From assembly GCA_937989665.1 (NCBI GenBank), contig CALKRN010000009.1, positions 1 to 64,000 on the forward strand: DNA of 64,000 nucleotides. The letters run 5' to 3'. Below are positions 1-64,000 of this stretch, one piece after another; within the stretch, counting starts at the first letter, position 1, and every line of letters begins with the position of its first letter. The position numbers and the translations under genes are program-made. This stretch comes from an uncultured Desulfomicrobiaceae bacterium (GTDB lineage: Bacteria > Desulfobacterota > Desulfovibrionia > Desulfovibrionales > Desulfomicrobiaceae). Under the pieces are notes generated by a model. The model was not told where the DNA came from. It ran no database searches and worked only from the letters and a program-made list of their open reading frames with translations.

Positions 1-148
1 ATTTACCAAAGCGCCTGGGCCGGGAGAGGAAATAGTATTTTCCAGCCGCAGCGAGCTTTGCCACAAAAGGGGTTTTATCCACGTAATAGTAGCCTTCGTC
101 GCGGATCTCGCGCAGGTTCTGGATGCCAATGGGGAGTTTGCAGGGCAT
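1..148 (-). CDS. AAA-ATPase-like / PD-(D/E)XK family protein, N-terminus only
   Basis: Only the first 49 codons are inside the window; the gene runs off the left edge. The peptide opens [19 protein letters not shown], continues [13 protein letters not shown] and ends with [11 protein letters not shown], the start of a Walker A loop. This is the usual opening of the AAA-ATPase_like family (a P-loop ATPase with a C-terminal PD-(D/E)XK nuclease-like domain). The start is an ATG preceded by AGGAGG. The family's cellular role is not established. The downstream domains are not visible, so intactness cannot be judged. Confidence 0.75.
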
Positions 149-193
149 GGCGGCCTCCTGAGAAACAAAACCGGTCGGGTGATGGGTCTTGAT

Positions 194-230
194 GGCGAGC
201 CGACGAGCCGGATAGCTCGCCGCTCTTTTT
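194..230 (+). terminator. Hairpin followed by T-run
   Basis: GGCGAGC (194-200) pairs with GCTCGCC (215-221) and is followed by GCTCTTTTT. The geometry fits a rho-independent terminator reading rightward, yet both flanking genes read leftward. It may act on antisense transcription or be only an RNA hairpin at the end of the glycosyltransferase operon. Confidence 0.4.
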
Positions 231-263
231 GCGTCAAAGGCGAAGGCAATTGGGTGCGCCGTA

Positions 264-1274
264 TCATGGGGGTGGTGGCGAATAGCGTCCTGCCAACCAA
301 GCCATGATGGACTGGACCGTCTGCGCTATATCAAGCTCATCGAGGCAGCGTTGACCGTCAGGGCAGCGGGCCTGACCGTGGAGAGAACATGGGGCTTTGG
401 GGCATGGAGCTTGGAGGACGGCATGAAAACTCCCTTGAGGGGCAAAACCCCAATGGGCGGTGGTGGGGCCAAACAGGGCAAAGACCGGTGTGTCTACCCC
501 GCAGGCCAGGTGGAGTGGTCCCGAGTCACCGGTTACGAGCCCTTGGCATTGGGAGAGGAGGGCGAGGGTTTGGCGCAGGGAGTCTTGGCCGGTGCGGTCG
601 TGGGGATCGTTGGGCTCCAGCGGTGCTGGGTGGTGGCCGATGATGAGGGTAGGGATACCAGCTGCATGGAGGGAGGCCCGAAGCTGGAGCCACCAGGCCC
701 GGTTGGGCGTTTTGGCTGGATGGGTGGCATACGGATGGAGGGCCAGGGGGCGATCTACGCCAAGCCGTGCCATGACTGCCGCCGCAGCGAGGTGTTCTTT
801 GTCAGAGAGAAAAAAGCGCGGTGTTATTGTGGTCGCCTCTGGAGGCGGCTGTTGGAGGGCGAGGGCATAGCGTTGGGGAATGGTGGAGCGCAAAAGTTGC
901 TTCCCGAGCCAGGGATGGTGGGTGGCGAGAAAGAGCCAGCGCATGAGGGTCATTTTCGGGGCCCGATGTACCGGTCCGCGCCACAAAAGGCTGAGAATAC
1001 GGGTGCGGGGGGTGCCATGTAGGTCAATGAGGGGTTGGCCAGCGAAGCTGTGGGCAAGACGCTGGCAGAGCTGGAGCCAGCCTCGGGCGGTAAGGTCCTG
1101 AGCCGTGACCGGGAGGACAGCGGTGACGCCAGGATGATGGTCAAAAAGGGGAGCGAGCGGGGCCTTGGTGATGACCGTGGCCCTAAGTCCGAGACTCGCC
1201 TGCCACCAATGAAGGACACCGGTCGTCAGGGCGACGTCGCCAAGGGCTCCGAGGCGCACGGCGACGACGTTCAT
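264..1274 (-). CDS. Glycosyltransferase family 9 (heptosyltransferase-like)
   Basis: This 336-residue protein belongs to GT9, the ADP-heptose:LPS heptosyltransferase family, which adds heptose to the LPS inner core on the cytoplasmic face of the inner membrane. The N-terminal [16 protein letters not shown] loop is the family's acceptor-side motif. The C-terminal [20 protein letters not shown] followed by GPTT is the nucleotide-sugar site. Its ATG overlaps the stop of the upstream GT4 gene (ATGA), and gmhB, which makes the heptose precursor, heads the same cluster. Which heptosyltransferase (I, II or later) cannot be told from sequence alone. Confidence 0.85.
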
Positions 1275-2386
1275 GCTTCCTCGCTGAGTTCGCGATAGAC
1301 CGCAGCGAGGCGCTCGGCCATGGCATGGGGATGGAATTGGGCGGCGTGGGCTTGCCCAGCGTGGCGGAGATGCCGGGCGAGGGCCGTGTCATCCAGGACT
1401 CGGCTTATGGCGGCGGCCAAGGCAGGGGCATCCCCCGGAGGGACGTAGAGCGCCCCGGGGCCGCCGGCTTCGGCAAAGCATGACCCTGTGGAGGTGACCA
1501 CCGGCGTGCCACAGGCAAGGGCCTCGACAATGGGTAGGCCAAATCCTTCGGCTTCAGAAGGATAGGCCAACAGCTGTGCCGCGGCATAAAGGCCGGGGAG
1601 AAGGGCATCCGGCACGTGTCCCAAAAAGAAGGCCGCCACGCCGCGGCGCTGGGTTTGGTGGCGCAGATGGGACTCCAGAGGCCCTGTGCCGGCAAAAACG
1701 AGGGGCGGACGTTGGGCGGGGGGAATCTGTCCAATGGCTTCCACGAGGGTGGTCACCCCCTTGCGGGGGGTGAGGCTACCCACAAAGAGGACAAAGGCGG
1801 CGGGGAGTCCAAGCTGCTGCCGCACCGCTGCCGGGGGTACAGGTGGCGGGGCAAAGTACTGCTCCGGACAGGCCTGGTGGACAACACACAGGCGTGTTGC
1901 AGGGATGTGGAAGCGGGCCTGGATTTCGTGCGCCGTTGCCTGGCTGATGGCCAGTACCCGGTGGGCCTGTCGGAGGCTGCGGCCATATTTGATCCGGTAG
2001 ATGACTCGGTCAGCAAAGGGAAAGCGGTGGGGGTGGGAGAGAAAAAGGAGATCGTGCACGGTAACAAGGGTACGCACACCACGCGGCATCGGGAGGAGAG
2101 GGAGTTCGTGGGAGAGGCCATGGTAGATGGTGAGGTGGTGGCGTCGGGCATCGCAAGGCAGCAGGAGACTGCGCCATAGCGGCTGAAGGAAACGAGGTAG
2201 CTGTGCGGTCTGCACTTGAGCGCCTTGGGGGACGAGGCTGGCATAGGGGCCAGTGGCATGCGGGCTAAAGAGGATAAGTCGTAGGTGGGGTTGGTAGCGC
2301 GCCAGGGCCGTGATCGTGGTGCGGGCATAGGTACCAAGACCCGTGAAGTTGGCGAAGAATCGTTTGGCGTCTAGGCCAACGATCAT
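1271..2386 (-). CDS. Glycosyltransferase family 4 (group 1)
   Basis: A 371-residue GT-B glycosyltransferase. The N-terminus MIVGLDAKRFFANFTGLGTY carries the Gly-rich donor-side loop. The C-terminal half has FVGSLTPRKGVTTLVEAI and the E-x7-E-type motif SEAEGFGLPIVEALACGTPV typical of GT4. It probably transfers a sugar in LPS core or O-antigen synthesis. The start at 2386 was chosen because its ATG overlaps the gmhB stop (ATGA) and the homologous N-terminus begins there; an open frame upstream to 2455 lacks family character. The sugar specificity is unknown. Confidence 0.88.
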   Translation of the reverse strand: MIVGLDAKRFFANFTGLGTYARTTITALARYQPHLRLILFSPHATGPYASLVPQGAQVQTAQLPRFLQPLWRSLLLPCDARRHHLTIYHGLSHELPLLPMPRGVRTLVTVHDLLFLSHPHRFPFADRVIYRIKYGRSLRQAHRVLAISQATAHEIQARFHIPATRLCVVHQACPEQYFAPPPVPPAAVRQQLGLPAAFVLFVGSLTPRKGVTTLVEAIGQIPPAQRPPLVFAGTGPLESHLRHQTQRRGVAAFFLGHVPDALLPGLYAAAQLLAYPSEAEGFGLPIVEALACGTPVVTSTGSCFAEAGGPGALYVPPGDAPALAAAISRVLDDTALARHLRHAGQAHAAQFHPHAMAERLAAVYRELSEEA

Positions 2387-2985
2387 TGGGCCGCTCCCAG
2401 GGCAAGGAGCATATGCAGCACCGCCGTGAGGCTGGATGCCTGTAGATGGGGCCATGCGGGTCGGCTCGGCAGTTTCATGGGGTCGTTGTGGAGGGGGGGC
2501 AGTCCCAACTTGGCCGCTTCGGCCTTTCCATGGCCGGTGTGCACCAGGGCGGTGAGGCAGCCTTGGGCCAGGCCAAAGGCCACATCCGAGGCCTTATCCC
2601 CGACAACCAGGGTGGTGCTGGGGTCGAGGTGGTGGCGTGCACGAAGCGCCTCCCAGAGCCCTGGTCCGGGTTTGCGGCAGCGGCAGGCGTCTTCCGGACC
2701 ATGCGGACAGAAGACAGCATCGTCGAGGCAGGCGCCGTGGGCCGCGAGCATCGAAGAGAGACGCACCTGGACTTGGGTGAGCTCCTCCTGGGTAAATAGG
2801 CCTCGCGCAAGGCCACTTTGGTTGGAGACAAGAAAAAAGCGCACCCCCCGGCGGCGCAAGGCGGCCATGGCCGGCGCCACTCCTGGGATCAGGCAGACGG
2901 CATCAGGATCGCAGAGGTAGTGGCAGTCCTCGATGAGGGTGCCATCGCGATCCAGGAGGATTGTGGTGATGGCGGCAAAATCCAT
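2383..2985 (-). CDS. gmhB: D-glycero-D-manno-heptose 1,7-bisphosphate 7-phosphatase
   Basis: A 200-residue HAD phosphatase removing the 7-phosphate from heptose bisphosphate on the route to ADP-heptose. It shows the nucleophile motif LLDRDGTLIED near residue 10, motif II FFLVSNQSGLARG, the Zn-binding cluster FCPHGPEDACRCRKPGPGL and the acidic motif VVGDKASDVAFG. Length matches the family. The ATG at 2985 aligns with known starts. It is first in the operon with two glycosyltransferases, matching a role in supplying heptose for LPS core. Confidence 0.9.
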   Translation of the reverse strand: MDFAAITTILLDRDGTLIEDCHYLCDPDAVCLIPGVAPAMAALRRRGVRFFLVSNQSGLARGLFTQEELTQVQVRLSSMLAAHGACLDDAVFCPHGPEDACRCRKPGPGLWEALRARHHLDPSTTLVVGDKASDVAFGLAQGCLTALVHTGHGKAEAAKLGLPPLHNDPMKLPSRPAWPHLQASSLTAVLHMLLALGAAQ

Positions 2986-3194
2986 GCCCGCCGTTGTGGC
3001 CGCACTACGGCAGAAGGTCAACGGTCTTTGTTGGTGGGTTCCGGATGCCCACAATAGGGCTCGTTGGGGATTGGCGAAGGGCAATCCCACCGTAGTCCTC
3101 GCTTCACCAAAAGTTCCTGGTGGTGGTAGGCAATGTGCGGGTACCAGGCTTGTTTGGTGATCGAGGGCGGACAACGCGTTGGACGCAGACATGT

Positions 3195-3220
3195 ATTGTC
3201 CGAGAGCACAGGCGGACAAT
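3195..3220. promoter_or_regulatory. Inverted repeat ATTGTCCG-N10-CGGACAAT (possible operator)
   Basis: ATTGTCCG at 3195-3202 is perfectly inverted as CGGACAAT at 3213-3220, with 10 bases between. A third half-site, CGGACAAC, lies at 3168-3175. The repeat sits directly upstream of the proposed -35 of tRNA-His. It could bind a dimeric regulator or form an RNA hairpin; no regulator is known to me for it. Confidence 0.4.
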
Positions 3221-3224
3221 GCCC

Positions 3225-3253
3225 TTGACGAGAGCAGTTGCTTTGGGTCAAAG
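3225..3253 (+). promoter_or_regulatory. Possible sigma-70 promoter of tRNA-His
   Basis: TTGACG (3225-3230) and TCAAAG (3248-3253) are separated by 17 bases. The -10 is weak, but it resembles the TTAAAG -10 at identical spacing before tRNA-Lys in this window. Confidence 0.4.
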
Positions 3254-3286
3254 AGTTCTCCCCGGCGGCGGAGCGCTGTCGGATGT

Positions 3287-3363
3287 GGTGGATGTAGCTC
3301 AGTTGGTGGAGCTCCTGGTTGTGGCCCAGGCGGTCGCGCGTTCAAGTCGCGTCATCCACCCCA
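3287..3363 (+). tRNA. tRNA-His (anticodon GTG)
   Basis: The cloverleaf is complete. Acceptor GTGGATG (3288-3294) pairs with CATCCAC (3353-3359), with an extra 5' G at 3287 opposite discriminator C at 3360, the hallmark of tRNA-His. The D loop is GCTCAGTTGGTGGAGC, the anticodon loop TTGTGGC with GTG at 3321-3323, and the T arm contains GTTCAAGTC. The CCA end is encoded (3361-3363). Confidence 0.97.
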
Positions 3364-3422
3364 AAGCACAACGCACGGCAGGACCAGGAGGTTCTGCCTT
3401 TTTTGTTCTTTAGGAGGTGCGT

Positions 3423-3998
3423 ATGGCCTATACCGGTATCAACCATTTGGCCCTCGTGACCGCTGATATGAACGCTACCGTGCGGTTTTGGCGCGATCTG
3501 CTCGGGATGCCGCTTGTTGTCAGCCTTGGCCACCCTGGATACCGGCACTATTTTTTCCACATTTCGGCGCACGACACCATTGCCTTTTTCGAATGGCCTG
3601 GTGTTGAGCCTGTGCCGGAAAAAGACCACGGCGTGCCGGTGCGCGGGCCAGTGGCCTTTGACCATGTCTCCATTGGCGTGGCCGAAGTGGAGGAATTGTG
3701 GACCATCAAGGCCCGGCTCGAGGCCGCTGGCTTTTGGGCCTCTGAGGTCATCGATCATGGGTTTATTTGGTCCGTCTATACCTTTGATCCCAACGGGATC
3801 GCCATTGAATTCAGCTGGGCGGTGCCCGATTGCGATGTGCGCCAGCACCCGGCCCTTACGGACACCGATCCGCCCCCTGCCGCCCAGGAGGGCAGCGCCC
3901 CGCGGCCTGAGGTGTGGCCGAGCGGACAAGCGAGTGCAGATCGTTCGGTTTATCCCGGAGAAGGAACCATTATCCGTCAGTACTGTATCCCAAAGTGA
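3423..3998 (+). CDS. VOC family (glyoxalase/dioxygenase-fold) protein
   Basis: A 191-residue single-module vicinal-oxygen-chelate protein. The N-terminal YTGINHLALVTADMNATVRF and WRDLLGMPL match the first beta-alpha-beta unit, with His as first metal ligand. VAFDHVSIGV and the C-terminal FTFDPNG-like and IEFSW segments form the second unit. VOC proteins bind a divalent metal and act as lyases, dioxygenases or isomerases; the substrate cannot be inferred. About 55 residues after the fold are Pro/Ala-rich and probably disordered. The ATG at 3423 was preferred over the GTG at 3417 because TAGGAGG (3411-3417) is correctly spaced from it. murA follows 6 bases downstream. Confidence 0.8.
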   Translation: MAYTGINHLALVTADMNATVRFWRDLLGMPLVVSLGHPGYRHYFFHISAHDTIAFFEWPGVEPVPEKDHGVPVRGPVAFDHVSIGVAEVEELWTIKARLEAAGFWASEVIDHGFIWSVYTFDPNGIAIEFSWAVPDCDVRQHPALTDTDPPPAAQEGSAPRPEVWPSGQASADRSVYPGEGTIIRQYCIPK

Positions 3999-4004
3999 GG
4001 CCTC

Positions 4005-5258
4005 ATGGACCGATTTGTCATTGAAGGTGGTCGCCAGCTCGCTGGTCGTATCCAGGTGAGTGGCTCTAAAAATGCGGCCCTGCCCATCTTGTTGGCGAGC
4101 ATTCTCGTGGACGAACCCGTGTATCTGAGTAACGTGCCCCGATTGCGGGATATTGATACAACGTTGGAGCTCTTGCGCCTCCTTGGCTGCCAAGCCGAAC
4201 GTGAGGCCTCGGGGGACGTGGTCATCCACGCCTGCCACCTCCGTCCCGAGGCGCCCTATGACCTCGTGCGCACCATGCGCGCTTCGGTCCTCTGTCTTGG
4301 GCCGCTTTTGGCCCGTTTGGGCCGGGCCCGGGTGGCCTTGCCCGGGGGATGCGCCATTGGGGCCCGACCGGTGGACCTCCACCTCAAGGGGTTGGAGAAG
4401 ATGGGTGCGCGGTTTTCTTTGGAGCACGGCGATATTGTCGGCACGTGCGCGAAACTCCATGGGGCGTCCATCATCCTCGATTTCCCTACGGTCGGTGGCA
4501 CGGAGAACCTCATTATGGCGGCGGTCCTCGCGGACGGGGAAACGGTGATTGAAAACGCGGCCCGAGAGCCAGAAATTGTTGATTTGGCAGAGTTTTTACG
4601 GGCTTGTGGGGCAGTTATCGAAGGCCATGGGACCAGCGTCGTGCGCGTTCACGGGGTAGAGCGCCTCCATGGCTGCCAGTACCGCATCATGCCGGATCGC
4701 ATTGAGGCAGGCACCTATCTAGTGGCCGCAGGCATCACCCGTGGACGGCTTGAGGTGGAAGAATGCCCGTTGGCCGCCCTCGATGCCGTGGTGGCGAAAT
4801 TACGCGAGATGGGCATGTACATTGAACGAGAAGGCGATGTTGTTGTGGCCGAGGCAAGGGGAGAGCTCGTTTGCCAAGACGTCACCACCCAGCCTTATCC
4901 TGGCTTTCCCACGGATATGCAGGCCCAGATTATGGCCCTCATGAGTGTTGCTCGTGGTGCCGGCACGGTGACCGAGGGCATTTTCGAGAACCGGTTTATG
5001 CACGTGCCCGAACTCTGCCGCCTCGGTGCCCGCATCTCTCTTTCAGGCCAGACGGCGGTAGTGCGGGGGGTAGACCGGCTTACCGGCGCTGTGGTCATGG
5101 CCTCGGATTTGCGCGCCAGTGCTTGTCTTGTGCTGGCAGGCCTAGCGGCCCAGGGAAGGACAGTGGTGCGGCGTATCTACCATTTAGATCGAGGTTATGA
5201 GGCTATGGAAAAGAAACTCGCGGCCGTGGGGGCGGCTATCTTCCGAGAAAAGGAATGA
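4005..5258 (+). CDS. murA: UDP-N-acetylglucosamine 1-carboxyvinyltransferase
   Basis: MurA transfers enolpyruvate from PEP to UDP-GlcNAc, the first committed cytoplasmic step of peptidoglycan synthesis. At 417 residues it has the normal length. It shows SGSKNAAL with Lys22 and Asn23, the loop [15 protein letters not shown] with catalytic Cys116 (so the enzyme should be fosfomycin-sensitive), and GTYLVAAGI and [10 protein letters not shown] in the C-terminal half. It is probably co-transcribed with the VOC gene upstream. An inverted repeat and a small unrelated gene follow. Confidence 0.97.
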
Positions 5259-5284
5259 CCCCTCTTGCCGATTCTCCCAGAAGG

Positions 5285-5305
5285 GGGTATGGAGGGGCCA
5301 TACCC
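5285..5305 (+). promoter_or_regulatory. Inverted repeat between murA and the small gene
   Basis: GGGTATGG (5285-5292) and CCATACCC (5298-5305) form a perfect 8-bp stem around AGGGG. There is no T-run after it, so it is a poor terminator. It lies 21 bases before the start of the small gene, where it could affect that gene's translation or the stability of murA mRNA. Confidence 0.45.
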
Positions 5306-5326
5306 TGCAAACCAAGGAGGTGGGTC

Positions 5327-5533
5327 GTGCTGGAGATGCAGGCATCGGTGGAGATGGCAAGCGCTGTGGATCGTCAGACCTTTGGGGCGATGGTGGTTTC
5401 CAAAACCTTGGATACCATGAACCGCTGGCAGCAACAGCACCGGGGGATGGGGTCGTCTCTCTATGACTTTCAGAAGGACGTGCTCATGCCGGTGTATACA
5501 GGCCGCGGCACCCTTCTTGACTCCTGGGGCTAA
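5327..5533 (+). CDS. Small conserved-looking protein of unknown function
   Basis: A 68-residue reading frame starting with GTG, seven bases after a strong AAGGAGG. The product begins with an alternating helix (MQASVEMASAVDRQTF) and continues GAMVVSKTLDTMNRWQQQHR, then an aromatic C-terminus ending TLLDSWG. There is no signal peptide or membrane segment. The N-terminal pattern faintly resembles short YjfB-type motility proteins, but the similarity is too weak to name it. The strong ribosome site and the good terminator just after it support a real gene. Confidence 0.6.
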   Translation: MLEMQASVEMASAVDRQTFGAMVVSKTLDTMNRWQQQHRGMGSSLYDFQKDVLMPVYTGRGTLLDSWG

Positions 5534-5594
5534 GGGGCGTTCTCGGTCCCGGGTGCTGGAGTGGTGTCGCGATTTTTCTGTCCAGTGGAAGCAC

Positions 5595-5622
5595 AAAACC
5601 CGAGGCAACTCGGGTTTTTCTT
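5595..5622 (+). terminator. Rho-independent terminator
   Basis: ACCCGAG (5598-5604), loop GCAA, CTCGGGT (5609-5615), then TTTTCTTT. It ends the murA/small-gene transcription unit. The A-run on the 5' side may let it also serve the converging tgt transcript. Confidence 0.85.
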
Positions 5623-5740
5623 TGAGCAGACGTCCGTGGGCTGCGGCCCTGTGGGCCACAGCAAGATGGCTCACCAAACCCAACGGAGCGTCATTTAGAC
5701 ATGGTGTCCGTATGGGAGGAGGGCTTTCGAGACTGGTGGC

Positions 5741-7464
<1,724 letters not shown>

Positions 7465-7476
<12 letters not shown>

Positions 7477-7797
7477 GTGCTCCTCTATGTGACGGTTCCA
7501 GATGAAGTCGGGGCCCGGACGATTGCCCGGGCGCTCTTGGAAAACAGGGAAGCGGCGTGTGTCAATATTATTCCACGGATGCATGCCATGTATTGGTGGG
7601 AAGATACGATTGAAGAGGCCGATGAGTGCGTGCTGTTGATCAAGACCTGCCGGCATGCGGTGGAGGCTGCCCGCCGACGCATCGCCGCCATGCACCCCTA
7701 TCAAGTGCCGTGCATCGTGGGCTGGGATATGGATTTTGGCCATCCGCCGTTTTGGGATTGGCTCGAAAACCAGTGCGCTACTCCCGATCAGAGGTAG
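7465..7797 (+). CDS. cutA: Divalent-cation tolerance protein CutA
   Basis: A 110-residue trimeric ferredoxin-like protein. The sequence shows VLLYVTVPDEVGARTIARAL, EAACVNIIPRMHAMYWWEDT and the C-terminal YQVPCIVGWDMDFG. CutA is linked to copper and other divalent-cation tolerance, but its biochemical role is unsettled. The ATG at 7465 follows GGGAGAGG and matches family starts. Its stop codon directly abuts the miaB ATG (TAGATG), so the two are translationally linked. The 5' end overlaps divergent nth by 12 bases. Confidence 0.92.
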
Positions 7798-9129
7798 ATG
7801 GTGCGTTTTCAGATTATCGTCATGGGCTGCCAGATGAACGAGGCCGATGCAGCCTGGCTGGAGCAGAGCCTTGTGGCCCGTGGGTGGGAATCTGTTGCCG
7901 AAGCAGATGCCCAGGTCATCTTTGTGCTGACCTGCAGCGTGCGCGACAAACCTGAGCAGAAAGTCTATTCGCTCCTGGGACGGTTGGCGTTGGGTCTTCC
8001 TGAGGAGGGCTTTGTGGCCGTGGGCGGCTGTGTGGCCCAGCAGGTGGGCGAGGAACTGTGGCAGCGGTTTCCCTGCGTGCGGTTGGTCTTTGGGACAGAT
8101 GGGACCGCCCTGGTGCCGGATGCCGTGGAGCGTCTCACCCGCCATCCAGGATCGCGTCTGTGCCTGGTGGACTTTGCCCCGGCTTACCCGGAGCGAGAAG
8201 CCGCCTTTCCGTGGCGGGTGCCAGCGCGGGTCTATGTTTCTATCATGCAGGGCTGTGATAATTGGTGTGCCTACTGCATCGTGCCGTTGACGCGGGGGCG
8301 TCAGAAATCTCGTTCTGCAGCCGCGGTGGTGGAGGAGTGCCGCCAGTTGGTGGCCCGCGGGGCGCGAGAGATTACCCTCTTGGGACAGAATGTGAATAGC
8401 TTTGGGCAAGACTCCAGTGGCGACGGCACGCCGTTTGCGGAGCTCCTGCGGCAGGTAGCGGCCATCCCAGGCCTCCTGCGGCTGCGCTTTACGACCTCCC
8501 ACCCCAAAGACATTGCCCCGGAGGTCGTGGCCGCCTTTGCAGAGCTTCCCAACCTCTGCTCGCATCTTCATTTGCCGGTGCAGTCTGGGGCAAATGCGGT
8601 CCTCTCCGCCATGGGCCGGCAGTACACCCGAGAGCGGTATCTCGAGATTGTGGCCGCTTTGCGGAAGGCCCGTCCAGACATCGCCCTGACCACGGACCTT
8701 ATCGTCGGATTTCCAGGAGAGACCGAGGCAGATTTTGCAGCTACCCTGCGCCTTGTGGAAGAAGTGGGATTTGCGGGAGGATTTTCCTTCAAATATTCGA
8801 ATCGTCCTGGCACGCGGGCCGCATCATTGCCGTTTCCTGTCTCCGAGGAGGTCAAATCCAGGAGGTTGGCCGAGCTGCAGGCCCTCTTGGCCCAGGCCAC
8901 GTGTCGGGACCTGGAGGCCCAGGTGGGGCGGCAGCTGGAGGTGCTCGTGGAGGGACCGAGCAAAACCCAGTGTGGTCCCCAGCGGTGGTGGATGGGGCGC
9001 GATGGTGGCAATCGTATCGTCCATTTTCCGGCGGCAGCGCCGGACCTTACGGGACGATTGGTGCGGGTACAGGTGCAGGAAGCAACAAAGCATGCCCTCC
9101 GGGGGGAGATGATGGGGGAGCCATGGTAG
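7798..9129 (+). CDS. miaB: tRNA-2-methylthio-N6-dimethylallyladenosine synthase
   Basis: A 443-residue radical-SAM methylthiotransferase that adds a methylthio group to i6A37 of tRNAs. The UPF0004 domain has cluster-binding Cys in GCQMNEAD, LTCSVRDKP and GGCVAQQ. The radical-SAM domain has MQGCDNWCAYCIVP (CxxxCxxC). A C-terminal TRAM domain follows. Family members usually read NTCSVR where this has LTCSVR. Its stop overlaps the next start: the ATG at 9123 lies within the final codons. Confidence 0.95.
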   Translation: MVRFQIIVMGCQMNEADAAWLEQSLVARGWESVAEADAQVIFVLTCSVRDKPEQKVYSLLGRLALGLPEEGFVAVGGCVAQQVGEELWQRFPCVRLVFGTDGTALVPDAVERLTRHPGSRLCLVDFAPAYPEREAAFPWRVPARVYVSIMQGCDNWCAYCIVPLTRGRQKSRSAAAVVEECRQLVARGAREITLLGQNVNSFGQDSSGDGTPFAELLRQVAAIPGLLRLRFTTSHPKDIAPEVVAAFAELPNLCSHLHLPVQSGANAVLSAMGRQYTRERYLEIVAALRKARPDIALTTDLIVGFPGETEADFAATLRLVEEVGFAGGFSFKYSNRPGTRAASLPFPVSEEVKSRRLAELQALLAQATCRDLEAQVGRQLEVLVEGPSKTQCGPQRWWMGRDGGNRIVHFPAAAPDLTGRLVRVQVQEATKHALRGEMMGEPW

Positions 9130-9614
9130 CGGTGCAGGTTTTTGGTTTGGCCCTGGACGAAGATTCTCAGGTGCCCATTCTTATCCTCAAGAGCGAGGAT
9201 GATACGATGTTCCCCATTTGGATCGGGGCCATGGAGGCTATGGCCATCTCCATGGCCCTCAACAACCTCACGCCACCGCGGCCCATGACCCACGACTTGC
9301 TCCTGTCGGTGGTGGATAAGCTTGGGGCCACGGTGCTTGCCGTGGAGATCATCTCGGTGGTGGAGGGGACGTACTATGCGGAACTTGTCCTCATGCAAGG
9401 GGAGCGGCAGATGCGGATAGACTGCCGTCCTTCCGATGGTGTGGCCCTGGCACTCCGGGCGAAGGCCGGGATTTTTGTCGCCCCGGAAGTCCTCGCTGCT
9501 GGGGCGGCCCGCGTTTCTGGGGACTTTCAGGAAGTCCTCACCGACGAGTCGAGCGAGAAATGGACTGAAATTCTCGCCCGTGTTTCGCTCGACGACCTCA
9601 AGTATAAGATGTGA
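9123..9614 (+). CDS. Bifunctional nuclease family (DUF151) protein
   Basis: A 163-residue protein of the BFN family. Typical features are VPILILKSEDDTMFPIWIG, EAMAISMALNNLTPPRPMTH, DLLLSVVDKLGA and RPSDGVALALRAKAGIFV. The plant founder of the family has RNase and DNase activity; bacterial roles are not defined. It overlaps miaB upstream and the PHP gene downstream (GTGA), giving a tight four-gene cutA-miaB-bfn-php unit. The UvrB/UvrC-interaction tail found in some homologues is not evident. Confidence 0.88.
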   Translation: MVAVQVFGLALDEDSQVPILILKSEDDTMFPIWIGAMEAMAISMALNNLTPPRPMTHDLLLSVVDKLGATVLAVEIISVVEGTYYAELVLMQGERQMRIDCRPSDGVALALRAKAGIFVAPEVLAAGAARVSGDFQEVLTDESSEKWTEILARVSLDDLKYKM

Positions 9615-10318
9615 TTGCCGACCTTTGTCTGCATTCTTTGCTGTCGGATGGCCGTTCGACGCCAGCGGCCATGCTGGCCCGCGCCCATCGCTTGGGGCTT
9701 CGCGCCGTGGCCTTGGCGGAACACGCCGATGGGAGCACTGTGGTCCGGACGTTGGATGCGGTCAAAGAAGTCGCGGCCGCGTACTCGGCATGTTTTGACC
9801 TCCTCGTAGTGCCGGCCGTTGAGCTGACGGGCATTCCTCCAGCCTGCCTTGCTGAGGAGGTGCATCGGGTCCGAAGCCTCGGTGCCCAGCTTGTACTGGT
9901 GCACGGGGAGGGTCTGTGGGGCGCAGCCGTGCCAGGGACGAATTTGGCGGCGGTGGAGGCTGGGGTCGATATCCTCGCCCACCCAGGGTGCCTGACCGAT
10001 GCGGAGGCTGCTCGAGCCGCCGAGCAGGGGGTGGCGCTTATGCTCTGCGCCCAGCCAGGACATTGTCTTGCCAATGGCCATGTATGGCGGCAAGCTCAGC
10101 GATTTGGTGTTCCGGCTGTGGTGGTGAGTGGCGCCCATGGCGAGGGGGAGATGCTTGGGCCAGGAGGTCTGCGCCAGGTGGCCTTCGGTGCAGGAATGGA
10201 CGAGAAGGGATGGCGCGCATGCCAAAGGTACGCATGGAACCTTGCGTGTCGAAGGTTTGGGGTATATGAGCACGCCGCTTTGTCCGGGGCGGTCCCTGGA
10301 CGTGATTGCGGCACGTAA
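9611..10318 (+). CDS. PHP-domain metal-dependent phosphoesterase-like protein
   Basis: A 235-residue protein with PHP motifs: ADLCLHSLLSDG (degenerate form of the usual D-x-H-x-H-T), ALAEHAD in motif II, VVPAVELTG, and DILAHPGCLT in motif III. Its start GTG overlaps the stop of the BFN gene. The first motif, LCLHSLLSDG, keeps one His where the family usually has H-x-H. Function is unassigned. A tolQ-type gene follows 13 bases later. Confidence 0.8.
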   Translation: MIADLCLHSLLSDGRSTPAAMLARAHRLGLRAVALAEHADGSTVVRTLDAVKEVAAAYSACFDLLVVPAVELTGIPPACLAEEVHRVRSLGAQLVLVHGEGLWGAAVPGTNLAAVEAGVDILAHPGCLTDAEAARAAEQGVALMLCAQPGHCLANGHVWRQAQRFGVPAVVVSGAHGEGEMLGPGGLRQVAFGAGMDEKGWRACQRYAWNLACRRFGVYEHAALSGAVPGRDCGT

Positions 10319-10331
10319 GGATGGCAGAGCG

Positions 10332-11141
10332 ATGCAAAGTGGAGTGCAAATAGAGCGAGGGGTGGGGCCTGTGGTCCAGGATCCAGGAGGGCTCACCGGT
10401 CAACCCGTGGATATAGGACAGAATCTGGGGGGTCTTCCCGTCAGCGGAGGGGTGCCAGAATTTGATTTTTGGCACATGGTATCCAATGCCACTTGGGTCG
10501 TGCAGGGGGTACTCATCCTTCTTGTCATCATGTCTTTGATTAGCTGGTCGATTATCTTTTTCAAAGTGATCCAGCTAAACCTCTATCGTCTGCGCACCCT
10601 CCGGGAGCGGGAGCTCTTTTTGGGGGCAGCCAATTTGGCCGATGGGGTGCAGATCTTGCGCGAACAATCGGGCTCCTGCCTCTATCCTGTGGCCAAGCTT
10701 GGGATTGCGGAGCTCAAACGCTTGGAGAAATCCACGATCCATCCCAATCTCAAGTTCCGGGTGGCCGGGGAAAACCTCCAGCGAACCCTTCAGCAAGGCG
10801 TGCAAGGGGTCATCACCGAGCTCTCGCGAACCATGGCATTTTTGGCCACTTGCGCCAATGCCTCGCCGTTCATTGGCCTTTTTGGGACGGTATGGGGTAT
10901 TCTCAATTCGTTTCACGCCATTGGTCAGATGAAAACTGCCGCCTTGGCCGCGGTGGCTCCAGGCATCTCCGAGGCCCTGGTCGCCACGGCCATTGGTCTG
11001 GGCGTGGCCATTCCTGCCTCTCTTGCGTACAACACCTTTACCGGCATGTTGGGGACGATCCAGTCTCACATGGAACATTTCAGCGTCGATTTCCTCAACC
11101 GCGCCCAGTTGGAGCTCCCCTGGCTCGGGAAGCGGGAGTAG
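10332..11141 (+). CDS. tolQ: TolQ / ExbB-type proton channel
   Basis: A 269-residue inner-membrane protein, first gene of a complete Tol-Pal set. One helix lies near residues 58-80 ([20 protein letters not shown]). Two more in the C-terminal half include [15 protein letters not shown] and [20 protein letters not shown], the conserved ExbB/TolQ proton-channel helices. With TolR it converts proton motive force into motion of TolA. The ATG at 10332 gives a polar leader of about 50 residues, longer than usual, and the ribosome site is weak. A start at one of the GTG codons between 10362 and 10455 is possible. Confidence 0.93.
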
Positions 11142-11144
11142 ACT

Positions 11145-11549
11145 ATGCAAGTCCATCGTGGCGGACTTATTGCCGAGATCAACGTGACGCCCTTTGTGGA
11201 CGTCATGCTGGTCCTACTCATTATTTTCATGGTGACGGCGCCAATGCTCACCCAAGGCGTGGAAGTGGATTTGCCAGAGACCAAGACCGTCGAGACCTTG
11301 CCGGAAGATAGCGAGGCGATTGTCCTTCATGTGCGCAAAGATGGCACAGTGAAGCTCGACAAATACCCAGTGGAACTCCCCAATTTAGCAGGACAACTGC
11401 GGCGTATGGGGCTTACCAAAGATCGGATGTTGTATCTCCAAGCCGACAAGGAAGTCCCTTACGGTGTAGTGGTCAAAGTCATGGCCGAAATTCGTGCTGC
11501 CGGGCTCCAGAAACTCGGGGTGGTGGCCGAACCCGAAGATGCCAAGTAG
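11145..11549 (+). CDS. tolR: TolR / ExbD-type protein
   Basis: A 134-residue protein with one N-terminal membrane helix. [20 protein letters not shown] contains the conserved transmembrane Asp that takes part in proton transfer. The periplasmic part [20 protein letters not shown] and the C-terminal [20 protein letters not shown] are typical of ExbD/TolR. It starts 3 bases after tolQ. It forms the inner-membrane motor with TolQ and couples to TolA. Confidence 0.95.
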
Positions 11550-11561
11550 GCCCGTGCGACT

Positions 11562-12509
11562 GTGAATATTTTGCGTCCGTTGAGTGCCCTGCTCTCTGTG
11601 GGGCTGCATGTCGTTGTCCTGGTGGTGGCCATGTGGGCCCCGACAGGGCGGCAGGTGCGTATTGATCTCGATCGCCCAGTGTATGAGGTGAGTCTCTTGG
11701 GTGCTCCTGCTAAGGCGGGGGCCGGGAGTCGGGTCAAGCCCGCGCCCGCACCCGCCCCAGAGCCTGTGGCTAAGGTGCAGCCAAAACCTGCACCTGCGGC
11801 GCCCGAGACTCCCCCAAAAGCCCTGAAGAAGGAGATCCCAAAAGAAGCGGTCGCTCTTCCCGCAGAGAATGCCACCAAAGTGGCCGCCAAAGAGGAACCC
11901 AAGAAAGAGGAGCCTCGACGCGAGGCATCTAAACAAGAAGAGGCCAAGCGAGAAGAACCTGCCCCAAAAACACCTCCTGCGTCAGCCAATGCCACGAGGG
12001 CTACAAACGCTACGGTAAAAAATGCCCCTGATACCAAGAATGCCACCAAGAGTGCCCAAGATATTTTAGCGGAAGCGTTGCAAAGCGCTCGGAAAGAGGC
12101 TGGAGTCAAAGGCGGGACAGGGACAAGTGGCGACGCCCTGCAGGCAGCCTTGGCGGAAGTGCGGGGTAGTGTTGGCGCCGGTGCGGGTACGGGCACTGGG
12201 GCAGGGACGGGTGACGGAACCGGTGAAGGTGCTGGAGGGGGCGGCGGTGGTGGCTATGCGCAGCAGGCCGCGGCTATTATTCGCCCCAATTGGCGCTTCC
12301 CTCGCATCGGATCGATTGATATGGTCGCCACTGTGGAGCTCACGGTGGCGCCCAATGGCAAGATTTTGGCGGCAAGGCTGCTCCAGAGTTCAGGTCGCGC
12401 GGATTACGATGCCTCGGTGCTGCGGGCCATTCAGGATACGGCGGAATTACCACCTTTGCCAGCAGGACTAGGTCCAAAGATTGTCATTACATTTCATAGT
12501 TTAGAATAG
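11562..12509 (+). CDS. tolA: TolA / TonB C-terminal domain protein
   Basis: A 315-residue periplasm-spanning protein. A membrane anchor lies at residues 5-24 (LSALLSVGLHVVVLVVAMWA). It is followed by a Pro/Lys/Ala/Glu-rich linker (about 50-190), a Gly-rich stretch (about 205-230), and a folded TonB/TolA C-terminal domain beginning YAQQAAAIIRPNWRFP and ending in ILAARLLQSSG and ALPPLPAGL-like segments. It transmits motor energy to TolB and Pal. The start is GTG. Context between tolR and tolB identifies it as TolA rather than TonB. Confidence 0.92.
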   Translation: MNILRPLSALLSVGLHVVVLVVAMWAPTGRQVRIDLDRPVYEVSLLGAPAKAGAGSRVKPAPAPAPEPVAKVQPKPAPAAPETPPKALKKEIPKEAVALPAENATKVAAKEEPKKEEPRREASKQEEAKREEPAPKTPPASANATRATNATVKNAPDTKNATKSAQDILAEALQSARKEAGVKGGTGTSGDALQAALAEVRGSVGAGAGTGTGAGTGDGTGEGAGGGGGGGYAQQAAAIIRPNWRFPRIGSIDMVATVELTVAPNGKILAARLLQSSGRADYDASVLRAIQDTAELPPLPAGLGPKIVITFHSLE

Positions 12510-12535
12510 TTTATGGTTTTTGAGAGGAGAAACCT

Positions 12536-13855
12536 GTGCGTCTTCTTCCAGCTCTTTTGCTCTGTGTCCTTGTTCTCTGCCCTCGGTGGGGGATGGCGGG
12601 TGATGTCTTAACAGTAGATATCTATGGCCCTGGTCAGACGAAGGTGAATCTTTTCATCGCTGACCCCCTTCCCCGGGAAGCCTCAGTGCCGCTGTCTGCG
12701 GTGCCGGAAAACGCCCCGGCGACCCTGCAGCAGTACATCCAGAGTTTTTGCGCCTTCTTACCGTTTTTTGCGATGGTGCCCGGGCGGGATGTTGTCGGTG
12801 GGCCTTCACCAGGTGGTTATCTTGCGCAGCAGATTGATTTTGGTCGCTTTAAATTGTCGCGGGTGGACGTCTTGGTCACTGCGGCGTGGCAGCCTCAACA
12901 TGCTGGCCTTGGGGATGTGGAGCTGCGTGCCTTTGAAGTCTTCAGCGGTCGGCTCATTATAGGGCGTGGCTATACGGTGCAGAATCGGCAGCAACTGCCC
13001 GAGGTGGCGGCCCGGTTCTGTGCCGATTTGATGGAGGCCCTCACCGGTCGGGGGGATTTTTTCCGCTCCAACCTCGCCTTTGTGAAACGCGATGGCCAAC
13101 GAAAACAAATCTTCATGTCCACGGCCCAAGGGGTGGGAGTTCAGCAGATTACCAACCTGGATGGGGTGTGCATGAGCCCGTCATGGTCGCATGATGGCCA
13201 GCGGCTTGTATTTGCTTTTCTCGACCAAAAGGGGCATTCCATCTGCGAGTGGAACCGTCAGACGCGGGAATTGCGTCGTTTTCGGATGCCCGGTTCCACG
13301 GTGATTTCGCCGGCGTTCACTGCTCGGGGGACGATCGCCGTGGCCCTGGATATGGGAGGCAGCCCGGATATCTACGAACTCAACGCAGACTTTTCCATCG
13401 CCCGGGTCCTTGAACAGCATTGGGGGATTGACGTTTCGCCTGATTTTGATGCCAGTGGGACGAAAATGGTATTTGTCTCCAATAGGCTGGGGAACCCGCA
13501 TGTCTTCGTGAAGGACCTCGCGTCCGGGAGCCTGGCCCGGGTTTCTTTCGAGGGCAAGTACAACACGGCGCCTTCTATCAGTCCTGATGGCAAGCTCGTG
13601 GTCTATTCGCATATGATCGGTGGTCAGCATAAGCTTTTTCTGGCGGATCTAGCTTCAGGAGTGGAGCGGCAATTGACTTTTGGGCCAGGCAATGATGAAG
13701 ATGCTTCCTGGTCCCCTGATGGATATTTTATCGCCTTTTCCTCGAACCGTGCCGGTGGGTATCAGATTTATGTTACTACGAAGCACGGGGATGAACCCAT
13801 TTTGATCCCAACCGGACCAGGAGAGAGTTTCGCTCCGGCCTGGGGGAAATTATAG
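12536..13855 (+). CDS. tolB: Tol-Pal system beta-propeller protein TolB
   Basis: A 439-residue periplasmic protein. The signal peptide is at residues 1-21 (LLPALLLCVLVLCPRWGMAG). An alpha/beta N-terminal domain follows to about residue 165. A beta-propeller carries repeats such as SPSWSHDGQRLVFAF, SPDFDASGTKMVFVSN, APSISPDGKLVVYS and DASWSPDGYFIAFSSNR. TolB docks on Pal and is contacted by TolA during cell-envelope constriction. Start GTG with GAGAGGAG upstream. Confidence 0.95.
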   Translation: MRLLPALLLCVLVLCPRWGMAGDVLTVDIYGPGQTKVNLFIADPLPREASVPLSAVPENAPATLQQYIQSFCAFLPFFAMVPGRDVVGGPSPGGYLAQQIDFGRFKLSRVDVLVTAAWQPQHAGLGDVELRAFEVFSGRLIIGRGYTVQNRQQLPEVAARFCADLMEALTGRGDFFRSNLAFVKRDGQRKQIFMSTAQGVGVQQITNLDGVCMSPSWSHDGQRLVFAFLDQKGHSICEWNRQTRELRRFRMPGSTVISPAFTARGTIAVALDMGGSPDIYELNADFSIARVLEQHWGIDVSPDFDASGTKMVFVSNRLGNPHVFVKDLASGSLARVSFEGKYNTAPSISPDGKLVVYSHMIGGQHKLFLADLASGVERQLTFGPGNDEDASWSPDGYFIAFSSNRAGGYQIYVTTKHGDEPILIPTGPGESFAPAWGKL

Positions 13856-13901
13856 GCAGTTGGTATTTTTATTCACTTCACGTTTTTCGAAGGAGGAAGT
13901 T

Positions 13902-14414
13902 ATGAAACGTTTTGGACTGCTTGGAGTCGCATTGCTTGCCATGGGGTTGATGGTCGCTGGTGGTTGCGCCAAAAAAGTAAGCTCCACGCCGGCGGGCGCT
14001 TCGGCAACGGCTTCCACTGGTGGGGCCGGGGCCCAGGGTGGCCTTTCTGAGGCCGAGCGCCAGAAGATGATGGCCATCGAGAAGATCCAGGCCAATCGCA
14101 TTTATTTTGCGTTTGATTCCAGCGAGCTCACCCAGGAATCTCGCCAGATCCTCACGGAGAAGGCCGGGCTGCTCAAGGCCAATCCCTCCATCAAGTTGGT
14201 GGTGGAAGGCCACTGCGACGAGCGGGGGACCAACGAATACAACATGGCCTTGGGTGAGCGTCGTGCCCGTGCTGCCAAGGATTTCCTGGTGCTCTCCGGT
14301 GTGGATGCTGGTCGGATCCAGACCATCAGCTACGGTGAAGAGCGTCCGGTGTGCACAGAGTCTAATGAGGCCTGCTGGTCCAAGAACCGCCGCGACGAGT
14401 TCCGCGCGCAGTAA
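13902..14414 (+). CDS. pal: Peptidoglycan-associated lipoprotein Pal
   Basis: A 170-residue outer-membrane lipoprotein. The signal ends in the lipobox VAGGC with lipidated Cys22. A short Ala/Ser/Gly tether precedes an OmpA-like domain with IYFAFDSSELTQESRQILTE, VEGHCDERGTNEYNMALGER, the peptidoglycan (diaminopimelate) binding residues Asp and Arg, and GVDAGRIQTISYGEERP. The ATG at 13902 follows GAAGGAGGAAG. It is the last gene of the tol operon and is followed by a terminator. Confidence 0.97.
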   Translation: MKRFGLLGVALLAMGLMVAGGCAKKVSSTPAGASATASTGGAGAQGGLSEAERQKMMAIEKIQANRIYFAFDSSELTQESRQILTEKAGLLKANPSIKLVVEGHCDERGTNEYNMALGERRARAAKDFLVLSGVDAGRIQTISYGEERPVCTESNEACWSKNRRDEFRAQ

Positions 14415-14706
14415 TTGTCCGTATCTCGGGATGAGCGAGGGGCTGGCAGAGGACCTGCCAGCCCTTTGTGTTTCTGAGGTGATGCGCACGGGAGAAGAGG
14501 CACTGCGGGCCCTATGCGCATCGTGTCCCGTTTTGCCGCGGCTCATGCGCCTTGGCCAGGAGGTCCGTGCACAATGCGGTGCTGTGTCCCGTTTCCGCTG
14601 TTTCTTTGCCTCGTGGGGGGCTTTAACTGAGACTCACTTCGCTTGTGTTCCGTTTTGCGTCTGTGCCATCCAGCTCGCGTCAGCACGGCAGGTCACGACA
14701 CCCACA
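14415..14706. other. Region between pal and the SRPBCC gene
   Basis: After the terminator I see no gene. The stretch contains the motif GTGTCCCGTTT at 14523 and 14584 and a variant GTGTTCCGTTT at 14645, each 61 bases apart. The sequence between the motifs is not repeated. Confidence 0.5.
14440..14474 (+). terminator. Terminator of the tol-pal operon
   Basis: GGGCTGGCAG (14440-14449), loop AGGAC, CTGCCAGCCC (14455-14464), then TTTGTGTTTC. The stem is strong and the T-run interrupted. Confidence 0.75.
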
Positions 14707-15171
14707 TTATTCCATGGACCCAAAGCGTTCTCGGAGTGTCTGGGCCCGGTGATCGAAGATGGCCTCAAGTCGCGGTCGCACATAGCTGCGCTCAAGGATA
14801 TTTCCCAGCACCCCCAACCCAAGTCCATAATGCACGCGGTCGGTCATGCGCGCTCCGTTGGGGATGCGCTCAAAGACATGGAGATGGTGCCAAAAGCGAA
14901 AGGGCCCGAAGCGTTGTTCGTCAACGAAGGAGCGTTGTTCTTCGACGTGGGTGATTTCCGTAATCCAACGTACAGAAAAAAGTGGGCCGAGACGGATGCG
15001 GTACTCGATGATCTGGCCGGCAAACATCCGTTCTGGCAAAGCGCAGCGGATGTCGAAGTACAACCAATCCGGTGTAATGCAACCCAAATTAGCGGGAGTA
15101 GAGAAGAACTCCCAGGCCTGGTCGAGTTCAATGGGGAGGTCCTGGATTCGTTCAAGGCGAAACAGTCGCAT
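14707..15171 (-). CDS. SRPBCC-fold ligand-binding protein
   Basis: A 154-residue protein resembling the polyketide-cyclase / cell-division-inhibitor-like branch of the SRPBCC (START-like) superfamily. It begins MRLFRLERIQDLPIELDQAW and FFSTPANLGCITP, continues with EYRIRLGPLFSVRWITEITH and FGPFRFWHHLHVFE, and ends RPRLEAIFDHRAQTLRERF, the long C-terminal helix. Such proteins bind hydrophobic ligands in a helix-grip cavity; the ligand here is unknown. It stands alone, divergent from sufC. Confidence 0.8.
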   Translation of the reverse strand: MRLFRLERIQDLPIELDQAWEFFSTPANLGCITPDWLYFDIRCALPERMFAGQIIEYRIRLGPLFSVRWITEITHVEEQRSFVDEQRFGPFRFWHHLHVFERIPNGARMTDRVHYGLGLGVLGNILERSYVRPRLEAIFDHRAQTLRERFGSME

Positions 15172-15492
15172 GGCGCACCCCTGCAGGAGACGGCGTTTCT
15201 GGATAAAGCCAGAGGATGGGCTGCCCCGAAGCGATGGCTGAGGTTAGGGGAAACCTGCGGTCCCTCCATCTGTCAAGGGCTGTGCCTAACAATAGGATAA
15301 TGCCCTCTGGTGGTCCATGGGGCTTTTTTGTCTCCCCGCCTTTGGGTGTTGGCCGATGTCTTTCTGCGCAGTATTCTTGGGGAGGCCTCGTTGGGGCTCT
15401 TGAGCGGCTGGACTTTCCCCAGAACCTCGTCTAACCGCCCTTTACCCTTGGGATATCCCAGGGAAGTCCCCTACTCAAGGAAGGATGGTGCT
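15172..15492. other. Divergent intergenic region upstream of sufC
   Basis: No gene is apparent. The region must hold the promoters of the SRPBCC gene and the suf pair. The clearest element is a 12-bp palindrome at 15449-15460, close to sufC. Confidence 0.5.
15449..15460. promoter_or_regulatory. Palindrome TGGGATATCCCA upstream of sufC
   Basis: A perfect 12-bp palindrome, 32 bases before the sufC ATG. It extends to about nine pairs per arm if a G-T wobble is allowed (CCCT on the left, AGGG on the right). It could be an operator for a dimeric regulator of Fe-S cluster assembly. It does not match the IscR consensus I know. Confidence 0.4.
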
Positions 15493-16260
15493 ATGCTTCG
15501 TATTGAAAATCTCCACGTGCGCGTCGGTGGGAAGGAGGTTTTGCGGGGAATCCACCTCGTCATCGAAGAGGGAGAAACGTTCATCCTCTTTGGCCCCAAT
15601 GGTTCGGGCAAGACGACGCTGCTGATGACCCTCATGGGCTTTTCGGGATACGAGGTCACGGAAGGGCGGATTCTTTTCAAAGGGGAAGATATTACCCATC
15701 TTCCTACCTATGAACGGGCACGACGGGGGATCGGTATGTCATTTCAGCGTCCGCCAACCATCCATGGGCTCTCCACGCGCAGTCTCGTGCAGTTGTGCGC
15801 TCGGGGACGGGCGGTGGATGTCGAGGCCTTGGCCCGGCGGGTCCACTTCGAGCATTTTCTGGATCGGGACATCAACGCCGGGTTCTCGGGCGGGGAAATC
15901 AAGCGTTCGGAGTTGTTGCAACTCATGGCCCAAGAACCCAGCCTCGTCCTTTTTGACGAGCCGGAGTCTGGGGTAGATTTGGAGAACATGGCCCTCATTG
16001 GTCGTACTGTGCGGGCGCTGCTCGATAAAACGATAGATCCGTCGCCTGAGATGAGCATGCGCGATCTGCGGCGGCGCAATACGACTTCAGGTCTTATTAT
16101 TACGCATACCGGCTATATCCTCGATTACGTCAATGCCGATCGCGGCCAAGTGCTGTACCAAGGGGTGTTATGTTGTGATACCCGTCCTACCCGGCCACGA
16201 GATATTTTGGATCATATCTCCAAGTATGGCTATAAGGAGTGCATCCGATGCTTCAACTAA
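15493..16260 (+). CDS. sufC: Fe-S assembly ATPase SufC (minimal SUF-type)
   Basis: A 255-residue ABC ATPase. Walker A is LFGPNGSGKTTLL, the signature FSGGEIKRSELLQ, Walker B LVLFDEPESGVDLEN, and the switch His lies in GLIITHTGYI. These variants (EIKRSE, PESGVD) are diagnostic for SufC rather than transporters. With its SufB/D-type partner it builds Fe-S clusters in the cytoplasm. The ATG at 15493 was chosen over the upstream open frame because the SufC fold starts MLRIENLHVRV. Its 3' end overlaps the partner gene by 13 bases. Confidence 0.93.
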   Translation: MLRIENLHVRVGGKEVLRGIHLVIEEGETFILFGPNGSGKTTLLMTLMGFSGYEVTEGRILFKGEDITHLPTYERARRGIGMSFQRPPTIHGLSTRSLVQLCARGRAVDVEALARRVHFEHFLDRDINAGFSGGEIKRSELLQLMAQEPSLVLFDEPESGVDLENMALIGRTVRALLDKTIDPSPEMSMRDLRRRNTTSGLIITHTGYILDYVNADRGQVLYQGVLCCDTRPTRPRDILDHISKYGYKECIRCFN

Positions 16261-17426
16261 AAGCCCCACTGGTGGATCTCAATAGTTTTGTTTTTCGGGG
16301 CAAGACTTCAGTTCCCCTGGAGGATCCGAGCGCTTTGGACTCTACGGACAAGAAGCAGCTTCGGATGGTGGGCGTTGATGTGGAATCGACTCGGGCGGGG
16401 ACATTCTTGCAGTTTGATCATGCGCCAGTGCATTGCTCTTCAGCCCGCGCAGGGGTGGAGGTCCTCGGTATCCAGCAGGCATTGGAACGCTATGCCGGCT
16501 TAAGGGAATATTTTTGGCGCGCCATTGACCCTCAGGCGGATGAGTTTACGCAGGCTGCGTTTCAGGAACCGCTCCATGGAGGCTATTATATTCGGGTCCA
16601 TCCTGGGGTGCGGGTCACGGAACCGGTGCAGACCTGCCTTTTTATCAAAGGCGACGGTGTGGGACAAAACGTTCACAATATCGTGGTCGTGGAGGAAGGG
16701 GCCGAGGTTCATATCATCACCGGGTGCGCCACGGCCCATGGAGTAAACTCTGCCCTTCATCTTGGCATCTCTGAATTTTACATCAAGCGTGGTGCAAAAC
16801 TGACCTTCACCATGGTCCACCAATGGGGCAAAGAGGTGGCAGTTCGCCCCCGTACCGTAGGAATTGTGGAAGAAAATGGCGTCTTCTTGAGCAATTACGT
16901 CCTGCTCAAGGAGGTTCGATCGGTGCAATCGTATCCGACGATTTTCCTCAACGGACCGGGGGCAGTGGCCCGGTTCAATTCGGTCATTGTGGCGCCCAAG
17001 GGTTCGCATGTGGACACGGGCAATCGCATTGTCCTTGCGGCCCCAGGGACGCGGGGGGAGATTGTCTCCCGGACCATCACCATCGGCGGCACGATTGTCG
17101 CTCGGGGGGAGATCATCGGGGATGCCGTCCCTTCGCGGGGCCATTTGGAGTGCAAAGGGCTCATTTTAGGAGAAGGCGGGATTATTCATGCCATTCCTGA
17201 GCTACGGGGTACACGCCCGGGGGTCGAGCTCTCCCATGAGGCGGCAGTCGGCAAGATCGCCCAAGAAGCCATCGAGTACCTGATGGCGCGGGGGCTTGAC
17301 GAGGAAGAGGCCACCGCCACCATCGTGCGTGGGTTCCTCAATGTGGAGATTATGGGCTTGCCGCAGGAACTCCGCGAGTCCATTGATGCCACCATCGCCA
17401 CCTTGGACAGTGCTGACGCCATGTAA
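16248..17426 (+). CDS. SufB/SufD-family Fe-S scaffold protein
   Basis: A 392-residue SufBD protein and the only scaffold-type subunit next to sufC. The body shows YYIRVHPGVRVTEPVQTCLF, EGAEVHIITGCAT, the beta-helix segment HVDTGNRIVLAAPGTRGEI and SRTITIGGTIVARGEIIGDA. The C-terminal SHEAAVGKIAQEAIEYLMAR and GLDEEEATATIVRGFL match the SufC-interacting helices. It is shorter than E. coli SufB (495). Sulfur-donor genes (sufS, sufE) are not adjacent. TAAGGAG sits 8 bases before the ATG. The arrangement resembles the minimal SmsC-SmsB type. Confidence 0.9.
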   Translation: MLQLKAPLVDLNSFVFRGKTSVPLEDPSALDSTDKKQLRMVGVDVESTRAGTFLQFDHAPVHCSSARAGVEVLGIQQALERYAGLREYFWRAIDPQADEFTQAAFQEPLHGGYYIRVHPGVRVTEPVQTCLFIKGDGVGQNVHNIVVVEEGAEVHIITGCATAHGVNSALHLGISEFYIKRGAKLTFTMVHQWGKEVAVRPRTVGIVEENGVFLSNYVLLKEVRSVQSYPTIFLNGPGAVARFNSVIVAPKGSHVDTGNRIVLAAPGTRGEIVSRTITIGGTIVARGEIIGDAVPSRGHLECKGLILGEGGIIHAIPELRGTRPGVELSHEAAVGKIAQEAIEYLMARGLDEEEATATIVRGFLNVEIMGLPQELRESIDATIATLDSADAM

Positions 17427-17875
17427 TGGCAGGATTTCGTGCGCACCTTGGCTGTGGGCTGCTTGTGGGGGGCGGCGCGTGGTATGTTCTGCGTGCCGCC
17501 CAAGTATTTGATCCATCGCCGCCCCTATTGGCGGCATTGGCGGCATGCGTTGCCTTAGGTTCACTTTTTCCTGATGTGGACACGGATTCCAAGGCCCGGC
17601 GATGGTTTTACGCGGCCTTGTTCGGGCTTGATGCCGTCTTGTTGGCAAGGGGCCAGGTCCATTGGGCCGCCCTCCTGGGCCTGGTGGCCATGCTGCCGGC
17701 CATGGGGGCTCATCGAGGCTGGACTCACCGCCTCTGGGCTGCCTTTCTGGTGCCCTTGACCCTCCTTGGTGCTGCGGCCTGGTTGTTTGGGTGGGAGCCT
17801 GTCCATTTGGTCCCCTACTATGGGGCAGTGGTGGTTGGCTATATTTCGCACCTTGTCGTCGATCGGTTGCTGTGA
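17426..17875 (+). CDS. YdjM-like membrane-bound metal-dependent hydrolase (DUF457)
   Basis: A 149-residue polytopic membrane protein. Hydrophobic segments lie at about residues 8-28, 33-48, 60-75, 80-95, 103-122 and 128-146. The conserved polar motifs are HLGCGLL near the start, LFPDVDTDSKARR, AHRGWTHRLWAA and ISHLVVDRLL, the His/Asp set of the DUF457/YdjM family. It overlaps the suf gene stop by one base (TAATG), so it is probably co-transcribed. Its function is unknown. Confidence 0.82.
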   Translation: MAGFRAHLGCGLLVGGGAWYVLRAAQVFDPSPPLLAALAACVALGSLFPDVDTDSKARRWFYAALFGLDAVLLARGQVHWAALLGLVAMLPAMGAHRGWTHRLWAAFLVPLTLLGAAAWLFGWEPVHLVPYYGAVVVGYISHLVVDRLL

Positions 17876-18306
17876 GCACGCCCTGGCGTTGGTCTCCCCT
17901 TGGGGGCGAGCGCCCCTCTCGACTTGTCCATCGTCCTTGGAGCGTCCTTGGCGCCTTCGCCCATCTGGCCCAGCCCCATTGGGCGGAAAATCATCCCTGC
18001 TGCGTTGTGGATTGGTCCCTTGGGCGTGTCTTGTGGGGAGCAAAGTCCATTGCGCGCATCGGTCAGCTCCTCGCCGAAGGCGGCTCGTCAGATCGGCAAG
18101 ATCGGCATCCTCGACGCCGTGCTCCCCGTCGGGCAGATTCTCCCAGAGGTGGTCGGCTCGTCAGGGGTGCCCCGTTGCTTCGCATTGGCCCAGGGTGTCT
18201 TGCCAACCTTGACCTCGGAGACACGCCCGCCGAGGGGAGCCCCGTTGCCTACATCGGCCTAGGGAACCTCCTGGTTTTGGGGAGTCTTGCTGCAGCCCCG
18301 TTGTAA
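17872..18306 (+). CDS. Possible 144-residue protein, or remnant
   Basis: A GTG overlapping the stop of the YdjM-like gene (GTGA) opens a 144-codon frame. The first 70 codons (for example VDWSLGRVLWGAKSIARIGQ) and the last 35 (LDLGDTPAEGSPVAYIGLGN) have G/C-rich third positions, as neighbouring genes do. The middle, reading DRHPRRRAPRRADSPRGG, is Arg/Pro-rich as if out of frame. The +1 frame there reads IGKIGILDAVLPVGQILPEV with a much better codon pattern. Either this is a real but unrecognised protein or a gene broken by two compensating frameshifts. No family is recognised. The 3' end runs through a direct repeat. Confidence 0.3.
   Translation: MSTPWRWSPLGGERPSRLVHRPWSVLGAFAHLAQPHWAENHPCCVVDWSLGRVLWGAKSIARIGQLLAEGGSSDRQDRHPRRRAPRRADSPRGGRLVRGAPLLRIGPGCLANLDLGDTPAEGSPVAYIGLGNLLVLGSLAAAPL
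18261..18295 (+). repeat. 35-bp direct repeat, copy 1
   Basis: Begins AGGGAACCTCCTGG and ends GTCTTGCTGCAG. It is identical over 35 bases to the copy at 18335-18369; the start-to-start distance is 74 bases. It overlaps the end of the doubtful frame at 17872-18306. Confidence 0.95.
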
Positions 18307-18431
18307 TAGACGTCCAGGATGTCTTCTGGACCGCAGGGAACCTCCTGGTTTTGGGGAGTCTTGCTGCAGTGCATGGGGGGCCTTCGGCCCTGCATTGGAG
18401 CTGGCGGTGGAGGAATTCCTTGGGCCGTTGG
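18307..18431. other. Non-coding stretch with repeat copy 2
   Basis: No gene is seen. It contains the second 35-bp repeat copy and a GC-rich GGGGGGCCTTCGGCCC hairpin (about 18374-18390) before the 3' end of the converging J-domain gene. Confidence 0.5.
18335..18369 (+). repeat. 35-bp direct repeat, copy 2
   Basis: Exact second copy of the repeat at 18261-18295. The 39 bases between the copies are unrelated to the flanks. No third copy was noticed in the window. Confidence 0.95.
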
Positions 18432-19154
18432 TTAGCGGTACTTGGCGTAGAGGCGCAGGTAGAGGTCGCCGCGCCAAGGGCCAAGGCGCCGGCCCAGGCC
18501 CCGCAGGCGGATGGGTTTGCCGAGGCGAAAGTCCCAGGGCAAGGTTATCTCTACGGTGCGTGGTCGCCAGGAGAGGGGGAGGCGGAAGGAAAGCCGGAGG
18601 CGGGAGCCAGGGACAAGCTGGGGCGCAGGCACTTCGAGGCTGTGTTCCACGTCGAGTTGGCTCAGGAGCCAATGGCGCAAGCCTTCTTTCCACGAGGTTG
18701 GGGCCGGTGCTGGCCGGCTCATCTCAGCTGGGCCTTCTTCCACCACACTGTCGCCGGTGCGCAGTTTACGGAAAATCTCTTCAAAAACCTGCTTTGCAAA
18801 GGGGTCGTTTAAGATGTCGCGCAGGATATCTTCATGGCGGACAAAGAACTCGTCTGTGCCTGGAGCGCGATGCCTCTGTTCGGTCTTGGCCTCTTCTTCC
18901 TGATGGATAGTCTCGGCCGAGGAGGTGGGGCGTCCGCTGGCCTGTGCGGTGTGGGTACGCTCCAGGTGGTGTTTGAGGGTGACATAGGCCTCGTTGATGC
19001 GGGCAAAGCGCTCGGCTGCTTTGGGGTCCCCAGGATGAAGGTCTGGATGGTGGCGGAAAGCAAGGCGGCGGTAGGCCGCCTTCACCGCATCGAGTTCGGC
19101 CCCGGGCGCAAGCTCAAGGAGGCGGTAGCATTGGGCCAGGGAAAGGGCGCTCAT
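18432..19154 (-). CDS. J-domain (DnaJ-like) co-chaperone
   Basis: A 240-residue protein with an N-terminal J domain (SLAQCYRLLELAPGAELDAV, then AYRRLAFRHHPDLHPGD with the HPD motif near residue 34 that triggers DnaK ATPase). There is no Gly/Phe region, zinc domain or typical DnaJ C-terminus. Residues 80-140 are charged and 170-240 are Arg/Leu-rich beta-like. It is therefore a specialised (class III) J protein. The ATG at 19154 overlaps the stop of the YkgJ-like gene (ATGA), which suggests a functional pairing. Confidence 0.82.
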   Translation of the reverse strand: MSALSLAQCYRLLELAPGAELDAVKAAYRRLAFRHHPDLHPGDPKAAERFARINEAYVTLKHHLERTHTAQASGRPTSSAETIHQEEEAKTEQRHRAPGTDEFFVRHEDILRDILNDPFAKQVFEEIFRKLRTGDSVVEEGPAEMSRPAPAPTSWKEGLRHWLLSQLDVEHSLEVPAPQLVPGSRLRLSFRLPLSWRPRTVEITLPWDFRLGKPIRLRGLGRRLGPWRGDLYLRLYAKYR

Positions 19155-19600
19155 GCCGGCTCCTCGGGGGGAAGAACGAGGGCCGTCGCCTCGTCGGGCT
19201 GGCCGCGTTTGAGGAGGCCGTGGGCTTGAAGGTAGGCGCGTCCGGCTTCGGCAAAACGGGTATGCCCTCCGCTTGGTTCGATGCCAGGGCAGGCCTCCTG
19301 GGCGAGCTGCCAGCTTACGGGGTCGAGGATATTGCCGCGGAAAAACGGCCAGGCCCGGCATACATCGGGTTTGGCCGGATGGACGCCGCAGCCCACACCG
19401 TCTTGATAAAAGACACAGTAGCCGTCAGCGCGGCTGCGCAACACCCATTTGCTCCCTTGGGGTTGGGCATAGCGCTCGGTCATGGTGGCCTCGTCCAGGC
19501 CAAGGTAGTCCGCCAGGCGCTGGCGTTCTGCTGCCGACACCACAATGCCGCCTTGGCCCTGGCAGCATTGACCACAGCGGTGGCAAACAAAAACTTCCAT
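19151..19600 (-). CDS. YkgJ family cysteine-cluster protein
   Basis: A 149-residue protein of the YkgJ/UPF0153 type. Cys residues lie in CHRCGQCCQGQGG (residues 5-12), YCVFYQDGVGCGVHPAKPD, VCRAWPF and EACPGIE, the set thought to bind a zinc or Fe-S cluster. The start at 19600 follows CAAAGGAG. It is translationally coupled to the J-domain gene. Its function is unknown; members are proposed to bind metal. Confidence 0.88.
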   Translation of the reverse strand: MEVFVCHRCGQCCQGQGGIVVSAAERQRLADYLGLDEATMTERYAQPQGSKWVLRSRADGYCVFYQDGVGCGVHPAKPDVCRAWPFFRGNILDPVSWQLAQEACPGIEPSGGHTRFAEAGRAYLQAHGLLKRGQPDEATALVLPPEEPA

Positions 19601-19724
19601 AGACACTCCTTTGTGGCGTCGAAGGGTGTTGCCCTGGGCTTCAAGCATAGCCGCGATGCTTTGGCAAGCCGGGCTTGACCGTGCTCAAGTCTCCCAGGTA
19701 GCGGCGTTGTCTCACGAGGTGCCT

Positions 19725-20756
19725 ATGGAACGACTCTCTCCTGCCGCGGCGCAGTATTTGTGGGACATGCACGATGTTTTTAGTCTCGGCCGATTGGCGC
19801 ATGAGCGGCGCATGGCGCTGCATCCTGCGCCTATCGTGACGTATATTGTCGATCGTAATATCAATTATACCAATATTTGTTCCTGCGGATGCCGTTTTTG
19901 CGCCTTTTTTCGTCCACCAGGCCATGCTGATGGCTATGTGCTCTCCATGGAGAGTTTACTTCATAAAATTGAGGAGACCGTTGCTCTTGGCGGATACCAG
20001 ATTTTACTCCAAGGCGGCATGCATCCCGATCTCCCGTTATCCTGGTATGAATCCATGCTGCGCAACATTAAATCCGCCTTCCCGCAGATTGCAGTACATG
20101 GATTTTCCCCTCCAGAAATTTGGTTTTTGGCCGAGCAGGAGGGACGCTCTGTGGCCGTTGTCCTGGAACGTTTGCGAGCCGCGGGCCTTGACTCCATGCC
20201 AGGTGGTGGGGCGGAGATCTTGGTGGATGTGGTGCGCCGTCGGATTTCGCCGCGCAAATGTACAGCAGACCAATGGCTGGAGGTCATGGCGGTGGCGCAT
20301 AAGCTCGGGATGCGGACGACGGCCACGATGATGTTCGGGGTGGGAGAGAGTCTCGGGGAGCGGCTGGAACATCTTGAACGGTTGCGGGCCTTGCAGGATC
20401 AGACGGGTGGGTTCACCGCCTTTATCCCTTGGACCTTCCAACCTAAACAGACCCAGCTGGCGGAGATGGTCGAGGTGTCAGCGCACGAGTATCTCAAAAT
20501 GCTGGCCTTAAGCCGTCTCTATCTCGATAATTTCCCAAATATCCAGGCATCATGGGTGACGCAAGGTCCACACATTGGTCAGCTCGCCCTCTTTTGGGGG
20601 GCTAATGATTTTGGTTCTACCATGATTGAAGAAAATGTTGTCGCTGCTACTGGTGTGCATTTCCAGCTTTATGAAGCTGAATTGCGATCTTTGATAGAAC
20701 GTGCCGGATTTATTCCAAGACGTCGAACCATGGATTATACCATTATCGAGGAATGA
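19725..20756 (+). CDS. mqnC: Cyclic dehypoxanthinyl futalosine synthase
   Basis: A 343-residue radical-SAM enzyme of the futalosine menaquinone pathway, which cyclises dehypoxanthine futalosine. It shows VTYIVDRNINYTNICSCGCR followed by FCAFF (CxxxCxxC), GGYQILLQGGMHPDLPLSW, SMPGGGAEILVDVVR and GFTAFIPWTFQPKQT. The ATG at 19725 (after CGAGGT) starts MERLSPAAAQYLW, matching family N-termini. An in-frame ATG at 19656 would add 23 residues. Other mqn genes are not in the window. The M24 peptidase ATG follows one base after the stop. Confidence 0.93.
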   Translation: MERLSPAAAQYLWDMHDVFSLGRLAHERRMALHPAPIVTYIVDRNINYTNICSCGCRFCAFFRPPGHADGYVLSMESLLHKIEETVALGGYQILLQGGMHPDLPLSWYESMLRNIKSAFPQIAVHGFSPPEIWFLAEQEGRSVAVVLERLRAAGLDSMPGGGAEILVDVVRRRISPRKCTADQWLEVMAVAHKLGMRTTATMMFGVGESLGERLEHLERLRALQDQTGGFTAFIPWTFQPKQTQLAEMVEVSAHEYLKMLALSRLYLDNFPNIQASWVTQGPHIGQLALFWGANDFGSTMIEENVVAATGVHFQLYEAELRSLIERAGFIPRRRTMDYTIIEE

Positions 20757-20757
20757 T

Positions 20758-21984
20758 ATGCATTTTTTACCATTAGAACGATTACCAGAGGAGGAGTCTC
20801 GCGTCCGCCTAGATCGGCTTCGTTCTCTGTTACGTCGTGACTATACCCATCTCGATGGCCTTCTCGTTTTCTCCAGGATCAACCTTTACTATCTGACAGG
20901 GACTTTGATCCATGGTGTTGCTTGGATTCCTCAGGAAGGGACCCCAGTATTGCTTTGCCGCCGCGGTGTGGAGCGGGCCTGGCTTGAGTCGCCGTGGGAA
21001 CACATCGTGGAGTTCAAGTCATTCTCTCAGATGGAAGACCTCTTGCGGGCGGCAGGCTCCCCTTTGGGAAGTCGTGTGGGGGCGGAGATGCAGGGACTGT
21101 CCTGGTCCATGGGCGAGGTCTTGCGCCAAAAGCTTCCCCACGTTCAGTTCGAAGCTGCCGATGGCGCCCTGGCCCGAGCCCGGGCGGTGAAAACACCATG
21201 GGAACTGGCGAAAATGCGCCTTGCGGGCGAACGCCATGCTCGCGCCCTCACCGAGGATCTGCCGGAGCGTATCCATCCGGGGATGAGCGAATGGGCCATT
21301 GCCCAGGCGGTGTGGCAGGTATTCTTTGCCCGTGGCCATCAAGGTCATATGCGCATGCAGGCCCAAGGAGAGGAGATTTTCCTTGGGCATGTGAGTGCTG
21401 GGGATTCGGGAAACTACCCCAGTGCCTTCAATGGGCCGCTGGGGCTGCGGGGGATGCATCCGGCAGTACCGTTTATGGGGTATGCAGGGGCTATTTGGCA
21501 AGAAGACCAACCTTTGACCGTGGATTGCGGCTTTTGCCTCGAGGGCTATCACACGGATAAAACCCAAGTGTATTGGGCGTCGTCCTCCGGAGTCCCGGAA
21601 GTGGCGCAACGAGCCCAGGAACTATGCGAAACGATCCAGATGGAGCTTGCTGCTCGTCTCGTTCCAGGGGCTGTGCCGGCAGACCTGTACCGCGTGGCGG
21701 TGCAGCAGGCCTTGCGGGCCGGTTTGGGGGAGGGGTTCATGGGCCTTGGTCGGGGAAAGGTCGGCTTTCTCGGGCACGGCATTGGTTTGGCCGTGGATGA
21801 GTGGCCGGTGGTGGCCCCAGGATTCGACGAACCCCTCCAGGAAGGGATGACCCTCGCCCTGGAGCCCAAAATTGGCATCCCCGGCCTTGGAATGGTGGGC
21901 GTTGAAGATACCTTTGTCGTGACAGCCAGCGGTGGACAACGGCTTACTGGGACATCCATCGGTCCCGTGTATCTGAATGAATAA
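20758..21984 (+). CDS. M24-family Xaa-Pro peptidase
   Basis: A 408-residue pita-bread metallopeptidase. The N-terminal creatinase-like domain (about 1-150) includes DGLLVFSRINLYYLTG. In the catalytic domain the five metal ligands can be placed: Asp in TVDCGFCLEGY, Asp in HTDKTQVYW, His in FLGHGIGLAVDEWP, Glu in LALEPKIGIPG and Glu in GVEDTFVV. It should cleave residues next to proline or process a small peptide in the cytoplasm. It is separated from mqnC by one base, so it is co-transcribed; no pathway link is obvious. Confidence 0.9.
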   Translation: MHFLPLERLPEEESRVRLDRLRSLLRRDYTHLDGLLVFSRINLYYLTGTLIHGVAWIPQEGTPVLLCRRGVERAWLESPWEHIVEFKSFSQMEDLLRAAGSPLGSRVGAEMQGLSWSMGEVLRQKLPHVQFEAADGALARARAVKTPWELAKMRLAGERHARALTEDLPERIHPGMSEWAIAQAVWQVFFARGHQGHMRMQAQGEEIFLGHVSAGDSGNYPSAFNGPLGLRGMHPAVPFMGYAGAIWQEDQPLTVDCGFCLEGYHTDKTQVYWASSSGVPEVAQRAQELCETIQMELAARLVPGAVPADLYRVAVQQALRAGLGEGFMGLGRGKVGFLGHGIGLAVDEWPVVAPGFDEPLQEGMTLALEPKIGIPGLGMVGVEDTFVVTASGGQRLTGTSIGPVYLNE

Positions 21985-22013
21985 AGGTTCTTTTCGAATG
22001 GCAAGGAGAATGT

Positions 22014-22640
22014 ATGTCTCGACTTTGGCTCATCGATGCTGGCTACATGTTTAATGCTCGTCATAGTGTCCGGCCGGGTTATGAATTTAGTTATCTCAAA
22101 TTGCGTCAATATTTAGAGCATAGTGGAGATATTTGGCGCGCCTACTATCTCAATGCCAGCCCAAATCCTCCAAGCGATGCACAAGATAGCTTCCATCGAT
22201 GGCTTCGCAGTGGTCCACCACATGGTCCAAAAATTATTACGAAAATTTATCCGTTACGCCAGCAGCGGGCGGATAAAGCCTATTGTGAGGAATGTGGGCA
22301 AAAAGTCCAGCTTCGCTGCCAGCATCAGCTAGAAAATGGACCTACTCATCGAGTTTATAACGAGATTCAAAAAGGTGTTGATGTTGGTATTGCTTCATTG
22401 GCATTAATTCTTGCTCCTCATTATGAGACATTGCTGTTATCTTCTGGTGATGCGGACTTGGCTGATGTGGTGGATTATTTAGGTGCAAATGGGAAACGTA
22501 TCGAGCTAGTTGTTTTTCGGGAAGGAGTTTCATCGGAATTACAGTGCCGGACGGATGCCATTTATTGGCTTAATGATATCGCTGATGAACTGGAAAATAT
22601 TCGCGACGACGAACGGGGCTGCAGTATCGCGGAGGACTAA
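22014..22640 (+). CDS. NYN-domain (LabA/DUF88-like) putative ribonuclease with zinc-ribbon-like insert
   Basis: A 208-residue protein of the NYN/PIN-like nuclease fold. Predicted acidic metal ligands are in LWLIDAGYMFNAR (Asp8), IQKGVDVGIASLAL and LLSSGDADLADVVDYLGANG. Between strands it carries YCEECGQKVQLRC, a CxxC-x6-C cluster (a His follows, RCQH) that may bind zinc. Members probably cut RNA. Codon usage is clearly richer in A/T than the neighbours (many TTA, ATT, AAT and GAT codons), suggesting recent acquisition. It sits alone after the M24 gene. Confidence 0.82.
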   Translation: MSRLWLIDAGYMFNARHSVRPGYEFSYLKLRQYLEHSGDIWRAYYLNASPNPPSDAQDSFHRWLRSGPPHGPKIITKIYPLRQQRADKAYCEECGQKVQLRCQHQLENGPTHRVYNEIQKGVDVGIASLALILAPHYETLLLSSGDADLADVVDYLGANGKRIELVVFREGVSSELQCRTDAIYWLNDIADELENIRDDERGCSIAED

Positions 22641-22772
22641 GGCGTGCTCCTGCGTTGTTTGCGATCGGTGCGCCCCCAGCAGAACTGCTACGGAAAATCA
22701 TTTCGTGGATGTAAGGCTGTGTTTTGGGGCCCAGATCAACGGGGCGTCTGGCTTATGCGTCGGCTTTGACGC

Positions 22773-24581
22773 TCAGTCTTGAGGCTGAGAACGCTGGGAT
22801 GGTCCCCATTCCTCGGCTAGGGCGCGCTCCAAGGTGGTGGCGGTGAAGAGGTCACGCAGGATGAGGGGCGCGTTGGGGCGATGAGGAGAGAAAATGGCCA
22901 CGAGGGGGATGGAGCGGGCACCGAGGGCAGAGAGCAGGGCCATGCGTTCCGCGTCCTCGTGAGTCAAGTCAACGCGGATAAGGACCGCTGCGTAGCGTTG
23001 GGCAATGCGGGCGCTGGCCTTTGGCGTGAGCACTGTTTTTTCGAGGAATTTGCAGTTGGGGCACCAGTCGGCGGTAAAGTCGAGGAGGAGGGGGGTTGTG
23101 TGGCGCAGTTCCTCGAAGCGTTGCCGGTCAAAGGGCTGCCATGGGTCGGGCTGAGTGTCAGGGATAAGAAAACCCCAGATGCCCAGGACCACGAGCGCTG
23201 TGGCGACGGTGCGCCAGATGAGGCGGATTAGAGGCGGTTGGGAAAGGGATGCCCAACGCCCCCAAATCCAGGCACTGAGGGCAAGGACCCAAAGAAAGAT
23301 GAGGGTGGGAAAGAGTTGGGCCTCGGGGAGCAGCCCTAGGAGATAGATGGCCGTGCCGCTGAGAAAAAAGCCGAGGCCTGTCTCCAAGTACCCCATCCAT
23401 GCCCCGGGACGGGGGAAATAGCACACCAATGCAGGGGCTGCGGCGAGCACGAGGTAGGGCGTACTCATACCAACACCCACACACAAAAGCACCGCAATGA
23501 TGATAAGTGGTGGTTGGAGGAGGGCCCAGGCGAGGACCCCGCCGAGAAAAGGGCCACTGCACGGCGTGGCCAGTAGTGTGGCCAAAAGACCGGTAGTAAA
23601 GGCGTGCAGAGGACCAGTGCTGGTCTGCGGCTTGGCTTTGAGGTCGATAAGCGGCAAATCCAGGAGGCCAAAGAGGCTGAGGGCCAAAAGCATCACCACC
23701 GCCGTCAGGGCCGTCACCGCGGTGGGGCTTTGGAAGATTTGCCCCCAAGCCATGCCAGTGGCGCCGATGAGCAAGGCAAGAAAGCCAAAGAACGAGATGA
23801 TTCCAGCGGCAAAGGCAAGGTTGTGGGAGCGGAAGGCGCTTATGGAGCATTGATCCACGGTGGCTGGGAGCATGCCACGCAACTTCAATCCGATGACCGG
23901 CAGAACACAGGGCATGATATTGAGAATAATGCCTGCCAGAAACGCCAGGGGCATGGCTTTGGCAAGGGAACGCACCTCAAGTCCTGGGTCGAAGACACGA
24001 ACGGCAAAGGCGGGGGCTGCTTCGGTAGGGGGCGATGTCTGGGGCGCCAAAGCGGAGGGAAGGGTGCTCGCCTCGGGGTGGGCCTTACGGAGTTGCGGCC
24101 ACCAGGGCCGCGTCTCGGCTGGGGACGCGGCTGCCCACGCAGCAGCATCGATGGTGGTGCGAAGGGTTTGCCGGATAGGCTGACAGGTGGAGGCAGAGCA
24201 GAGAAGGGCATGAATGGTTACCACCAGTTCCCCCTGGTTTGCGGGCAAGGGGAGGAAGATGGGCGTGGGGCCAGAGTAGAGGCGAGCGGTGCCCCCTGGC
24301 GAGAGGGGGTCGGGTTTGGACTCCCCAGGGGGATAAAGCGGGGCAAGGAGCGTGTCTCCGAGACGGGCTTCCACACGGGTGGGGAAGCCGCTCGACCCTG
24401 GTGTATTGGCATAGGCATGCCAACCGGGGTGCGGGGTGAGGAGAAGGACAGCAAAATCGCCTTCCTGAGCCTTCACGAGGCTGAGGTCCACGTCCACGGG
24501 CTCGTTGGCTGCCATGGCCCTCCCCATGATGCCGAGGATACAAAGCAAGAGAAGAACAGTCCTAACGATACGATGCACCAT
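22773..24581 (-). CDS. dsbD: DsbD-type thiol:disulfide interchange protein
   Basis: A 602-residue inner-membrane reductase that passes electrons from cytoplasmic thioredoxin to the periplasm. After a signal peptide comes an N-terminal beta domain (about 25-180) with Cys in LLCSASTCQ. A DsbD membrane domain follows, about eight helices, with Cys in NIMPCVLPVIGLKL and LATPCSGPFLGGVL. The C-terminal thioredoxin domain has FTADWCPNCKFLEK. The ATG at 24581 lies only two bases after GGGAGG; the next codon, GTG at 24578, is better spaced and may be the true start. A tRNA-Lys is divergent upstream. Confidence 0.92.
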   Translation of the reverse strand: MVHRIVRTVLLLLCILGIMGRAMAANEPVDVDLSLVKAQEGDFAVLLLTPHPGWHAYANTPGSSGFPTRVEARLGDTLLAPLYPPGESKPDPLSPGGTARLYSGPTPIFLPLPANQGELVVTIHALLCSASTCQPIRQTLRTTIDAAAWAAASPAETRPWWPQLRKAHPEASTLPSALAPQTSPPTEAAPAFAVRVFDPGLEVRSLAKAMPLAFLAGIILNIMPCVLPVIGLKLRGMLPATVDQCSISAFRSHNLAFAAGIISFFGFLALLIGATGMAWGQIFQSPTAVTALTAVVMLLALSLFGLLDLPLIDLKAKPQTSTGPLHAFTTGLLATLLATPCSGPFLGGVLAWALLQPPLIIIAVLLCVGVGMSTPYLVLAAAPALVCYFPRPGAWMGYLETGLGFFLSGTAIYLLGLLPEAQLFPTLIFLWVLALSAWIWGRWASLSQPPLIRLIWRTVATALVVLGIWGFLIPDTQPDPWQPFDRQRFEELRHTTPLLLDFTADWCPNCKFLEKTVLTPKASARIAQRYAAVLIRVDLTHEDAERMALLSALGARSIPLVAIFSPHRPNAPLILRDLFTATTLERALAEEWGPSQRSQPQD

Positions 24582-24640
24582 GACCTCCCAGGGCGTTCGT
24601 AGGGCGAGACCTGCCCTCCAGCAAGAGGCAAAAAAAGGAG

Positions 24641-24669
24641 TTGACACCTTTTCCCCCGCTTTCTTAAAG
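24641..24669 (+). promoter_or_regulatory. Sigma-70 promoter of tRNA-Lys
   Basis: A consensus -35, TTGACA (24641-24646), and a -10, TTAAAG (24664-24669), are spaced by 17 bases. The tRNA begins 16 bases downstream. Confidence 0.7.
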
Positions 24670-24685
24670 ACGGCTTCCGTTCTGC

Positions 24686-24761
24686 GGGCCACTAGCTCAA
24701 TTGGTAGAGCATCTGACTCTTAATCAGCAGGTTCAAGGTTCGATTCCTTGGTGGCCCACCA
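24686..24761 (+). tRNA. tRNA-Lys (anticodon CTT)
   Basis: Acceptor GGGCCAC (24686-24692) pairs with GTGGCCC (24751-24757). The D arm is AGCTCAATTGGTAGAGC. The anticodon loop CTCTTAA has CTT at 24719-24721. The T arm contains GGTTCGATTCC. CCA is encoded (24759-24761). Confidence 0.97.
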
Positions 24762-24773
24762 GCACGACCGTCC

Positions 24774-24812
24774 AACGCCCCTCTCGCTTCCGCGGGAGGG
24801 GCGTTTGCCTTC
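24774..24812 (+). terminator. Terminator after tRNA-Lys
   Basis: AACGCCCCTC (24774-24783) pairs with GAGGGGCGTT (24796-24805), followed by TGCCTTCT. The stem is strong and the T content modest. Confidence 0.75.
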
Positions 24813-25161
24813 TGTGTTGGTTCTCAAAATCTCCATGAGCCCTCGCGCCCGTTGAAGGGGGGCGATTGCCTTGGGCGCTCTGGGGCCTCTTGGCTTCAGG
24901 GGGCCGCGGCGAGGCTTCCCCAGGCGGTTGGGCGCAACGAAGCGCCCCGTTGCTTGCCGGGCTCTTTCTCCTGTGGGGCCATTTGCCGGGCAGGACGTGG
25001 TGCCAGCCATGCGGTGCACGTTCGCGAATATCGTCCCCTTCATCGGCTGCGCCACCTTGCGTCCGAACATCTCGCACATGGGCCCACACCCGCCAGCATC
25101 GTGTCCTTCCCCGGTGCATCCTGTGGCATGGCAGGGCGCTCCTTTGCGAAGAGTTTCGCTT

Positions 25162-25177
25162 TGGCCTGACCTTTGCT
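25162..25177 (+). promoter_or_regulatory. Sigma-54 promoter of the flgF operon
   Basis: TGGCCTGACCTTTGCT matches the -24/-12 consensus TGGCACG-N4-TTGCW at all but two defined positions and keeps the invariant GG-N10-GC spacing. The predicted start of transcription is near 25188, and flgF begins at 25206. Sigma-54 control of rod and hook genes is known in many polar flagellates. Confidence 0.75.
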
Positions 25178-25205
25178 TTTTCTCGGGCATCAAGGAGCGT
25201 GCACC

Positions 25206-25985
25206 ATGCAAAACAGTAGCTATAGCGCCCTATTCGGGGCCCTGACCCAAGAGCGGCGTCTGGACGTCATCGCCAACAATCTGGCCAATGTGAATACCGC
25301 GGGCTTTAAAGGCGATCGCCTGGCCTTTCAGGATACCTTCCGCCGCTATGCCCATGATCTCAAAAATCCCAATTATTCCGTGCGGGAACAAGTGGCTTGG
25401 CCGCGGAGTTTTGTCCTTGCCCAACCGCGCATCGCCGAACGCGTCATCGATTTGACGCCAGGGCCCTTGGAGACCACGGGCAATCCTCTGGACCTCGCCT
25501 TGGCCGGGGACGGCTTTTTCCGGCTTCAAGGCCCGGAAGGAGAGGTGCTTTCTCGGGGGGGGAGCTTTCTCGTTTCCCCTCAGGGGTTCGTGGTGGACCC
25601 GCAGGGTCGTCGGCTTCTTGGCGAAGGAGGACCCATCCAGATCCCGGAAGGGACGCGGAGTGTTGTCATCACGAGCGATGGTCTGGTGAACGCAGACAAT
25701 GCCCCCGTGGACCGCATTGCCGTCGTACGGGTAGAAGACCCCAAGGTCTTGGAAAAGGTAGGCACGAATGCCCTGCGCATTCGGCCAGACAGTGGGGCCG
25801 CCCCGGTGCCTGCCGGGGATACGGAGGTGATCCAAGGGGCGGTGGAGAAACCCAATGTGGAGGTAGTAACAGAGATGGTGAATATGATCGAGACGATGCG
25901 TGCCTACGAGGCCTACCAGAAGATCATCACCGGCACCTTTGACCAAGATAGAAAACTCATCACCGAGGTGGGCGCTCCGCGCTAG
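25206..25985 (+). CDS. flgF: Flagellar proximal rod protein FlgF
   Basis: A 259-residue rod protein of the flagellar axial family. The N-terminal RRLDVIANNLANVNTAGFKG is the shared rod/hook motif. LALAGDGFFRLQGPEGEVLS precedes the central domain, and the C-terminal NVEVVTEMVNMIETMRAYEA forms the coiled-coil partner. It is exported by the flagellar type III system and forms part of the periplasmic rod. First gene of the sigma-54-preceded operon; the ATG follows CAAGGAG. flgG follows 15 bases later, as in other flagellates. Confidence 0.95.
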   Translation: MQNSSYSALFGALTQERRLDVIANNLANVNTAGFKGDRLAFQDTFRRYAHDLKNPNYSVREQVAWPRSFVLAQPRIAERVIDLTPGPLETTGNPLDLALAGDGFFRLQGPEGEVLSRGGSFLVSPQGFVVDPQGRRLLGEGGPIQIPEGTRSVVITSDGLVNADNAPVDRIAVVRVEDPKVLEKVGTNALRIRPDSGAAPVPAGDTEVIQGAVEKPNVEVVTEMVNMIETMRAYEAYQKIITGTFDQDRKLITEVGAPR

Positions 25986-26000
25986 CCCAAGGAGGAATCT

Positions 26001-26783
26001 ATGATTCGCGCTCTGTGGACCGCGGCCTCGGGGATGGTCGCTCAGCAGATGAACCTCGATGTCACGTCCAATAACTTGGCCAACGTCAACACCACCGGCT
26101 TTAAGAAAAACCGCGCCGAGTTTGAGGACCTCATGTATCAAAATCTCAAGATTGCCGGGACCCTCAACCAAAACGGAGAGCAACTCCCGGTGGGGGTGCA
26201 AATTGGTCTGGGGGTTCGGCCTGTGGCGGTGCACAAGATTTTCTCCCAAGGCGATTTCCAAAATACCGGCAACCAACTGGACCTCGTCATTGAAGGAGAA
26301 GGGTTTTTCCGCGTCGATAAAGGCGGAGAGATTGCCTATACCCGCAGCGGCGCCTTTAAACTCAATAGCAACGGGGTGATCGTAACGGCCAATGGTTACC
26401 CCCTGCAGCCGACCTTTACCGTACCCCAAGATACTCAGAACATCATCATCACCGAGGACGGGCATCTCACTTGTGTGGATAAAAATGGCACGACCTTGGC
26501 CGAGACGGACATCCCGGTGTACACCTTCGTCAATCCTGCGGGCTTGAAGGCCATTGGCCGCAATCTTTTCTACCAAACCGACGCCTCCGGCGAGGCCATT
26601 GAGAATGTCCCTGGGCAAGGCAATGCCGGGACATTGGCGCAAGGATTTTTGGAGATGTCCAACGTGGAGATCGTGGAGGAGATGGTGAACATGATCGTCG
26701 GCCAGCGGGCCTATGAGGCCAACTCCAAGGCCATTACCACGGCCGACTCCCTGCTTCAGATCGCCAATCAAGTGAAGCGCTAG
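26001..26783 (+). CDS. flgG: Flagellar distal rod protein FlgG
   Basis: A 260-residue protein beginning MIRALWTAASGMVAQQMNLD, with VTSNNLANVNTTGFKKNRAE, GDFQNTGNQLDLVIEGEGFF and the C-terminal SNVEIVEEMVNMIVGQRAYE. These and the canonical length identify the distal rod protein that passes through the L and P rings. AAGGAGG lies before its ATG, and flgA follows 8 bases after its stop. Confidence 0.97.
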   Translation: MIRALWTAASGMVAQQMNLDVTSNNLANVNTTGFKKNRAEFEDLMYQNLKIAGTLNQNGEQLPVGVQIGLGVRPVAVHKIFSQGDFQNTGNQLDLVIEGEGFFRVDKGGEIAYTRSGAFKLNSNGVIVTANGYPLQPTFTVPQDTQNIIITEDGHLTCVDKNGTTLAETDIPVYTFVNPAGLKAIGRNLFYQTDASGEAIENVPGQGNAGTLAQGFLEMSNVEIVEEMVNMIVGQRAYEANSKAITTADSLLQIANQVKR

Positions 26784-26791
26784 GAGGACCT

Positions 26792-27751
26792 ATGCGCGGG
26801 CTTCTCGTTGTCTTCTTCGTGGCGCTGCTTGCCAGCCCGGCATCTGCCGGTCGGTTGGTGGTGGCCGAAGCGCTATGCCTGCCGGCAACTGCCGAAGCCA
26901 TCACCCTGGGGCATTTGGCCCAGGCCGAAGGAGAGGACGCCGCTGCCTTTATGGAGCGTTGGGGCCAGACTCCGCTGCTGCCCGCCCCTGGTGGCGTTGG
27001 GCGGCGAAGCACCGTGGATGGGTCCAAGTTGCGGCAGGCCCTTGCCCGCGCCGTGCCTGCCCCTGCACCGGAACTGGTTCTCCCGGAGCAGATCCTTGTG
27101 CAACGCGGCGGGCAGGTGCTGGCCGTGGGACCGATGCTGCCGGCCTTGGAACGGGCCCTTGTGGAGCACCTCACACCAGCGGGAGGGGAGGTGCGCTTGC
27201 GGGATTGGCGGCTGCCGGCATGGCTGTTTTTGGCTTCTGAACGCCCTGCTCGCGTGCGCTTGGTGCCGCCAGCCCCAGGTGCTGGGACAGTGGCCGTCCA
27301 TCTTGAGGCCGTGGATGAGGCAGGCGCCGTGATTGGTAGCCTCTCGGGCACGGTGGTGGCCGAAGTCTGGGCGGAGGTCCTTTGTGCAGTGCGTTCGTTG
27401 GCCCGGGGAGAGGTTGTTGGACCAGAAGCCGTCGTGCGGCGGCGGGTCAATCTTACTCAAGGAAGCAAGCCGGTATGGGATGGTACGAATCTGGGGAATG
27501 TGCGTGTCCGGAGTCAGGTGCCGGCAGGGGCGGTCTTTTGGGCCGAAATGCTCGAGCCCGTGCCTGTCGTGGAGCGGGGCCGCACTGTGACCTTGGTGTA
27601 TGATAATGGCCGGTTGCGGCTCGCGGTGCCAGCCCAAAGCCTCGAAGATGGGGTCGTGGGCGGCACGGTGCGGGTGCGCAATCTCCAAAGCCAGAGGGTC
27701 GTGGCTGGCCGGGTGGTGGATGCTGCTACAGTCCAGGTGGGTGGGTTATGA
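26792..27751 (+). CDS. flgA: Flagellar P-ring assembly chaperone FlgA
   Basis: A 319-residue periplasmic protein with a signal peptide (LLVVFFVALLASPASAG). An unusually long N-terminal half precedes the SAF-type C-terminal domain: VRSLARGEVVGPEAVVRRRV, then VPAGAVFWAEMLEPVPVVER, GRTVTLVYDNGRLRLAVPAQ and VRVRNLQSQRVVAGRVVD. FlgA helps FlgI form the P ring. It is longer than E. coli FlgA (219). The stop overlaps the flgH start (ATGA). Confidence 0.92.
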   Translation: MRGLLVVFFVALLASPASAGRLVVAEALCLPATAEAITLGHLAQAEGEDAAAFMERWGQTPLLPAPGGVGRRSTVDGSKLRQALARAVPAPAPELVLPEQILVQRGGQVLAVGPMLPALERALVEHLTPAGGEVRLRDWRLPAWLFLASERPARVRLVPPAPGAGTVAVHLEAVDEAGAVIGSLSGTVVAEVWAEVLCAVRSLARGEVVGPEAVVRRRVNLTQGSKPVWDGTNLGNVRVRSQVPAGAVFWAEMLEPVPVVERGRTVTLVYDNGRLRLAVPAQSLEDGVVGGTVRVRNLQSQRVVAGRVVDAATVQVGGL

Positions 27752-28428
27752 AACGGATAGCTTGGGTGTTTATGTTCGCTGGGGCAATGGCGGGGTGTAC
27801 AGCGGCCACGCGACGGCCCAATATGGGGCATGCCATCGAGCCCTTACCACAGAGCGCTGTCCCGGCGTGGGAGAATCCTGGTTCGCTCTACGACCCCGAT
27901 GGAGCGGCGACCCTATTTGCCGATCCCCGGGCCCGGCGGGTGGGGGATATCGTCATCGTGAAGATCATGGATTCCACGACTGCCAAAAACAAGGCCTCCA
28001 CCACAGCGGACAAGAAGAGTGGGATTGACCTGGGGGTGAGCAACTTCCTTGGTCGGGACTCCTTGCCGTATCTTGGCGATGTGGGGACGACGCCCATGAT
28101 CAAGGCCGGTTCTTCCAACTCCTTTGAGGGACAGGGGGAGACCAAACGCGAGAGCTCGGTCAAAGCCACCGTCGCGGCGCGGGTGACGCGGGTGCTTCCT
28201 GGCCGGATATTGGAGATCATGGGGGCGCGGGAGATGCGCATCAATGGCGAGACCCAGATCGTGGCCGTCGAAGGCCTGGTGCGTGCTCAGGATATTGCCG
28301 CAGACAACACGGTGGAGTCTCCTCTCCTCGCCGATGCCCGAATCGAGTTTTTCGGCGAGGGAGTCTTGGCAGAAAAACAACGGCCAGGGTGGCTGGCAAG
28401 GATCCTCGATCATGTGTGGCCGTTCTAG
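27748..28428 (+). CDS. flgH: Flagellar L-ring protein FlgH
   Basis: A 226-residue outer-membrane lipoprotein. The signal ends AGAMAGC (lipidated Cys17). The mature part has SLYDPDGAATLFADPRARRV, GDIVIVKIMDSTTAKNKAST, RVTRVLPGRILEIMGAREM and INGETQIVAVEGLVRAQDI, all conserved FlgH blocks. It forms the L-ring bushing around the distal rod. It is coupled to flgA by an ATGA overlap. Confidence 0.96.
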   Translation: MKRIAWVFMFAGAMAGCTAATRRPNMGHAIEPLPQSAVPAWENPGSLYDPDGAATLFADPRARRVGDIVIVKIMDSTTAKNKASTTADKKSGIDLGVSNFLGRDSLPYLGDVGTTPMIKAGSSNSFEGQGETKRESSVKATVAARVTRVLPGRILEIMGAREMRINGETQIVAVEGLVRAQDIAADNTVESPLLADARIEFFGEGVLAEKQRPGWLARILDHVWPF

Positions 28429-29518
28429 AATGGTAGGCTGGTGGGCCGCGCTGCTTTTCGTCGTGGCTGCTGTGGGGAGTGCTTCGGCGGCCCGGCTCAA
28501 GGATCTGGCCTCGTTTAGTGGGGTGCGGACCAACGAGCTGGTGGGCTATGGTCTGGTTGTTGGGCTCTCGGGCACAGGGGATAAGAGTGGTTCCGAGTTC
28601 ACCGTGCAGTCCATGGCCAACATGCTGGAATCCATGGGCGTCAAAGTCAATCGTGCGCAGCTTAAGCCTAAAAACGTCGCTGCAGTTATGGTCACAGCAC
28701 GGATGCCCGCTTCAGCCCGGCCGGGTTCACGCCTGGACGTAACGGTCTCCTCCCTTGGGGATGCCCAATCGTTGTTGGGAGGAGTCCTTCTCCTCACGCC
28801 CCTGCGCGGTGTTGATGGCCAAATCTATGCCCTCTCCCAAGGACCGCTCACCGTGGGTGGTTTTTCTGTTGGAGGGGAGGCCACGACCGCCGCCAAAAAT
28901 GTCGTCACCGTAGCCCGCATCCCAGGCGGTGCGGTGGTGGAGCGGCCGGTGCCCTTCCAATTCAACGAACAGAAGGAGATCACCATCCACTTGGACGCCC
29001 AGGATTTTAGTACGGCCAAGCAAGTGGCCGATACCATCAATGAGGTCATGGCTGGCCCTTATGCCCTGGCCCAGGATGCCGCCACGGTGCGGCTGCGCAT
29101 CCCGGAGCGCTACCAGGGCAATATTGTCGGTCTCATGGCAGAGCTCGAAAATGCCGAGATCCGACCGGATTCCCGCGCCCGGGTCGTGGTGGACGAAAAG
29201 ACTGGCACCGTGGTCTTTGGCGCGGGGGTGAGCCTCTCCAAGGTGGCCGTGACCCATGGTAACCTCCAGGTGGTGGTAAGCGAGCAACCCCAAGTCTCCC
29301 AGCCTGGGGCCTTTTCTGGCGGCCAAACGGTGGTCACGCCCAACACCCAGGTGGCGGTGCGTGAGGACAAACGGGGGATTACCATGATGGAAGGGGCCTC
29401 GGTGCAAGACCTCGTCAATGGGCTCAACGCCATCGGCGCCACCCCGCGCGATCTCATCTCCATTTTACGGACCCTCAAGGCTGCGGGCGCCCTGCACGCG
29501 GACCTCGAGGTCCTCTAG
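28412..29518 (+). CDS. flgI: Flagellar P-ring protein FlgI
   Basis: A 368-residue periplasmic protein. The core reads ARLKDLASFSGVRTNELVGY, GLVVGLSGTGDKSGSEFT, VTVSSLGDAQSLLGGVLLLT and GASVQDLVNGLNAIGATPRD. I chose the ATG at 28412 because it gives a signal peptide with a positive start (MCGRSRMVGWWAALLFVVAA) and an AAGGA ten bases upstream. The ATG at 28430 lacks a ribosome site. The chosen start overlaps flgH by 17 bases. Confidence 0.95.
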   Translation: MCGRSRMVGWWAALLFVVAAVGSASAARLKDLASFSGVRTNELVGYGLVVGLSGTGDKSGSEFTVQSMANMLESMGVKVNRAQLKPKNVAAVMVTARMPASARPGSRLDVTVSSLGDAQSLLGGVLLLTPLRGVDGQIYALSQGPLTVGGFSVGGEATTAAKNVVTVARIPGGAVVERPVPFQFNEQKEITIHLDAQDFSTAKQVADTINEVMAGPYALAQDAATVRLRIPERYQGNIVGLMAELENAEIRPDSRARVVVDEKTGTVVFGAGVSLSKVAVTHGNLQVVVSEQPQVSQPGAFSGGQTVVTPNTQVAVREDKRGITMMEGASVQDLVNGLNAIGATPRDLISILRTLKAAGALHADLEVL

Positions 29519-29527
29519 GAGGATGCT

Positions 29528-30079
29528 ATGGCAGACATTCGCCCCCTCTCTCCCGGACAATTGCCCCCTGAGGTGCGCCAAGCCCGGCTGAAGAAGGCCA
29601 CCGAAGACTTTGAGGCCCTGTTTCTCTCCCAAATGTGGAAACAGATGCGCCAGGGGGTGGGCAAGGAGGGCCTGTTTTCTTCGAAGGAAGCGGAGAGCTA
29701 TCTCAGCATGTTCGACCAAGAGATGGGCGTGACCTTGGCCCAGGCAGGCGGGATTGGTCTTGCTGAGATGCTCTCCCGGCAGCTGCAGGCCAAACTGGAA
29801 CGCGCGGGGCAAGGTGTGGCCCCGGCTAAGCCCCTTGCCCCGCTGCGGCCAAGGACTTCAATGGCCTCGGCCCCTCTGCCGCCAGCGGAGGATGCTGCTT
29901 TGGCTCAGGCCGAGGCCCTGGCAGAGCGCATTGTTGCGGAAAAAAATCAGAGGCAGGCTGCGGACGTCCACCCTGCTGGACCAACCACAACCCCGTTGTC
30001 CTCCGGGAGTGCCGAGGATGCTGCTCGTCCTGTTGCCACGGCCAGCTTGCCGTCGGAAGGCATTTGGCTGACCTGGTAG
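29528..30079 (+). CDS. flgJ: Rod-binding protein FlgJ, scaffold domain only
   Basis: A 183-residue protein carrying the N-terminal rod-cap domain: KKATEDFEALFLSQMWKQMR, SYLSMFDQEMGVTLAQAGGI and GLAEMLSRQL (residues 20-95). The rest is a Pro/Ala-rich tail. The C-terminal muramidase found in enterobacterial FlgJ is absent, as in many alpha- and deltaproteobacteria, so another enzyme must open the cell wall for the rod. AGGAGG precedes the ATG. It is last in the flgF operon. Confidence 0.9.
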   Translation: MADIRPLSPGQLPPEVRQARLKKATEDFEALFLSQMWKQMRQGVGKEGLFSSKEAESYLSMFDQEMGVTLAQAGGIGLAEMLSRQLQAKLERAGQGVAPAKPLAPLRPRTSMASAPLPPAEDAALAQAEALAERIVAEKNQRQAADVHPAGPTTTPLSSGSAEDAARPVATASLPSEGIWLTW

Positions 30080-30314
30080 TCGCATTGTGCTGGCGTTGCC
30101 GCGCAGTTGCTCCTTCGCCAGCCTGGCCGCATGGGCAACGGGACGGTGCCGCAGGAGGCCATGGCCGCCTTTTTGGGGGTATCACCGCCTAAGCTTATGG
30201 ATTTGTTGTTAGGTAAGCGACACGATGCAAGGGCAGGGGCTCTCTCGCCTGGGAGAGTGTGGGCTGCGGTGGTGGCCTTCCCAGCCCGCCCTCGTCAGGG
30301 GGCGTTCTTTGATG

Positions 30315-30794
30315 TTACCTCGCGGGCGGGATTGGGAGGCACAGGGCTTGAACCTCGTGGATGTGGGCCGTGCCGTCCTTTTCGCGGGTGAAGAAGGCCG
30401 GATTCTCCGGCACCACCCGCGGCCGGCGGTGTTCGTCCACGGCCACGTAGCGAAAGACCCCTTCAGTCACCAATTGGCGCTCTGCCGAATAGGCCCCCAC
30501 GAGCTGCCGGGCCCAGACTTCGAGTCGGATATCGAGAGAAGTGCGGCCTACGCGTATCAATTCGGCGTGGATGCAGATGGTATCTCCAACGCGTACCGGC
30601 TTTTCAAAGACCATGCGTTCCACACATACCGTCACCACCCGACCTTGGGCGACTTCGGCGGCCATGAGACCGCCAGCGGTGTCCATTTGGGCGAGGATCC
30701 AGCCGCCGAAGATATCACCACTGGGGTTGGTGTCCTTGGGCATAGCGAGGGTCCGCAAGACCAAAAGGCCACGGGGGGTGCGGGTAGGGGACAT
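30315..30794 (-). CDS. YciA-like acyl-CoA thioesterase
   Basis: A 159-residue hotdog-fold thioesterase hydrolysing acyl-CoA. It shows LRTLAMPKDTNPSGDIFGGW, ILAQMDTAGGLMAAEVAQG with the catalytic Asp, VVTVCVERMVFEKPVRVGD and VTEGVFRYVAVDEHRRPRVV. The start at 30794 follows CGGAGGTTC; the open frame extends upstream but the family begins at MSPTRTPRG. It lies between the two flagellar operons on the opposite strand and has no evident flagellar role. Confidence 0.9.
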   Translation of the reverse strand: MSPTRTPRGLLVLRTLAMPKDTNPSGDIFGGWILAQMDTAGGLMAAEVAQGRVVTVCVERMVFEKPVRVGDTICIHAELIRVGRTSLDIRLEVWARQLVGAYSAERQLVTEGVFRYVAVDEHRRPRVVPENPAFFTREKDGTAHIHEVQALCLPIPPAR

Positions 30795-31115
30795 GGGAAC
30801 CTCCGATGCGAAATACGGTCTGTGTAGCGGCATGCGGAGGACGTGTCGAGACGGTGCAGCGCAGCGCTTCTGGCCCATGGCGGGGGTCTTGGGGAGGCAA
30901 TCGCCACCACTGTTTTTTGGGAAGGCAGGGCGAGGATGTCGCTAGGCCTTTCCTCCTTCGGAATACCAGCCTCTTGATTGAGCCGGGGCAAAACCTGCCG
31001 CAAGGGGATAAATCTTCTCTATTTTTCCTATAAATTCAAAGAATTTTCTTTTGGCCGCTTCCTTGCATGTCCTCCGTCAAACGGCGGATTTTGCCGAACC
31101 AAGGGAGGGAAGACC
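30795..31115. other. Divergent intergenic region upstream of flgN
   Basis: No gene is visible. It contains an AT-rich tract (about 31010-31050) and the sigma-54-type promoter at 31052-31067 for the flgN-flgK-flgL operon. The 5' end of the thioesterase gene lies on the other side. Confidence 0.6.
31052..31067 (+). promoter_or_regulatory. Sigma-54 promoter of the flgN-flgK-flgL operon
   Basis: TGGCCGCTTCCTTGCA has the TGGC and TTGCA boxes of the -24/-12 consensus with GG-N10-GC spacing. Transcription would start near 31078, and the flgN-like ATG is at 31116. The AT-rich DNA just upstream would favour bending by IHF. Confidence 0.7.
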
Positions 31116-31589
31116 ATGGAACGGCTCGTGGTGGAGAGTATTGCTCGACAGGCCAAAGGCGCACAGCTCCTCGCCATGCTCCTGGAAGAAGAGCATCGCT
31201 TGCTGCGTGCGGGCAATCCCCAAGCCATTGCTGGAGTAGAGCTGATGGTCCAGGAACTCGTGCGGCAGTTGGCGGCAGAGCGTGCCTTGACCCGCCGTCT
31301 CTTGGGGAGCCTTGGTGTGGAACGGGTGGCGGAGCTTTTACCATGTTTGGAAGAATCTTCGCGCCAGGCTTGCCAGCAGTGGATGGCGGTTTTGGAAGCA
31401 AGCGAGCAGCACAGTGCGCGCCAGAGCATGATTAACATGGACCTCGCGGAGGCCCTGCTCCAGCAAACCCGCGGGCTTTTGGCCCGCATCCACCAGGACG
31501 TCCTGCCGCGTCAGTCCCATGTCTATACCGCCCGAGGGGTGTGGCAGCGGCAGGCATCTGAGGCCACTCTTGTGCGGGGGAGGCTCTAG
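31116..31589 (+). CDS. flgN: FlgN-type flagellar export chaperone
   Basis: A 157-residue, almost wholly helical protein directly upstream of flgK. Segments such as GAQLLAMLLEEEHRLLRAGN, GVELMVQELVRQLAAERALT and MNMDLAEALLQQTRGLLARI-like repeats match the FlgN coiled-coil pattern. FlgN binds the C-termini of FlgK and FlgL and escorts them to the export gate. The start at 31116 follows AAGGGAGG. The stop abuts the flgK ATG (TAGATG). The family call relies on helical pattern and context more than on strict motifs. Confidence 0.82.
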   Translation: MERLVVESIARQAKGAQLLAMLLEEEHRLLRAGNPQAIAGVELMVQELVRQLAAERALTRRLLGSLGVERVAELLPCLEESSRQACQQWMAVLEASEQHSARQSMINMDLAEALLQQTRGLLARIHQDVLPRQSHVYTARGVWQRQASEATLVRGRL

Positions 31590-33665
31590 ATGGTTGGCAT
31601 CACCAGTCTTTTTGAGATCGGCAAGCGCTCGCTTTTGGCGAGCCAAAGCGCCATTCAAGTCACGGGCAACAATATTTCCAATGCCAACACCGAGGGCTAC
31701 AGCCGCCAGCGGGTGCGTCTGGAAGATGGCCTGTATATCAACACGGCCCCCGGTCAGATCGGCACGGGCGTGTATGCTGCCGAGGTATTGCGGGATTTCG
31801 ACGAGTTTATCGAAGTCCAGTATCTTGGCAAATCTTCGGAATTTCTGCGCTGGGACACCCTCAAAGCCCGGCTCCAGGATGTGGAAGGGGCGTTCAACGA
31901 GGCCAATACCGAGGGCATGAACACGGCCCTGGCTCGGTTTTTTGCCGACTGGCAGCAGCTTGCAGTCCGCCCGGATGACAACAACGTGCGCACGGCCCTT
32001 TTGGCCGATGCCCAAAATCTTCAAATCTACCTCACGGGCGCCGATGTCCGGCTCAATCAACTGCGCGCCCAGGCTGACGCCATGTTGGCAGACGACGTTA
32101 CCATCATCAACGGGCTGTTGCGGGATATTGCCCAGCTGAACATCGCCATTCTTGCTCAGGAGGTGCCGGGAAGTATCAATGCCAATGGGTTGCGGGACCA
32201 GCGGGCGACCTTGGTGCGGCAATTGGCCGAGAAAATGGATATTGTGTACATCGATAACGGCGGGGGCAACGTCACCATCACCACCAAGGCGGGTCAGAGC
32301 CTGGTCTCTCGGGGCGAGTATTTCGAACTCCAGGTAGAAGGCCCGCAAGTTATCGCTGACGTAGCGGTGTTTGATGGTAGCTTGCAGTTTAGCGGCGAAA
32401 GCAATCACGAATATCTTGTGGAGGTGGTCACGGGTGGGGCTTTGGGTGTGGCGCAGTTTCGGGTCTCGGTGGACGGCGGGCGCACCTGGCTTGCCGACGA
32501 AAACGGAAATTCCATTTTTACGGCCGCGGGATATGCCAATCGGGTAACCCTGCCCGATGACAAGCTGACAGTGTGGTTTACTGCCGGGACACAAAACCTT
32601 CAGGCGGGAGACCTCTTTCAAATTGTACCGCACAAAGGGGTGTACTGGTACGAGAACTCCTCCTCCAAGATGAATATTACCCCGCGCATCTTCCCCAGCG
32701 GCCAGGAAGACGAGAGCCGCATTACGGGTGGAAGCATCGCCGGGATTTGTGGGTTTCGGGATTTTTATGTGGGGCGCTACAGCGAGAAGCTCGACGCCCT
32801 GGTGAAGACCCTGGTGTGGGAAGTCAACCGCATCCACTCCCAAGGCACCGGCCTTGACCCCCTTACTGCGTGGACGGCAAGCAATCCGGTGCGGAACAAT
32901 GGGGTCCCGTTGGGCGGCGCTGATAGCGGCCTTGTGTATCGCGATCGGCTAGCAGCGGGGAACCTTTCGATCTCGGTATATACAGATACCGGCCAGCTCC
33001 TCCATACCGTGGGGCTTGATTTCGACGGCCTCACCCCAGGGCAGCAGAATTTCAATCCCCTTGTGCATACCCTCGAAGATGTTCGGGCGGCGTTTGATGC
33101 GGTCAGCGGTCTGGATGCCACCATCGTCGATGGCCGGCTGCGCCTCGTGGCGGCCCCAGGGCGCAGCTTTGCCTTTGGTGCCGACGCCACAGGGCTTCTG
33201 GCCGCTTTGGGCATCAATACCTTTTTCGAAGGCTCACGGGCCCGGGATTTGCGGGTGGTTGAGACCATCGGATCCAATCCCGACCTCATCGCCTCAGGGC
33301 ACGTCAATGGCGCTGGAGAGCGGCAAAGAGGCGATAATGCCACTGCCATCGCCATGGCCGCGCTCCAGAACACGAAAGTGCAGTTTCGGACGACCTTTGA
33401 AGGAAAGGTCCTCCAGACCATTCAGGACAATTATGCCGCCTTCGTCACTCTGGTGGGAGCGGATGTGCAGAACGCCAGCTTTAATCAGAGTTACCACAAG
33501 ACCTTGGCCGATGAATTGGCCCGACGCCAGGATGAGATTGCTGGCGTCAATCTCGACGAAGAGATGACCAACCTCATCAAGTTCCAGCACGCCTATGCGG
33601 CGGCGGCAAAGCTTATCTCCACTTCGGACGCCATGATCCAAACACTGCTCGCCATGAAAAATTAG
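31590..33665 (+). CDS. flgK: Hook-associated protein FlgK (HAP1)
   Basis: A 691-residue hook-filament junction protein, longer than the usual 450-550. The N-terminus has SLFEIGKRSLLASQSAIQVT and GNNISNANTEGYSRQRVRLE; the C-terminus has GVNLDEEMTNLIKFQHAYAA and AAKLISTSDAMIQTLLAMKN. The variable middle contains an Asp-box-like SVDGGRTW at residues 293-300, resembling repeats in the adjacent FlgL. It is exported with FlgN's help and is followed 9 bases later by flgL. Confidence 0.96.
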   Translation: MVGITSLFEIGKRSLLASQSAIQVTGNNISNANTEGYSRQRVRLEDGLYINTAPGQIGTGVYAAEVLRDFDEFIEVQYLGKSSEFLRWDTLKARLQDVEGAFNEANTEGMNTALARFFADWQQLAVRPDDNNVRTALLADAQNLQIYLTGADVRLNQLRAQADAMLADDVTIINGLLRDIAQLNIAILAQEVPGSINANGLRDQRATLVRQLAEKMDIVYIDNGGGNVTITTKAGQSLVSRGEYFELQVEGPQVIADVAVFDGSLQFSGESNHEYLVEVVTGGALGVAQFRVSVDGGRTWLADENGNSIFTAAGYANRVTLPDDKLTVWFTAGTQNLQAGDLFQIVPHKGVYWYENSSSKMNITPRIFPSGQEDESRITGGSIAGICGFRDFYVGRYSEKLDALVKTLVWEVNRIHSQGTGLDPLTAWTASNPVRNNGVPLGGADSGLVYRDRLAAGNLSISVYTDTGQLLHTVGLDFDGLTPGQQNFNPLVHTLEDVRAAFDAVSGLDATIVDGRLRLVAAPGRSFAFGADATGLLAALGINTFFEGSRARDLRVVETIGSNPDLIASGHVNGAGERQRGDNATAIAMAALQNTKVQFRTTFEGKVLQTIQDNYAAFVTLVGADVQNASFNQSYHKTLADELARRQDEIAGVNLDEEMTNLIKFQHAYAAAAKLISTSDAMIQTLLAMKN

Positions 33666-33674
33666 GGGGGAGAT

Positions 33675-35477
33675 ATGCGCGTCACCACCCGTAGCCTCTA
33701 CGGCAACTTCCTTGCCACCGTGAACCGCTCCCAAAACCGGCTCTCGGAGCTCAACGAACAAGCGGCGACGCAAAAGCGCATCAACAAGCCCTCCGATGAC
33801 CCGGTGGGGACTTCGCGCGTCTTTGCCTATCGTGATTCTCTAGCGGCCATTGCCCAATATGAGAAAAACATCGACACCGCCAAAGGCTGGCTCGGTCTGG
33901 CCGATGAAGTCACCATGCAGGCCAGTGATATCCTCTCGCGCCTCCAGACCCTCGCCGAACAAGGGGCCACGGGCACACTCACGGCCAAAGACCGCGCAGC
34001 GACGGCCTATGAAGCGCGCCAACTTTTCCAGCAGCTCATGGGACTGGCCAATAGCCGCTATGAGGGCAAGTCCATCTTTGCCGGCCATGCGGTGGAGACG
34101 ACGGCCTATGCCGAAGGGGCGATGGTCTTTGACCGTACGGGCACCATCGTCGCTCGGGCTGAAGGCCGACCTCTGGCAACGACCCTCGTCCAGTTCGTTG
34201 GTCCTGAGGGGACGCAGGCCACCGTGGGGACGACGACTCCCATCACCTACCGCTACACCACCGATGGCGGGAAATCGTGGACAACCAAGACCCTAGATGC
34301 CACCTGGCCGCATGACCTGGAGCTGGATGGTGTCACCGTGCACCTTGAAAATGGGTATACTGTAGACCTTTCCCCAATCACCAATACAAAGACCAGCCAA
34401 GGCACGTGGCTCACGGTGGCCACGGCCGCGGTGTACCAGGGGGATGTGGAGGCTGAGGCGGCGATTACCTACACCGCCAAGCCTGCCCCCGCCGCGGCCC
34501 TCCAGGTGGATGCCTTGCCTGGCCTGGCCCAGGACGTGCGAATCCAGGTCCTTGGGGGCAGTATGGGTGGTGCCGTGACCTACCAATACAGCCTTGATGG
34601 AGGGAGCACCTGGAGTGCCACCCAGACTGCTGATACAAGTCTTTCTCCGGAACTTTGGACTCAGGCTGGGGCGGTGCGGCTGCGGGCCCCGGTGGGGACG
34701 AACCTCACGGGCGTTGACCTCACGGCCCATGCGGGCAGCACTGCAGTGGATACCTTTGGGACTGCGGTGACGGCCCGGGCCAGGGGGAATTTTCCAGGGA
34801 ACGTGCTGGTACGTGTCGAAGCGGCGACGACCCTTGGCGCCCCTGGGACCATCGCCTACTCCTATAGCACGGATGGGGGCGTGACCTGGTCCACCGGGCA
34901 CACGGCGCCCAACGGTGCGGCACCGGTCCTCACGGTGCCTGGCGGTGAGATCCAGCTTAGTCCAGGGCCCAATGGCGAAACGGCCCTCCCGTCGAGTGCC
35001 CAATTGATGGTGCGTCCTGCCACGGCAAGCCACGAGGTCGATATCGCCTTGGGCGCGCGGGTGCGCCTCAATGACGTGGGGATGAGCATTTTTGGCGGGG
35101 TATTTGCATACGGGGCGACGACCGCTTCTGCCGACGCCAACCGCAGCGACAACCTGCTGGTGGCGGCAGCCAAACTCGTGGCTGCCCTCGAGACCAACGA
35201 CCAGCAGGGGTGTGGTCAGGCCACCGCGGCTATTAAGGATGCGCGTAATGCCTTGTCGGTCAATATGGCCTCCATCGGTGCGCGGGAAAACCGCTTGGAG
35301 GTGGCGGCAGCGGTGCTTTCAGGCCTCAAACTCGACGAGACCGAGCGCTTGAGCCGGGTGGAGGATGTGGACCTCGCTGAGCTGATGACTCGCTTGGCGA
35401 GCCAGCAGGCGGCCTACGAAGCAGTGCTCAAATCGGCGTCATATATCCTGCGCCAGAGTTTGGTGAATTATCTCTAG
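33675..35477 (+). CDS. flgL: Hook-associated protein FlgL (HAP3) with repeat-containing insert
   Basis: At 600 residues it is about twice E. coli FlgL (317). The ends are typical: [40 protein letters not shown], then C-terminal [20 protein letters not shown] and [14 protein letters not shown]. Residues 185-460 are an insert with three Asp-box-like motifs: TTDGGKSW (195-202), SLDGGSTW (306-313) and STDGGVTW (398-405), each after a TYxY-type strand. The insert is probably surface-exposed on the junction. It is followed by csrA. Confidence 0.95.
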
Positions 35478-35485
35478 GAGAAGGC

Positions 35486-35728
35486 ATGCTCATTTTAGCG
35501 CGCAAAGTGGGCGAGAGCCTCATCCTCGGCGACGACATCCGCATTACCGTCCTCGGGGTGCGCGGGCAGCAGGTGCGCCTTGGTCTGGAAGTGCCGGCAG
35601 ACGTGCCGGTGTTGCGGGAGGAAATCTATCTCAGGGTACGGGCGGCCAACGAGGCAGCCTTGGAGAGTGACGAGCACGATCTTATGACGGCGGCATCCTT
35701 ATGGCAGAACGAACCAAACGCATCGTAA
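35486..35728 (+). CDS. csrA: Carbon storage regulator CsrA
   Basis: An 80-residue RNA-binding regulator. [20 protein letters not shown], then [20 protein letters not shown] and [10 protein letters not shown], match CsrA throughout. CsrA binds GGA motifs in mRNA leaders, typically repressing flagellin translation in FliW-containing bacteria. Its last 28 bases overlap the fliW start, so the regulator and its antagonist are translationally linked. The length is slightly above the usual 61-75 because of an acidic C-terminal tail. Confidence 0.97.
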
Positions 35729-36171
35729 CATCTCGTGTGGGCACTGTAGCCGTGGACCCGACCTCGGTCCTCATCTTTCCCCATGGGCTCATTGGCTTCG
35801 AGCGCTTGCGGGAGTTTGTGCTCGTGGACTTTAAGCCGGGCACACCGTTTCGCTATCTCCAGAGCATGGAGCGGCCCGAGGTTGGCTTTCTCGTCGCCGA
35901 CCCCTTCGCCTTTCTCAAAGAATACCGCATCCACGTGGGCAGGGCAGAGGAGCGGATCCTCAAGGTGCGTTCGGTACGGGAGGTGGCCGTGCTGGTGCTT
36001 GTCACGGTCCCTAAAGGCCGGCCCGAAGAGAGTACCTTGAATCTGCTCGGGCCTATTTGCCTCAATGTGCGGGAGCGCATTGGCCTGCAGGTTCCGCAGG
36101 CCGGCATGGAGCCGGCCCGGGTACTCTTGCGGGAATGCGGAGCGGAGCGGCGCGTCGCGTTAGCGGATTAG
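35701..36171 (+). CDS. fliW: Flagellar assembly factor FliW
   Basis: A 156-residue protein with [40 protein letters not shown] and [20 protein letters not shown], all FliW-specific. FliW binds CsrA and relieves its repression, and is itself sequestered by flagellin, tying flagellin synthesis to export. It overlaps csrA upstream and converges with flgM, sharing four bases at the stop codons. Confidence 0.95.
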
Positions 36172-36470
36172 CCCCAGAGGTCGAGGTCGTGGCGCACAAG
36201 GGCTGTGGCAATATCCCGATGGGAGGGAGAATAGGTGCCAGCAGCCATCTGGGCTTTGAGGTCTGCTACCTTGTCGGCACGCACGCCGTCGCTGCTACTT
36301 GCAGCGGCCAGGATAGCCGCTTGGCGCCGACCTTCTTCCGACAGGGAGACACGATCGGTTTCTGGGCCGTGCTGGACTTTGCTCCGTGCCGCTTCCGGGA
36401 GGTCGGTTTCGGTGCTCAAACGATGGGCTTCATAGCCAGCCAAGGGATTGCCAATGGAGGTAATTGCCAT
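36168..36470 (-). CDS. flgM: Anti-sigma-28 factor FlgM
   Basis: A 100-residue protein beginning MAITSIGNPLAGYEAHRL, with a Ser-rich VSLSEEGRRQAAILAAASSS and the sigma-binding C-terminus VADLKAQMAAGTYSPSHRDI ending [13 protein letters not shown]. FlgM holds sigma-28 inactive until the hook is complete and it is exported. It lies downstream of a FlgM-associated gene on one transcript that starts at a sigma-28-type promoter, giving autoregulation. Its stop overlaps that of fliW. Confidence 0.93.
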   Translation of the reverse strand: MAITSIGNPLAGYEAHRLSTETDLPEAARSKVQHGPETDRVSLSEEGRRQAAILAAASSSDGVRADKVADLKAQMAAGTYSPSHRDIATALVRHDLDLWG

Positions 36471-36479
36471 GGGGGCCTC

Positions 36480-36899
36480 CTAGAGCATCGTGGCATCCAC
36501 CTTTTCGTAGGTGATTTGCCACAGACGCTGTATGAAGTGGTCTTTTTCGCCGTTTGTTACTGCACGTGGTGTGCCACTTTCGTCTTTGCGGAGGATCTCG
36601 AGGTCTTCGCCGTCAGGAGGATACCGAAAGACGAGTCCTGGACCGAACTCTTTGTCGAGGGTTTGACGGATTTCCTCCACGATGGGGTTGGTGCTGGTGG
36701 AGCCCACGAGGTTATCCACAATCTCGCGTGCCACACGTTCCACGAGCAGGCGGCGTTTGGCCTCCTGGGAGATGGAGATGCTATCGGCGCTTTCCGTCTG
36801 GCGCATGAACCGTTGCAGCCGCGAGATCCGTCGGCCGGTATCCAGCTGCTGGTCGTAGGTGCGCAGAACGGTTTTGACGAGAAAGGGGCTAATGGTCAC
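36480..36899 (-). CDS. FlgM-associated protein (DVU0524-like), function unknown
   Basis: A 139-residue protein starting GTG (MTISPFLVKTVLRTYDQQLD) and continuing GRRISRLQRFMRQTESADSI and SISQEAKRRLLVERVAREIV, then a beta-rich C-terminus (FGPGLVFRYPPDGEDLEILR). It resembles the small family encoded next to flgM in Desulfovibrio; I recall it as DVU0524-like. The SISISQEAKRR stretch echoes the Ser-rich linker of FlgM-type proteins. AAGGAG precedes the start at seven bases. It is first in the sigma-28-preceded operon with flgM. Confidence 0.75.
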   Translation of the reverse strand: MTISPFLVKTVLRTYDQQLDTGRRISRLQRFMRQTESADSISISQEAKRRLLVERVAREIVDNLVGSTSTNPIVEEIRQTLDKEFGPGLVFRYPPDGEDLEILRKDESGTPRAVTNGEKDHFIQRLWQITYEKVDATML

Positions 36900-37096
36900 G
36901 GCATGGCTCCTTCTTGTCTCGCCGTATCGGCAGGTTGGAGCAAAACTTTAGCTCCCATCCCCAAAAAAACAAGTGTCCCGGGTCGGAAGGGCTTTTGGCC
37001 AAGGTAGTTGGAGTGGAGGGCTGCCCGCCGAGTGGTGTGTCGAAGACCATGGACCATGCCGTAGTGGTCTTTGGCCCGGAGAACGCACCAGTCCAC
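36896..37096 (-). CDS. Possible small protein upstream of the FlgM-associated gene
   Basis: A 66-codon frame (GTG start) whose TGA overlaps the GTG of the next gene (GTGA), a pattern used by true operon partners here. The product reads VDWCVLRAKDHYGMVHGLRH, then SNYLGQKPFRPGTLVFLGMG and AKVLLQPADTARQEGAMP. The frame is open without a start as far as 37157. There is no clear ribosome site and no recognised family. The sigma-28-type promoter lies inside it, so it cannot be on the flgM transcript from that promoter. Confidence 0.3.
   Translation of the reverse strand: MDWCVLRAKDHYGMVHGLRHTTRRAALHSNYLGQKPFRPGTLVFLGMGAKVLLQPADTARQEGAMP
36924..36950 (-). promoter_or_regulatory. Sigma-28 (FliA) promoter of the flgM operon
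   Basis: On the minus strand TAAAGTTT (36950-36943) and GCCGATAC (36931-36924) are separated by exactly 11 bases. This matches the E. coli sigma-28 consensus TAAAGTTT-N11-GCCGATAA at 15 of 16 positions. Transcription would begin near 36917, 18 bases before the GTG of the FlgM-associated gene. Confidence 0.88.
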
Positions 37097-37099
37097 GAG

Positions 37100-37160
37100 C
37101 CCGCGGCTTGAGGACGCAAGGCCCTGGACCTCAGGCCGCGGGTGCGCGTTGTTTTTTCCC
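37100..37160 (+). terminator. Long hairpin with T-run
   Basis: CCCGCGGC (37100-37107) and TGAGG (37109-37113) pair with CCTCA (37129-37133) and GCCGCGGG (37135-37142), with one T-G wobble. TGCGCGTTGTTTTTTCC follows. It reads as a plus-strand terminator, but no plus-strand gene lies just upstream: fliW ends at 36171. It may stop read-through or antisense RNA. Confidence 0.45.
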
Positions 37161-37231
37161 TACGAGCCTTCCCTCGTCGGCGATCCAGAGCTCTTGGGGC
37201 AGGGCATCGCCGGAGAAAAAAGACCGACATG

Positions 37232-38368
37232 CTATCCCGCAAGTCGCGTGCGGATCTCGTGGTGGTGGACCACAATGCGCGAGACGTAGGTGACGGTTTC
37301 CTCGATGACGGGCAGGCGGCCATAGCGGGCGTAGATGGCGGCATCGGTGTCTGTTGTGCCAAGGCCGGCGTTGTAGCCTGCCGTGGCGGCGAGGATATTG
37401 CCGCCGCGGGCGCGCAGGTGGCGGGCCATCATGCGTACCATGGCGGGCACAGCAAAGCGCGGCAGGGTGCGTTGGTCGAAGTCGGCGAGAAAGGCGTCGT
37501 CTTCGGGATTACCAAGTACGCGGCCTTCGAAATTGGCTTCGAGATAGGCGCGGAAGTTGCGTGTGGCGGTGGCGGCTTCGCTTTGGAGCTGCTCTTGGCG
37601 TTTCCAGAGGTCAGTCCAGGTCTTGGCTTTGCCCGTGGCGTCGCCCCCGCTGAGCACGAGAGCGGTGAGTTCGCGCAAGGCTCGTTCGGGTCGGGCAAAG
37701 AGTTCGGGGTGGGCGCGGCGGTGCTGGCGGGCCTCGGCGCGCATGGTCTCGGCGCGCACGGCCTCCCCCTGCCATTGGATCTCGCGCAGGCCATCGACAC
37801 GGCGGGGGGCGTCGGCGCAGATCATGCCATACTCCTTGGCGGTGGTGCGGATAAATTGGCACATGCCCACAGCCAGGGAGGAGGAGATGGCAAATTCGAA
37901 GAAGAAGGATTCGGCGAGGATTTGGCCCATGAGCCAGGCAGGGTCCACAGGATAGACCTGAGCCTGGGCAAGGACAGCTGGTACCATGGCCTCGGCAGCG
38001 AGTCGGATGCGAAAGAGGAGGTCGATTTGGGAGAGGGGGCGCTTCCAGAGTGGGAGGTTGCCGGAGCCATAGGCCGCGGCCACAAAGGAGTAGGTCGCTT
38101 GGGTCAGGCGTTCTGGGTAGCCTGGGGCTTGGATTTCGGCGAGCAGGGCCTCGGGGTTGGGGCTTTGGATGATGCGGATGGCCGTGGATGGCGCGGGGAA
38201 AGGCAGAGCGGCCTCGGGAAAAAGCGCGGTGGCATTGTCCGCCTCGTCTCGTTCTCCTGATGGCGCAGGGTCCAGGGGCTCGCCGGTGGAGACGGTGGCG
38301 CAGGCCGTGGAGAGGTAGGGGAGGATGGCGGCAGCTACCATGGTTTTGAGGGAATCCCGTCGGTTCAT
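37232..38368 (-). CDS. SLT-type lytic transglycosylase-like lipoprotein
   Basis: A 378-residue protein. The N-terminus MNRRDSLKTMVAAAILPYLS and STAC carries an RR pair and a lipobox-like Cys. The lysozyme-like domain (about 140-350) shows WLMGQILAESFFFEFAISSS with the catalytic Glu, then LAVGMCQFIRTTAKEYGM and ILAATAGYNAGLGTTDTDA. Such enzymes cleave the MurNAc-GlcNAc bond in the periplasm. It lies near the flagellar genes, where FlgJ lacks a hydrolase domain, but a flagellar role is only a guess. Its start overlaps the DUF1992 gene stop. Confidence 0.82.
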   Translation of the reverse strand: MNRRDSLKTMVAAAILPYLSTACATVSTGEPLDPAPSGERDEADNATALFPEAALPFPAPSTAIRIIQSPNPEALLAEIQAPGYPERLTQATYSFVAAAYGSGNLPLWKRPLSQIDLLFRIRLAAEAMVPAVLAQAQVYPVDPAWLMGQILAESFFFEFAISSSLAVGMCQFIRTTAKEYGMICADAPRRVDGLREIQWQGEAVRAETMRAEARQHRRAHPELFARPERALRELTALVLSGGDATGKAKTWTDLWKRQEQLQSEAATATRNFRAYLEANFEGRVLGNPEDDAFLADFDQRTLPRFAVPAMVRMMARHLRARGGNILAATAGYNAGLGTTDTDAAIYARYGRLPVIEETVTYVSRIVVHHHEIRTRLAG

Positions 38369-38742
38369 GATCGTTCTCCAACAAGGGTCATGCGGGCAAT
38401 AAGTTTGTCAAAATAGCGGGAATTTTCCTCAGTTAGGAGCGGGCTACGCAGTTTGGCCTTGAGGATGCGCACCTCGAGGAGCCGCAGTTGGCGTAGGGCT
38501 CGGGCAGGGTCGCTTTCCCGTTCCACGCACTCCAGCAGCGAGCGGATCTCCCGTTGCTCGGCCACTTCTGGCGGCACGAAGCCGGCGTTTTTGAGCACCG
38601 TATAGGCCATGCGCAACTCAGGGGGCACAAAGGTCTCGTCCTCGAGCGAAAGCGGCTTGCCCGCCCCCGGCAGGTGGTCGAATTCGCCGCGCTCCTGGGC
38701 TTCGCGGATGGCCTTTTCAGCGAGTTCTTCCCAGATAGTCAT
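38365..38742 (-). CDS. DUF1992 (DnaJ homologue subfamily C member 28-like) protein
   Basis: A 125-residue protein with the DUF1992 hallmark EKAIREAQERGEFDHLPGAG followed by KPLSLEDE, and MAYTVLKNAGFVPPEVAEQR. There is no HPD motif, so it is not a co-chaperone by itself. Function unknown. It overlaps its neighbours at both ends through ATGA junctions, forming a three-gene unit with the TlpA-like and transglycosylase genes. Confidence 0.88.
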   Translation of the reverse strand: MTIWEELAEKAIREAQERGEFDHLPGAGKPLSLEDETFVPPELRMAYTVLKNAGFVPPEVAEQREIRSLLECVERESDPARALRQLRLLEVRILKAKLRSPLLTEENSRYFDKLIARMTLVGERS

Positions 38743-39203
38743 GGAACAGCAAGGAGGGGGTCGATGTGCTGGCGGAAAATGGCATACGTCGTGTCGCCGA
38801 TGAGATCGGCTCGGATACGCCCACTTTGGTCAAAAATAAAGGTCCGGGGGATTTGCGTCACACCAAACGACTCGGCGACCCCTCCGGCATCGCGGAAGGC
38901 AGGATAAGGAAGGGGGTGATGGGCAAGGAAGCGTGTCATATCATCAGGGTCATAGTCGAGGCTGATGCTGATGATCTCCACTCGGCCTGCCGGATAGGCA
39001 GCGCGCAGGCGAGCAAGCGTGGGGAGCTCTTTGATGCATGGTCCGCACCAGCTTGCCCAGAAATTGAGGACCACCACCTTGCCGCGGTGACTCGCAAGCA
39101 GGTGCCGACTCTCCTGGGCAGTGAGTTCGGTGCTCAGGGCCGTGCCAACCCCAACAAGGGTAAGAAGGACAAACCAGCACAGGAAGCAAGCGGGATGGCG
39201 CAT
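38739..39203 (-). CDS. TlpA-like periplasmic thioredoxin
   Basis: A 154-residue protein with a signal peptide (CFLCWFVLLTLVGVGTALST). The thioredoxin fold carries VVVLNFWASWCGPCIKELPT, with the WCGPC redox pair, ISISLDYDPDDMTRFL, and the cis-Pro loop GVTQIPRTFIFD. It probably reduces disulfides or cytochrome c thiols in the periplasm, for which the DsbD-type protein elsewhere in the window could supply electrons. It heads the operon with DUF1992 and the transglycosylase. Confidence 0.9.
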   Translation of the reverse strand: MRHPACFLCWFVLLTLVGVGTALSTELTAQESRHLLASHRGKVVVLNFWASWCGPCIKELPTLARLRAAYPAGRVEIISISLDYDPDDMTRFLAHHPLPYPAFRDAGGVAESFGVTQIPRTFIFDQSGRIRADLIGDTTYAIFRQHIDPLLAVP

Positions 39204-39472
39204 ACGACCTCGGGGGAATGAATCTAGGCTGGTGGGCTTGTACGGAAGGACATCTTCTCCGGCAAGGGGCAGACTTCTCTTGGGTTGGAATACACAGGAT
39301 GCAAAGCAAGAGGACCGAGTTCTTCTTTGCGGTCAGGGCGACAGCAGGGCCTTCTTTGTCACACCACAGGCTTACTGATGCGTCATGTGGTTATGAATAG
39401 AGCGTCGCTTTACTTTTTATTTCGTCATGACTAGATAGAGACTCCTTATTAGTTTTCCTGAGGAGGCCAGCC

Positions 39473-39835
39473 ATGGAAGCAAAAGATTTGGAATACTTCC
39501 GCCAGCTCTTGACAGAGATGCTCGAGGATATCCAGAGGCAGGGCGAGGCGACAATCGAAGATATGTCCGAAAGTTTGGAGTATTATGCCGACCCGGCGGA
39601 TCGGGCATCGCTGGAGTCGGATCGCTCCTTCACCTTGCGGCTGCGCGACCGGGACCGCAAATTGGTGAAAAAGATCCGCGAAGCCTTGACCCGCATCGAG
39701 GACGGGACCTTTGGGATCTGCGAGATGTGCGGGGATGAGATCAGCATCGCCCGGCTCAAGGCCCGTCCCGTGACCACCCTGTGTATTGAGTGCAAGAGCC
39801 GCCAAGAAGAAGAAGAACGCCTGCGCGGCGAGTAA
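39473..39835 (+). CDS. dksA: RNA polymerase-binding protein DksA
   Basis: A 120-residue protein. A coiled-coil hairpin (DLEYFRQLLTEMLEDIQRQG to RKLVKKIREALTRI) has the acidic tip in YADPADRASLESDRS. A zinc finger follows with CEMCGDEIS and CIECKSR. It inserts into the RNA polymerase secondary channel and works with ppGpp on rRNA and amino-acid promoters. It is shorter than E. coli DksA (151) because the N-terminus is trimmed. TGAGGAGG precedes the ATG. It is monocistronic with its own terminator. Confidence 0.93.
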   Translation: MEAKDLEYFRQLLTEMLEDIQRQGEATIEDMSESLEYYADPADRASLESDRSFTLRLRDRDRKLVKKIREALTRIEDGTFGICEMCGDEISIARLKARPVTTLCIECKSRQEEEERLRGE

Positions 39836-39865
39836 TCGTGTTCCTTATGGGTTGGGGGCAGTACG

Positions 39866-39896
39866 GGCGCACGCGTAAGCTGTGCGCCTTTTGCGT
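39866..39896 (+). terminator. Terminator of dksA
   Basis: GGCGCAC (39866-39872) pairs with GTGCGCC (39882-39888), loop of nine bases, then TTTTGCG. Confidence 0.75.
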
Positions 39897-39908
39897 TTGG
39901 GAGAGCGG

Positions 39909-40787
39909 CTATGGTGTGTAGCCGACAATGGCAATGCCATGGGCATCGGCCTCGCGGATGGCCGCATCGATCTCGAAAAAAAAGCTTCCCCCGGCCTCCA
40001 CAGCCAGGCAGCTGGCCTTCGCCTGCGCCATGGCCGTAATGGTCGTAGGGCCCACCGCGGGGAGGTCCAAGGCCCGGTCTTGATTGGGCTTGGCACGTTT
40101 GACGACAACGGCCCCAGGCCCGCCAAGCCCGCCGGCACGAGCGATTGTCGCATCCGTGCCTTCAATGGCCTCCACCGCGAGGACGATGCCTTCGCGCACC
40201 ACGACGCATTGCCCTACATCAAACTGGCCGAGGGCGGCCGCAACCTCCCACCCGAGGGCAATATCGGCCTGTTGCTGGGGGGTTGGTTGGGTGCGGGTCA
40301 GTATCCCGGCGGGGGTGAGAAGCTGGGGGAGGAAGTGGTCCGCGCCGATGACCTGCCAGCCTTCGGCCTCGAGTTCCTGGCGTACGGCCCGGAGGAGGGC
40401 GTCATCGCCGCGCTGGCGCAGGGTAAGAAGGAGGCGCGCTGCGCGCAGGTCCGGTACGAGGGACAAGGCCCGCGGTTTGCTGATGGGGCCGGCCAGGACA
40501 ACGTGGGTAACCTTGTGGTTATGGAAAAAGGCAATAAGGCTTCCAAGCTGGCCAAGGCGGAGCCAGGTAAAGGCATCGCAGAGTTGGGGAAGGTCAGGGG
40601 CGGTATCTGGGGCAAAACCCACGCCCACTACCCGCCAGCCATGGGCTCGGGCAGCCGTGGCCACCGCGTGGGGAAAGCGGCTGCCGCCAGCAATAAGCCC
40701 AAGGGTGGACCCGCTTCGGAGTGGTCTTTTTTTTGCTGCTTCCGGCAAGCAGCTGTCTTCAGCACTAGGGCCAAGGGCGGATGCCAT
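39909..40787 (-). CDS. lpxI: UDP-2,3-diacylglucosamine pyrophosphatase LpxI
   Basis: A 292-residue lipid A enzyme that hydrolyses UDP-2,3-diacylglucosamine to lipid X; it replaces LpxH in bacteria lacking that enzyme. Its two DUF1009 halves show TLGLIAGGSRFPHAVATAAR, HVVLAGPISKPRALSLVPDL, GWQVIGADHFLPQLLTPAG, VREGIVLAVEAIEGTDATIA and RALDLPAVGPTTI. The start at 40787 gives a 28-residue polar lead before the fold; a later start is possible. It is the last gene of the lpx operon. Confidence 0.93.
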   Translation of the reverse strand: MASALGPSAEDSCLPEAAKKRPLRSGSTLGLIAGGSRFPHAVATAARAHGWRVVGVGFAPDTAPDLPQLCDAFTWLRLGQLGSLIAFFHNHKVTHVVLAGPISKPRALSLVPDLRAARLLLTLRQRGDDALLRAVRQELEAEGWQVIGADHFLPQLLTPAGILTRTQPTPQQQADIALGWEVAAALGQFDVGQCVVVREGIVLAVEAIEGTDATIARAGGLGGPGAVVVKRAKPNQDRALDLPAVGPTTITAMAQAKASCLAVEAGGSFFFEIDAAIREADAHGIAIVGYTP

Positions 40788-40804
40788 GGGGTAAGGAAGG
40801 CGGG

Positions 40805-41596
40805 TTAGAGCCGCTCCGGCGTGATGGTGCCGCGGGTGCTTTCCCGCAGGAAGCGCAAGAGTTCCATGACTGGGGCGATGTGGCCAAATTCGGTCTCCAC
40901 CTGCTGCAGGGCCTCGGTGCGTTCTTTGTGAGACCGCCACAGGATGCGGTAGGCGGCCTTAAGGGCGGTGATTTCTTCGGCGCTGAATCCATGGCGCCGC
41001 AGGCCCACGAGATTAAGGCCATGGAGGGTGGCCCGCTCGCCAACGGCGAGCATGAATGGGGGGACGTCTTGGGCTACGCCGCTTTTGCCGCCAATAAAGG
41101 CGTAGTCGCCGATGCGGACAAATTGGTGGGCGGCGGATAGACCACCCATGACCGCGTAGTTGCCGACAACGACATGACCAGCCAACGTTGCCGCATTGGA
41201 GAAGACGTTATTATCGCCCACTTGGCAGTCGTGGGCGATGTGGGCATAGGCCATGATGAGGTTGCCAGAGCCGATGCGCGTTACTCCGCCGCCGCCTTCT
41301 GTGCCGCGGTGGATGGTGGAGAACTCCCGGATACGGTTATGATCCCCGATGACGAGCGTTGTCTTTTCGCCGCGGAACTTGAGGTCTTGGGGCTCGCCGC
41401 CGACACAGGCCATGGAATGGATGTGGTTGTCCGCGCCGAGGGTCGTGTAGCGTTTGATTTGGGCTGCGGCGTCCACGCGACAGCGGTCGCCGAGGACGAC
41501 ATCTTCTTCAATGATGGCATAGGGGCCAACCGAGACGTCTTCACCCAACAGGGCGTTCGGGTGGACGATGGCCGTAGGGTGGATGGTGACAGGCAT
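40805..41596 (-). CDS. lpxA: UDP-N-acetylglucosamine acyltransferase
   Basis: A 263-residue left-handed beta-helix enzyme that puts the first 3-hydroxyacyl chain on UDP-GlcNAc. Hexapeptide repeats run from VTIHPTAIVHPNALLGEDVS onward. The catalytic His lies in NLIMAYAHIAHDCQVGDNNV. The C-terminal helical part is LVGLRRHGFSAEEITALKAA. Length and motifs are standard. It follows fabZ directly with no gap. Confidence 0.95.
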   Translation of the reverse strand: MPVTIHPTAIVHPNALLGEDVSVGPYAIIEEDVVLGDRCRVDAAAQIKRYTTLGADNHIHSMACVGGEPQDLKFRGEKTTLVIGDHNRIREFSTIHRGTEGGGGVTRIGSGNLIMAYAHIAHDCQVGDNNVFSNAATLAGHVVVGNYAVMGGLSAAHQFVRIGDYAFIGGKSGVAQDVPPFMLAVGERATLHGLNLVGLRRHGFSAEEITALKAAYRILWRSHKERTEALQQVETEFGHIAPVMELLRFLRESTRGTITPERL

Positions 41597-42064
41597 CTAG
41601 TCCTCCCGTGGGGCGATGGTGGCGGTCAGGATGGCCTCGGCAGCGACACGCTCATCCACATGGGCTTCGGCTTCAAACTTCCACAGCCCCAGCTTGTGCT
41701 TCAGATAGCGCACGTGGAGATGGAGTTGGTCGCCGGGGAAGACGGGCCGGCGGAAGCGCACTTTTTCCATCCCGCTGAAAAGAAAGAGCTTCCCGGAAGT
41801 ATCTTCTTCCGGCAGGCTCGCAATGACGAGGATTCCGCCGGCCTGGGCCATGGCCTCGAGGATGAGGACCCCGGGCATGACGGGATAGGCTGGAAAATGC
41901 CCCTGGAAAAAAGGTTCATTGATGGAGACGCTTTTGATGGCGTGGATGCGCACCATGGGCTCCATGTGGAGGACCCGGTCCACGAGAAGGAACGGATAGC
42001 GATGGGGAAGCAGGTCGAGAATGTGGCGGCTGACGATCTCGCCGCGCTCTGGTCGGGTCTTCAT
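41597..42064 (-). CDS. fabZ: (3R)-hydroxyacyl-ACP dehydratase FabZ
   Basis: A 155-residue hotdog-fold dehydratase of fatty-acid elongation. DLLPHRYPFLLVDRVLHMEP carries the catalytic His; EPFFQGHFPAYPVMPGVLIL followed by EAMAQAGG carries the catalytic Glu. Its usual place between lpxD and lpxA is kept. It competes with LpxA and LpxD for 3-hydroxyacyl-ACP, balancing phospholipid and lipid A. The ATG overlaps the lpxD stop (ATGA). Confidence 0.96.
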   Translation of the reverse strand: MKTRPERGEIVSRHILDLLPHRYPFLLVDRVLHMEPMVRIHAIKSVSINEPFFQGHFPAYPVMPGVLILEAMAQAGGILVIASLPEEDTSGKLFLFSGMEKVRFRRPVFPGDQLHLHVRYLKHKLGLWKFEAEAHVDERVAAEAILTATIAPRED

Positions 42065-43107
42065 GTGGTTCTATCCTCCTTGGAGTCGAGCTGGAGGGCT
42101 TGGCGTAGAGCGGCCACGTCTTTTTCCAGTCGGGCAAGGCGTCGGCGCCATTCGGGGAGCTTGGGGATAGTCTGGGAGACCCGCAGGAAGGTGGCGTGGG
42201 GCATGACCGGGATGCCGCTCATATCCTGTCCCGGCGGGACGTCCTGGCCAACCCCGGACTTGGCACCGATGCGGCAACCATCACCGAGATGGATATGCCC
42301 GGCTACACCGACTTGACCGGCCAAGATCACCCCGTTGCCCAGGGTCGTGGAGCCGGCAATCCCCACCTGGGCGACGATCATGCACTGGCGTCCCACCTGA
42401 ACGTTGTGGCCAATTTGCACCAAGTTGTCGATTTTGGTGCCTTGTCCAATGCGGGTCTCTTCGAGGGCGGCGCGGTCGATGGTACAGTTGGCACCGATTT
42501 CCACGTCATCCTCCACCACCACCCGGCCAATTTGCGGGAATTTGACGATGCCGGTGGCTGATGGGGCAAAGCCAAATCCATCGCTGCCGAGCACCGCTCC
42601 GGCATGGATCGTGACCCGATTGCCAAGCACGGTGCCAGCCATGAGAACGACATGAGGATAGAGGCAGCAGCCTGTCCCAAGCTGGCAGTCTTCGCCAATG
42701 TACACGCCAGGAAACAGCACACATTGCGGCCCGATGATGGACCGAGGACCAACGACAACAAAGGGGTACAGGGTGGCCGAGGGGTCCACCTGAGCCGAGG
42801 GGTCCACCTGGGCGAGAGGACTGATGCCAGACAGCCATCCTTGGGGGCGGGCGAAAAAGCGCACCGCCTGGGCGAAGTCGAGGTATGGTTCGGGACTGAG
42901 TATGGCCGGGCGGTTGTGGGGCGCGAATTCGGCGCGGACCACCACTGCCCCAGCACGCGTTGTGGCAAGCTGGGGCGCATACTTTGGGTTGGCGAGAAAG
43001 GAGAGGTCCGAGGGGCTGGCATCCGCCAGGGTGGCGACCCCTGTAATCTCCACATCCTCGCCGACCATGGGGCGGCCTAAGGCCTGCGCCAAGTGGGATA
43101 GACGCAT
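42061..43107 (-). CDS. lpxD: UDP-3-O-(3-hydroxyacyl)glucosamine N-acyltransferase
   Basis: A 348-residue trimeric acyltransferase, the third step of lipid A synthesis. The N-terminal uridine-binding domain includes LSFLANPKYAPQLATTRAGA. A left-handed beta-helix then carries VTIHAGAVLGSDGFGFAPSA and KIDNLVQIGHNVQVGRQCMI with the catalytic His. A C-terminal helix follows. It is 13 bases downstream of skp and coupled to fabZ. Confidence 0.95.
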   Translation of the reverse strand: MRLSHLAQALGRPMVGEDVEITGVATLADASPSDLSFLANPKYAPQLATTRAGAVVVRAEFAPHNRPAILSPEPYLDFAQAVRFFARPQGWLSGISPLAQVDPSAQVDPSATLYPFVVVGPRSIIGPQCVLFPGVYIGEDCQLGTGCCLYPHVVLMAGTVLGNRVTIHAGAVLGSDGFGFAPSATGIVKFPQIGRVVVEDDVEIGANCTIDRAALEETRIGQGTKIDNLVQIGHNVQVGRQCMIVAQVGIAGSTTLGNGVILAGQVGVAGHIHLGDGCRIGAKSGVGQDVPPGQDMSGIPVMPHATFLRVSQTIPKLPEWRRRLARLEKDVAALRQALQLDSKEDRTT

Positions 43108-43119
43108 CGACGTCCTGCC

Positions 43120-43629
43120 TTAAGGCATGGCTTTGTTCATTTCAGCGATGATGGCCTCGGTCAGGTCCGCAGCGGGGTCCACATAGGCGACGCCACTGCC
43201 TTGCTTGTCGAGGATGGCCGTATAGCCATTTTTCTTGCCATAGGCTTGGATGACCTGCACCAGCTTCTCCATGATGGGCTTGGAGAGTTTTTGTTCCGCT
43301 TGCTGGAGCTGCGCCTGATAGGTTTGGCCCATGTCCTGAAAATCCCGTACTTTCCGCTTGAACTGGGTTTCTTTGTCGAGCTTGGCATCTTGGCTGAGCA
43401 TCATGGCCTGTTTCTGCAGTTCTTCTTTCATGGAATCCAGTTCTTTTTTCTTGGCATCCAGTTTGTCTTTCATTCCCTGGAACTGGCTCTTGAGTTCATT
43501 CATTGCTCGTTTGCCTGCTTCGCATTTGGCGATCACCGCCGGAATATTGACAAAACCAATTTTTGTCTCGGCAAAAGCCTGTGACGCAATACAGCACATC
43601 CCTATGAGCAATACAAAAATACGGTACAT
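43120..43629 (-). CDS. skp: OmpH/Skp-like periplasmic chaperone
   Basis: A 169-residue protein with a signal peptide (MYRIFVLLIGMCCIASQAFA). IGFVNIPAVIAKCEAGKRAM is the core strand and first helix. A long Lys/Glu/Gln-rich coiled coil follows (about 45-115), then IQAYGKKNGYTAILDKQGSG. Skp trimers hold unfolded outer-membrane proteins in their tentacles and deliver them to BamA, whose gene is immediately upstream. Confidence 0.92.
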   Translation of the reverse strand: MYRIFVLLIGMCCIASQAFAETKIGFVNIPAVIAKCEAGKRAMNELKSQFQGMKDKLDAKKKELDSMKEELQKQAMMLSQDAKLDKETQFKRKVRDFQDMGQTYQAQLQQAEQKLSKPIMEKLVQVIQAYGKKNGYTAILDKQGSGVAYVDPAADLTEAIIAEMNKAMP

Positions 43630-43650
43630 GAAAATCTCCTCGCAGTGCGT

Positions 43651-46329
43651 TTAGAAAAATTGTCCAACGGCAAATTCAAAGCGCCCTTTGCGCTTCTCGC
43701 CTTCGATAGCGTCCAATGGATAGCCATATTCTAGTCGCAATGGCCCCAAGGGTGAGTACCAACGGATACCTCCCCCCACACTTTTATAGAGGTCAGCATC
43801 TGGAGTTTCATCTTTATCCCAGACTTTGCCGGCATCGAAAAATACGACGCCCATGATGCCCATCTCCTTGTGGATGGGGAAAAGATACTCAATGTTGGTG
43901 AAAAAGCTCTTGTAACCGCCTTTTTCAGACCCTTCTTTATAGCCACCCAGGGCATCAAGGGCCGTGTAGCGGGGGGAGATGGTACGGGTCTCGTAGCCAC
44001 GCACTGAGTTCATACCGCCAAGGAAGAAGCGTTCAAAATGCGGGACATCGCCAGAGGTGTTTTCATGCAGGAGCCCCCCTTGGGCATGGAAGTGAAAGAC
44101 CGTACTCCATAAAAGGGGAAAGTACCAGTTGGTATCGGCGATGTATTTGACGAAATCGTCATCACCGCCGAGGGGACCACCAGAGTATTCTATGGAGAAA
44201 GAATTGGTACTTCCTTTGCTCGGATTGATTCTTCGGTCTGTTGTATCTCGGGTGATGCGTCCATAGAGGGCACTCGCCCAGTTGTGTCCTTCGATATCTT
44301 TGATCTCTTGATCTGCGTCTGCATCGACATCTTCGATGGTGTATCGTTCTAAACGATAATTCCAGGCAAGCTGGGTATATTCTCCAAGAGGATAAGAAAA
44401 AAGAATTCTACCTCCCATACTTTGCCGGTCATAATCCCGATATTCATCAATCGTATTGTAGATGGAAAGTCCAACTCCCAAATTAGTGTCTTGGTAATGG
44501 GGGTTCCAGAAGGTTGCGGTATAATCTGCACTTTTGGAGCTGATGGTGCCTTTGAATCCCAATTGGTACCCCATGCCAAAGAGGTTACGCTCCACGATTT
44601 GGCCGGAGAAGAAGATTTTTGCATACGTCGAGTACCCTGCCCCGGCGGCAAGCATGCCAGTGGATTTTTCCTTCACTTTGACACGGAGATCGAGGGTGTC
44701 CGGCCGGCTCGTGGGCTCGGGGGTAATCTCCACCGTCTCAAAGAAATCGAGCTTGGAGAGGCGGGCATTGGAGCGCCGCAGAAGGGCGCCGTTAAACAGG
44801 TCTCCATCGGCAAGGCGCATTTCTCGGCGGATGACGTTGTCCCGCGTCCGGGTATTGCCTTGGATGATGACCCGGCCAATGGCCATTTTGGGCCCTTTGG
44901 TCAGGATATAGGTCACGGCCACGCTCTTGTCGGCCTCGTTGCGCTCGATGCGCACATCGGCATCGGCAAAGGCATAGCCAAAGGTGGAGTAATAGTCAGT
45001 GAGGGCGTTGAGGTCGCTGCGGATAATCGAACGATCGAGAAAGGCATTTTTCTTCGCCATGTCATCCAGTTGGGTACGTTCGGCCAGGTCCGTGGCGTTG
45101 GTGATGATGTCGCCGCCGAAGGTCATTTGTGCCACGCGGTAGCGGTCCCCTTCTTCCACCTGGTAGGTAACAGTGATGCCAGTATCGCCGAATTCCACCT
45201 TGGGCTGTCCCACCCGGACATTGAGAAAACCGCGGTTGCCATAGTAGGCCTCGATGGCCGCGGCGTCTCGGTCGAGCATCTCCTCCCGGAGCACGCCGCT
45301 GCCGGTCATCCAAGAAAGGATGCCCCGTTCCGACAGGGCCAGTTGGTCTTTGATCTCCGAGGCCGAAAGCTGTTTGGCGCCCTGGATGACGATCTTTTCC
45401 ACGTAGAGTTTTTTGCCTTCCTGGACCGTCACGGTGAGCCGGGCACGACCTGAATCTGCGGCCTGAATGCGGTAGTCCACCGCCGCCGTATAGTAGCCTT
45501 TTTTGCGGTAAAGTTCGCGGATCTTCGCCATATCCTCGGCCAGGACCTTGAGGTTGGCCACAGACCCGGTCTTTGTGCTCATGGTGGCGAGGATGTCGTT
45601 GGCGCTGATGGCATCGGCGCCTTGCACGTCGATGGCTTGAATGAGCGGCTTTTCTTGGACGGTAACCACGATGCGCTTGCCCTCGCCGTCGTCTTCGGCA
45701 TCGATGTGCACATCGTCAAAATAGCCGAGCTCATAGATCCGTTTGACTTCCTGGCTCACAGCCTTGGGGTCAAAGGGGTCGCCTTTTTGGATTTTAAGCC
45801 GCAGGAGGACCACGTCGGGGTCGAGGACCGTGGTCCCGCGGACTATGATGCCGGTAATGCGGCCTGTCGCTGTGAGGCCCTCTTGGATCATGCGGGCGAG
45901 CTCTTCCACCGCCGGAAGGAGTTGGATGACCCCACCGCTTTTGGAGACCACCACTGGTCGTGGTGGTTTGGCGCCGGTGGCATCCACTACCCGCGCATCC
46001 ACGCTGATGGCATCGCCCACCTGGGAAAAGGCCCCGTAGACAGCAAAGCGAGCCCCGGCGCGGCGGGCAAGATCGGCCACCACGCCGACGTCAAGGACCT
46101 GGACGCCATGGCGGGCAAGGAGGGCGTCCACCTGGTCTTGGGTAACGACACGCAGTCCCTGGGCCTTGAGGCGTTCTGCCAGCAGGCGGGGGATGTCGTC
46201 TTCCAGGGTGGTCATGGTGGGGTCCGCATAGACCGCAAAGGGTAGGACCATGATAGAATCCGTGGCCCACGCTGACGTGGCCAGGCCGAGGAGAAAAGCC
46301 AAGAAAAGAGCGATGACGTTACGTGGCAT
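43651..46329 (-). CDS. bamA: Outer membrane assembly factor BamA with extra N-terminal domain
   Basis: At 892 residues it is about 80 longer than E. coli BamA. A signal peptide spans 1-22. Residues 23-153 are an additional periplasmic domain (SIMVLPFAVYADPTMTTLED, RLLAERLKAQGLRVVTQDQV, RFAVYGAFSQVGDAISVDAR) resembling the alpha/beta fold of TolB-N/CsgG-like proteins. Five POTRA domains follow from about 155 (GIIVRGTTVLDPDVVLLRLK), then a barrel containing FFLGGMNSVRGYETRTISPR and GGIRWYSPLGPLRLEYGYPL, ending in Phe. It inserts beta-barrels into the outer membrane. It overlaps lolD by 11 bases. Confidence 0.95.
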   Translation of the reverse strand: MPRNVIALFLAFLLGLATSAWATDSIMVLPFAVYADPTMTTLEDDIPRLLAERLKAQGLRVVTQDQVDALLARHGVQVLDVGVVADLARRAGARFAVYGAFSQVGDAISVDARVVDATGAKPPRPVVVSKSGGVIQLLPAVEELARMIQEGLTATGRITGIIVRGTTVLDPDVVLLRLKIQKGDPFDPKAVSQEVKRIYELGYFDDVHIDAEDDGEGKRIVVTVQEKPLIQAIDVQGADAISANDILATMSTKTGSVANLKVLAEDMAKIRELYRKKGYYTAAVDYRIQAADSGRARLTVTVQEGKKLYVEKIVIQGAKQLSASEIKDQLALSERGILSWMTGSGVLREEMLDRDAAAIEAYYGNRGFLNVRVGQPKVEFGDTGITVTYQVEEGDRYRVAQMTFGGDIITNATDLAERTQLDDMAKKNAFLDRSIIRSDLNALTDYYSTFGYAFADADVRIERNEADKSVAVTYILTKGPKMAIGRVIIQGNTRTRDNVIRREMRLADGDLFNGALLRRSNARLSKLDFFETVEITPEPTSRPDTLDLRVKVKEKSTGMLAAGAGYSTYAKIFFSGQIVERNLFGMGYQLGFKGTISSKSADYTATFWNPHYQDTNLGVGLSIYNTIDEYRDYDRQSMGGRILFSYPLGEYTQLAWNYRLERYTIEDVDADADQEIKDIEGHNWASALYGRITRDTTDRRINPSKGSTNSFSIEYSGGPLGGDDDFVKYIADTNWYFPLLWSTVFHFHAQGGLLHENTSGDVPHFERFFLGGMNSVRGYETRTISPRYTALDALGGYKEGSEKGGYKSFFTNIEYLFPIHKEMGIMGVVFFDAGKVWDKDETPDADLYKSVGGGIRWYSPLGPLRLEYGYPLDAIEGEKRKGRFEFAVGQFF

Positions 46330-46999
46330 AGAGTTCTCCGGCCCTCAGCTCCCAGCGCTGGTGGAGGCTGGCGGCGAGCTGGGCGTTGTGGGTGACCACA
46401 ACAAGGGTCATCCCGTGACGGCGGTTGAGGTCCAGCATGAGTTCATGCACAGCAGCACCCGTATGGGCGTCCAGGTTGCCTGTGGGTTCATCCGCAAGGA
46501 GGACTTGCGGACGTTGCACCAAGGCCCGCGCGATGGCGGCCCGTTGGCGCTCTCCCCCCGAGAGGGTGGTGACCCGATGGTGGAGGCGGCGGCCCAGTCC
46601 CACCGCCTCGAGACAGGCTTGAGCCCGTGTCATGGCTGCAGGACGGCTCATGCCAGCGATGATCGCGGGCATAGCCGCATTTTCGAGCGTTGTGAACTCC
46701 GGCAAGAGGTGGTGGAATTGGAACACGAATCCCATGGCGGCGTTGCGCAGTTGCGCCCGTTCGGCTTCGGAAAAGGACGCCATGGGCCGACCTGAAAAGA
46801 TAACCTGGCCGCTTGTTGGTGTGTCGAGCCCGGCGATGAGGTGGAGGAGGGTGCTTTTGCCGGAACCCGAGGCCCCGACAATAGCCACCGACGCCCCCTT
46901 TTGGATGGAAAGCGAGACCTCGCGCAGGACGGTGATGGTCTCTTCGCCTTGGACAAACGTTTTACTGACCTGGTGGAGTTGGATGAGTGGTTCACTCAT
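46319..46999 (-). CDS. lolD: Lipoprotein-releasing ABC ATPase LolD
   Basis: A 226-residue ABC ATPase. Walker A is [20 protein letters not shown], the Q-loop and LolD-type motif [20 protein letters not shown], the signature [16 protein letters not shown] and Walker [17 protein letters not shown]. With LolC/E it extracts outer-membrane lipoproteins from the inner membrane. The ATG at 46999 was chosen because [15 protein letters not shown] matches the family. It overlaps the lolC/E gene by 8 bases. Confidence 0.95.
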
Positions 47000-48251
47000 G
47001 CCGCAGGGCCTCCGTGGGATTGAGGCTAGCGGCCTGACGTGAGGGATGCAACGTGGCCAAGAAGCACAGGGCCATGGCGCATACAGCAATGGCGCCTAAA
47101 TCGAGGAGGCGCAGTTCTACGGGCAGGTGATCGAGATAGTACACGTCGGCTGGCAACTTGATGAACTGGTATCGGGTAAGGATCGCGCAGGTGCCAAGAC
47201 CAAGGCCAAAACCAAGGACCGTGCCGACGAGGCCAATGATGCTGCCTTGGATCATGAAGATGCGGCGGATCTGCGCCCGCGTGGCGCCCATGGCCATAAG
47301 CACCGCAATGTCCTTGGTCTTTTCCATGACCATCATGACCAGGGTAGTGACAATGGAAAACGAACCCACAAGGACGATCATGATCAAAATCACGGCCATG
47401 GCCGTCTTTTCGAGCTTCAGGGCCGCAAAGAGGCTGCGGTTCATTTCGATCCAATGGCGGGTATAGAGCGGGGCCCCGCCAAGGCCAGTAGCCACCTGCG
47501 GGGCAAGGGCTTCCACGGCATGGATGTCCGCCACTTTGAGCTCGATCCCGGTGACCGTGTCTTCGTCAAGACCCAGAAGCTGCTGCGCCTGCGGGATACT
47601 CACGAACACGAGGGAGGAGTCGTATTCGTAGAGCCCCGAGGCAAAGATCCCGGTTACGGTGAAATGGACGATCTTGGGCGTAAACCCTGCGGCCGAGCGC
47701 TTTCCACTTGGGGCGAGGATTTGGACAGTACTGCCCGTGGTAACGCCAAGGCGCCCGGCGAGCTCTTTGCCGATGACGATCCCTGGATGCGGGGTGGCGG
47801 TGGCAAGCCCTTGGAGGCTCCCAGTCAGCATGTCCCGTTCCACAGAAAGGACGCTGCCGGCAGTGGCAGGGTCAATGCCGCGGATGACCACACCTTTGAC
47901 ACTGCCGCTGCCAGGGCTGGAGATCATGGCCTCGGCATAAAGAAAGGGCGTGGCACTCACGACCCCAGGAATTTGGGCCGCTCGGCGGGCCAAGGGCTGG
48001 TAGTTTCCCACCATGCCGTCAGCGGAGAGCACGAGCAGATGAGCGTTTACCCCTAGGATTTTTTCTCGCAAGTTGGTGCCAAAGCCGTTCATCACCCCGA
48101 GGACGACGATGAGTGCCGCAACCCCCAAGGCTACACCAAGGACTGACACGAGGGAGATGACCGAGATAAAGGTCTGTTGGCGCTTTGCCAGGAGATAGCG
48201 CACCGCCACCAGCGTTTCGAAACCGAGGCGCGAGGCAAAGGGAAAGGACAC
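46992..48251 (-). CDS. Lipoprotein-releasing system permease LolC/LolE
   Basis: A 419-residue four-helix permease. The opening FETLVAVRYLLAKRQQTFIS and VISLVSVLGVALGVAALIVV with MNGFGTNLREKILG is diagnostic. A periplasmic MacB-like domain spans about 50-270. C-terminal helices include AVILIMIVLVGSFSIVTTLV and IFMIQGSIIGLVGTVLGFGL. A single gene is present, so it probably works as a homodimer (the LolF situation), unless a second copy lies elsewhere. It sits between lysS and lolD. Confidence 0.94.
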   Translation of the reverse strand: MSFPFASRLGFETLVAVRYLLAKRQQTFISVISLVSVLGVALGVAALIVVLGVMNGFGTNLREKILGVNAHLLVLSADGMVGNYQPLARRAAQIPGVVSATPFLYAEAMISSPGSGSVKGVVIRGIDPATAGSVLSVERDMLTGSLQGLATATPHPGIVIGKELAGRLGVTTGSTVQILAPSGKRSAAGFTPKIVHFTVTGIFASGLYEYDSSLVFVSIPQAQQLLGLDEDTVTGIELKVADIHAVEALAPQVATGLGGAPLYTRHWIEMNRSLFAALKLEKTAMAVILIMIVLVGSFSIVTTLVMMVMEKTKDIAVLMAMGATRAQIRRIFMIQGSIIGLVGTVLGFGLGLGTCAILTRYQFIKLPADVYYLDHLPVELRLLDLGAIAVCAMALCFLATLHPSRQAASLNPTEALRHE

Positions 48252-48263
48252 GGCAGTTTCCGT

Positions 48264-49769
48264 TTAGCTGGTTTCCGGACGCAAGAGCGGGAAAAGGATG
48301 ACTTCGCGGATAGAGGGCGAGTCGGTCAGGAGCATGACAAGACGGTCGATGCCAATCCCCTCGCCCGCTGCTGGGGGCATGCCGTACTCGAGGGCGCGAA
48401 TATAGTCGTCGTCCATAAGATGGGCCTCATCGTCGCCTTGGCTGCGTTCGCGCACCTGCTCTTCAAAACGTTCCCGTTGGTCCACGGGGTCATTGAGCTC
48501 CGAGAAGGCATTGGCCATTTCTTGGCCGCAGATGAAGAGTTCAAACCGGTCGGTAATCTCCGGGTTGGCGTCATTTTTGCGCGAGAGCGGTGAAATGTCC
48601 GTGGGGTAGCCATAGATAAAATGCGGCTGGATAAGCCGTGGCTCCACGAGGTTGTCAAAGAGTTTGGCCTGGAGTTTGCCAAGCTTTTCGTTCTTGGCCA
48701 CTGGCTCACCGAGACGTTGGACGAGTTCTTTGCACCGAGCATAGTCGGTGAATACAGTGGGGGAGACGTTGCCAATGCGCTCGAGGGATTCGTGAAAGGA
48801 GAGGCGCTGCCAGCCGTGCGCGAGATGGATTTCCTGGCCTTGGTAGATCACCGTCGTGGACCCGTTCACCGCCTGGGCCAGAGAGGCGAAGAGTTCTTCC
48901 GTGAGGTCCATGAGGTCCTCATAGGTTGCGTAGGCCCAGTAGAACTCGATCATGGTAAATTCGGGGTTGTGCTTCGTGTCAATGCCCTCATTCCGGAAAT
49001 TGCGGTTGATTTCATATACCCGTTCGAAGCCGCCCACGAGCAGGCGCTTGAGATAGAGCTCCGGGGCGATGCGCAAGTACAGGTCCATGTTCAAGGCATT
49101 GTGGTGGGTGATGAACGGCCTGGCCGCCGCTCCGCCGGGAATGGGCTGCATCATGGGGGTCTCCACTTCGAGAAACCCACGGGCATTGAGAAAGTCTCGG
49201 ATAAACTGGATAATGGCCGTGCGTTTGCGGAAGATCTCCCGCGGCCGTTCGTTGACCATGAGGTCGAGGTAGCGCTGGCGGTAGCGCAACTCGACGTCTT
49301 TGAGGCCATGGAATTTCTCCGGCAAGGGCCGGATGGACTTGGTGATGAGCCGTACCGTATTGGCCTTGACGGTCAGCTCCCCTGTTTTGGTGCGAAAAAG
49401 GATCCCCTGGACGCCGACTATGTCCCCTGCTTCGAATTTTTTGAAAAGAGCATAGGCCTCAGCCCCGAGATCATCGCGTTGGACATAGACCTGGAGGCGG
49501 CCGCTGGTGTCCTGGAGGTGGAAAAAGGTCACTTTGCCAAAGGAGCGCAAGGTCATGATGCGGCCCGCAACCCCGACGGAGATGGCCGTATGCTCCAATG
49601 CCGCGGCATCCGCCTGACCGTGGGCGGCAAGAATATCCGCTACGAGATGGGTGCGCCGAAAGTCATTGGGGTAGAGCGGGATGCCGGCGTCTCGAAGGAA
49701 TTGAGCCTTTTCCTTGCGGTGGCGCAGGATTTGGGCTTCTGTGGTCGTTGACGAGGTCTCGGTATTCAA
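48264..49769 (-). CDS. lysS: Lysyl-tRNA synthetase, class II
   Basis: A 501-residue synthetase. An N-terminal OB fold (GRIMTLRSFGKVTFFHLQDT) is followed by the class II core: motif 1 FLEVETPMMQPIPGGAAARP, motif 2 FRNEGIDTKHNPEFTMIEFY and motif 3 GEGIGIDRLVMLLTD. The start is a TTG (49769) with GGAG nine bases upstream; no ATG is better placed. It heads the long lol-bam-lpx operon, an association common in Desulfovibrio and relatives. No T-box leader was found. Confidence 0.96.
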   Translation of the reverse strand: MNTETSSTTTEAQILRHRKEKAQFLRDAGIPLYPNDFRRTHLVADILAAHGQADAAALEHTAISVGVAGRIMTLRSFGKVTFFHLQDTSGRLQVYVQRDDLGAEAYALFKKFEAGDIVGVQGILFRTKTGELTVKANTVRLITKSIRPLPEKFHGLKDVELRYRQRYLDLMVNERPREIFRKRTAIIQFIRDFLNARGFLEVETPMMQPIPGGAAARPFITHHNALNMDLYLRIAPELYLKRLLVGGFERVYEINRNFRNEGIDTKHNPEFTMIEFYWAYATYEDLMDLTEELFASLAQAVNGSTTVIYQGQEIHLAHGWQRLSFHESLERIGNVSPTVFTDYARCKELVQRLGEPVAKNEKLGKLQAKLFDNLVEPRLIQPHFIYGYPTDISPLSRKNDANPEITDRFELFICGQEMANAFSELNDPVDQRERFEEQVRERSQGDDEAHLMDDDYIRALEYGMPPAAGEGIGIDRLVMLLTDSPSIREVILFPLLRPETS

Positions 49770-50102
49770 GGGAGTGCTCCGGAAAAACAGCGAGGGTGCG
49801 CGTTGGCGAAGGGTTTTCGGCTACGGAAAAAGCCCTGGGGCGTCAAGAAAGCCGAGCGCGTGGGGAGGTGAGATTGGGAGCAAAGAGAAGGCCCCGTTGG
49901 CGGTCTGCCGCCGTGGGGTCTTGAGGGGAAAGCGAGCATATGGACGAGGGGAGAGGAGCTCCTCTTGCCTGGAGCTGCGTGGAGAGACAAAAAGCCCCTG
50001 GGGGAGCGCAGAGGGATGCCCTTGCCAAAGCCCCCCTCTTCCCGCATCCTGGTAACAACACAGGAATTCTTGAAGCCGGTTGCGGCAAAAAAGAGAGGGA
50101 CG
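49770..50102. other. Divergent region between lysS and aroK
   Basis: No gene is supported. On the minus strand two similar stretches, CCCCAGGGCTTTTT (about 49828-49841) and CCCCAGGGGCTTTTTG (about 49988-50003), look like short stem-plus-T elements, but the loops would be too small for good hairpins. The promoters of both flanking genes must lie here; I could not place them. Confidence 0.45.
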
Positions 50103-50750
50103 ATGTTTATCAAGAAAAAAGTTGAAATCGCTGAGCCAGAGGCCACGATGACCTTTCGCCCGGGGCAGTTTCGGCGCCCGGCCTTTTCTCTGGAGACGAA
50201 GAATATCGTCTTTGTTGGTCTGCGGGGCAGTGGCAAGACGACGGTGGGCAGGCGCGTGGCCGAGCGTCTCGGTTGCCTGGTTGTGGATACCGATGACTGG
50301 GTGGAGGAGCGCGTCGGCATGAGGATCGCCGACTTTGTGGCGGCTCATGGGTGGCCGGCTTTTCGCGAGGTGGAAGAGGAGGTCATGGTGAGGGCCTGCG
50401 CCTTGCCGGGCAAGGTGGTGGCCACCGGGGGGGGCGCCGTGCTTTCCGATCGCAATCGGGCTCTTTGGAATGCGCAGGCAGTGGTTTTCTACTTGGCGGC
50501 AGACATCCCGTTGCTCCTTGAGCGCCTTGCCCAGGGCGATGATCCCCGACGGCCTGCCCTTACGCATTTGCCTTTGGCTGAGGAGTTGGCCGTGTGTCTG
50601 CGGGAGCGCGAGCCGCTCTATATGGCGGTCATGGATCATCTTCTTCAAGCCTGTCGTTCCCCGGATGAGCTCGTGGAAGACGTCCTCGTGGCCTTGGGTC
50701 TAGTGCCTTGGGATGGGGTGGAGCGGCAACGGCTGATGGAGCGGTGGTAG
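50103..50750 (+). CDS. aroK: Shikimate kinase
   Basis: A 215-residue P-loop kinase that phosphorylates shikimate in aromatic amino-acid synthesis. It shows Walker A VGLRGSGKTTVGRRVAERLG, the shikimate-binding VVDTDDWVEERVGMRIADFV with DxD, WPAFREVEEEVMVRA, the Walker B equivalent VVATGGGAVLS, and the lid RPALTHLPLAEEL. An N-terminal lead of about 30 residues is longer than usual; the ATG at 50148 is an alternative. hslV follows 30 bases later. Confidence 0.9.
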   Translation: MFIKKKVEIAEPEATMTFRPGQFRRPAFSLETKNIVFVGLRGSGKTTVGRRVAERLGCLVVDTDDWVEERVGMRIADFVAAHGWPAFREVEEEVMVRACALPGKVVATGGGAVLSDRNRALWNAQAVVFYLAADIPLLLERLAQGDDPRRPALTHLPLAEELAVCLREREPLYMAVMDHLLQACRSPDELVEDVLVALGLVPWDGVERQRLMERW

Positions 50751-50780
50751 TGTCCCATAACCGAAGTTGGAGGAGATTTC

Positions 50781-51323
50781 ATGCACGGTACGACGATCCT
50801 CGCAGTACGGGATAGCCAGTGTGTCGCTATGGGTGGCGATGGTCAGATTACCTTAGGTGGCACCATGGCAGTGAAACATGGGGCGCGTAAGGTGCGGCGG
50901 CTTTTTCGCGATCGCGTACTGTGCGGCTTTGCCGGGGCTACGGCCGACGCCCTGACGTTGGTAGAAAAGTTCGAGGGCAAGCTTGAAGAGTTTGGCGGCA
51001 ACCTCGTGCGCGCCAGTGTGGAGCTTGCCAAATTATGGCGCAGTGACCGCTACTTGCGCCGCCTTGAGGCTATGCTCCTTGTGGCCGACATGGATGCCCT
51101 TTTGGTGGTGAGCGGCCAAGGAGACGTCATTGAACCCGATGACGGCGTGGCCGCCATCGGTTCGGGCGGTGGCTATGCCCTTGCTGCGGCCCGTGCCTTG
51201 TGCCGGCACTCGAGCTTGCCCGCCGCTGAGGTGGTGCGCGCCGCCATGGCCGTGGCCGCAGAAATTTGTGTGTACACCAATGAGCATCTCATCCTGGAAA
51301 CATTGACCCGAGGCACGTCATGA
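50781..51323 (+). CDS. hslV: ATP-dependent protease proteolytic subunit HslV
   Basis: A 180-residue threonine protease forming a double hexamer with HslU. The N-terminus [20 protein letters not shown] places the catalytic Thr after three removed residues. Conserved blocks are [40 protein letters not shown] and [20 protein letters not shown] lies upstream. Its stop overlaps the hslU start (ATGA). Confidence 0.96.
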
Positions 51324-52669
51324 CGCAACGTTCCCTTACTCCTCGCGAGATCGTTGCCGAGCTCGACAAATACATTGTTGGTCAGGCTGAGGCCAAACGC
51401 ATGGTGGCGGTGGCCTTGCGGAACCGCTGGCGCCGCCGGCAGCTCGACCCCGAGTTGGCCGAAGAGATCGCCCCAAAGAATATCCTCATGATTGGCCCCA
51501 CTGGTGTGGGCAAAACCGAGATCGCCCGACGGCTGGCGAAACTCGCTGGCTCACCGTTTCTTAAGGTGGAGGCCACCAAGTTCACTGAAGTGGGCTACGT
51601 GGGGCGGGATGTGGAGTCCATTATCCGAGACCTCATGGAAATTGGGGTGGCCCTCGTGCGTCAGGAGGAGGAGGCGGTGGTGCGCGCCCGCGCCGAGGCT
51701 GCTGCCGAAGAGCGGCTCCTCGACATCCTGTTGCCTTCCCGTCCGCTGGAGGCCGCCGGGGTGGACTATATTGGCCCGGAATCCCAAGCCGCTTCCTCGA
51801 CGCGCGAAAAGCTGCGGGAGCTGTGGCGCACCGGCAAGCTTGACGATCGCCTTGTGGAGATTGAGGTGGATTCCCAGCCTCAAGTGCAGGTCATGTCCAT
51901 TCCAGGAATGGAAGGCATGGAAATGCACATGCAAGATATGCTCACCAAGATGTTCCCGAAACGCAAAAAGACAAAAAAGATGCGTGTACGCCAAGCCTAT
52001 GAGATGTTGGTAAACGCTGAATGTGAGCGCCTTATTGACATGGATAAGGTGTATGAGATTGCAAGAGAACGCGTCCAAGAGTCTGGAATTGTTTTCTTAG
52101 ATGAGATCGATAAAATTTGTGGTACAAGTGACACAAGAGGTCGTGCCGATGTGTCCAGAGAGGGGGTACAACGCGACTTGCTTCCCATTGTCGAAGGCTC
52201 TACCGTAAGCACTAAATATGGCATGGTCCGTACAGACCATATTCTGTTCATCGCTGCCGGCGCCTTCCATCTTTCCAAACCTTCTGATCTTGTCCCTGAG
52301 CTCCAGGGCCGATTCCCCTTGCGGGTAGAGCTTGCCCCCCTCACCAAAGATGATTTTTACCGCATCCTCTCTGAGCCCCAAAACGCCCTGACAAAGCAGT
52401 ATTGTGCCCTCCTGGCCACTGAAGGAGTGCGTTTGGAATTTACCGATGATGCCCTTCATGCCATGGCCGAGTTTGCCCAACGTATCAACGAAGAAACTGA
52501 GAATATCGGTGCACGAAGGCTCTACACCATCATGGAGACCATCGTGGCCCAGCTCTCTTTTGAGGCCCCTGAGCGGCAGGGAGAGCATGTCGTTGTGGAT
52601 CGAAAGTATGTGGAAGACCGTCTCCATGGTATTTGCCAGCAGCGGGATCTTTCGCGCTACATCCTCTAG
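51320..52669 (+). CDS. hslU: ATP-dependent protease ATPase subunit HslU
   Basis: A 449-residue AAA+ unfoldase. [20 protein letters not shown] is the typical start. Walker A is [20 protein letters not shown], and the pore motif lies in [20 protein letters not shown]. Residues of about 110-240 form the intermediate (I) domain. Walker B is [12 protein letters not shown], and the arginine-finger region [20 protein letters not shown]. The last residues end RYIL, matching the HslU tail that activates HslV. Codon use between about 51.95 and 52.25 kb is slightly more A/T-rich. Confidence 0.97.
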
Positions 52670-52681
52670 AAAGGAGGGAAT

Positions 52682-53563
52682 ATGATCGATGCAGCGGTGA
52701 AGGCAGCTCTTCTCGTAGAAGCGTTGCCGTATATCCAGCAGTTTTCTGGGCAGACCGTTGTCATCAAGTATGGTGGTCATGCCATGATCGATGACACCTT
52801 GCGCCAGAGCTTTGCCCAAACCGTGGTCCTGCTGCGCTATATTGGCGTCCATCCCGTTATTGTCCATGGTGGCGGCCCGCAGATCGGTCAAATGCTGGCG
52901 CGCCTGGGCATCGAGAGCCAGTTCCGTCAGGGGCTGCGGGTGACTGATGCAGCTACTATGGATGTCGTGGAAATGGTCCTGGTGGGCAAGGTGAACAAGG
53001 AGATCGTCAATCTCATCAACTTGGCTGGGGGCCGGGCGGTGGGGCTCTCCGGAAAGGATGGACGCCTCCTGCGTGCCCACAAGCTGGAAATGGCCATTGA
53101 GCGTGCCGATGCCCCCCCAGAAATCATTGATCTCGGCAAGGTGGGGGAAGTCATCGGTGTGGAGGCGCCGTTGCTTCGTTCGCTGCTGAGCGGGGGATTT
53201 ATTCCCGTTGTGGCACCGGTGGGGGTGGACGAAGCTGGAGAGACGTACAACATTAATGCCGATGCCGTGGCCGCGGCGGTGGCGGTGGCCATGGAGGCGA
53301 AAAAACTCATCTTGCTGACCGACGTGCCTGGTTTTTTGGATCGCGACGGTCATCTCGTCTCCTCCATGAGCCGCCGTGAGGCCGTGACTGCCCTTGCCGA
53401 CGGCACGGCCAAAGGCGGGATGATCCCCAAACTCAAGTGCTGTCTCGAGGCCCTCGAGTTTGGGGTGGAGAAGGCGCATATCGTCGATGGCCGGATACCA
53501 AACGTCGTCCTCCTCGAGATGTTTACCCAAGCCGGAGTGGGCACGGAAATCACCGCCAGCTGA
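52682..53563 (+). CDS. argB: Acetylglutamate kinase
   Basis: A 293-residue amino-acid kinase phosphorylating N-acetylglutamate, the second step of arginine synthesis. Motifs are [40 protein letters not shown], the substrate loop [20 protein letters not shown] and [20 protein letters not shown]. The N-terminal helix [15 protein letters not shown] is the one used in arginine-sensitive hexameric forms. It lies 12 bases after hslU with GAAAGGAGG upstream. Confidence 0.95.
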
Positions 53564-53608
53564 GTTCGCCCCCTTGAAGCTAACCAGTGGCGGTGCTACG
53601 CGGTGGGC

Positions 53609-54448
53609 ATGTGTCGGCGTGCCCTATGCCTTGCCTTTCTTGTTTTCGGGCTCCGGTCTCTGGTTTGGGCCGAAGCCTTGCGCTTTGCGCCGTTGCCCAT
53701 GGAATCGCGGGAGGTCGTTGAGGCTCAGTTCCGTCCGATGGTGGATGCCTTGGCCCAGGCCTTGGCCACCGACATCGCCATCGTCTTCGTGGCCGATTAC
53801 GAGGAGCTTCTTGAGCAACTTCGCCACGGACGCCTTGATCTCGCCTACCTTGGCCCGTTGCCGTACGTCCGCCTGCGGGAAGCGTATCCAGCAGCAGAGC
53901 CGTTGGTGATCTTTCGGGAGGCCTCGGGCGAGCCGCAGCACACCTGCGCCCTGGTGGCCGCCCTGGGCGAGGTCCCCCGCCTTGCCGGACTCCAGGATCG
54001 GCGCATTGCCCTCTCGCAGCCGCTGTCTACCTGTGGGATGCTCGTCACCGATGCCCTGCTGCGGCGCCATGGAACGCTCCTCTCTCACCATACCGTTTTT
54101 TATGCCGGTACCCATGCGGAGGCCGTGTTGGCAGTGGCCCGTGGGGATGCGCACTTGGCGGGAGTCAAGACGGCCATCGCCCGCAAATTCGAGAAGTTAG
54201 GACTTGAGGTGCGTGCCGAATCCGAACCCTTGCCCGGCTTTACCCTCGTGGCCAATGCCGCCACGCTGGCGCCCCCACTTCGCCACGCCATTATCCAGTT
54301 TTTGTTGGCAGCAGACCAGCCGCTGCGCCAGGGGGGGTTGGCGTGGGGCGAAAAAGTGGGCTTTGGCGTAGTGCCCGCGCACGATAGGGATTTCGACCCG
54401 GTGCGTCATCTCCTGCAACAAGCGTCTCCCCGCGTGGAGGGGTGGTGA
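53609..54448 (+). CDS. PhnD-like periplasmic binding protein
   Basis: A 279-residue protein with a signal peptide ([16 protein letters not shown]). The type II binding-protein fold has [40 protein letters not shown] and [15 protein letters not shown], all of the phosphate/phosphonate-binding (PF12974) type. No ABC transporter genes are adjacent. Its stop overlaps the start of a giant hybrid histidine kinase, so it probably serves as that kinase's ligand sensor rather than in uptake. The start at ATG 53609 is chosen over GTG 53603; neither has a strong ribosome site. Confidence 0.85.
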
Positions 54449-57400
54449 GAACCCATCGGCTGCTCCACCTCTTCGACCGCCACGCAGTTTGGATCGTGAC
54501 GCTGGTGGTGGCTGGGGCAGCCCTCTGGTTCTGGGCCAACACCTGGCATGCCAAGCGCCAAGCCCGTTTGGAAGAGCATGTCCGCATCCTCCACATGGCG
54601 GCGACCGCCACGTCGCTTCAGTTTCGCCATGCCATCGAAGAGTCATTTTTTGGAGTCTTGTCCCAACCGGCGGTCCTTGACCTCCTGCTGCAGGGTAATC
54701 TCCTGGATGGTCGGGGGCGGGATGCGGTGCGTGGCCGGCTCTATCGCCTGCTTTGGCCCCATTATGCACATCTGCGCCGCCGCTATGCCGCCCAGCTCCA
54801 CTACTATCTTGCCTCGGGTGAGAGCTTTCTCCGGTTTTATTTGCCGGAGCTCTCCGGCTACGATGCTGCGCTCCTCCGTCCAATGGTGCGGGCGATCCTC
54901 GCCGAGCGCCGGGTGATGGAAGGCTTTGAAACAGGACGAACCCTGGCTGGACATCGCGTTTTTTTCCCGTTGTGGCGAGGCAATGATTTCGTGGGCGCGG
55001 TGGAGGTTACGGTCTCGTTGGCGGCCACGGTGGAGAGTTTGCGCCACCTTTTGGGGGCGGACCGACAGGTGGGGGTGCTCGTGCGCCGGGATGAGGCCAA
55101 TGCGCGGGTGGAACCGCAGCTCCGGGAGCGTTTTGTGCCTTCCCCGGTGCATCCGGATCTCTTGGTGCCGGAGCAAGATCCATTGGCCCGACCAGGGACG
55201 GCGTGGGCGGAGGTCTTGAGTTTGGTGGCAAACGATACCCAAATCCGTCATGTCCTGGAGACCGGGCAGGCGGTGGCCATGGAGCAGCGCTGGAATCAGG
55301 CTGCTCACGTGGTTGTCATCGTGCCTTTGCGGGATCCTGCTGGCCGCGTCACCGGGACCATCGTGGAGGTCTTCGCCGACCCGGTCTTGGAGGCCTTTTC
55401 GTTGGAATTCAAGGCCATTGGAGCCGCCATCGTCCTCGGGTCTGGGTTGGTGGTGCTCCTGGTTTGGCGCCTCCATCAAGGCCGTCTGCGTTTGGCCGCC
55501 GAGCGCCAGGCCTTGGCTGAGGCCAATGCCTTACTCCAGATGAGCCAAGCCCGGGCGCGGGTCCTCACCGCGGCCGTGGAACAGAGCTCGGTGGCTATCC
55601 TGGTTATGGATACGTCAGGCCGGGTGGAATTTGCCAACGCTGCCTGTGCGGCCGTGACGGGCTATCCACCGGCCAGCCTCGTTGGTCAGGAGGTGCGCCT
55701 CCTCCATTCCGGTTATAGTGACGAAGCCGTGACGGCCATGGAGGCGGCGGTGCGGGAGGGACAACCGTGGAGTGGCGAGATGGCGCAGCGCACCCAAGAT
55801 GGGACCCTCGTTTGGGTGCAGGCCACCGTGAGTCCGGTGCGGGATGCGGCCGGAGTGGTGACGCACTTGGTGGCAGTGGAAGAGGACATTTCTGCGCGCA
55901 AACGCATGGAGGCAAGGCTGCGGGAATTGATCGACCTCCAAGAGGCTCTGCTGGAGAGCCTCCCTGTTGGGATTTTGCTTGTGGACTGCCGTACCCGCCA
56001 GGTGGAGCGGGCCAATGCCGAAGTGGAGCGCATCCTTGGTCAATCGCCTCCGCGCCTTGTCGATCAGGACTGGGAGTCCCTCGTCTGTCCGCAATGGGCT
56101 GCTGGCGGTTCGCCCTTCCTTCTTGGCCAGGATGGCGCTGCCGGCAGTTTTGAGCGCCAGTTCTCCTTGCCGGATGGTACGTCGAAGACCGTCTTGCAGT
56201 CCGTGCGCCCTATCCGCGTCCACGGCGAGGAGAAGCTTCTCGAGTGCTTGGTGGATATCAGTGAGCGTAAGGCTGCTGAGGCCGCCCTTGCCGATGCCAA
56301 CCACAAGCTTCGTCTCGCCATGGAGCGTGCTCGGGCCCTGGCCGAGGCGGCGGAAGCCGCAAGCCAGGCCAAGGGCCGGTTCTTGGCCGCCATGAGCCAT
56401 GAGATCCGCACCCCCATGCACGCGGTCCTTGGCATGCTCCATCTTGCCCTCCAGACCCCGCTTTCCAGCAAGCAGCGCGATTACCTTGAGAAGGCCCAGG
56501 CTGCAGCCCATGCCCTGTTGGGGCTACTCAACGACATCCTTGATTTCTCAAAGATTGAGGCCGGCAAACTCTCGATAGAGCGCACCAGTGTGGTCATATA
56601 CGAGGTCCTTGAACAGGTCGTCACGGTGGTGGGCGAGCGGCTGCGGGGCAAGGACGTGGAGCTCATCGTGGCGGTGGAGCCATCGGTGCCGTGGACGGTG
56701 CAAACCGATGGGCTGCGCTTCTCCCAAATCCTGATGAATCTTGCGGGCAATGCCGCCAAATTTACGGAACAGGGCGAAATCGAAATCCAGCTTCATGCCG
56801 AGCCCCACGAAGAGGACGGGTGGCGGCTGTGCATGGCCGTGCGCGATACGGGTATTGGCATGGATAGTGCGACCATCGCCCGGGTCTTGGAACCGTTTGC
56901 CCAGGCAGATGCCTCTACGGCCCGGCGCTATGGGGGCACGGGTCTCGGGCTGGCGATTACCGCAGAATTGGTACGCCTTATGGGGGGAAGCCTGCACATC
57001 GAAAGCCGCGTGGGCGAGGGGACGACGGTGTCTGCCACGGTGGTTTGTGGGCGGGATGCCAACGTCTCGCTCTTGCCCCTTCCTTCAGCACTGGCCGGGG
57101 GGCGGATGCTCATTTTCGGTGGGCGACGCGCCAGCCAGCAGGCCGTGGCCTGGGCCGCGCAGTCGTTGGGGTTGGTGCCGGTGGGTGCTGCCACAATGGC
57201 CGAGGCCGAGGCCGTGCTCGCAGAAGCGCCCGTGGCCGCTGCCCTTGTGGCAGCAGAAGTTTCTCCCGCTGACGCGCAAGCCCTGACGAGGCGGTTGGGA
57301 GACAAGGGGCGGATTGTGGCGATCGTGCCAGCGGGGATGGATACCTGGCCCTGGCCTGGCGTGCCCCTTGGCGCGGTCGTTCAGAGGCCGGTGCTGGCCC

Positions 57401-58473
57401 CGCGCCTGGCCGCCGCCTTGGTGGGCCAGCAGCCAGCTGTGCCGAGCGCGCAGCGCAACGTCTGGCGAGCCCAGGGGCGGGTCCTCGTGGCCGAGGACAA
57501 CCCCCTCAACCAGCAGGTCATTCAGGGCATCCTCGAGGGGGCGGGGCTGGAGGTCCACATTGTCGGCAGTGGGAGCGAAGCCGTGGCGGCTGCGGATAGC
57601 GCGGACTTTGATGTCGTGCTCATGGATGTGGAGATGCCGGGCATGGATGGCCTGGAAGCCACCCGCCGCCTCCATGGCAAGCACCCTCAGTTGCCCGTCA
57701 TTGCCATGACGGCGCACGCCTTAGCGGAAGATCGGACGCGCATGCGGGAGGCCGGGATGCGCGACCATGTGGCCAAGCCCGTGGATGTGGATCACCTCTT
57801 TGCTGTCCTCGGTCGATTTCTCCCTGTTGAGCAGGTGGGAGAGGTTTCTTGCCCTGCACCGTCTCAGGCCCAAGGGGTAGACGCCCTGCGGGGTCGGCCA
57901 GGATGGCAGGTTGAGGCCGCTTTAGAGCGCATGGGCGGCGATGTGGAGGCCTATTGCCGCCTCTTGCGGGATATGGCGACAACCTACGCCAGCATTGGCC
58001 AGGAGGTGCAGGCCTTGATCGCTCAGGGAGAGTATGACGCCGCCCGAACCAAGGTCCATACTGTCCGCGGCATTGCCGGCAATGCCGGGGCCATGGCCTT
58101 GTTTGAAGCTGCCGCACAGCTAGAGGCCGACTTGCGTTTGGCGCAAACGGGGAGCACGGCGGTGAGGCCTTTTATCCAGGCCGTGGCAGCCTTTGTGGAG
58201 GATGTGCGCAGCACCGTGAGCGATGCAGCATGCCTGCTTCCAGCGCCGAGCTGTCAGGTGCAGGACATAAGGCAGGCCTTGGAGGCCCTCGCCGCGACGT
58301 TGGAGACGCGGCGGCCCAAGCCGGCGCGTGAGGCCTGGGAGCGGCTGCGTGGCTGCTTTGGCCCACAGGCCGAGGACTTGGTCCGGCAGATGGATAAGGC
58401 CTTGGCAGAATACGCCTTTGAGACGGCTCACGAAGTGGTGGCGCAGCTCGCTGCAGAAGCGACGCCATCGTAA
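54442..58473 (+). CDS. Hybrid sensor histidine kinase (sensor-PAS-PAS-HK-REC-REC-HPt)
   Basis: A 1343-residue membrane kinase. TM1 is near residues 16-32 and TM2 near 325-345, enclosing a large periplasmic sensor region. Two PAS domains follow ([40 protein letters not shown]). HisKA has His653 in [16 protein letters not shown]; the ATPase has [18 protein letters not shown] and [11 protein letters not shown] degenerate receiver (about 885-990) lacks an evident phospho-Asp. A second receiver has Asp1062 in [13 protein letters not shown], and the HPt domain has His1206 in [14 protein letters not shown]. It starts GTG, overlapping the binding-protein gene, and probably feeds the HD-GYP regulator that follows. 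Confidence 0.93.
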
Positions 58474-58483
58474 GGAGAAGGCT

Positions 58484-59584
58484 ATGGGACGACAGGTCAT
58501 CTTGGCAGTGGACGATACCCGGGCGAATTTAGATATGCTCGTCGCTCTCCTGGGCGACGACTATGAAGTGGCTGTGGCCACCGACGGTCCCACGGCCTTG
58601 GACATGGCCATTCGTTTCCCGCCAGACCTCGTTTTACTTGATCTCATGATGCCCGGTATGGATGGCTATGCGGTGCTCCAGCAACTCAAGGCCAATCCGG
58701 TGACAGCGGATATTCCGGTGCTTCTCGTCTCGGCCCTCTGCGATGTGCATGACAAGGCCCGCGGGTTTGCCCTCGGTGCTGTGGACTACGTCACCAAACC
58801 CTTTGAGGTGGAAGAGCTCCAGGCTCGCGTGCGAACCCATCTGCTCTTGGTGCACACCCAAGCGGCCTTGCGTGCGCACAACCAGAACTTGGAGCGGCTG
58901 GTCCAGGAACGCACCCGGGAAGTTACGCGCATCCAACAGGCGACTATCGAGGCTATGGCTGCCCTTGCCGAGTATCGCGACCCGGAGACCGGCGAGCACA
59001 TCCAACGGGTCCAGCGGTACGTGGAGCATTTGGCGCGGTCTGCATGCCGTTTCCCGCAGTATGCCGCCCTTGATGAGGCCTATCGAGAGGCACTTATCCT
59101 CGCCAGCCCGCTCCACGATATCGGCAAGGTGGCCATCCCGGATGCTATTCTTTTGAAGCCTGGCCCGCTGTCTCCAGAGGAATTCGAGGTCATGAAGCGG
59201 CATACTGTCCTTGGCCGAGAAGTCCTGTGCCGAGCAGAGAGAAAGGTCGGTCCGATTCCTTTCTTTCAGGTGGCCAAGGAGGTGGCCTATTTTCACCACG
59301 AGAAATGGGATGGAACGGGGTACCCGGACGGCCTGCAGGGGGAGGCCATCCCTGTAGCGGCGCGCATCATGGCCCTTGCCGATGTCTACGACGCCCTCAT
59401 TTGCCGGCGCGTGTATAAGCCGCCGTTTCCACACTCGCAGGCAGTGGCGATCATTGCCCAAGGTCGAGGGACGCACTTTGACCCGGTGCTGACAGATGTC
59501 TTTACGGAGGAGCACCAGGCCTTCCGTACCATTGCGTTGGAGCATGTGGAATCTGAGGAACAGCGCGAAGCCCTTCAGCAGTGA
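58484..59584 (+). CDS. HD-GYP response regulator (c-di-GMP phosphodiesterase-type)
   Basis: A 366-residue cytoplasmic protein. The receiver has VDDTRANLDML and phospho-Asp53 in LVLLDLMMPGMDGYAV. The HD-GYP domain has His-Asp at 211-212 in ASPLHDIGKVAIPD, HHEKWDGTGYPDGLQGEAIP containing GTGYPDGL (277-284), and ALADVYDALICRR. Such proteins hydrolyse cyclic di-GMP. The ATG follows TAAGGAG, 10 bases after the kinase stop, making it the probable final target of the phosphorelay. Confidence 0.93.
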   Translation: MGRQVILAVDDTRANLDMLVALLGDDYEVAVATDGPTALDMAIRFPPDLVLLDLMMPGMDGYAVLQQLKANPVTADIPVLLVSALCDVHDKARGFALGAVDYVTKPFEVEELQARVRTHLLLVHTQAALRAHNQNLERLVQERTREVTRIQQATIEAMAALAEYRDPETGEHIQRVQRYVEHLARSACRFPQYAALDEAYREALILASPLHDIGKVAIPDAILLKPGPLSPEEFEVMKRHTVLGREVLCRAERKVGPIPFFQVAKEVAYFHHEKWDGTGYPDGLQGEAIPVAARIMALADVYDALICRRVYKPPFPHSQAVAIIAQGRGTHFDPVLTDVFTEEHQAFRTIALEHVESEEQREALQQ

Positions 59585-59685
59585 GGCGACGCCCTGAGGG
59601 GGTGAGGCGAGACTCCGGAGGGAGGGCCGGGGGATAGCCGGGTGGTCGCACGTGCACTGGAGGGTTTCTAGAGAATGTCCGGCAT

Positions 59686-60708
59686 TTACGGCGGGGAGGA
59701 CGGGCCCTTGTGCTGTTGGCGGTAGCGCTGCACCGCCATGGCGTGTTCGGCGAGGGTGCGGCTAAAGTAATGGCCACCATCGCCAGAAGCGACAAAATAG
59801 AGGTATTCGTGATCCTCAGGGGCAGCGGCAGCTTGGAGGGCCGCAAGTCCAGGAGAGCAGATCGGTCCTGGCGGAAGGCCAGGATGGGCGTAGGTGTTGT
59901 AGGGATTGCCCCGATCGTGGAGCTGGGTGCGGGTGAGGTTCCCCGTAAAGGTCTCGCCAAGCCCATAGATAACCGTGGGGTCGGCTTGGAGGAGCATGCC
60001 GCGGGCGAGGCGGTTGGCGTAGACGCCGGCCACTCGTGGGCGCTCTTCTGGTATGCTCGTCTCTTTTTCCACTATGGAGGCGAGGATGACGAGGCGGTGC
60101 CGGGCCATGGGGTCGGTGGGGAGTTGGGCGTGCCGGGCGGCAGTTGCAAAGCGGTGGAGTATGGCCTCGATGAGCGGGCGAGGGTCGCCATCCAGGGGAC
60201 GCTCGAAGAAGTAGGTGTCGGGAAAGAGGTAGCCCTCCAGATTCGGTGCCGGGATGCCATGGCTCGCCACAAAGGAGGGGTCATGGCAGAGGGTAAGGAC
60301 GTCTTCGGCGCGCACCAGGCCGGATTCTGCGAGACGGGCAGCGGTTTGCTTCAAGGTGAGGCCCTCAGGGATGGTGATGCGGTAGCGCACTGGCGGGCCA
60401 AAGCGCAGGGTCCAGAGGATCTCCTGCGGGCTCATGGCGGCGCTAAGCGCAAACTCGCCAGCGCGCAAGTTACTGCCGCCAATGCGGGCAATGAGGGCCA
60501 GCAGTTGGGGGAAACGGATCACGTTGGCCTCAGCCAGACGGGAGATGAGGCTGTCGGTGCCTTCTCCTCGGGATACAGTAACGACGATGGGTGCCGCGGT
60601 GGGGTCCAGCGGGGTGGAGAGATAGAGGTGGATCCCTTGGGCCGCGGCAGCAGCCAAGGCAAAGCCAGCAGCGACGAAGGCAAGGGTTAGCGTGAGGTGA
60701 CGCAGCAT
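59686..60708 (-). CDS. mltG: Endolytic murein transglycosylase MltG
   Basis: A 340-residue inner-membrane enzyme that cuts nascent glycan strands. One N-terminal helix (LTLTLAFVAAGFALAAAAAQ) is followed by the LysM-like part and the YceG catalytic region NLEGYLFPDTYFFERP, ILASIVEKETSIPEERPRVA (catalytic Glu), LQADPTVIYGLG and NPYNTYAHPGLPPGPICSPG. Its start overlaps the ruvX stop by 22 bases, the usual mltG-ruvX pairing. Confidence 0.95.
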   Translation of the reverse strand: MLRHLTLTLAFVAAGFALAAAAAQGIHLYLSTPLDPTAAPIVVTVSRGEGTDSLISRLAEANVIRFPQLLALIARIGGSNLRAGEFALSAAMSPQEILWTLRFGPPVRYRITIPEGLTLKQTAARLAESGLVRAEDVLTLCHDPSFVASHGIPAPNLEGYLFPDTYFFERPLDGDPRPLIEAILHRFATAARHAQLPTDPMARHRLVILASIVEKETSIPEERPRVAGVYANRLARGMLLQADPTVIYGLGETFTGNLTRTQLHDRGNPYNTYAHPGLPPGPICSPGLAALQAAAAPEDHEYLYFVASGDGGHYFSRTLAEHAMAVQRYRQQHKGPSSPP

Positions 60709-61109
60709 TGGCGCAAATAGGTTTCCACAATGCCCACCGCAGCCATGGCATCGCGCAGGTGGCGGCGGCGGTTGGGGGCCACGCCGGCTTCGGCCAGTCG
60801 CTGGATGGCCTCGGCGGTGGTATAGGCCTCGTTCACCAGGACAATGGGAAGGCTGGTGCGCCGGGCGAGCCGCTGCTGAAAGGTGCGCACTTGGCGGCAG
60901 GTCAGGTTCTCGGCATCGCCTTCCAGGAGGGGGTAGCCGAGGGCAATGACCGCGATGGCCTCGCGGGAGAGAAGCGGCAGCAGGCTATCCCACAGGGCCT
61001 GGCGCGTCGTGCGAGTAATTACCCCTACGGGCCAGGCAAGGCCGGTTTCGGTGCTGCCCACCGCAAGGCCGATTCGTTTGATGCCAAAGTCAATACCCAG
61101 TACGCGCAT
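60687..61109 (-). CDS. ruvX: YqgF/RuvX-type nuclease (pre-16S rRNA nuclease / Holliday junction resolvase family)
   Basis: A 140-residue RNase H-fold protein starting MRVLGIDFGIKRIGLAVGST (first acidic residue Asp7), then AIAVIALGYPLLEGDAENLT, VLVNEAYTTAEAIQRLAEAG and RRRHLRDAMAAVGIVETYL with the last Asp. Members process 16S rRNA 5' ends and act as a Holliday resolvase in vitro. The ATG at 61109 was chosen over a longer frame because the fold begins there. The oxidase gene stop lies 2 bases upstream. Confidence 0.93.
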   Translation of the reverse strand: MRVLGIDFGIKRIGLAVGSTETGLAWPVGVITRTTRQALWDSLLPLLSREAIAVIALGYPLLEGDAENLTCRQVRTFQQRLARRTSLPIVLVNEAYTTAEAIQRLAEAGVAPNRRRHLRDAMAAVGIVETYLRQCCVTSR

Positions 61110-61111
61110 CC

Positions 61112-64000
61112 TTACTCCGGAGCGACGGCGCACACTTTGTCCCGGCAGACCCCAGTGCGCACACGGCGCAGGAAGGTTTTGGCCCAAGCCGGGCCATCGA
61201 GGCTGGCGGCCAGAAACTCTAGAGTGTGGAGCACGCTATGGCTTCTGTCCATCTCCGCCAGGCAGCGCGAGATGCCAATGCGGCAGGACGGACAGCCCAC
61301 GACAATAGGTCGCTCCCCGGGATACCCTTCCAGGTCCTGGGCGAGCTGTTCGGTCTTGCGGGCGCGCAGCCGGTTGTAGATGGCCGGTGAACTCATGGCC
61401 CCGAGCCCCGATTCAGCGCAGCAGTACGGCGAGATGGTCACCGTAGCCCCGGTCAGGCGAGCGAGGGCCGCGGCATAGAGCTCGGCAGCCTTCATGGCCG
61501 GGGCGCCGGTCCACTCCTGGTGGCAGGCGGCGTGGTAGAGGAGTGCCCCTGGATTGGGCGCAGTCCATCCCCCTTGGCGGACGATCCATTGGGTGACGTC
61601 CATGTGTTCCACGTCGCTGCCTTTGGCCCCGCGAAGTCGGTAGCCATGGATCCCTTCACGGCAGGTGCCGCAGGAGGTGAGGACGGCAGCCACCGTAAAA
61701 CCCAAGGATTGGGCGCGGGCCAGGGTGGCATCCAGGACCTGCTCGTTGGTCTGGCCCACGCGCTCAAAGGCCTCGCGGCAGCCAGAGGCCAGCAAGGGAT
61801 AGCCGCAGCAGAGGTGCTCAGGGGGGAGGATGACCGTGACATTGGCCGCGAGCAGCAGCCGCACGGCCGCCACCCCAATGGTGCGGTAAAAGAGGCTTGC
61901 CCCGCAGCCCGGGAAATAGAGCACGGCGCGAGACGGCGCGGCAGCGGGGGTGAAGATATGGTGGCGGTCCAACTGGAGGGTTTGGCGGAGGTTGCGGAAC
62001 TGGAGCTGGGGGGCGGCGGTGCGCAGCAACGGATGGGTGAAGCGATGGCGCCAGGAGGCAGGCAGCAGGCGCACGGCCTTGTCGTGGACGGTGGCGCCAA
62101 TGCCTGCCAGTTTGGCGATCTTAGGGAGGGTCGTTTGCGGGTCCTGGGCAAGGAGGTGGAGGACGCGGTTTTTGAAGGGATGGCCACTGACCCCTTTCTC
62201 CTCGAGGTAGGCGCGCAGACGTAAGGTGACGTCTTGGGTGCGGATCTTCACCGGACAGACCGCGAGGCATTTGCCACAGGCGGTGCAGTGTTCCAGGATG
62301 CGGCGAAGTTCCCGCAAAAGCCGGGCTTCTGGATCGCCATAATGGAGCTGAGAATAGTAAATGGCCTCTACAAGGGCGCCAAGGGTGATGTTTTTATTGC
62401 GAGGATGGAAGAGAAGTCCCTTTTGGGGCAAATACATCGGGCACACTTGCTTGCATTTACCGCATCGGGTGCACGTTTGGATATTGGTAAGGAGATTGAT
62501 CAAATTTTCTTTTCCAGGCAACGCTGTTTTGCTGATATCCTTGATGAGGCGATTAAAAGAGAAAGTGTAAGGCACGACCACGAGGTCGCGTTGGGTCAGT
62601 TTGCCCGGATTGAAGATGTTGTTCGGATCGATCTTGCGTTTGTATGCCCGCAGGGCAGCGATCTTTTCTTCCCCTAAAAAGCCGATTTTGGTGATGCCAA
62701 TACCATGCTCGCCCGAAACTTGGCCACCGAGCTCTTGGACTTTGTGGAAGATCTTCTCCACGGCCTCTTCTGCCCGGGCGATCATCTGGGGGTCATTGGA
62801 GTTCACCGGTAGGTTGACGTGGCAGTTGCCATCTCCGGCATGCATGTGATTGGCCGCAATGATGCGGGTCGCCTGCATGCCCTCGAAGATTTGCGTCAAC
62901 TCCTCGGTAAGTTTGGGGTATTTGCCCTTAAGATGCTGGAAGAAATAAAAGGTTTGCAGCTCGAATTGCTGCTCAGGGAGTTCCTCTTTGGTGGTCTTGC
63001 CGCGTAGGATACTCGTGGCCACGTCCATCTCCATGCGCAGGAATTCGTCATCCCCATCCATGCCCGGCAGGGCTTGGACAGCGCGCAGGGCATCCCGATA
63101 GGCCAGGGCAAGGTAGTGGAGATTGAGCCCTTCGAGGAAGTCGGCAAATGCAGGAATGGCCGTGAGCGGGATGACGACATCTTCGTTGATCTTGAAGCCG
63201 CTCGTGCGCTTGGCGATGGCCGAGAGTTGATGGCGGTCATGCCAAAAGGCCTCGGCCTCTTGGGCATCCCGAGCGACAAAGACGTCGACGCCCTCGTGGG
63301 TGTGGGCGATGGCCACGACTTGGTCCACGGCCTCGTCCAGGGCGAATTCGTCGTCCGAGTCCAGCTGGATAAGGAGCACAGAGATGGGGATTCCATCGAA
63401 TTTTTTGGATTTTTTGGTGTAGTCGATGGCTTGGACATACTTGATGCCAAACTCCTCCAAAGCTGAGAGTTTGACGGCATCCCCTTGGCGGCGGATGGCG
63501 TCGCGCAAGGCCACGATCTCCGTGATGACGAGCATAGCCGGGTGCATGGAGTTGCCGTAAAATTCGAGGCACACCACCCGCGAAGAGGCGGGTTTGGGGT
63601 GGAGGATGAAAGTCACTTCGGTGATGATGCCATCCACCCCTTCTTTTTGCACTCCCGGCAGGCCGCCGAGGAATTTGTTTGTCACGTCTTTGCCCAGGCC
63701 CGGGGTGCGGATGTCTTCCCCTTTGAGGGTGATGGTCTCCTTGAGGGCGCCCCACTCGTCTCTGACCTCAAAGACGGCGGTCTCTTCCGGGTGGATCTTG
63801 TGCCGGGGGTGGTCCTTGCGCCGGACGTCGATGAGTTCGCCGGTGGGCAGGACCATGCGATAGGAGAGGATGGCATCGAGGGTCGTGCCGTACTCAAAGG
63901 CAAACGGACCGCCAGCATTCTCCGCCACGTTGCCGCCCACCGAAGACGCGGCCTTGGAGGCCGGGTCCACGGTAAGCAACAGGCCATGTTTGGCTGCGGC
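61112..64000 (-). CDS. FAD- and Fe-S-binding oxidase, D-lactate dehydrogenase-type (5' end outside window)
   Basis: 962 residues are visible and the N-terminus lies beyond the right edge. The FAD domain begins within GLLLTVDPASKAASSVGGNV and AENAGGPFAFEYG, followed by the oxidase C-terminal domain with HMHAGDGNCHVNLPVNSN and GQVSGEHGIGITKIGFL. Two 4Fe-4S motifs follow (CTRCGKCKQVCPMYLP; CTACGKCLAVCPVK). Two CCG domains complete it (PGCGASLFYR with HLCCGYPLL; YHAACHQEW with YCCAESGLGAMSS). This single-chain layout is that of D-lactate/2-hydroxyacid dehydrogenases feeding electrons to menaquinone or other carriers in sulfate reducers. The exact substrate is not provable here. Confidence 0.9.
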   Translation of the reverse strand, partial: AAAKHGLLLTVDPASKAASSVGGNVAENAGGPFAFEYGTTLDAILSYRMVLPTGELIDVRRKDHPRHKIHPEETAVFEVRDEWGALKETITLKGEDIRTPGLGKDVTNKFLGGLPGVQKEGVDGIITEVTFILHPKPASSRVVCLEFYGNSMHPAMLVITEIVALRDAIRRQGDAVKLSALEEFGIKYVQAIDYTKKSKKFDGIPISVLLIQLDSDDEFALDEAVDQVVAIAHTHEGVDVFVARDAQEAEAFWHDRHQLSAIAKRTSGFKINEDVVIPLTAIPAFADFLEGLNLHYLALAYRDALRAVQALPGMDGDDEFLRMEMDVATSILRGKTTKEELPEQQFELQTFYFFQHLKGKYPKLTEELTQIFEGMQATRIIAANHMHAGDGNCHVNLPVNSNDPQMIARAEEAVEKIFHKVQELGGQVSGEHGIGITKIGFLGEEKIAALRAYKRKIDPNNIFNPGKLTQRDLVVVPYTFSFNRLIKDISKTALPGKENLINLLTNIQTCTRCGKCKQVCPMYLPQKGLLFHPRNKNITLGALVEAIYYSQLHYGDPEARLLRELRRILEHCTACGKCLAVCPVKIRTQDVTLRLRAYLEEKGVSGHPFKNRVLHLLAQDPQTTLPKIAKLAGIGATVHDKAVRLLPASWRHRFTHPLLRTAAPQLQFRNLRQTLQLDRHHIFTPAAAPSRAVLYFPGCGASLFYRTIGVAAVRLLLAANVTVILPPEHLCCGYPLLASGCREAFERVGQTNEQVLDATLARAQSLGFTVAAVLTSCGTCREGIHGYRLRGAKGSDVEHMDVTQWIVRQGGWTAPNPGALLYHAACHQEWTGAPAMKAAELYAAALARLTGATVTISPYCCAESGLGAMSSPAIYNRLRARKTEQLAQDLEGYPGERPIVVGCPSCRIGISRCLAEMDRSHSVLHTLEFLAASLDGPAWAKTFLRRVRTGVCRDKVCAVAPE

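Follow-up and report, generated by a model that had tools for sequence, protein, structure and literature searches.

A conserved sigma-28-type promoter ahead of the DVU0524-family-flgM operon of a Desulfomicrobiaceae bacterium

Introduction

The anti-sigma factor FlgM sequesters the flagellar sigma factor FliA (sigma-28) until completion of the hook permits FlgM secretion (PMC5809477). In Salmonella and E. coli, flgM is preceded by a class 3 promoter of the FliA type, and in Salmonella it also has a class 2 promoter (PMC5809477). The flgM gene of Campylobacter jejuni has its own FliA promoter, lies downstream of flgI-flgJ, is co-transcribed and receives RpoN read-through (PMC11187230). With sigma-28 feedback on flgM known in Salmonella and Campylobacter, a promoter of this kind is in itself ordinary.

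The DNA analysed here (the window) is a stretch of 64,000 nucleotides from an uncultured Desulfomicrobiaceae bacterium. As in Salmonella and E. coli, its flgM stands behind a FliA-type promoter of near-identical consensus, which would place the anti-sigma factor under the control of sigma-28 itself; as in C. jejuni, flgM would have its own FliA promoter. The added interest of the locus, beyond an ordinary promoter, lies in the unnamed operon partner of flgM.

Promoter sequence and operon layout

The features of the locus are collected in Table 1. On direct reading of the minus strand, the promoter agreed with the E. coli FliA consensus TAAAGTTT-N11-GCCGATAA at 15/16 positions, the sole mismatch being the final base. 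An earlier note on this DNA had described the same boxes, the 11-base spacer and this degree of match, all of which were found to be correct when the sequence was reread. FliA promoters in general start transcription 6-9 nt past the -10 element. Counted from the -10 element, the GTG start (36899) is reached after 24 nt; the 18 bases given in the earlier note fit a predicted transcript start near 36917.

Table 1. Features of the DVU0524-family-flgM operon and its promoter (window coordinates)
Feature	Position	Strand	Remarks
-35 element TAAAGTTT	36943..36950	(-)	8/8 to FliA consensus
11-nt spacer TGCTCCAACCT	36932..36942	(-)	sequence not conserved
-10 element GCCGATAC	36924..36931	(-)	7/8 to FliA consensus GCCGATAA
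Predicted transcript start region	36915..36918	(-)	about 6-9 nt past the -10 element
Shine-Dalgarno AAGGAG	36907..36912	(-)	read from sequence; 7 nt ahead of GTG
DVU0524-family gene, 139 aa, GTG start	36480..36899	(-)	first operon gene; NF041863, 90.1 bits
flgM, anti-sigma-28 factor, 100 aa	36168..36470	(-)	second operon gene; PF04316, TIGR03824

The two genes of the operon are separated by a 9-nt gap. The second scored above both curated FlgM cut-offs (PF04316, 54.4 bits against 25; TIGR03824, 43.9 against 40.75), and this family membership predicts a secreted, FliA-inhibiting product. The genes flgK, flgL, csrA and fliW are on the opposite strand and run toward flgM; therefore, the operon is separate from the flg structural operon, convergent to it and not read with the flg genes. 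The convergent genes flgM and fliW share 4 bases (36168-36171), the final flgM codon falling within the 3' end of fliW.

Window and genome searches

Within the 64-kb window, the site was the single match at up to 3 mismatches (0.25 expected). The search was extended to the 2.13-Mb assembly, where the pattern TAAAGTTT-N11-GCCGATAM gave 3 exact sites and 1 further site with 2 mismatches, against 0 sites for the reversed pattern at up to 2 mismatches. A pattern with a 12-nt spacer gave no match in the whole genome at the same threshold. At exactly 3 mismatches, 7 sites were found in the genome and 7 in the control; because these weaker sites were no commoner than in the control, the strong sites (up to 2 mismatches) stand clear of background.

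The four strong sites head the DVU0524-flgM operon, flaG (PF03646, with the site 41 nt ahead of its start), a lipoprotein-flgO operon and a flagellin gene, all of them flagellar late genes. A genome search for the motif at flagellin genes had been proposed earlier, and it was indeed shared by a flagellin gene (contig C8, in a slightly weaker form) and by flaG. The genome also encodes FliA (contig C6; FliA_WhiG 237 bits against a cut-off of 189.6 bits).

The lipoprotein locus (L001, G000:C2:80705-83731) has a 15/16 sigma-28-type site ahead of the lipoprotein gene, which is followed by a single gene of the FlgO plus peptidoglycan-binding type, and a second, divergent FlgO-domain gene is adjacent. 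This arrangement suggests an outer-membrane flagellar accessory operon under predicted sigma-28 control. Two near-identical flagellin genes are present at separate loci (L003, G000:C23; L004, G000:C8), and a sigma-28 site was recognisable at the C8 copy only. In the same-strand DNA upstream of the C23 copy, which lies divergently to flaG, no sigma-28 site was seen on inspection by eye.

Conservation of the promoter and of gene order

Orthologs of the 139-aa protein were found in 48 of 61 genomes of the genus, family and order. The order-level set comprised 46 loci, two of which (L021 and L056) were without upstream DNA, leaving 44 valid loci. The motif was present in 44/44 of these orthologous operons (12-16 of 16 positions, 20-50 nt before the start), a count that overstates the statistical strength since the genomes are related and not independent trials. 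Shuffles of the same upstream DNA averaged about 9-10 of 16, and most of the 44 loci exceeded the maximum of their own shuffles; L036 (12/16) does not. Reversed-consensus controls gave none among the order-level orthologs.

The spacer was 11 nt long in 35/44 orthologs and 12 nt in 9/44, and its sequence varied, while T-A-A-A-G of the -35 element and C-C-G of the -10 element were near-invariant. The most variable promoter position was the last base of the -10 element. In two same-genus relatives the boxes and the ribosome site were kept, the distal upstream sequence was unrelated and the upstream gene was different. Across related loci, the boxes persist while spacing and neighbours differ.

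Outside the order but within the phylum, 35/40 DVU0524-family loci reached at least 12/16 in the 80 nt examined and 5/40 scored lower; on these 40 loci the reversed and the complemented consensus each gave 0 and a consensus with swapped boxes gave 6/40. As a positive control, the flaG genes of relatives carried the motif in 23/27 cases (reversed, 0).

The gene next after the DVU0524-family gene was flgM at 43/46 order-level and 33/40 phylum-level loci. In a part of family f3 that is without the DVU0524 gene, flgM was found in a flgJ-flgM-flgN-like order, with a 13-14/16 site just upstream of flgM in 3 of the 5 genomes examined. At loci L071, L072, L075 and L076, from some families of the order without the DVU0524 gene, flgM is located between flgJ-like and flgN-like genes. 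Judging from these families, gain of the DVU0524 gene may have been coupled to relocation of flgM.

Feedback on FliA and the search for an earlier source of FlgM

From this promoter, FliA would transcribe the DVU0524-family gene and then flgM, so that free FliA would make its own inhibitor. FlgM would be replenished as the growing flagellum secretes it, and late-gene output would be held steady. Such a negative FliA-FlgM loop would follow from the established biology of FlgM (PMC5809477).

Two observations suggest that transcription of flgM may be wholly or mainly sigma-28-dependent here: its operon stands apart from the flg genes, and scans by consensus alone supported neither a sigma-54 nor a sigma-70 promoter upstream. 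The alternative is dual control, in which FlgM would already be made before the hook is finished, either from an early sigma-54 or sigma-70 promoter or by read-through from the transglycosylase gene, with the sigma-28 promoter as a late add-on. We take this possibility seriously but consider it somewhat doubtful. It has precedents in the class 2/class 3 control of Salmonella (PMC5809477) and in C. jejuni (PMC11187230), and 90 nt before flgM there is a sigma-54-like sequence that has 1 mismatch to the consensus. The number of sigma-54-like sites is nevertheless that expected by chance (3 found, 3.0 expected), the position of this one is kept within the genus only, and no sigma-70-like site was found by consensus scan in the 381 nt examined. 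The lytic transglycosylase gene upstream (37232-38368) has the same direction as the operon, which would allow read-through; it is, however, 282 nt away with a weak terminator-like site between, and same-genus relatives have a different upstream neighbour.

The sigma-54-like sequence itself (TGGCACACCACGTGCA, 36561-36576, minus strand) lies within the first gene; it was rejected as an internal promoter for flgM on account of its chance frequency and lack of conservation past the genus. A sigma-70 promoter in the intergenic region was likewise rejected after the negative scan. Between the transglycosylase gene and the promoter there is a 14-bp GC-rich inverted repeat (CCCGCGGCTTGAGG / CCTCAGGCCGCGGG, 37100-37142) with no T-run, which is missing at the same place in same-genus relatives.

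The DVU0524-family protein

The 139-aa product of the first gene belongs to NCBIfam NF041863, 'DVU0524 family FlgM-associated protein', well above the cut-off of 40 bits, and its gene adjoins flgM as in the family definition. The NF041863 model spans the first 64 residues only and has no function assigned. Across the phylum, members are either full-length (about 135-146 aa) or short (about 68-100 aa, consisting of the N-terminal part alone). The 139-aa protein had no match in Pfam (neither PF04316 nor PF03646). No paper mentioning DVU0524 was found in the literature, nor was a description of a FlgM- or FlaG-like relationship or of a conserved sigma-28 promoter for this family.

By profile comparison, the family aligned with residues 1-59 of FlgM (score 38.7, probability 88%) and, through its own residues 74-138, with FlaG (score 33.8, probability 74%). 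Both values lay above those of all 60 column-shuffled controls and above those of the reversed profiles (about 10). When natural alignments made from the fetched loci were compared blind, the only ones to exceed 14, the family itself aside, were those of FlgM and FlaG (28-42); the FliS family was represented in this comparison by nat0_L163, nat46_L149, nat103_L161 and nat115_L159, which scored about 11.5-11.8. Searching in the other direction, the FlgM profile found 57 family domains above 8 bits and the FlaG profile 4 domain matches, each with 0 in reversed decoys. In Pfam scans, FlaG was matched by 5 of 37 members at E<=1 (best 3.6e-4) and FlgM by 4 of 36 order-level members (best E 0.12).

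Structural searches gave less: with the family profile, nothing among solved structures was found under E 0.07. The AlphaFold models were of low confidence (mean pLDDT 62) with no significant fold match; for a second model the top PDB match was HpFlaG (6jsx), at a non-significant E of 0.23 that serves as a hint only.

The N-terminal part matches the export-signal and 'D-x-V-x-[LI]-S' region of FlgM, and the C-terminal sigma-binding helices have no counterpart. It is quite likely that residues 1-59 are distantly related to FlgM, and we lean, with less assurance, toward a distant relationship of residues 74-138 to FlaG. The uncharacterised first gene of the operon looks like a FlgM/FlaG mosaic, which was less expected than the promoter. 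Full anti-sigma activity is not predicted, because the later sigma-binding helices of FlgM are unmatched. The protein was not accepted as a FlgM, since it falls below the PF04316 cut-off, its similarity over residues 1-59 is distant and these helices are missing; nor was it accepted as a FlaG, as it falls below the PF03646 cut-off.

A possible joint action of the associated gene with FlgM, raised in the earlier note, gains indirect support from the constant linkage of the two genes and from the weak resemblance of the protein to FlgM and FlaG. In C. jejuni, FlaG is a secreted competitor of FliS at FlhA (PMC12445086), and for this reason our leading guess for the DVU0524-family protein is an accessory factor that is made late and may be exported. 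Its probable site of action would be the export gate or FlgM/FliA, an assignment made at lower confidence than those above. In its fullest and frankly speculative form, this reading has a fused FlgM-N/FlaG-C regulator, co-produced with FlgM by sigma-28, coupling the FliA-FlgM switch with the export gate: at FlhA its FlaG-like part would compete with flagellin delivery, and its FlgM-like part would be exported or touch FliA, while flgM would be purely sigma-28-driven and FlgM would be a homeostat, not a pre-loaded checkpoint.

Alternatively, the associated protein could be an export chaperone of the FlgN/FliS type for FlgM or the hook-filament junction proteins, and no relative of FlgM or FlaG. 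In other bacteria flgN occupies the place beside flgM, and the protein is small, mostly helical by prediction and encoded beside flgM. We consider this unlikely, given that the genome has a separate flgN (30978-31589, PF05130), on which ground the associated gene was rejected as FlgN, and that FliS and the other natural family profiles scored at most 14 against the family, compared with 38.7 for FlgM and 33.8 for FlaG.

Discussion

The site is very probably a functional sigma-28 promoter of the two-gene DVU0524-family-flgM operon, from which transcription and feedback would follow as described above. The earlier proposal that such a promoter drives both genes is supported by the motif, its position, the ribosome site, the presence of fliA, the sites at other late genes and conservation at 44/44 order-level and 35/40 phylum-level loci. 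A chance match within an AT-rich intergenic patch is computationally refuted by the window and genome searches, the 3-mismatch control and phylum-level conservation: although a 3-mismatch search matched 24/100 shuffled windows, the real match has no mismatch to the searched pattern, is kept in 44/44 orthologs and has flagellar genes at all four strong genomic sites.

Throughout the phylum, the gene for the anti-sigma-28 factor and the unnamed gene linked to it would be served by one conserved sigma-28 promoter. The similarities of the DVU0524-family protein are the first sequence-based, testable hint about what this family may be, namely FlgM-like and FlaG-like segments in a protein predicted to be expressed with the late flagellar genes. 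With FlaG (PF03646) it has in common a C-terminal stretch of 65 residues that aligns by profile, but it falls below the Pfam threshold, and a true flaG exists elsewhere in the genome.

Compared with Salmonella, flgM here belongs to a separate operon that points away from the flg genes and begins with the DVU0524-family gene; no counterpart of the Salmonella class 2 promoter was supported, and the feedback predicted from the shared, conserved promoter would operate with no early promoter in evidence. In C. jejuni flgM follows flgI-flgJ, whereas here flgJ-flgN-flgK, with no flgM between them, occupy the other strand, and flgM shares a predicted sigma-28 promoter with its DVU0524-family partner.
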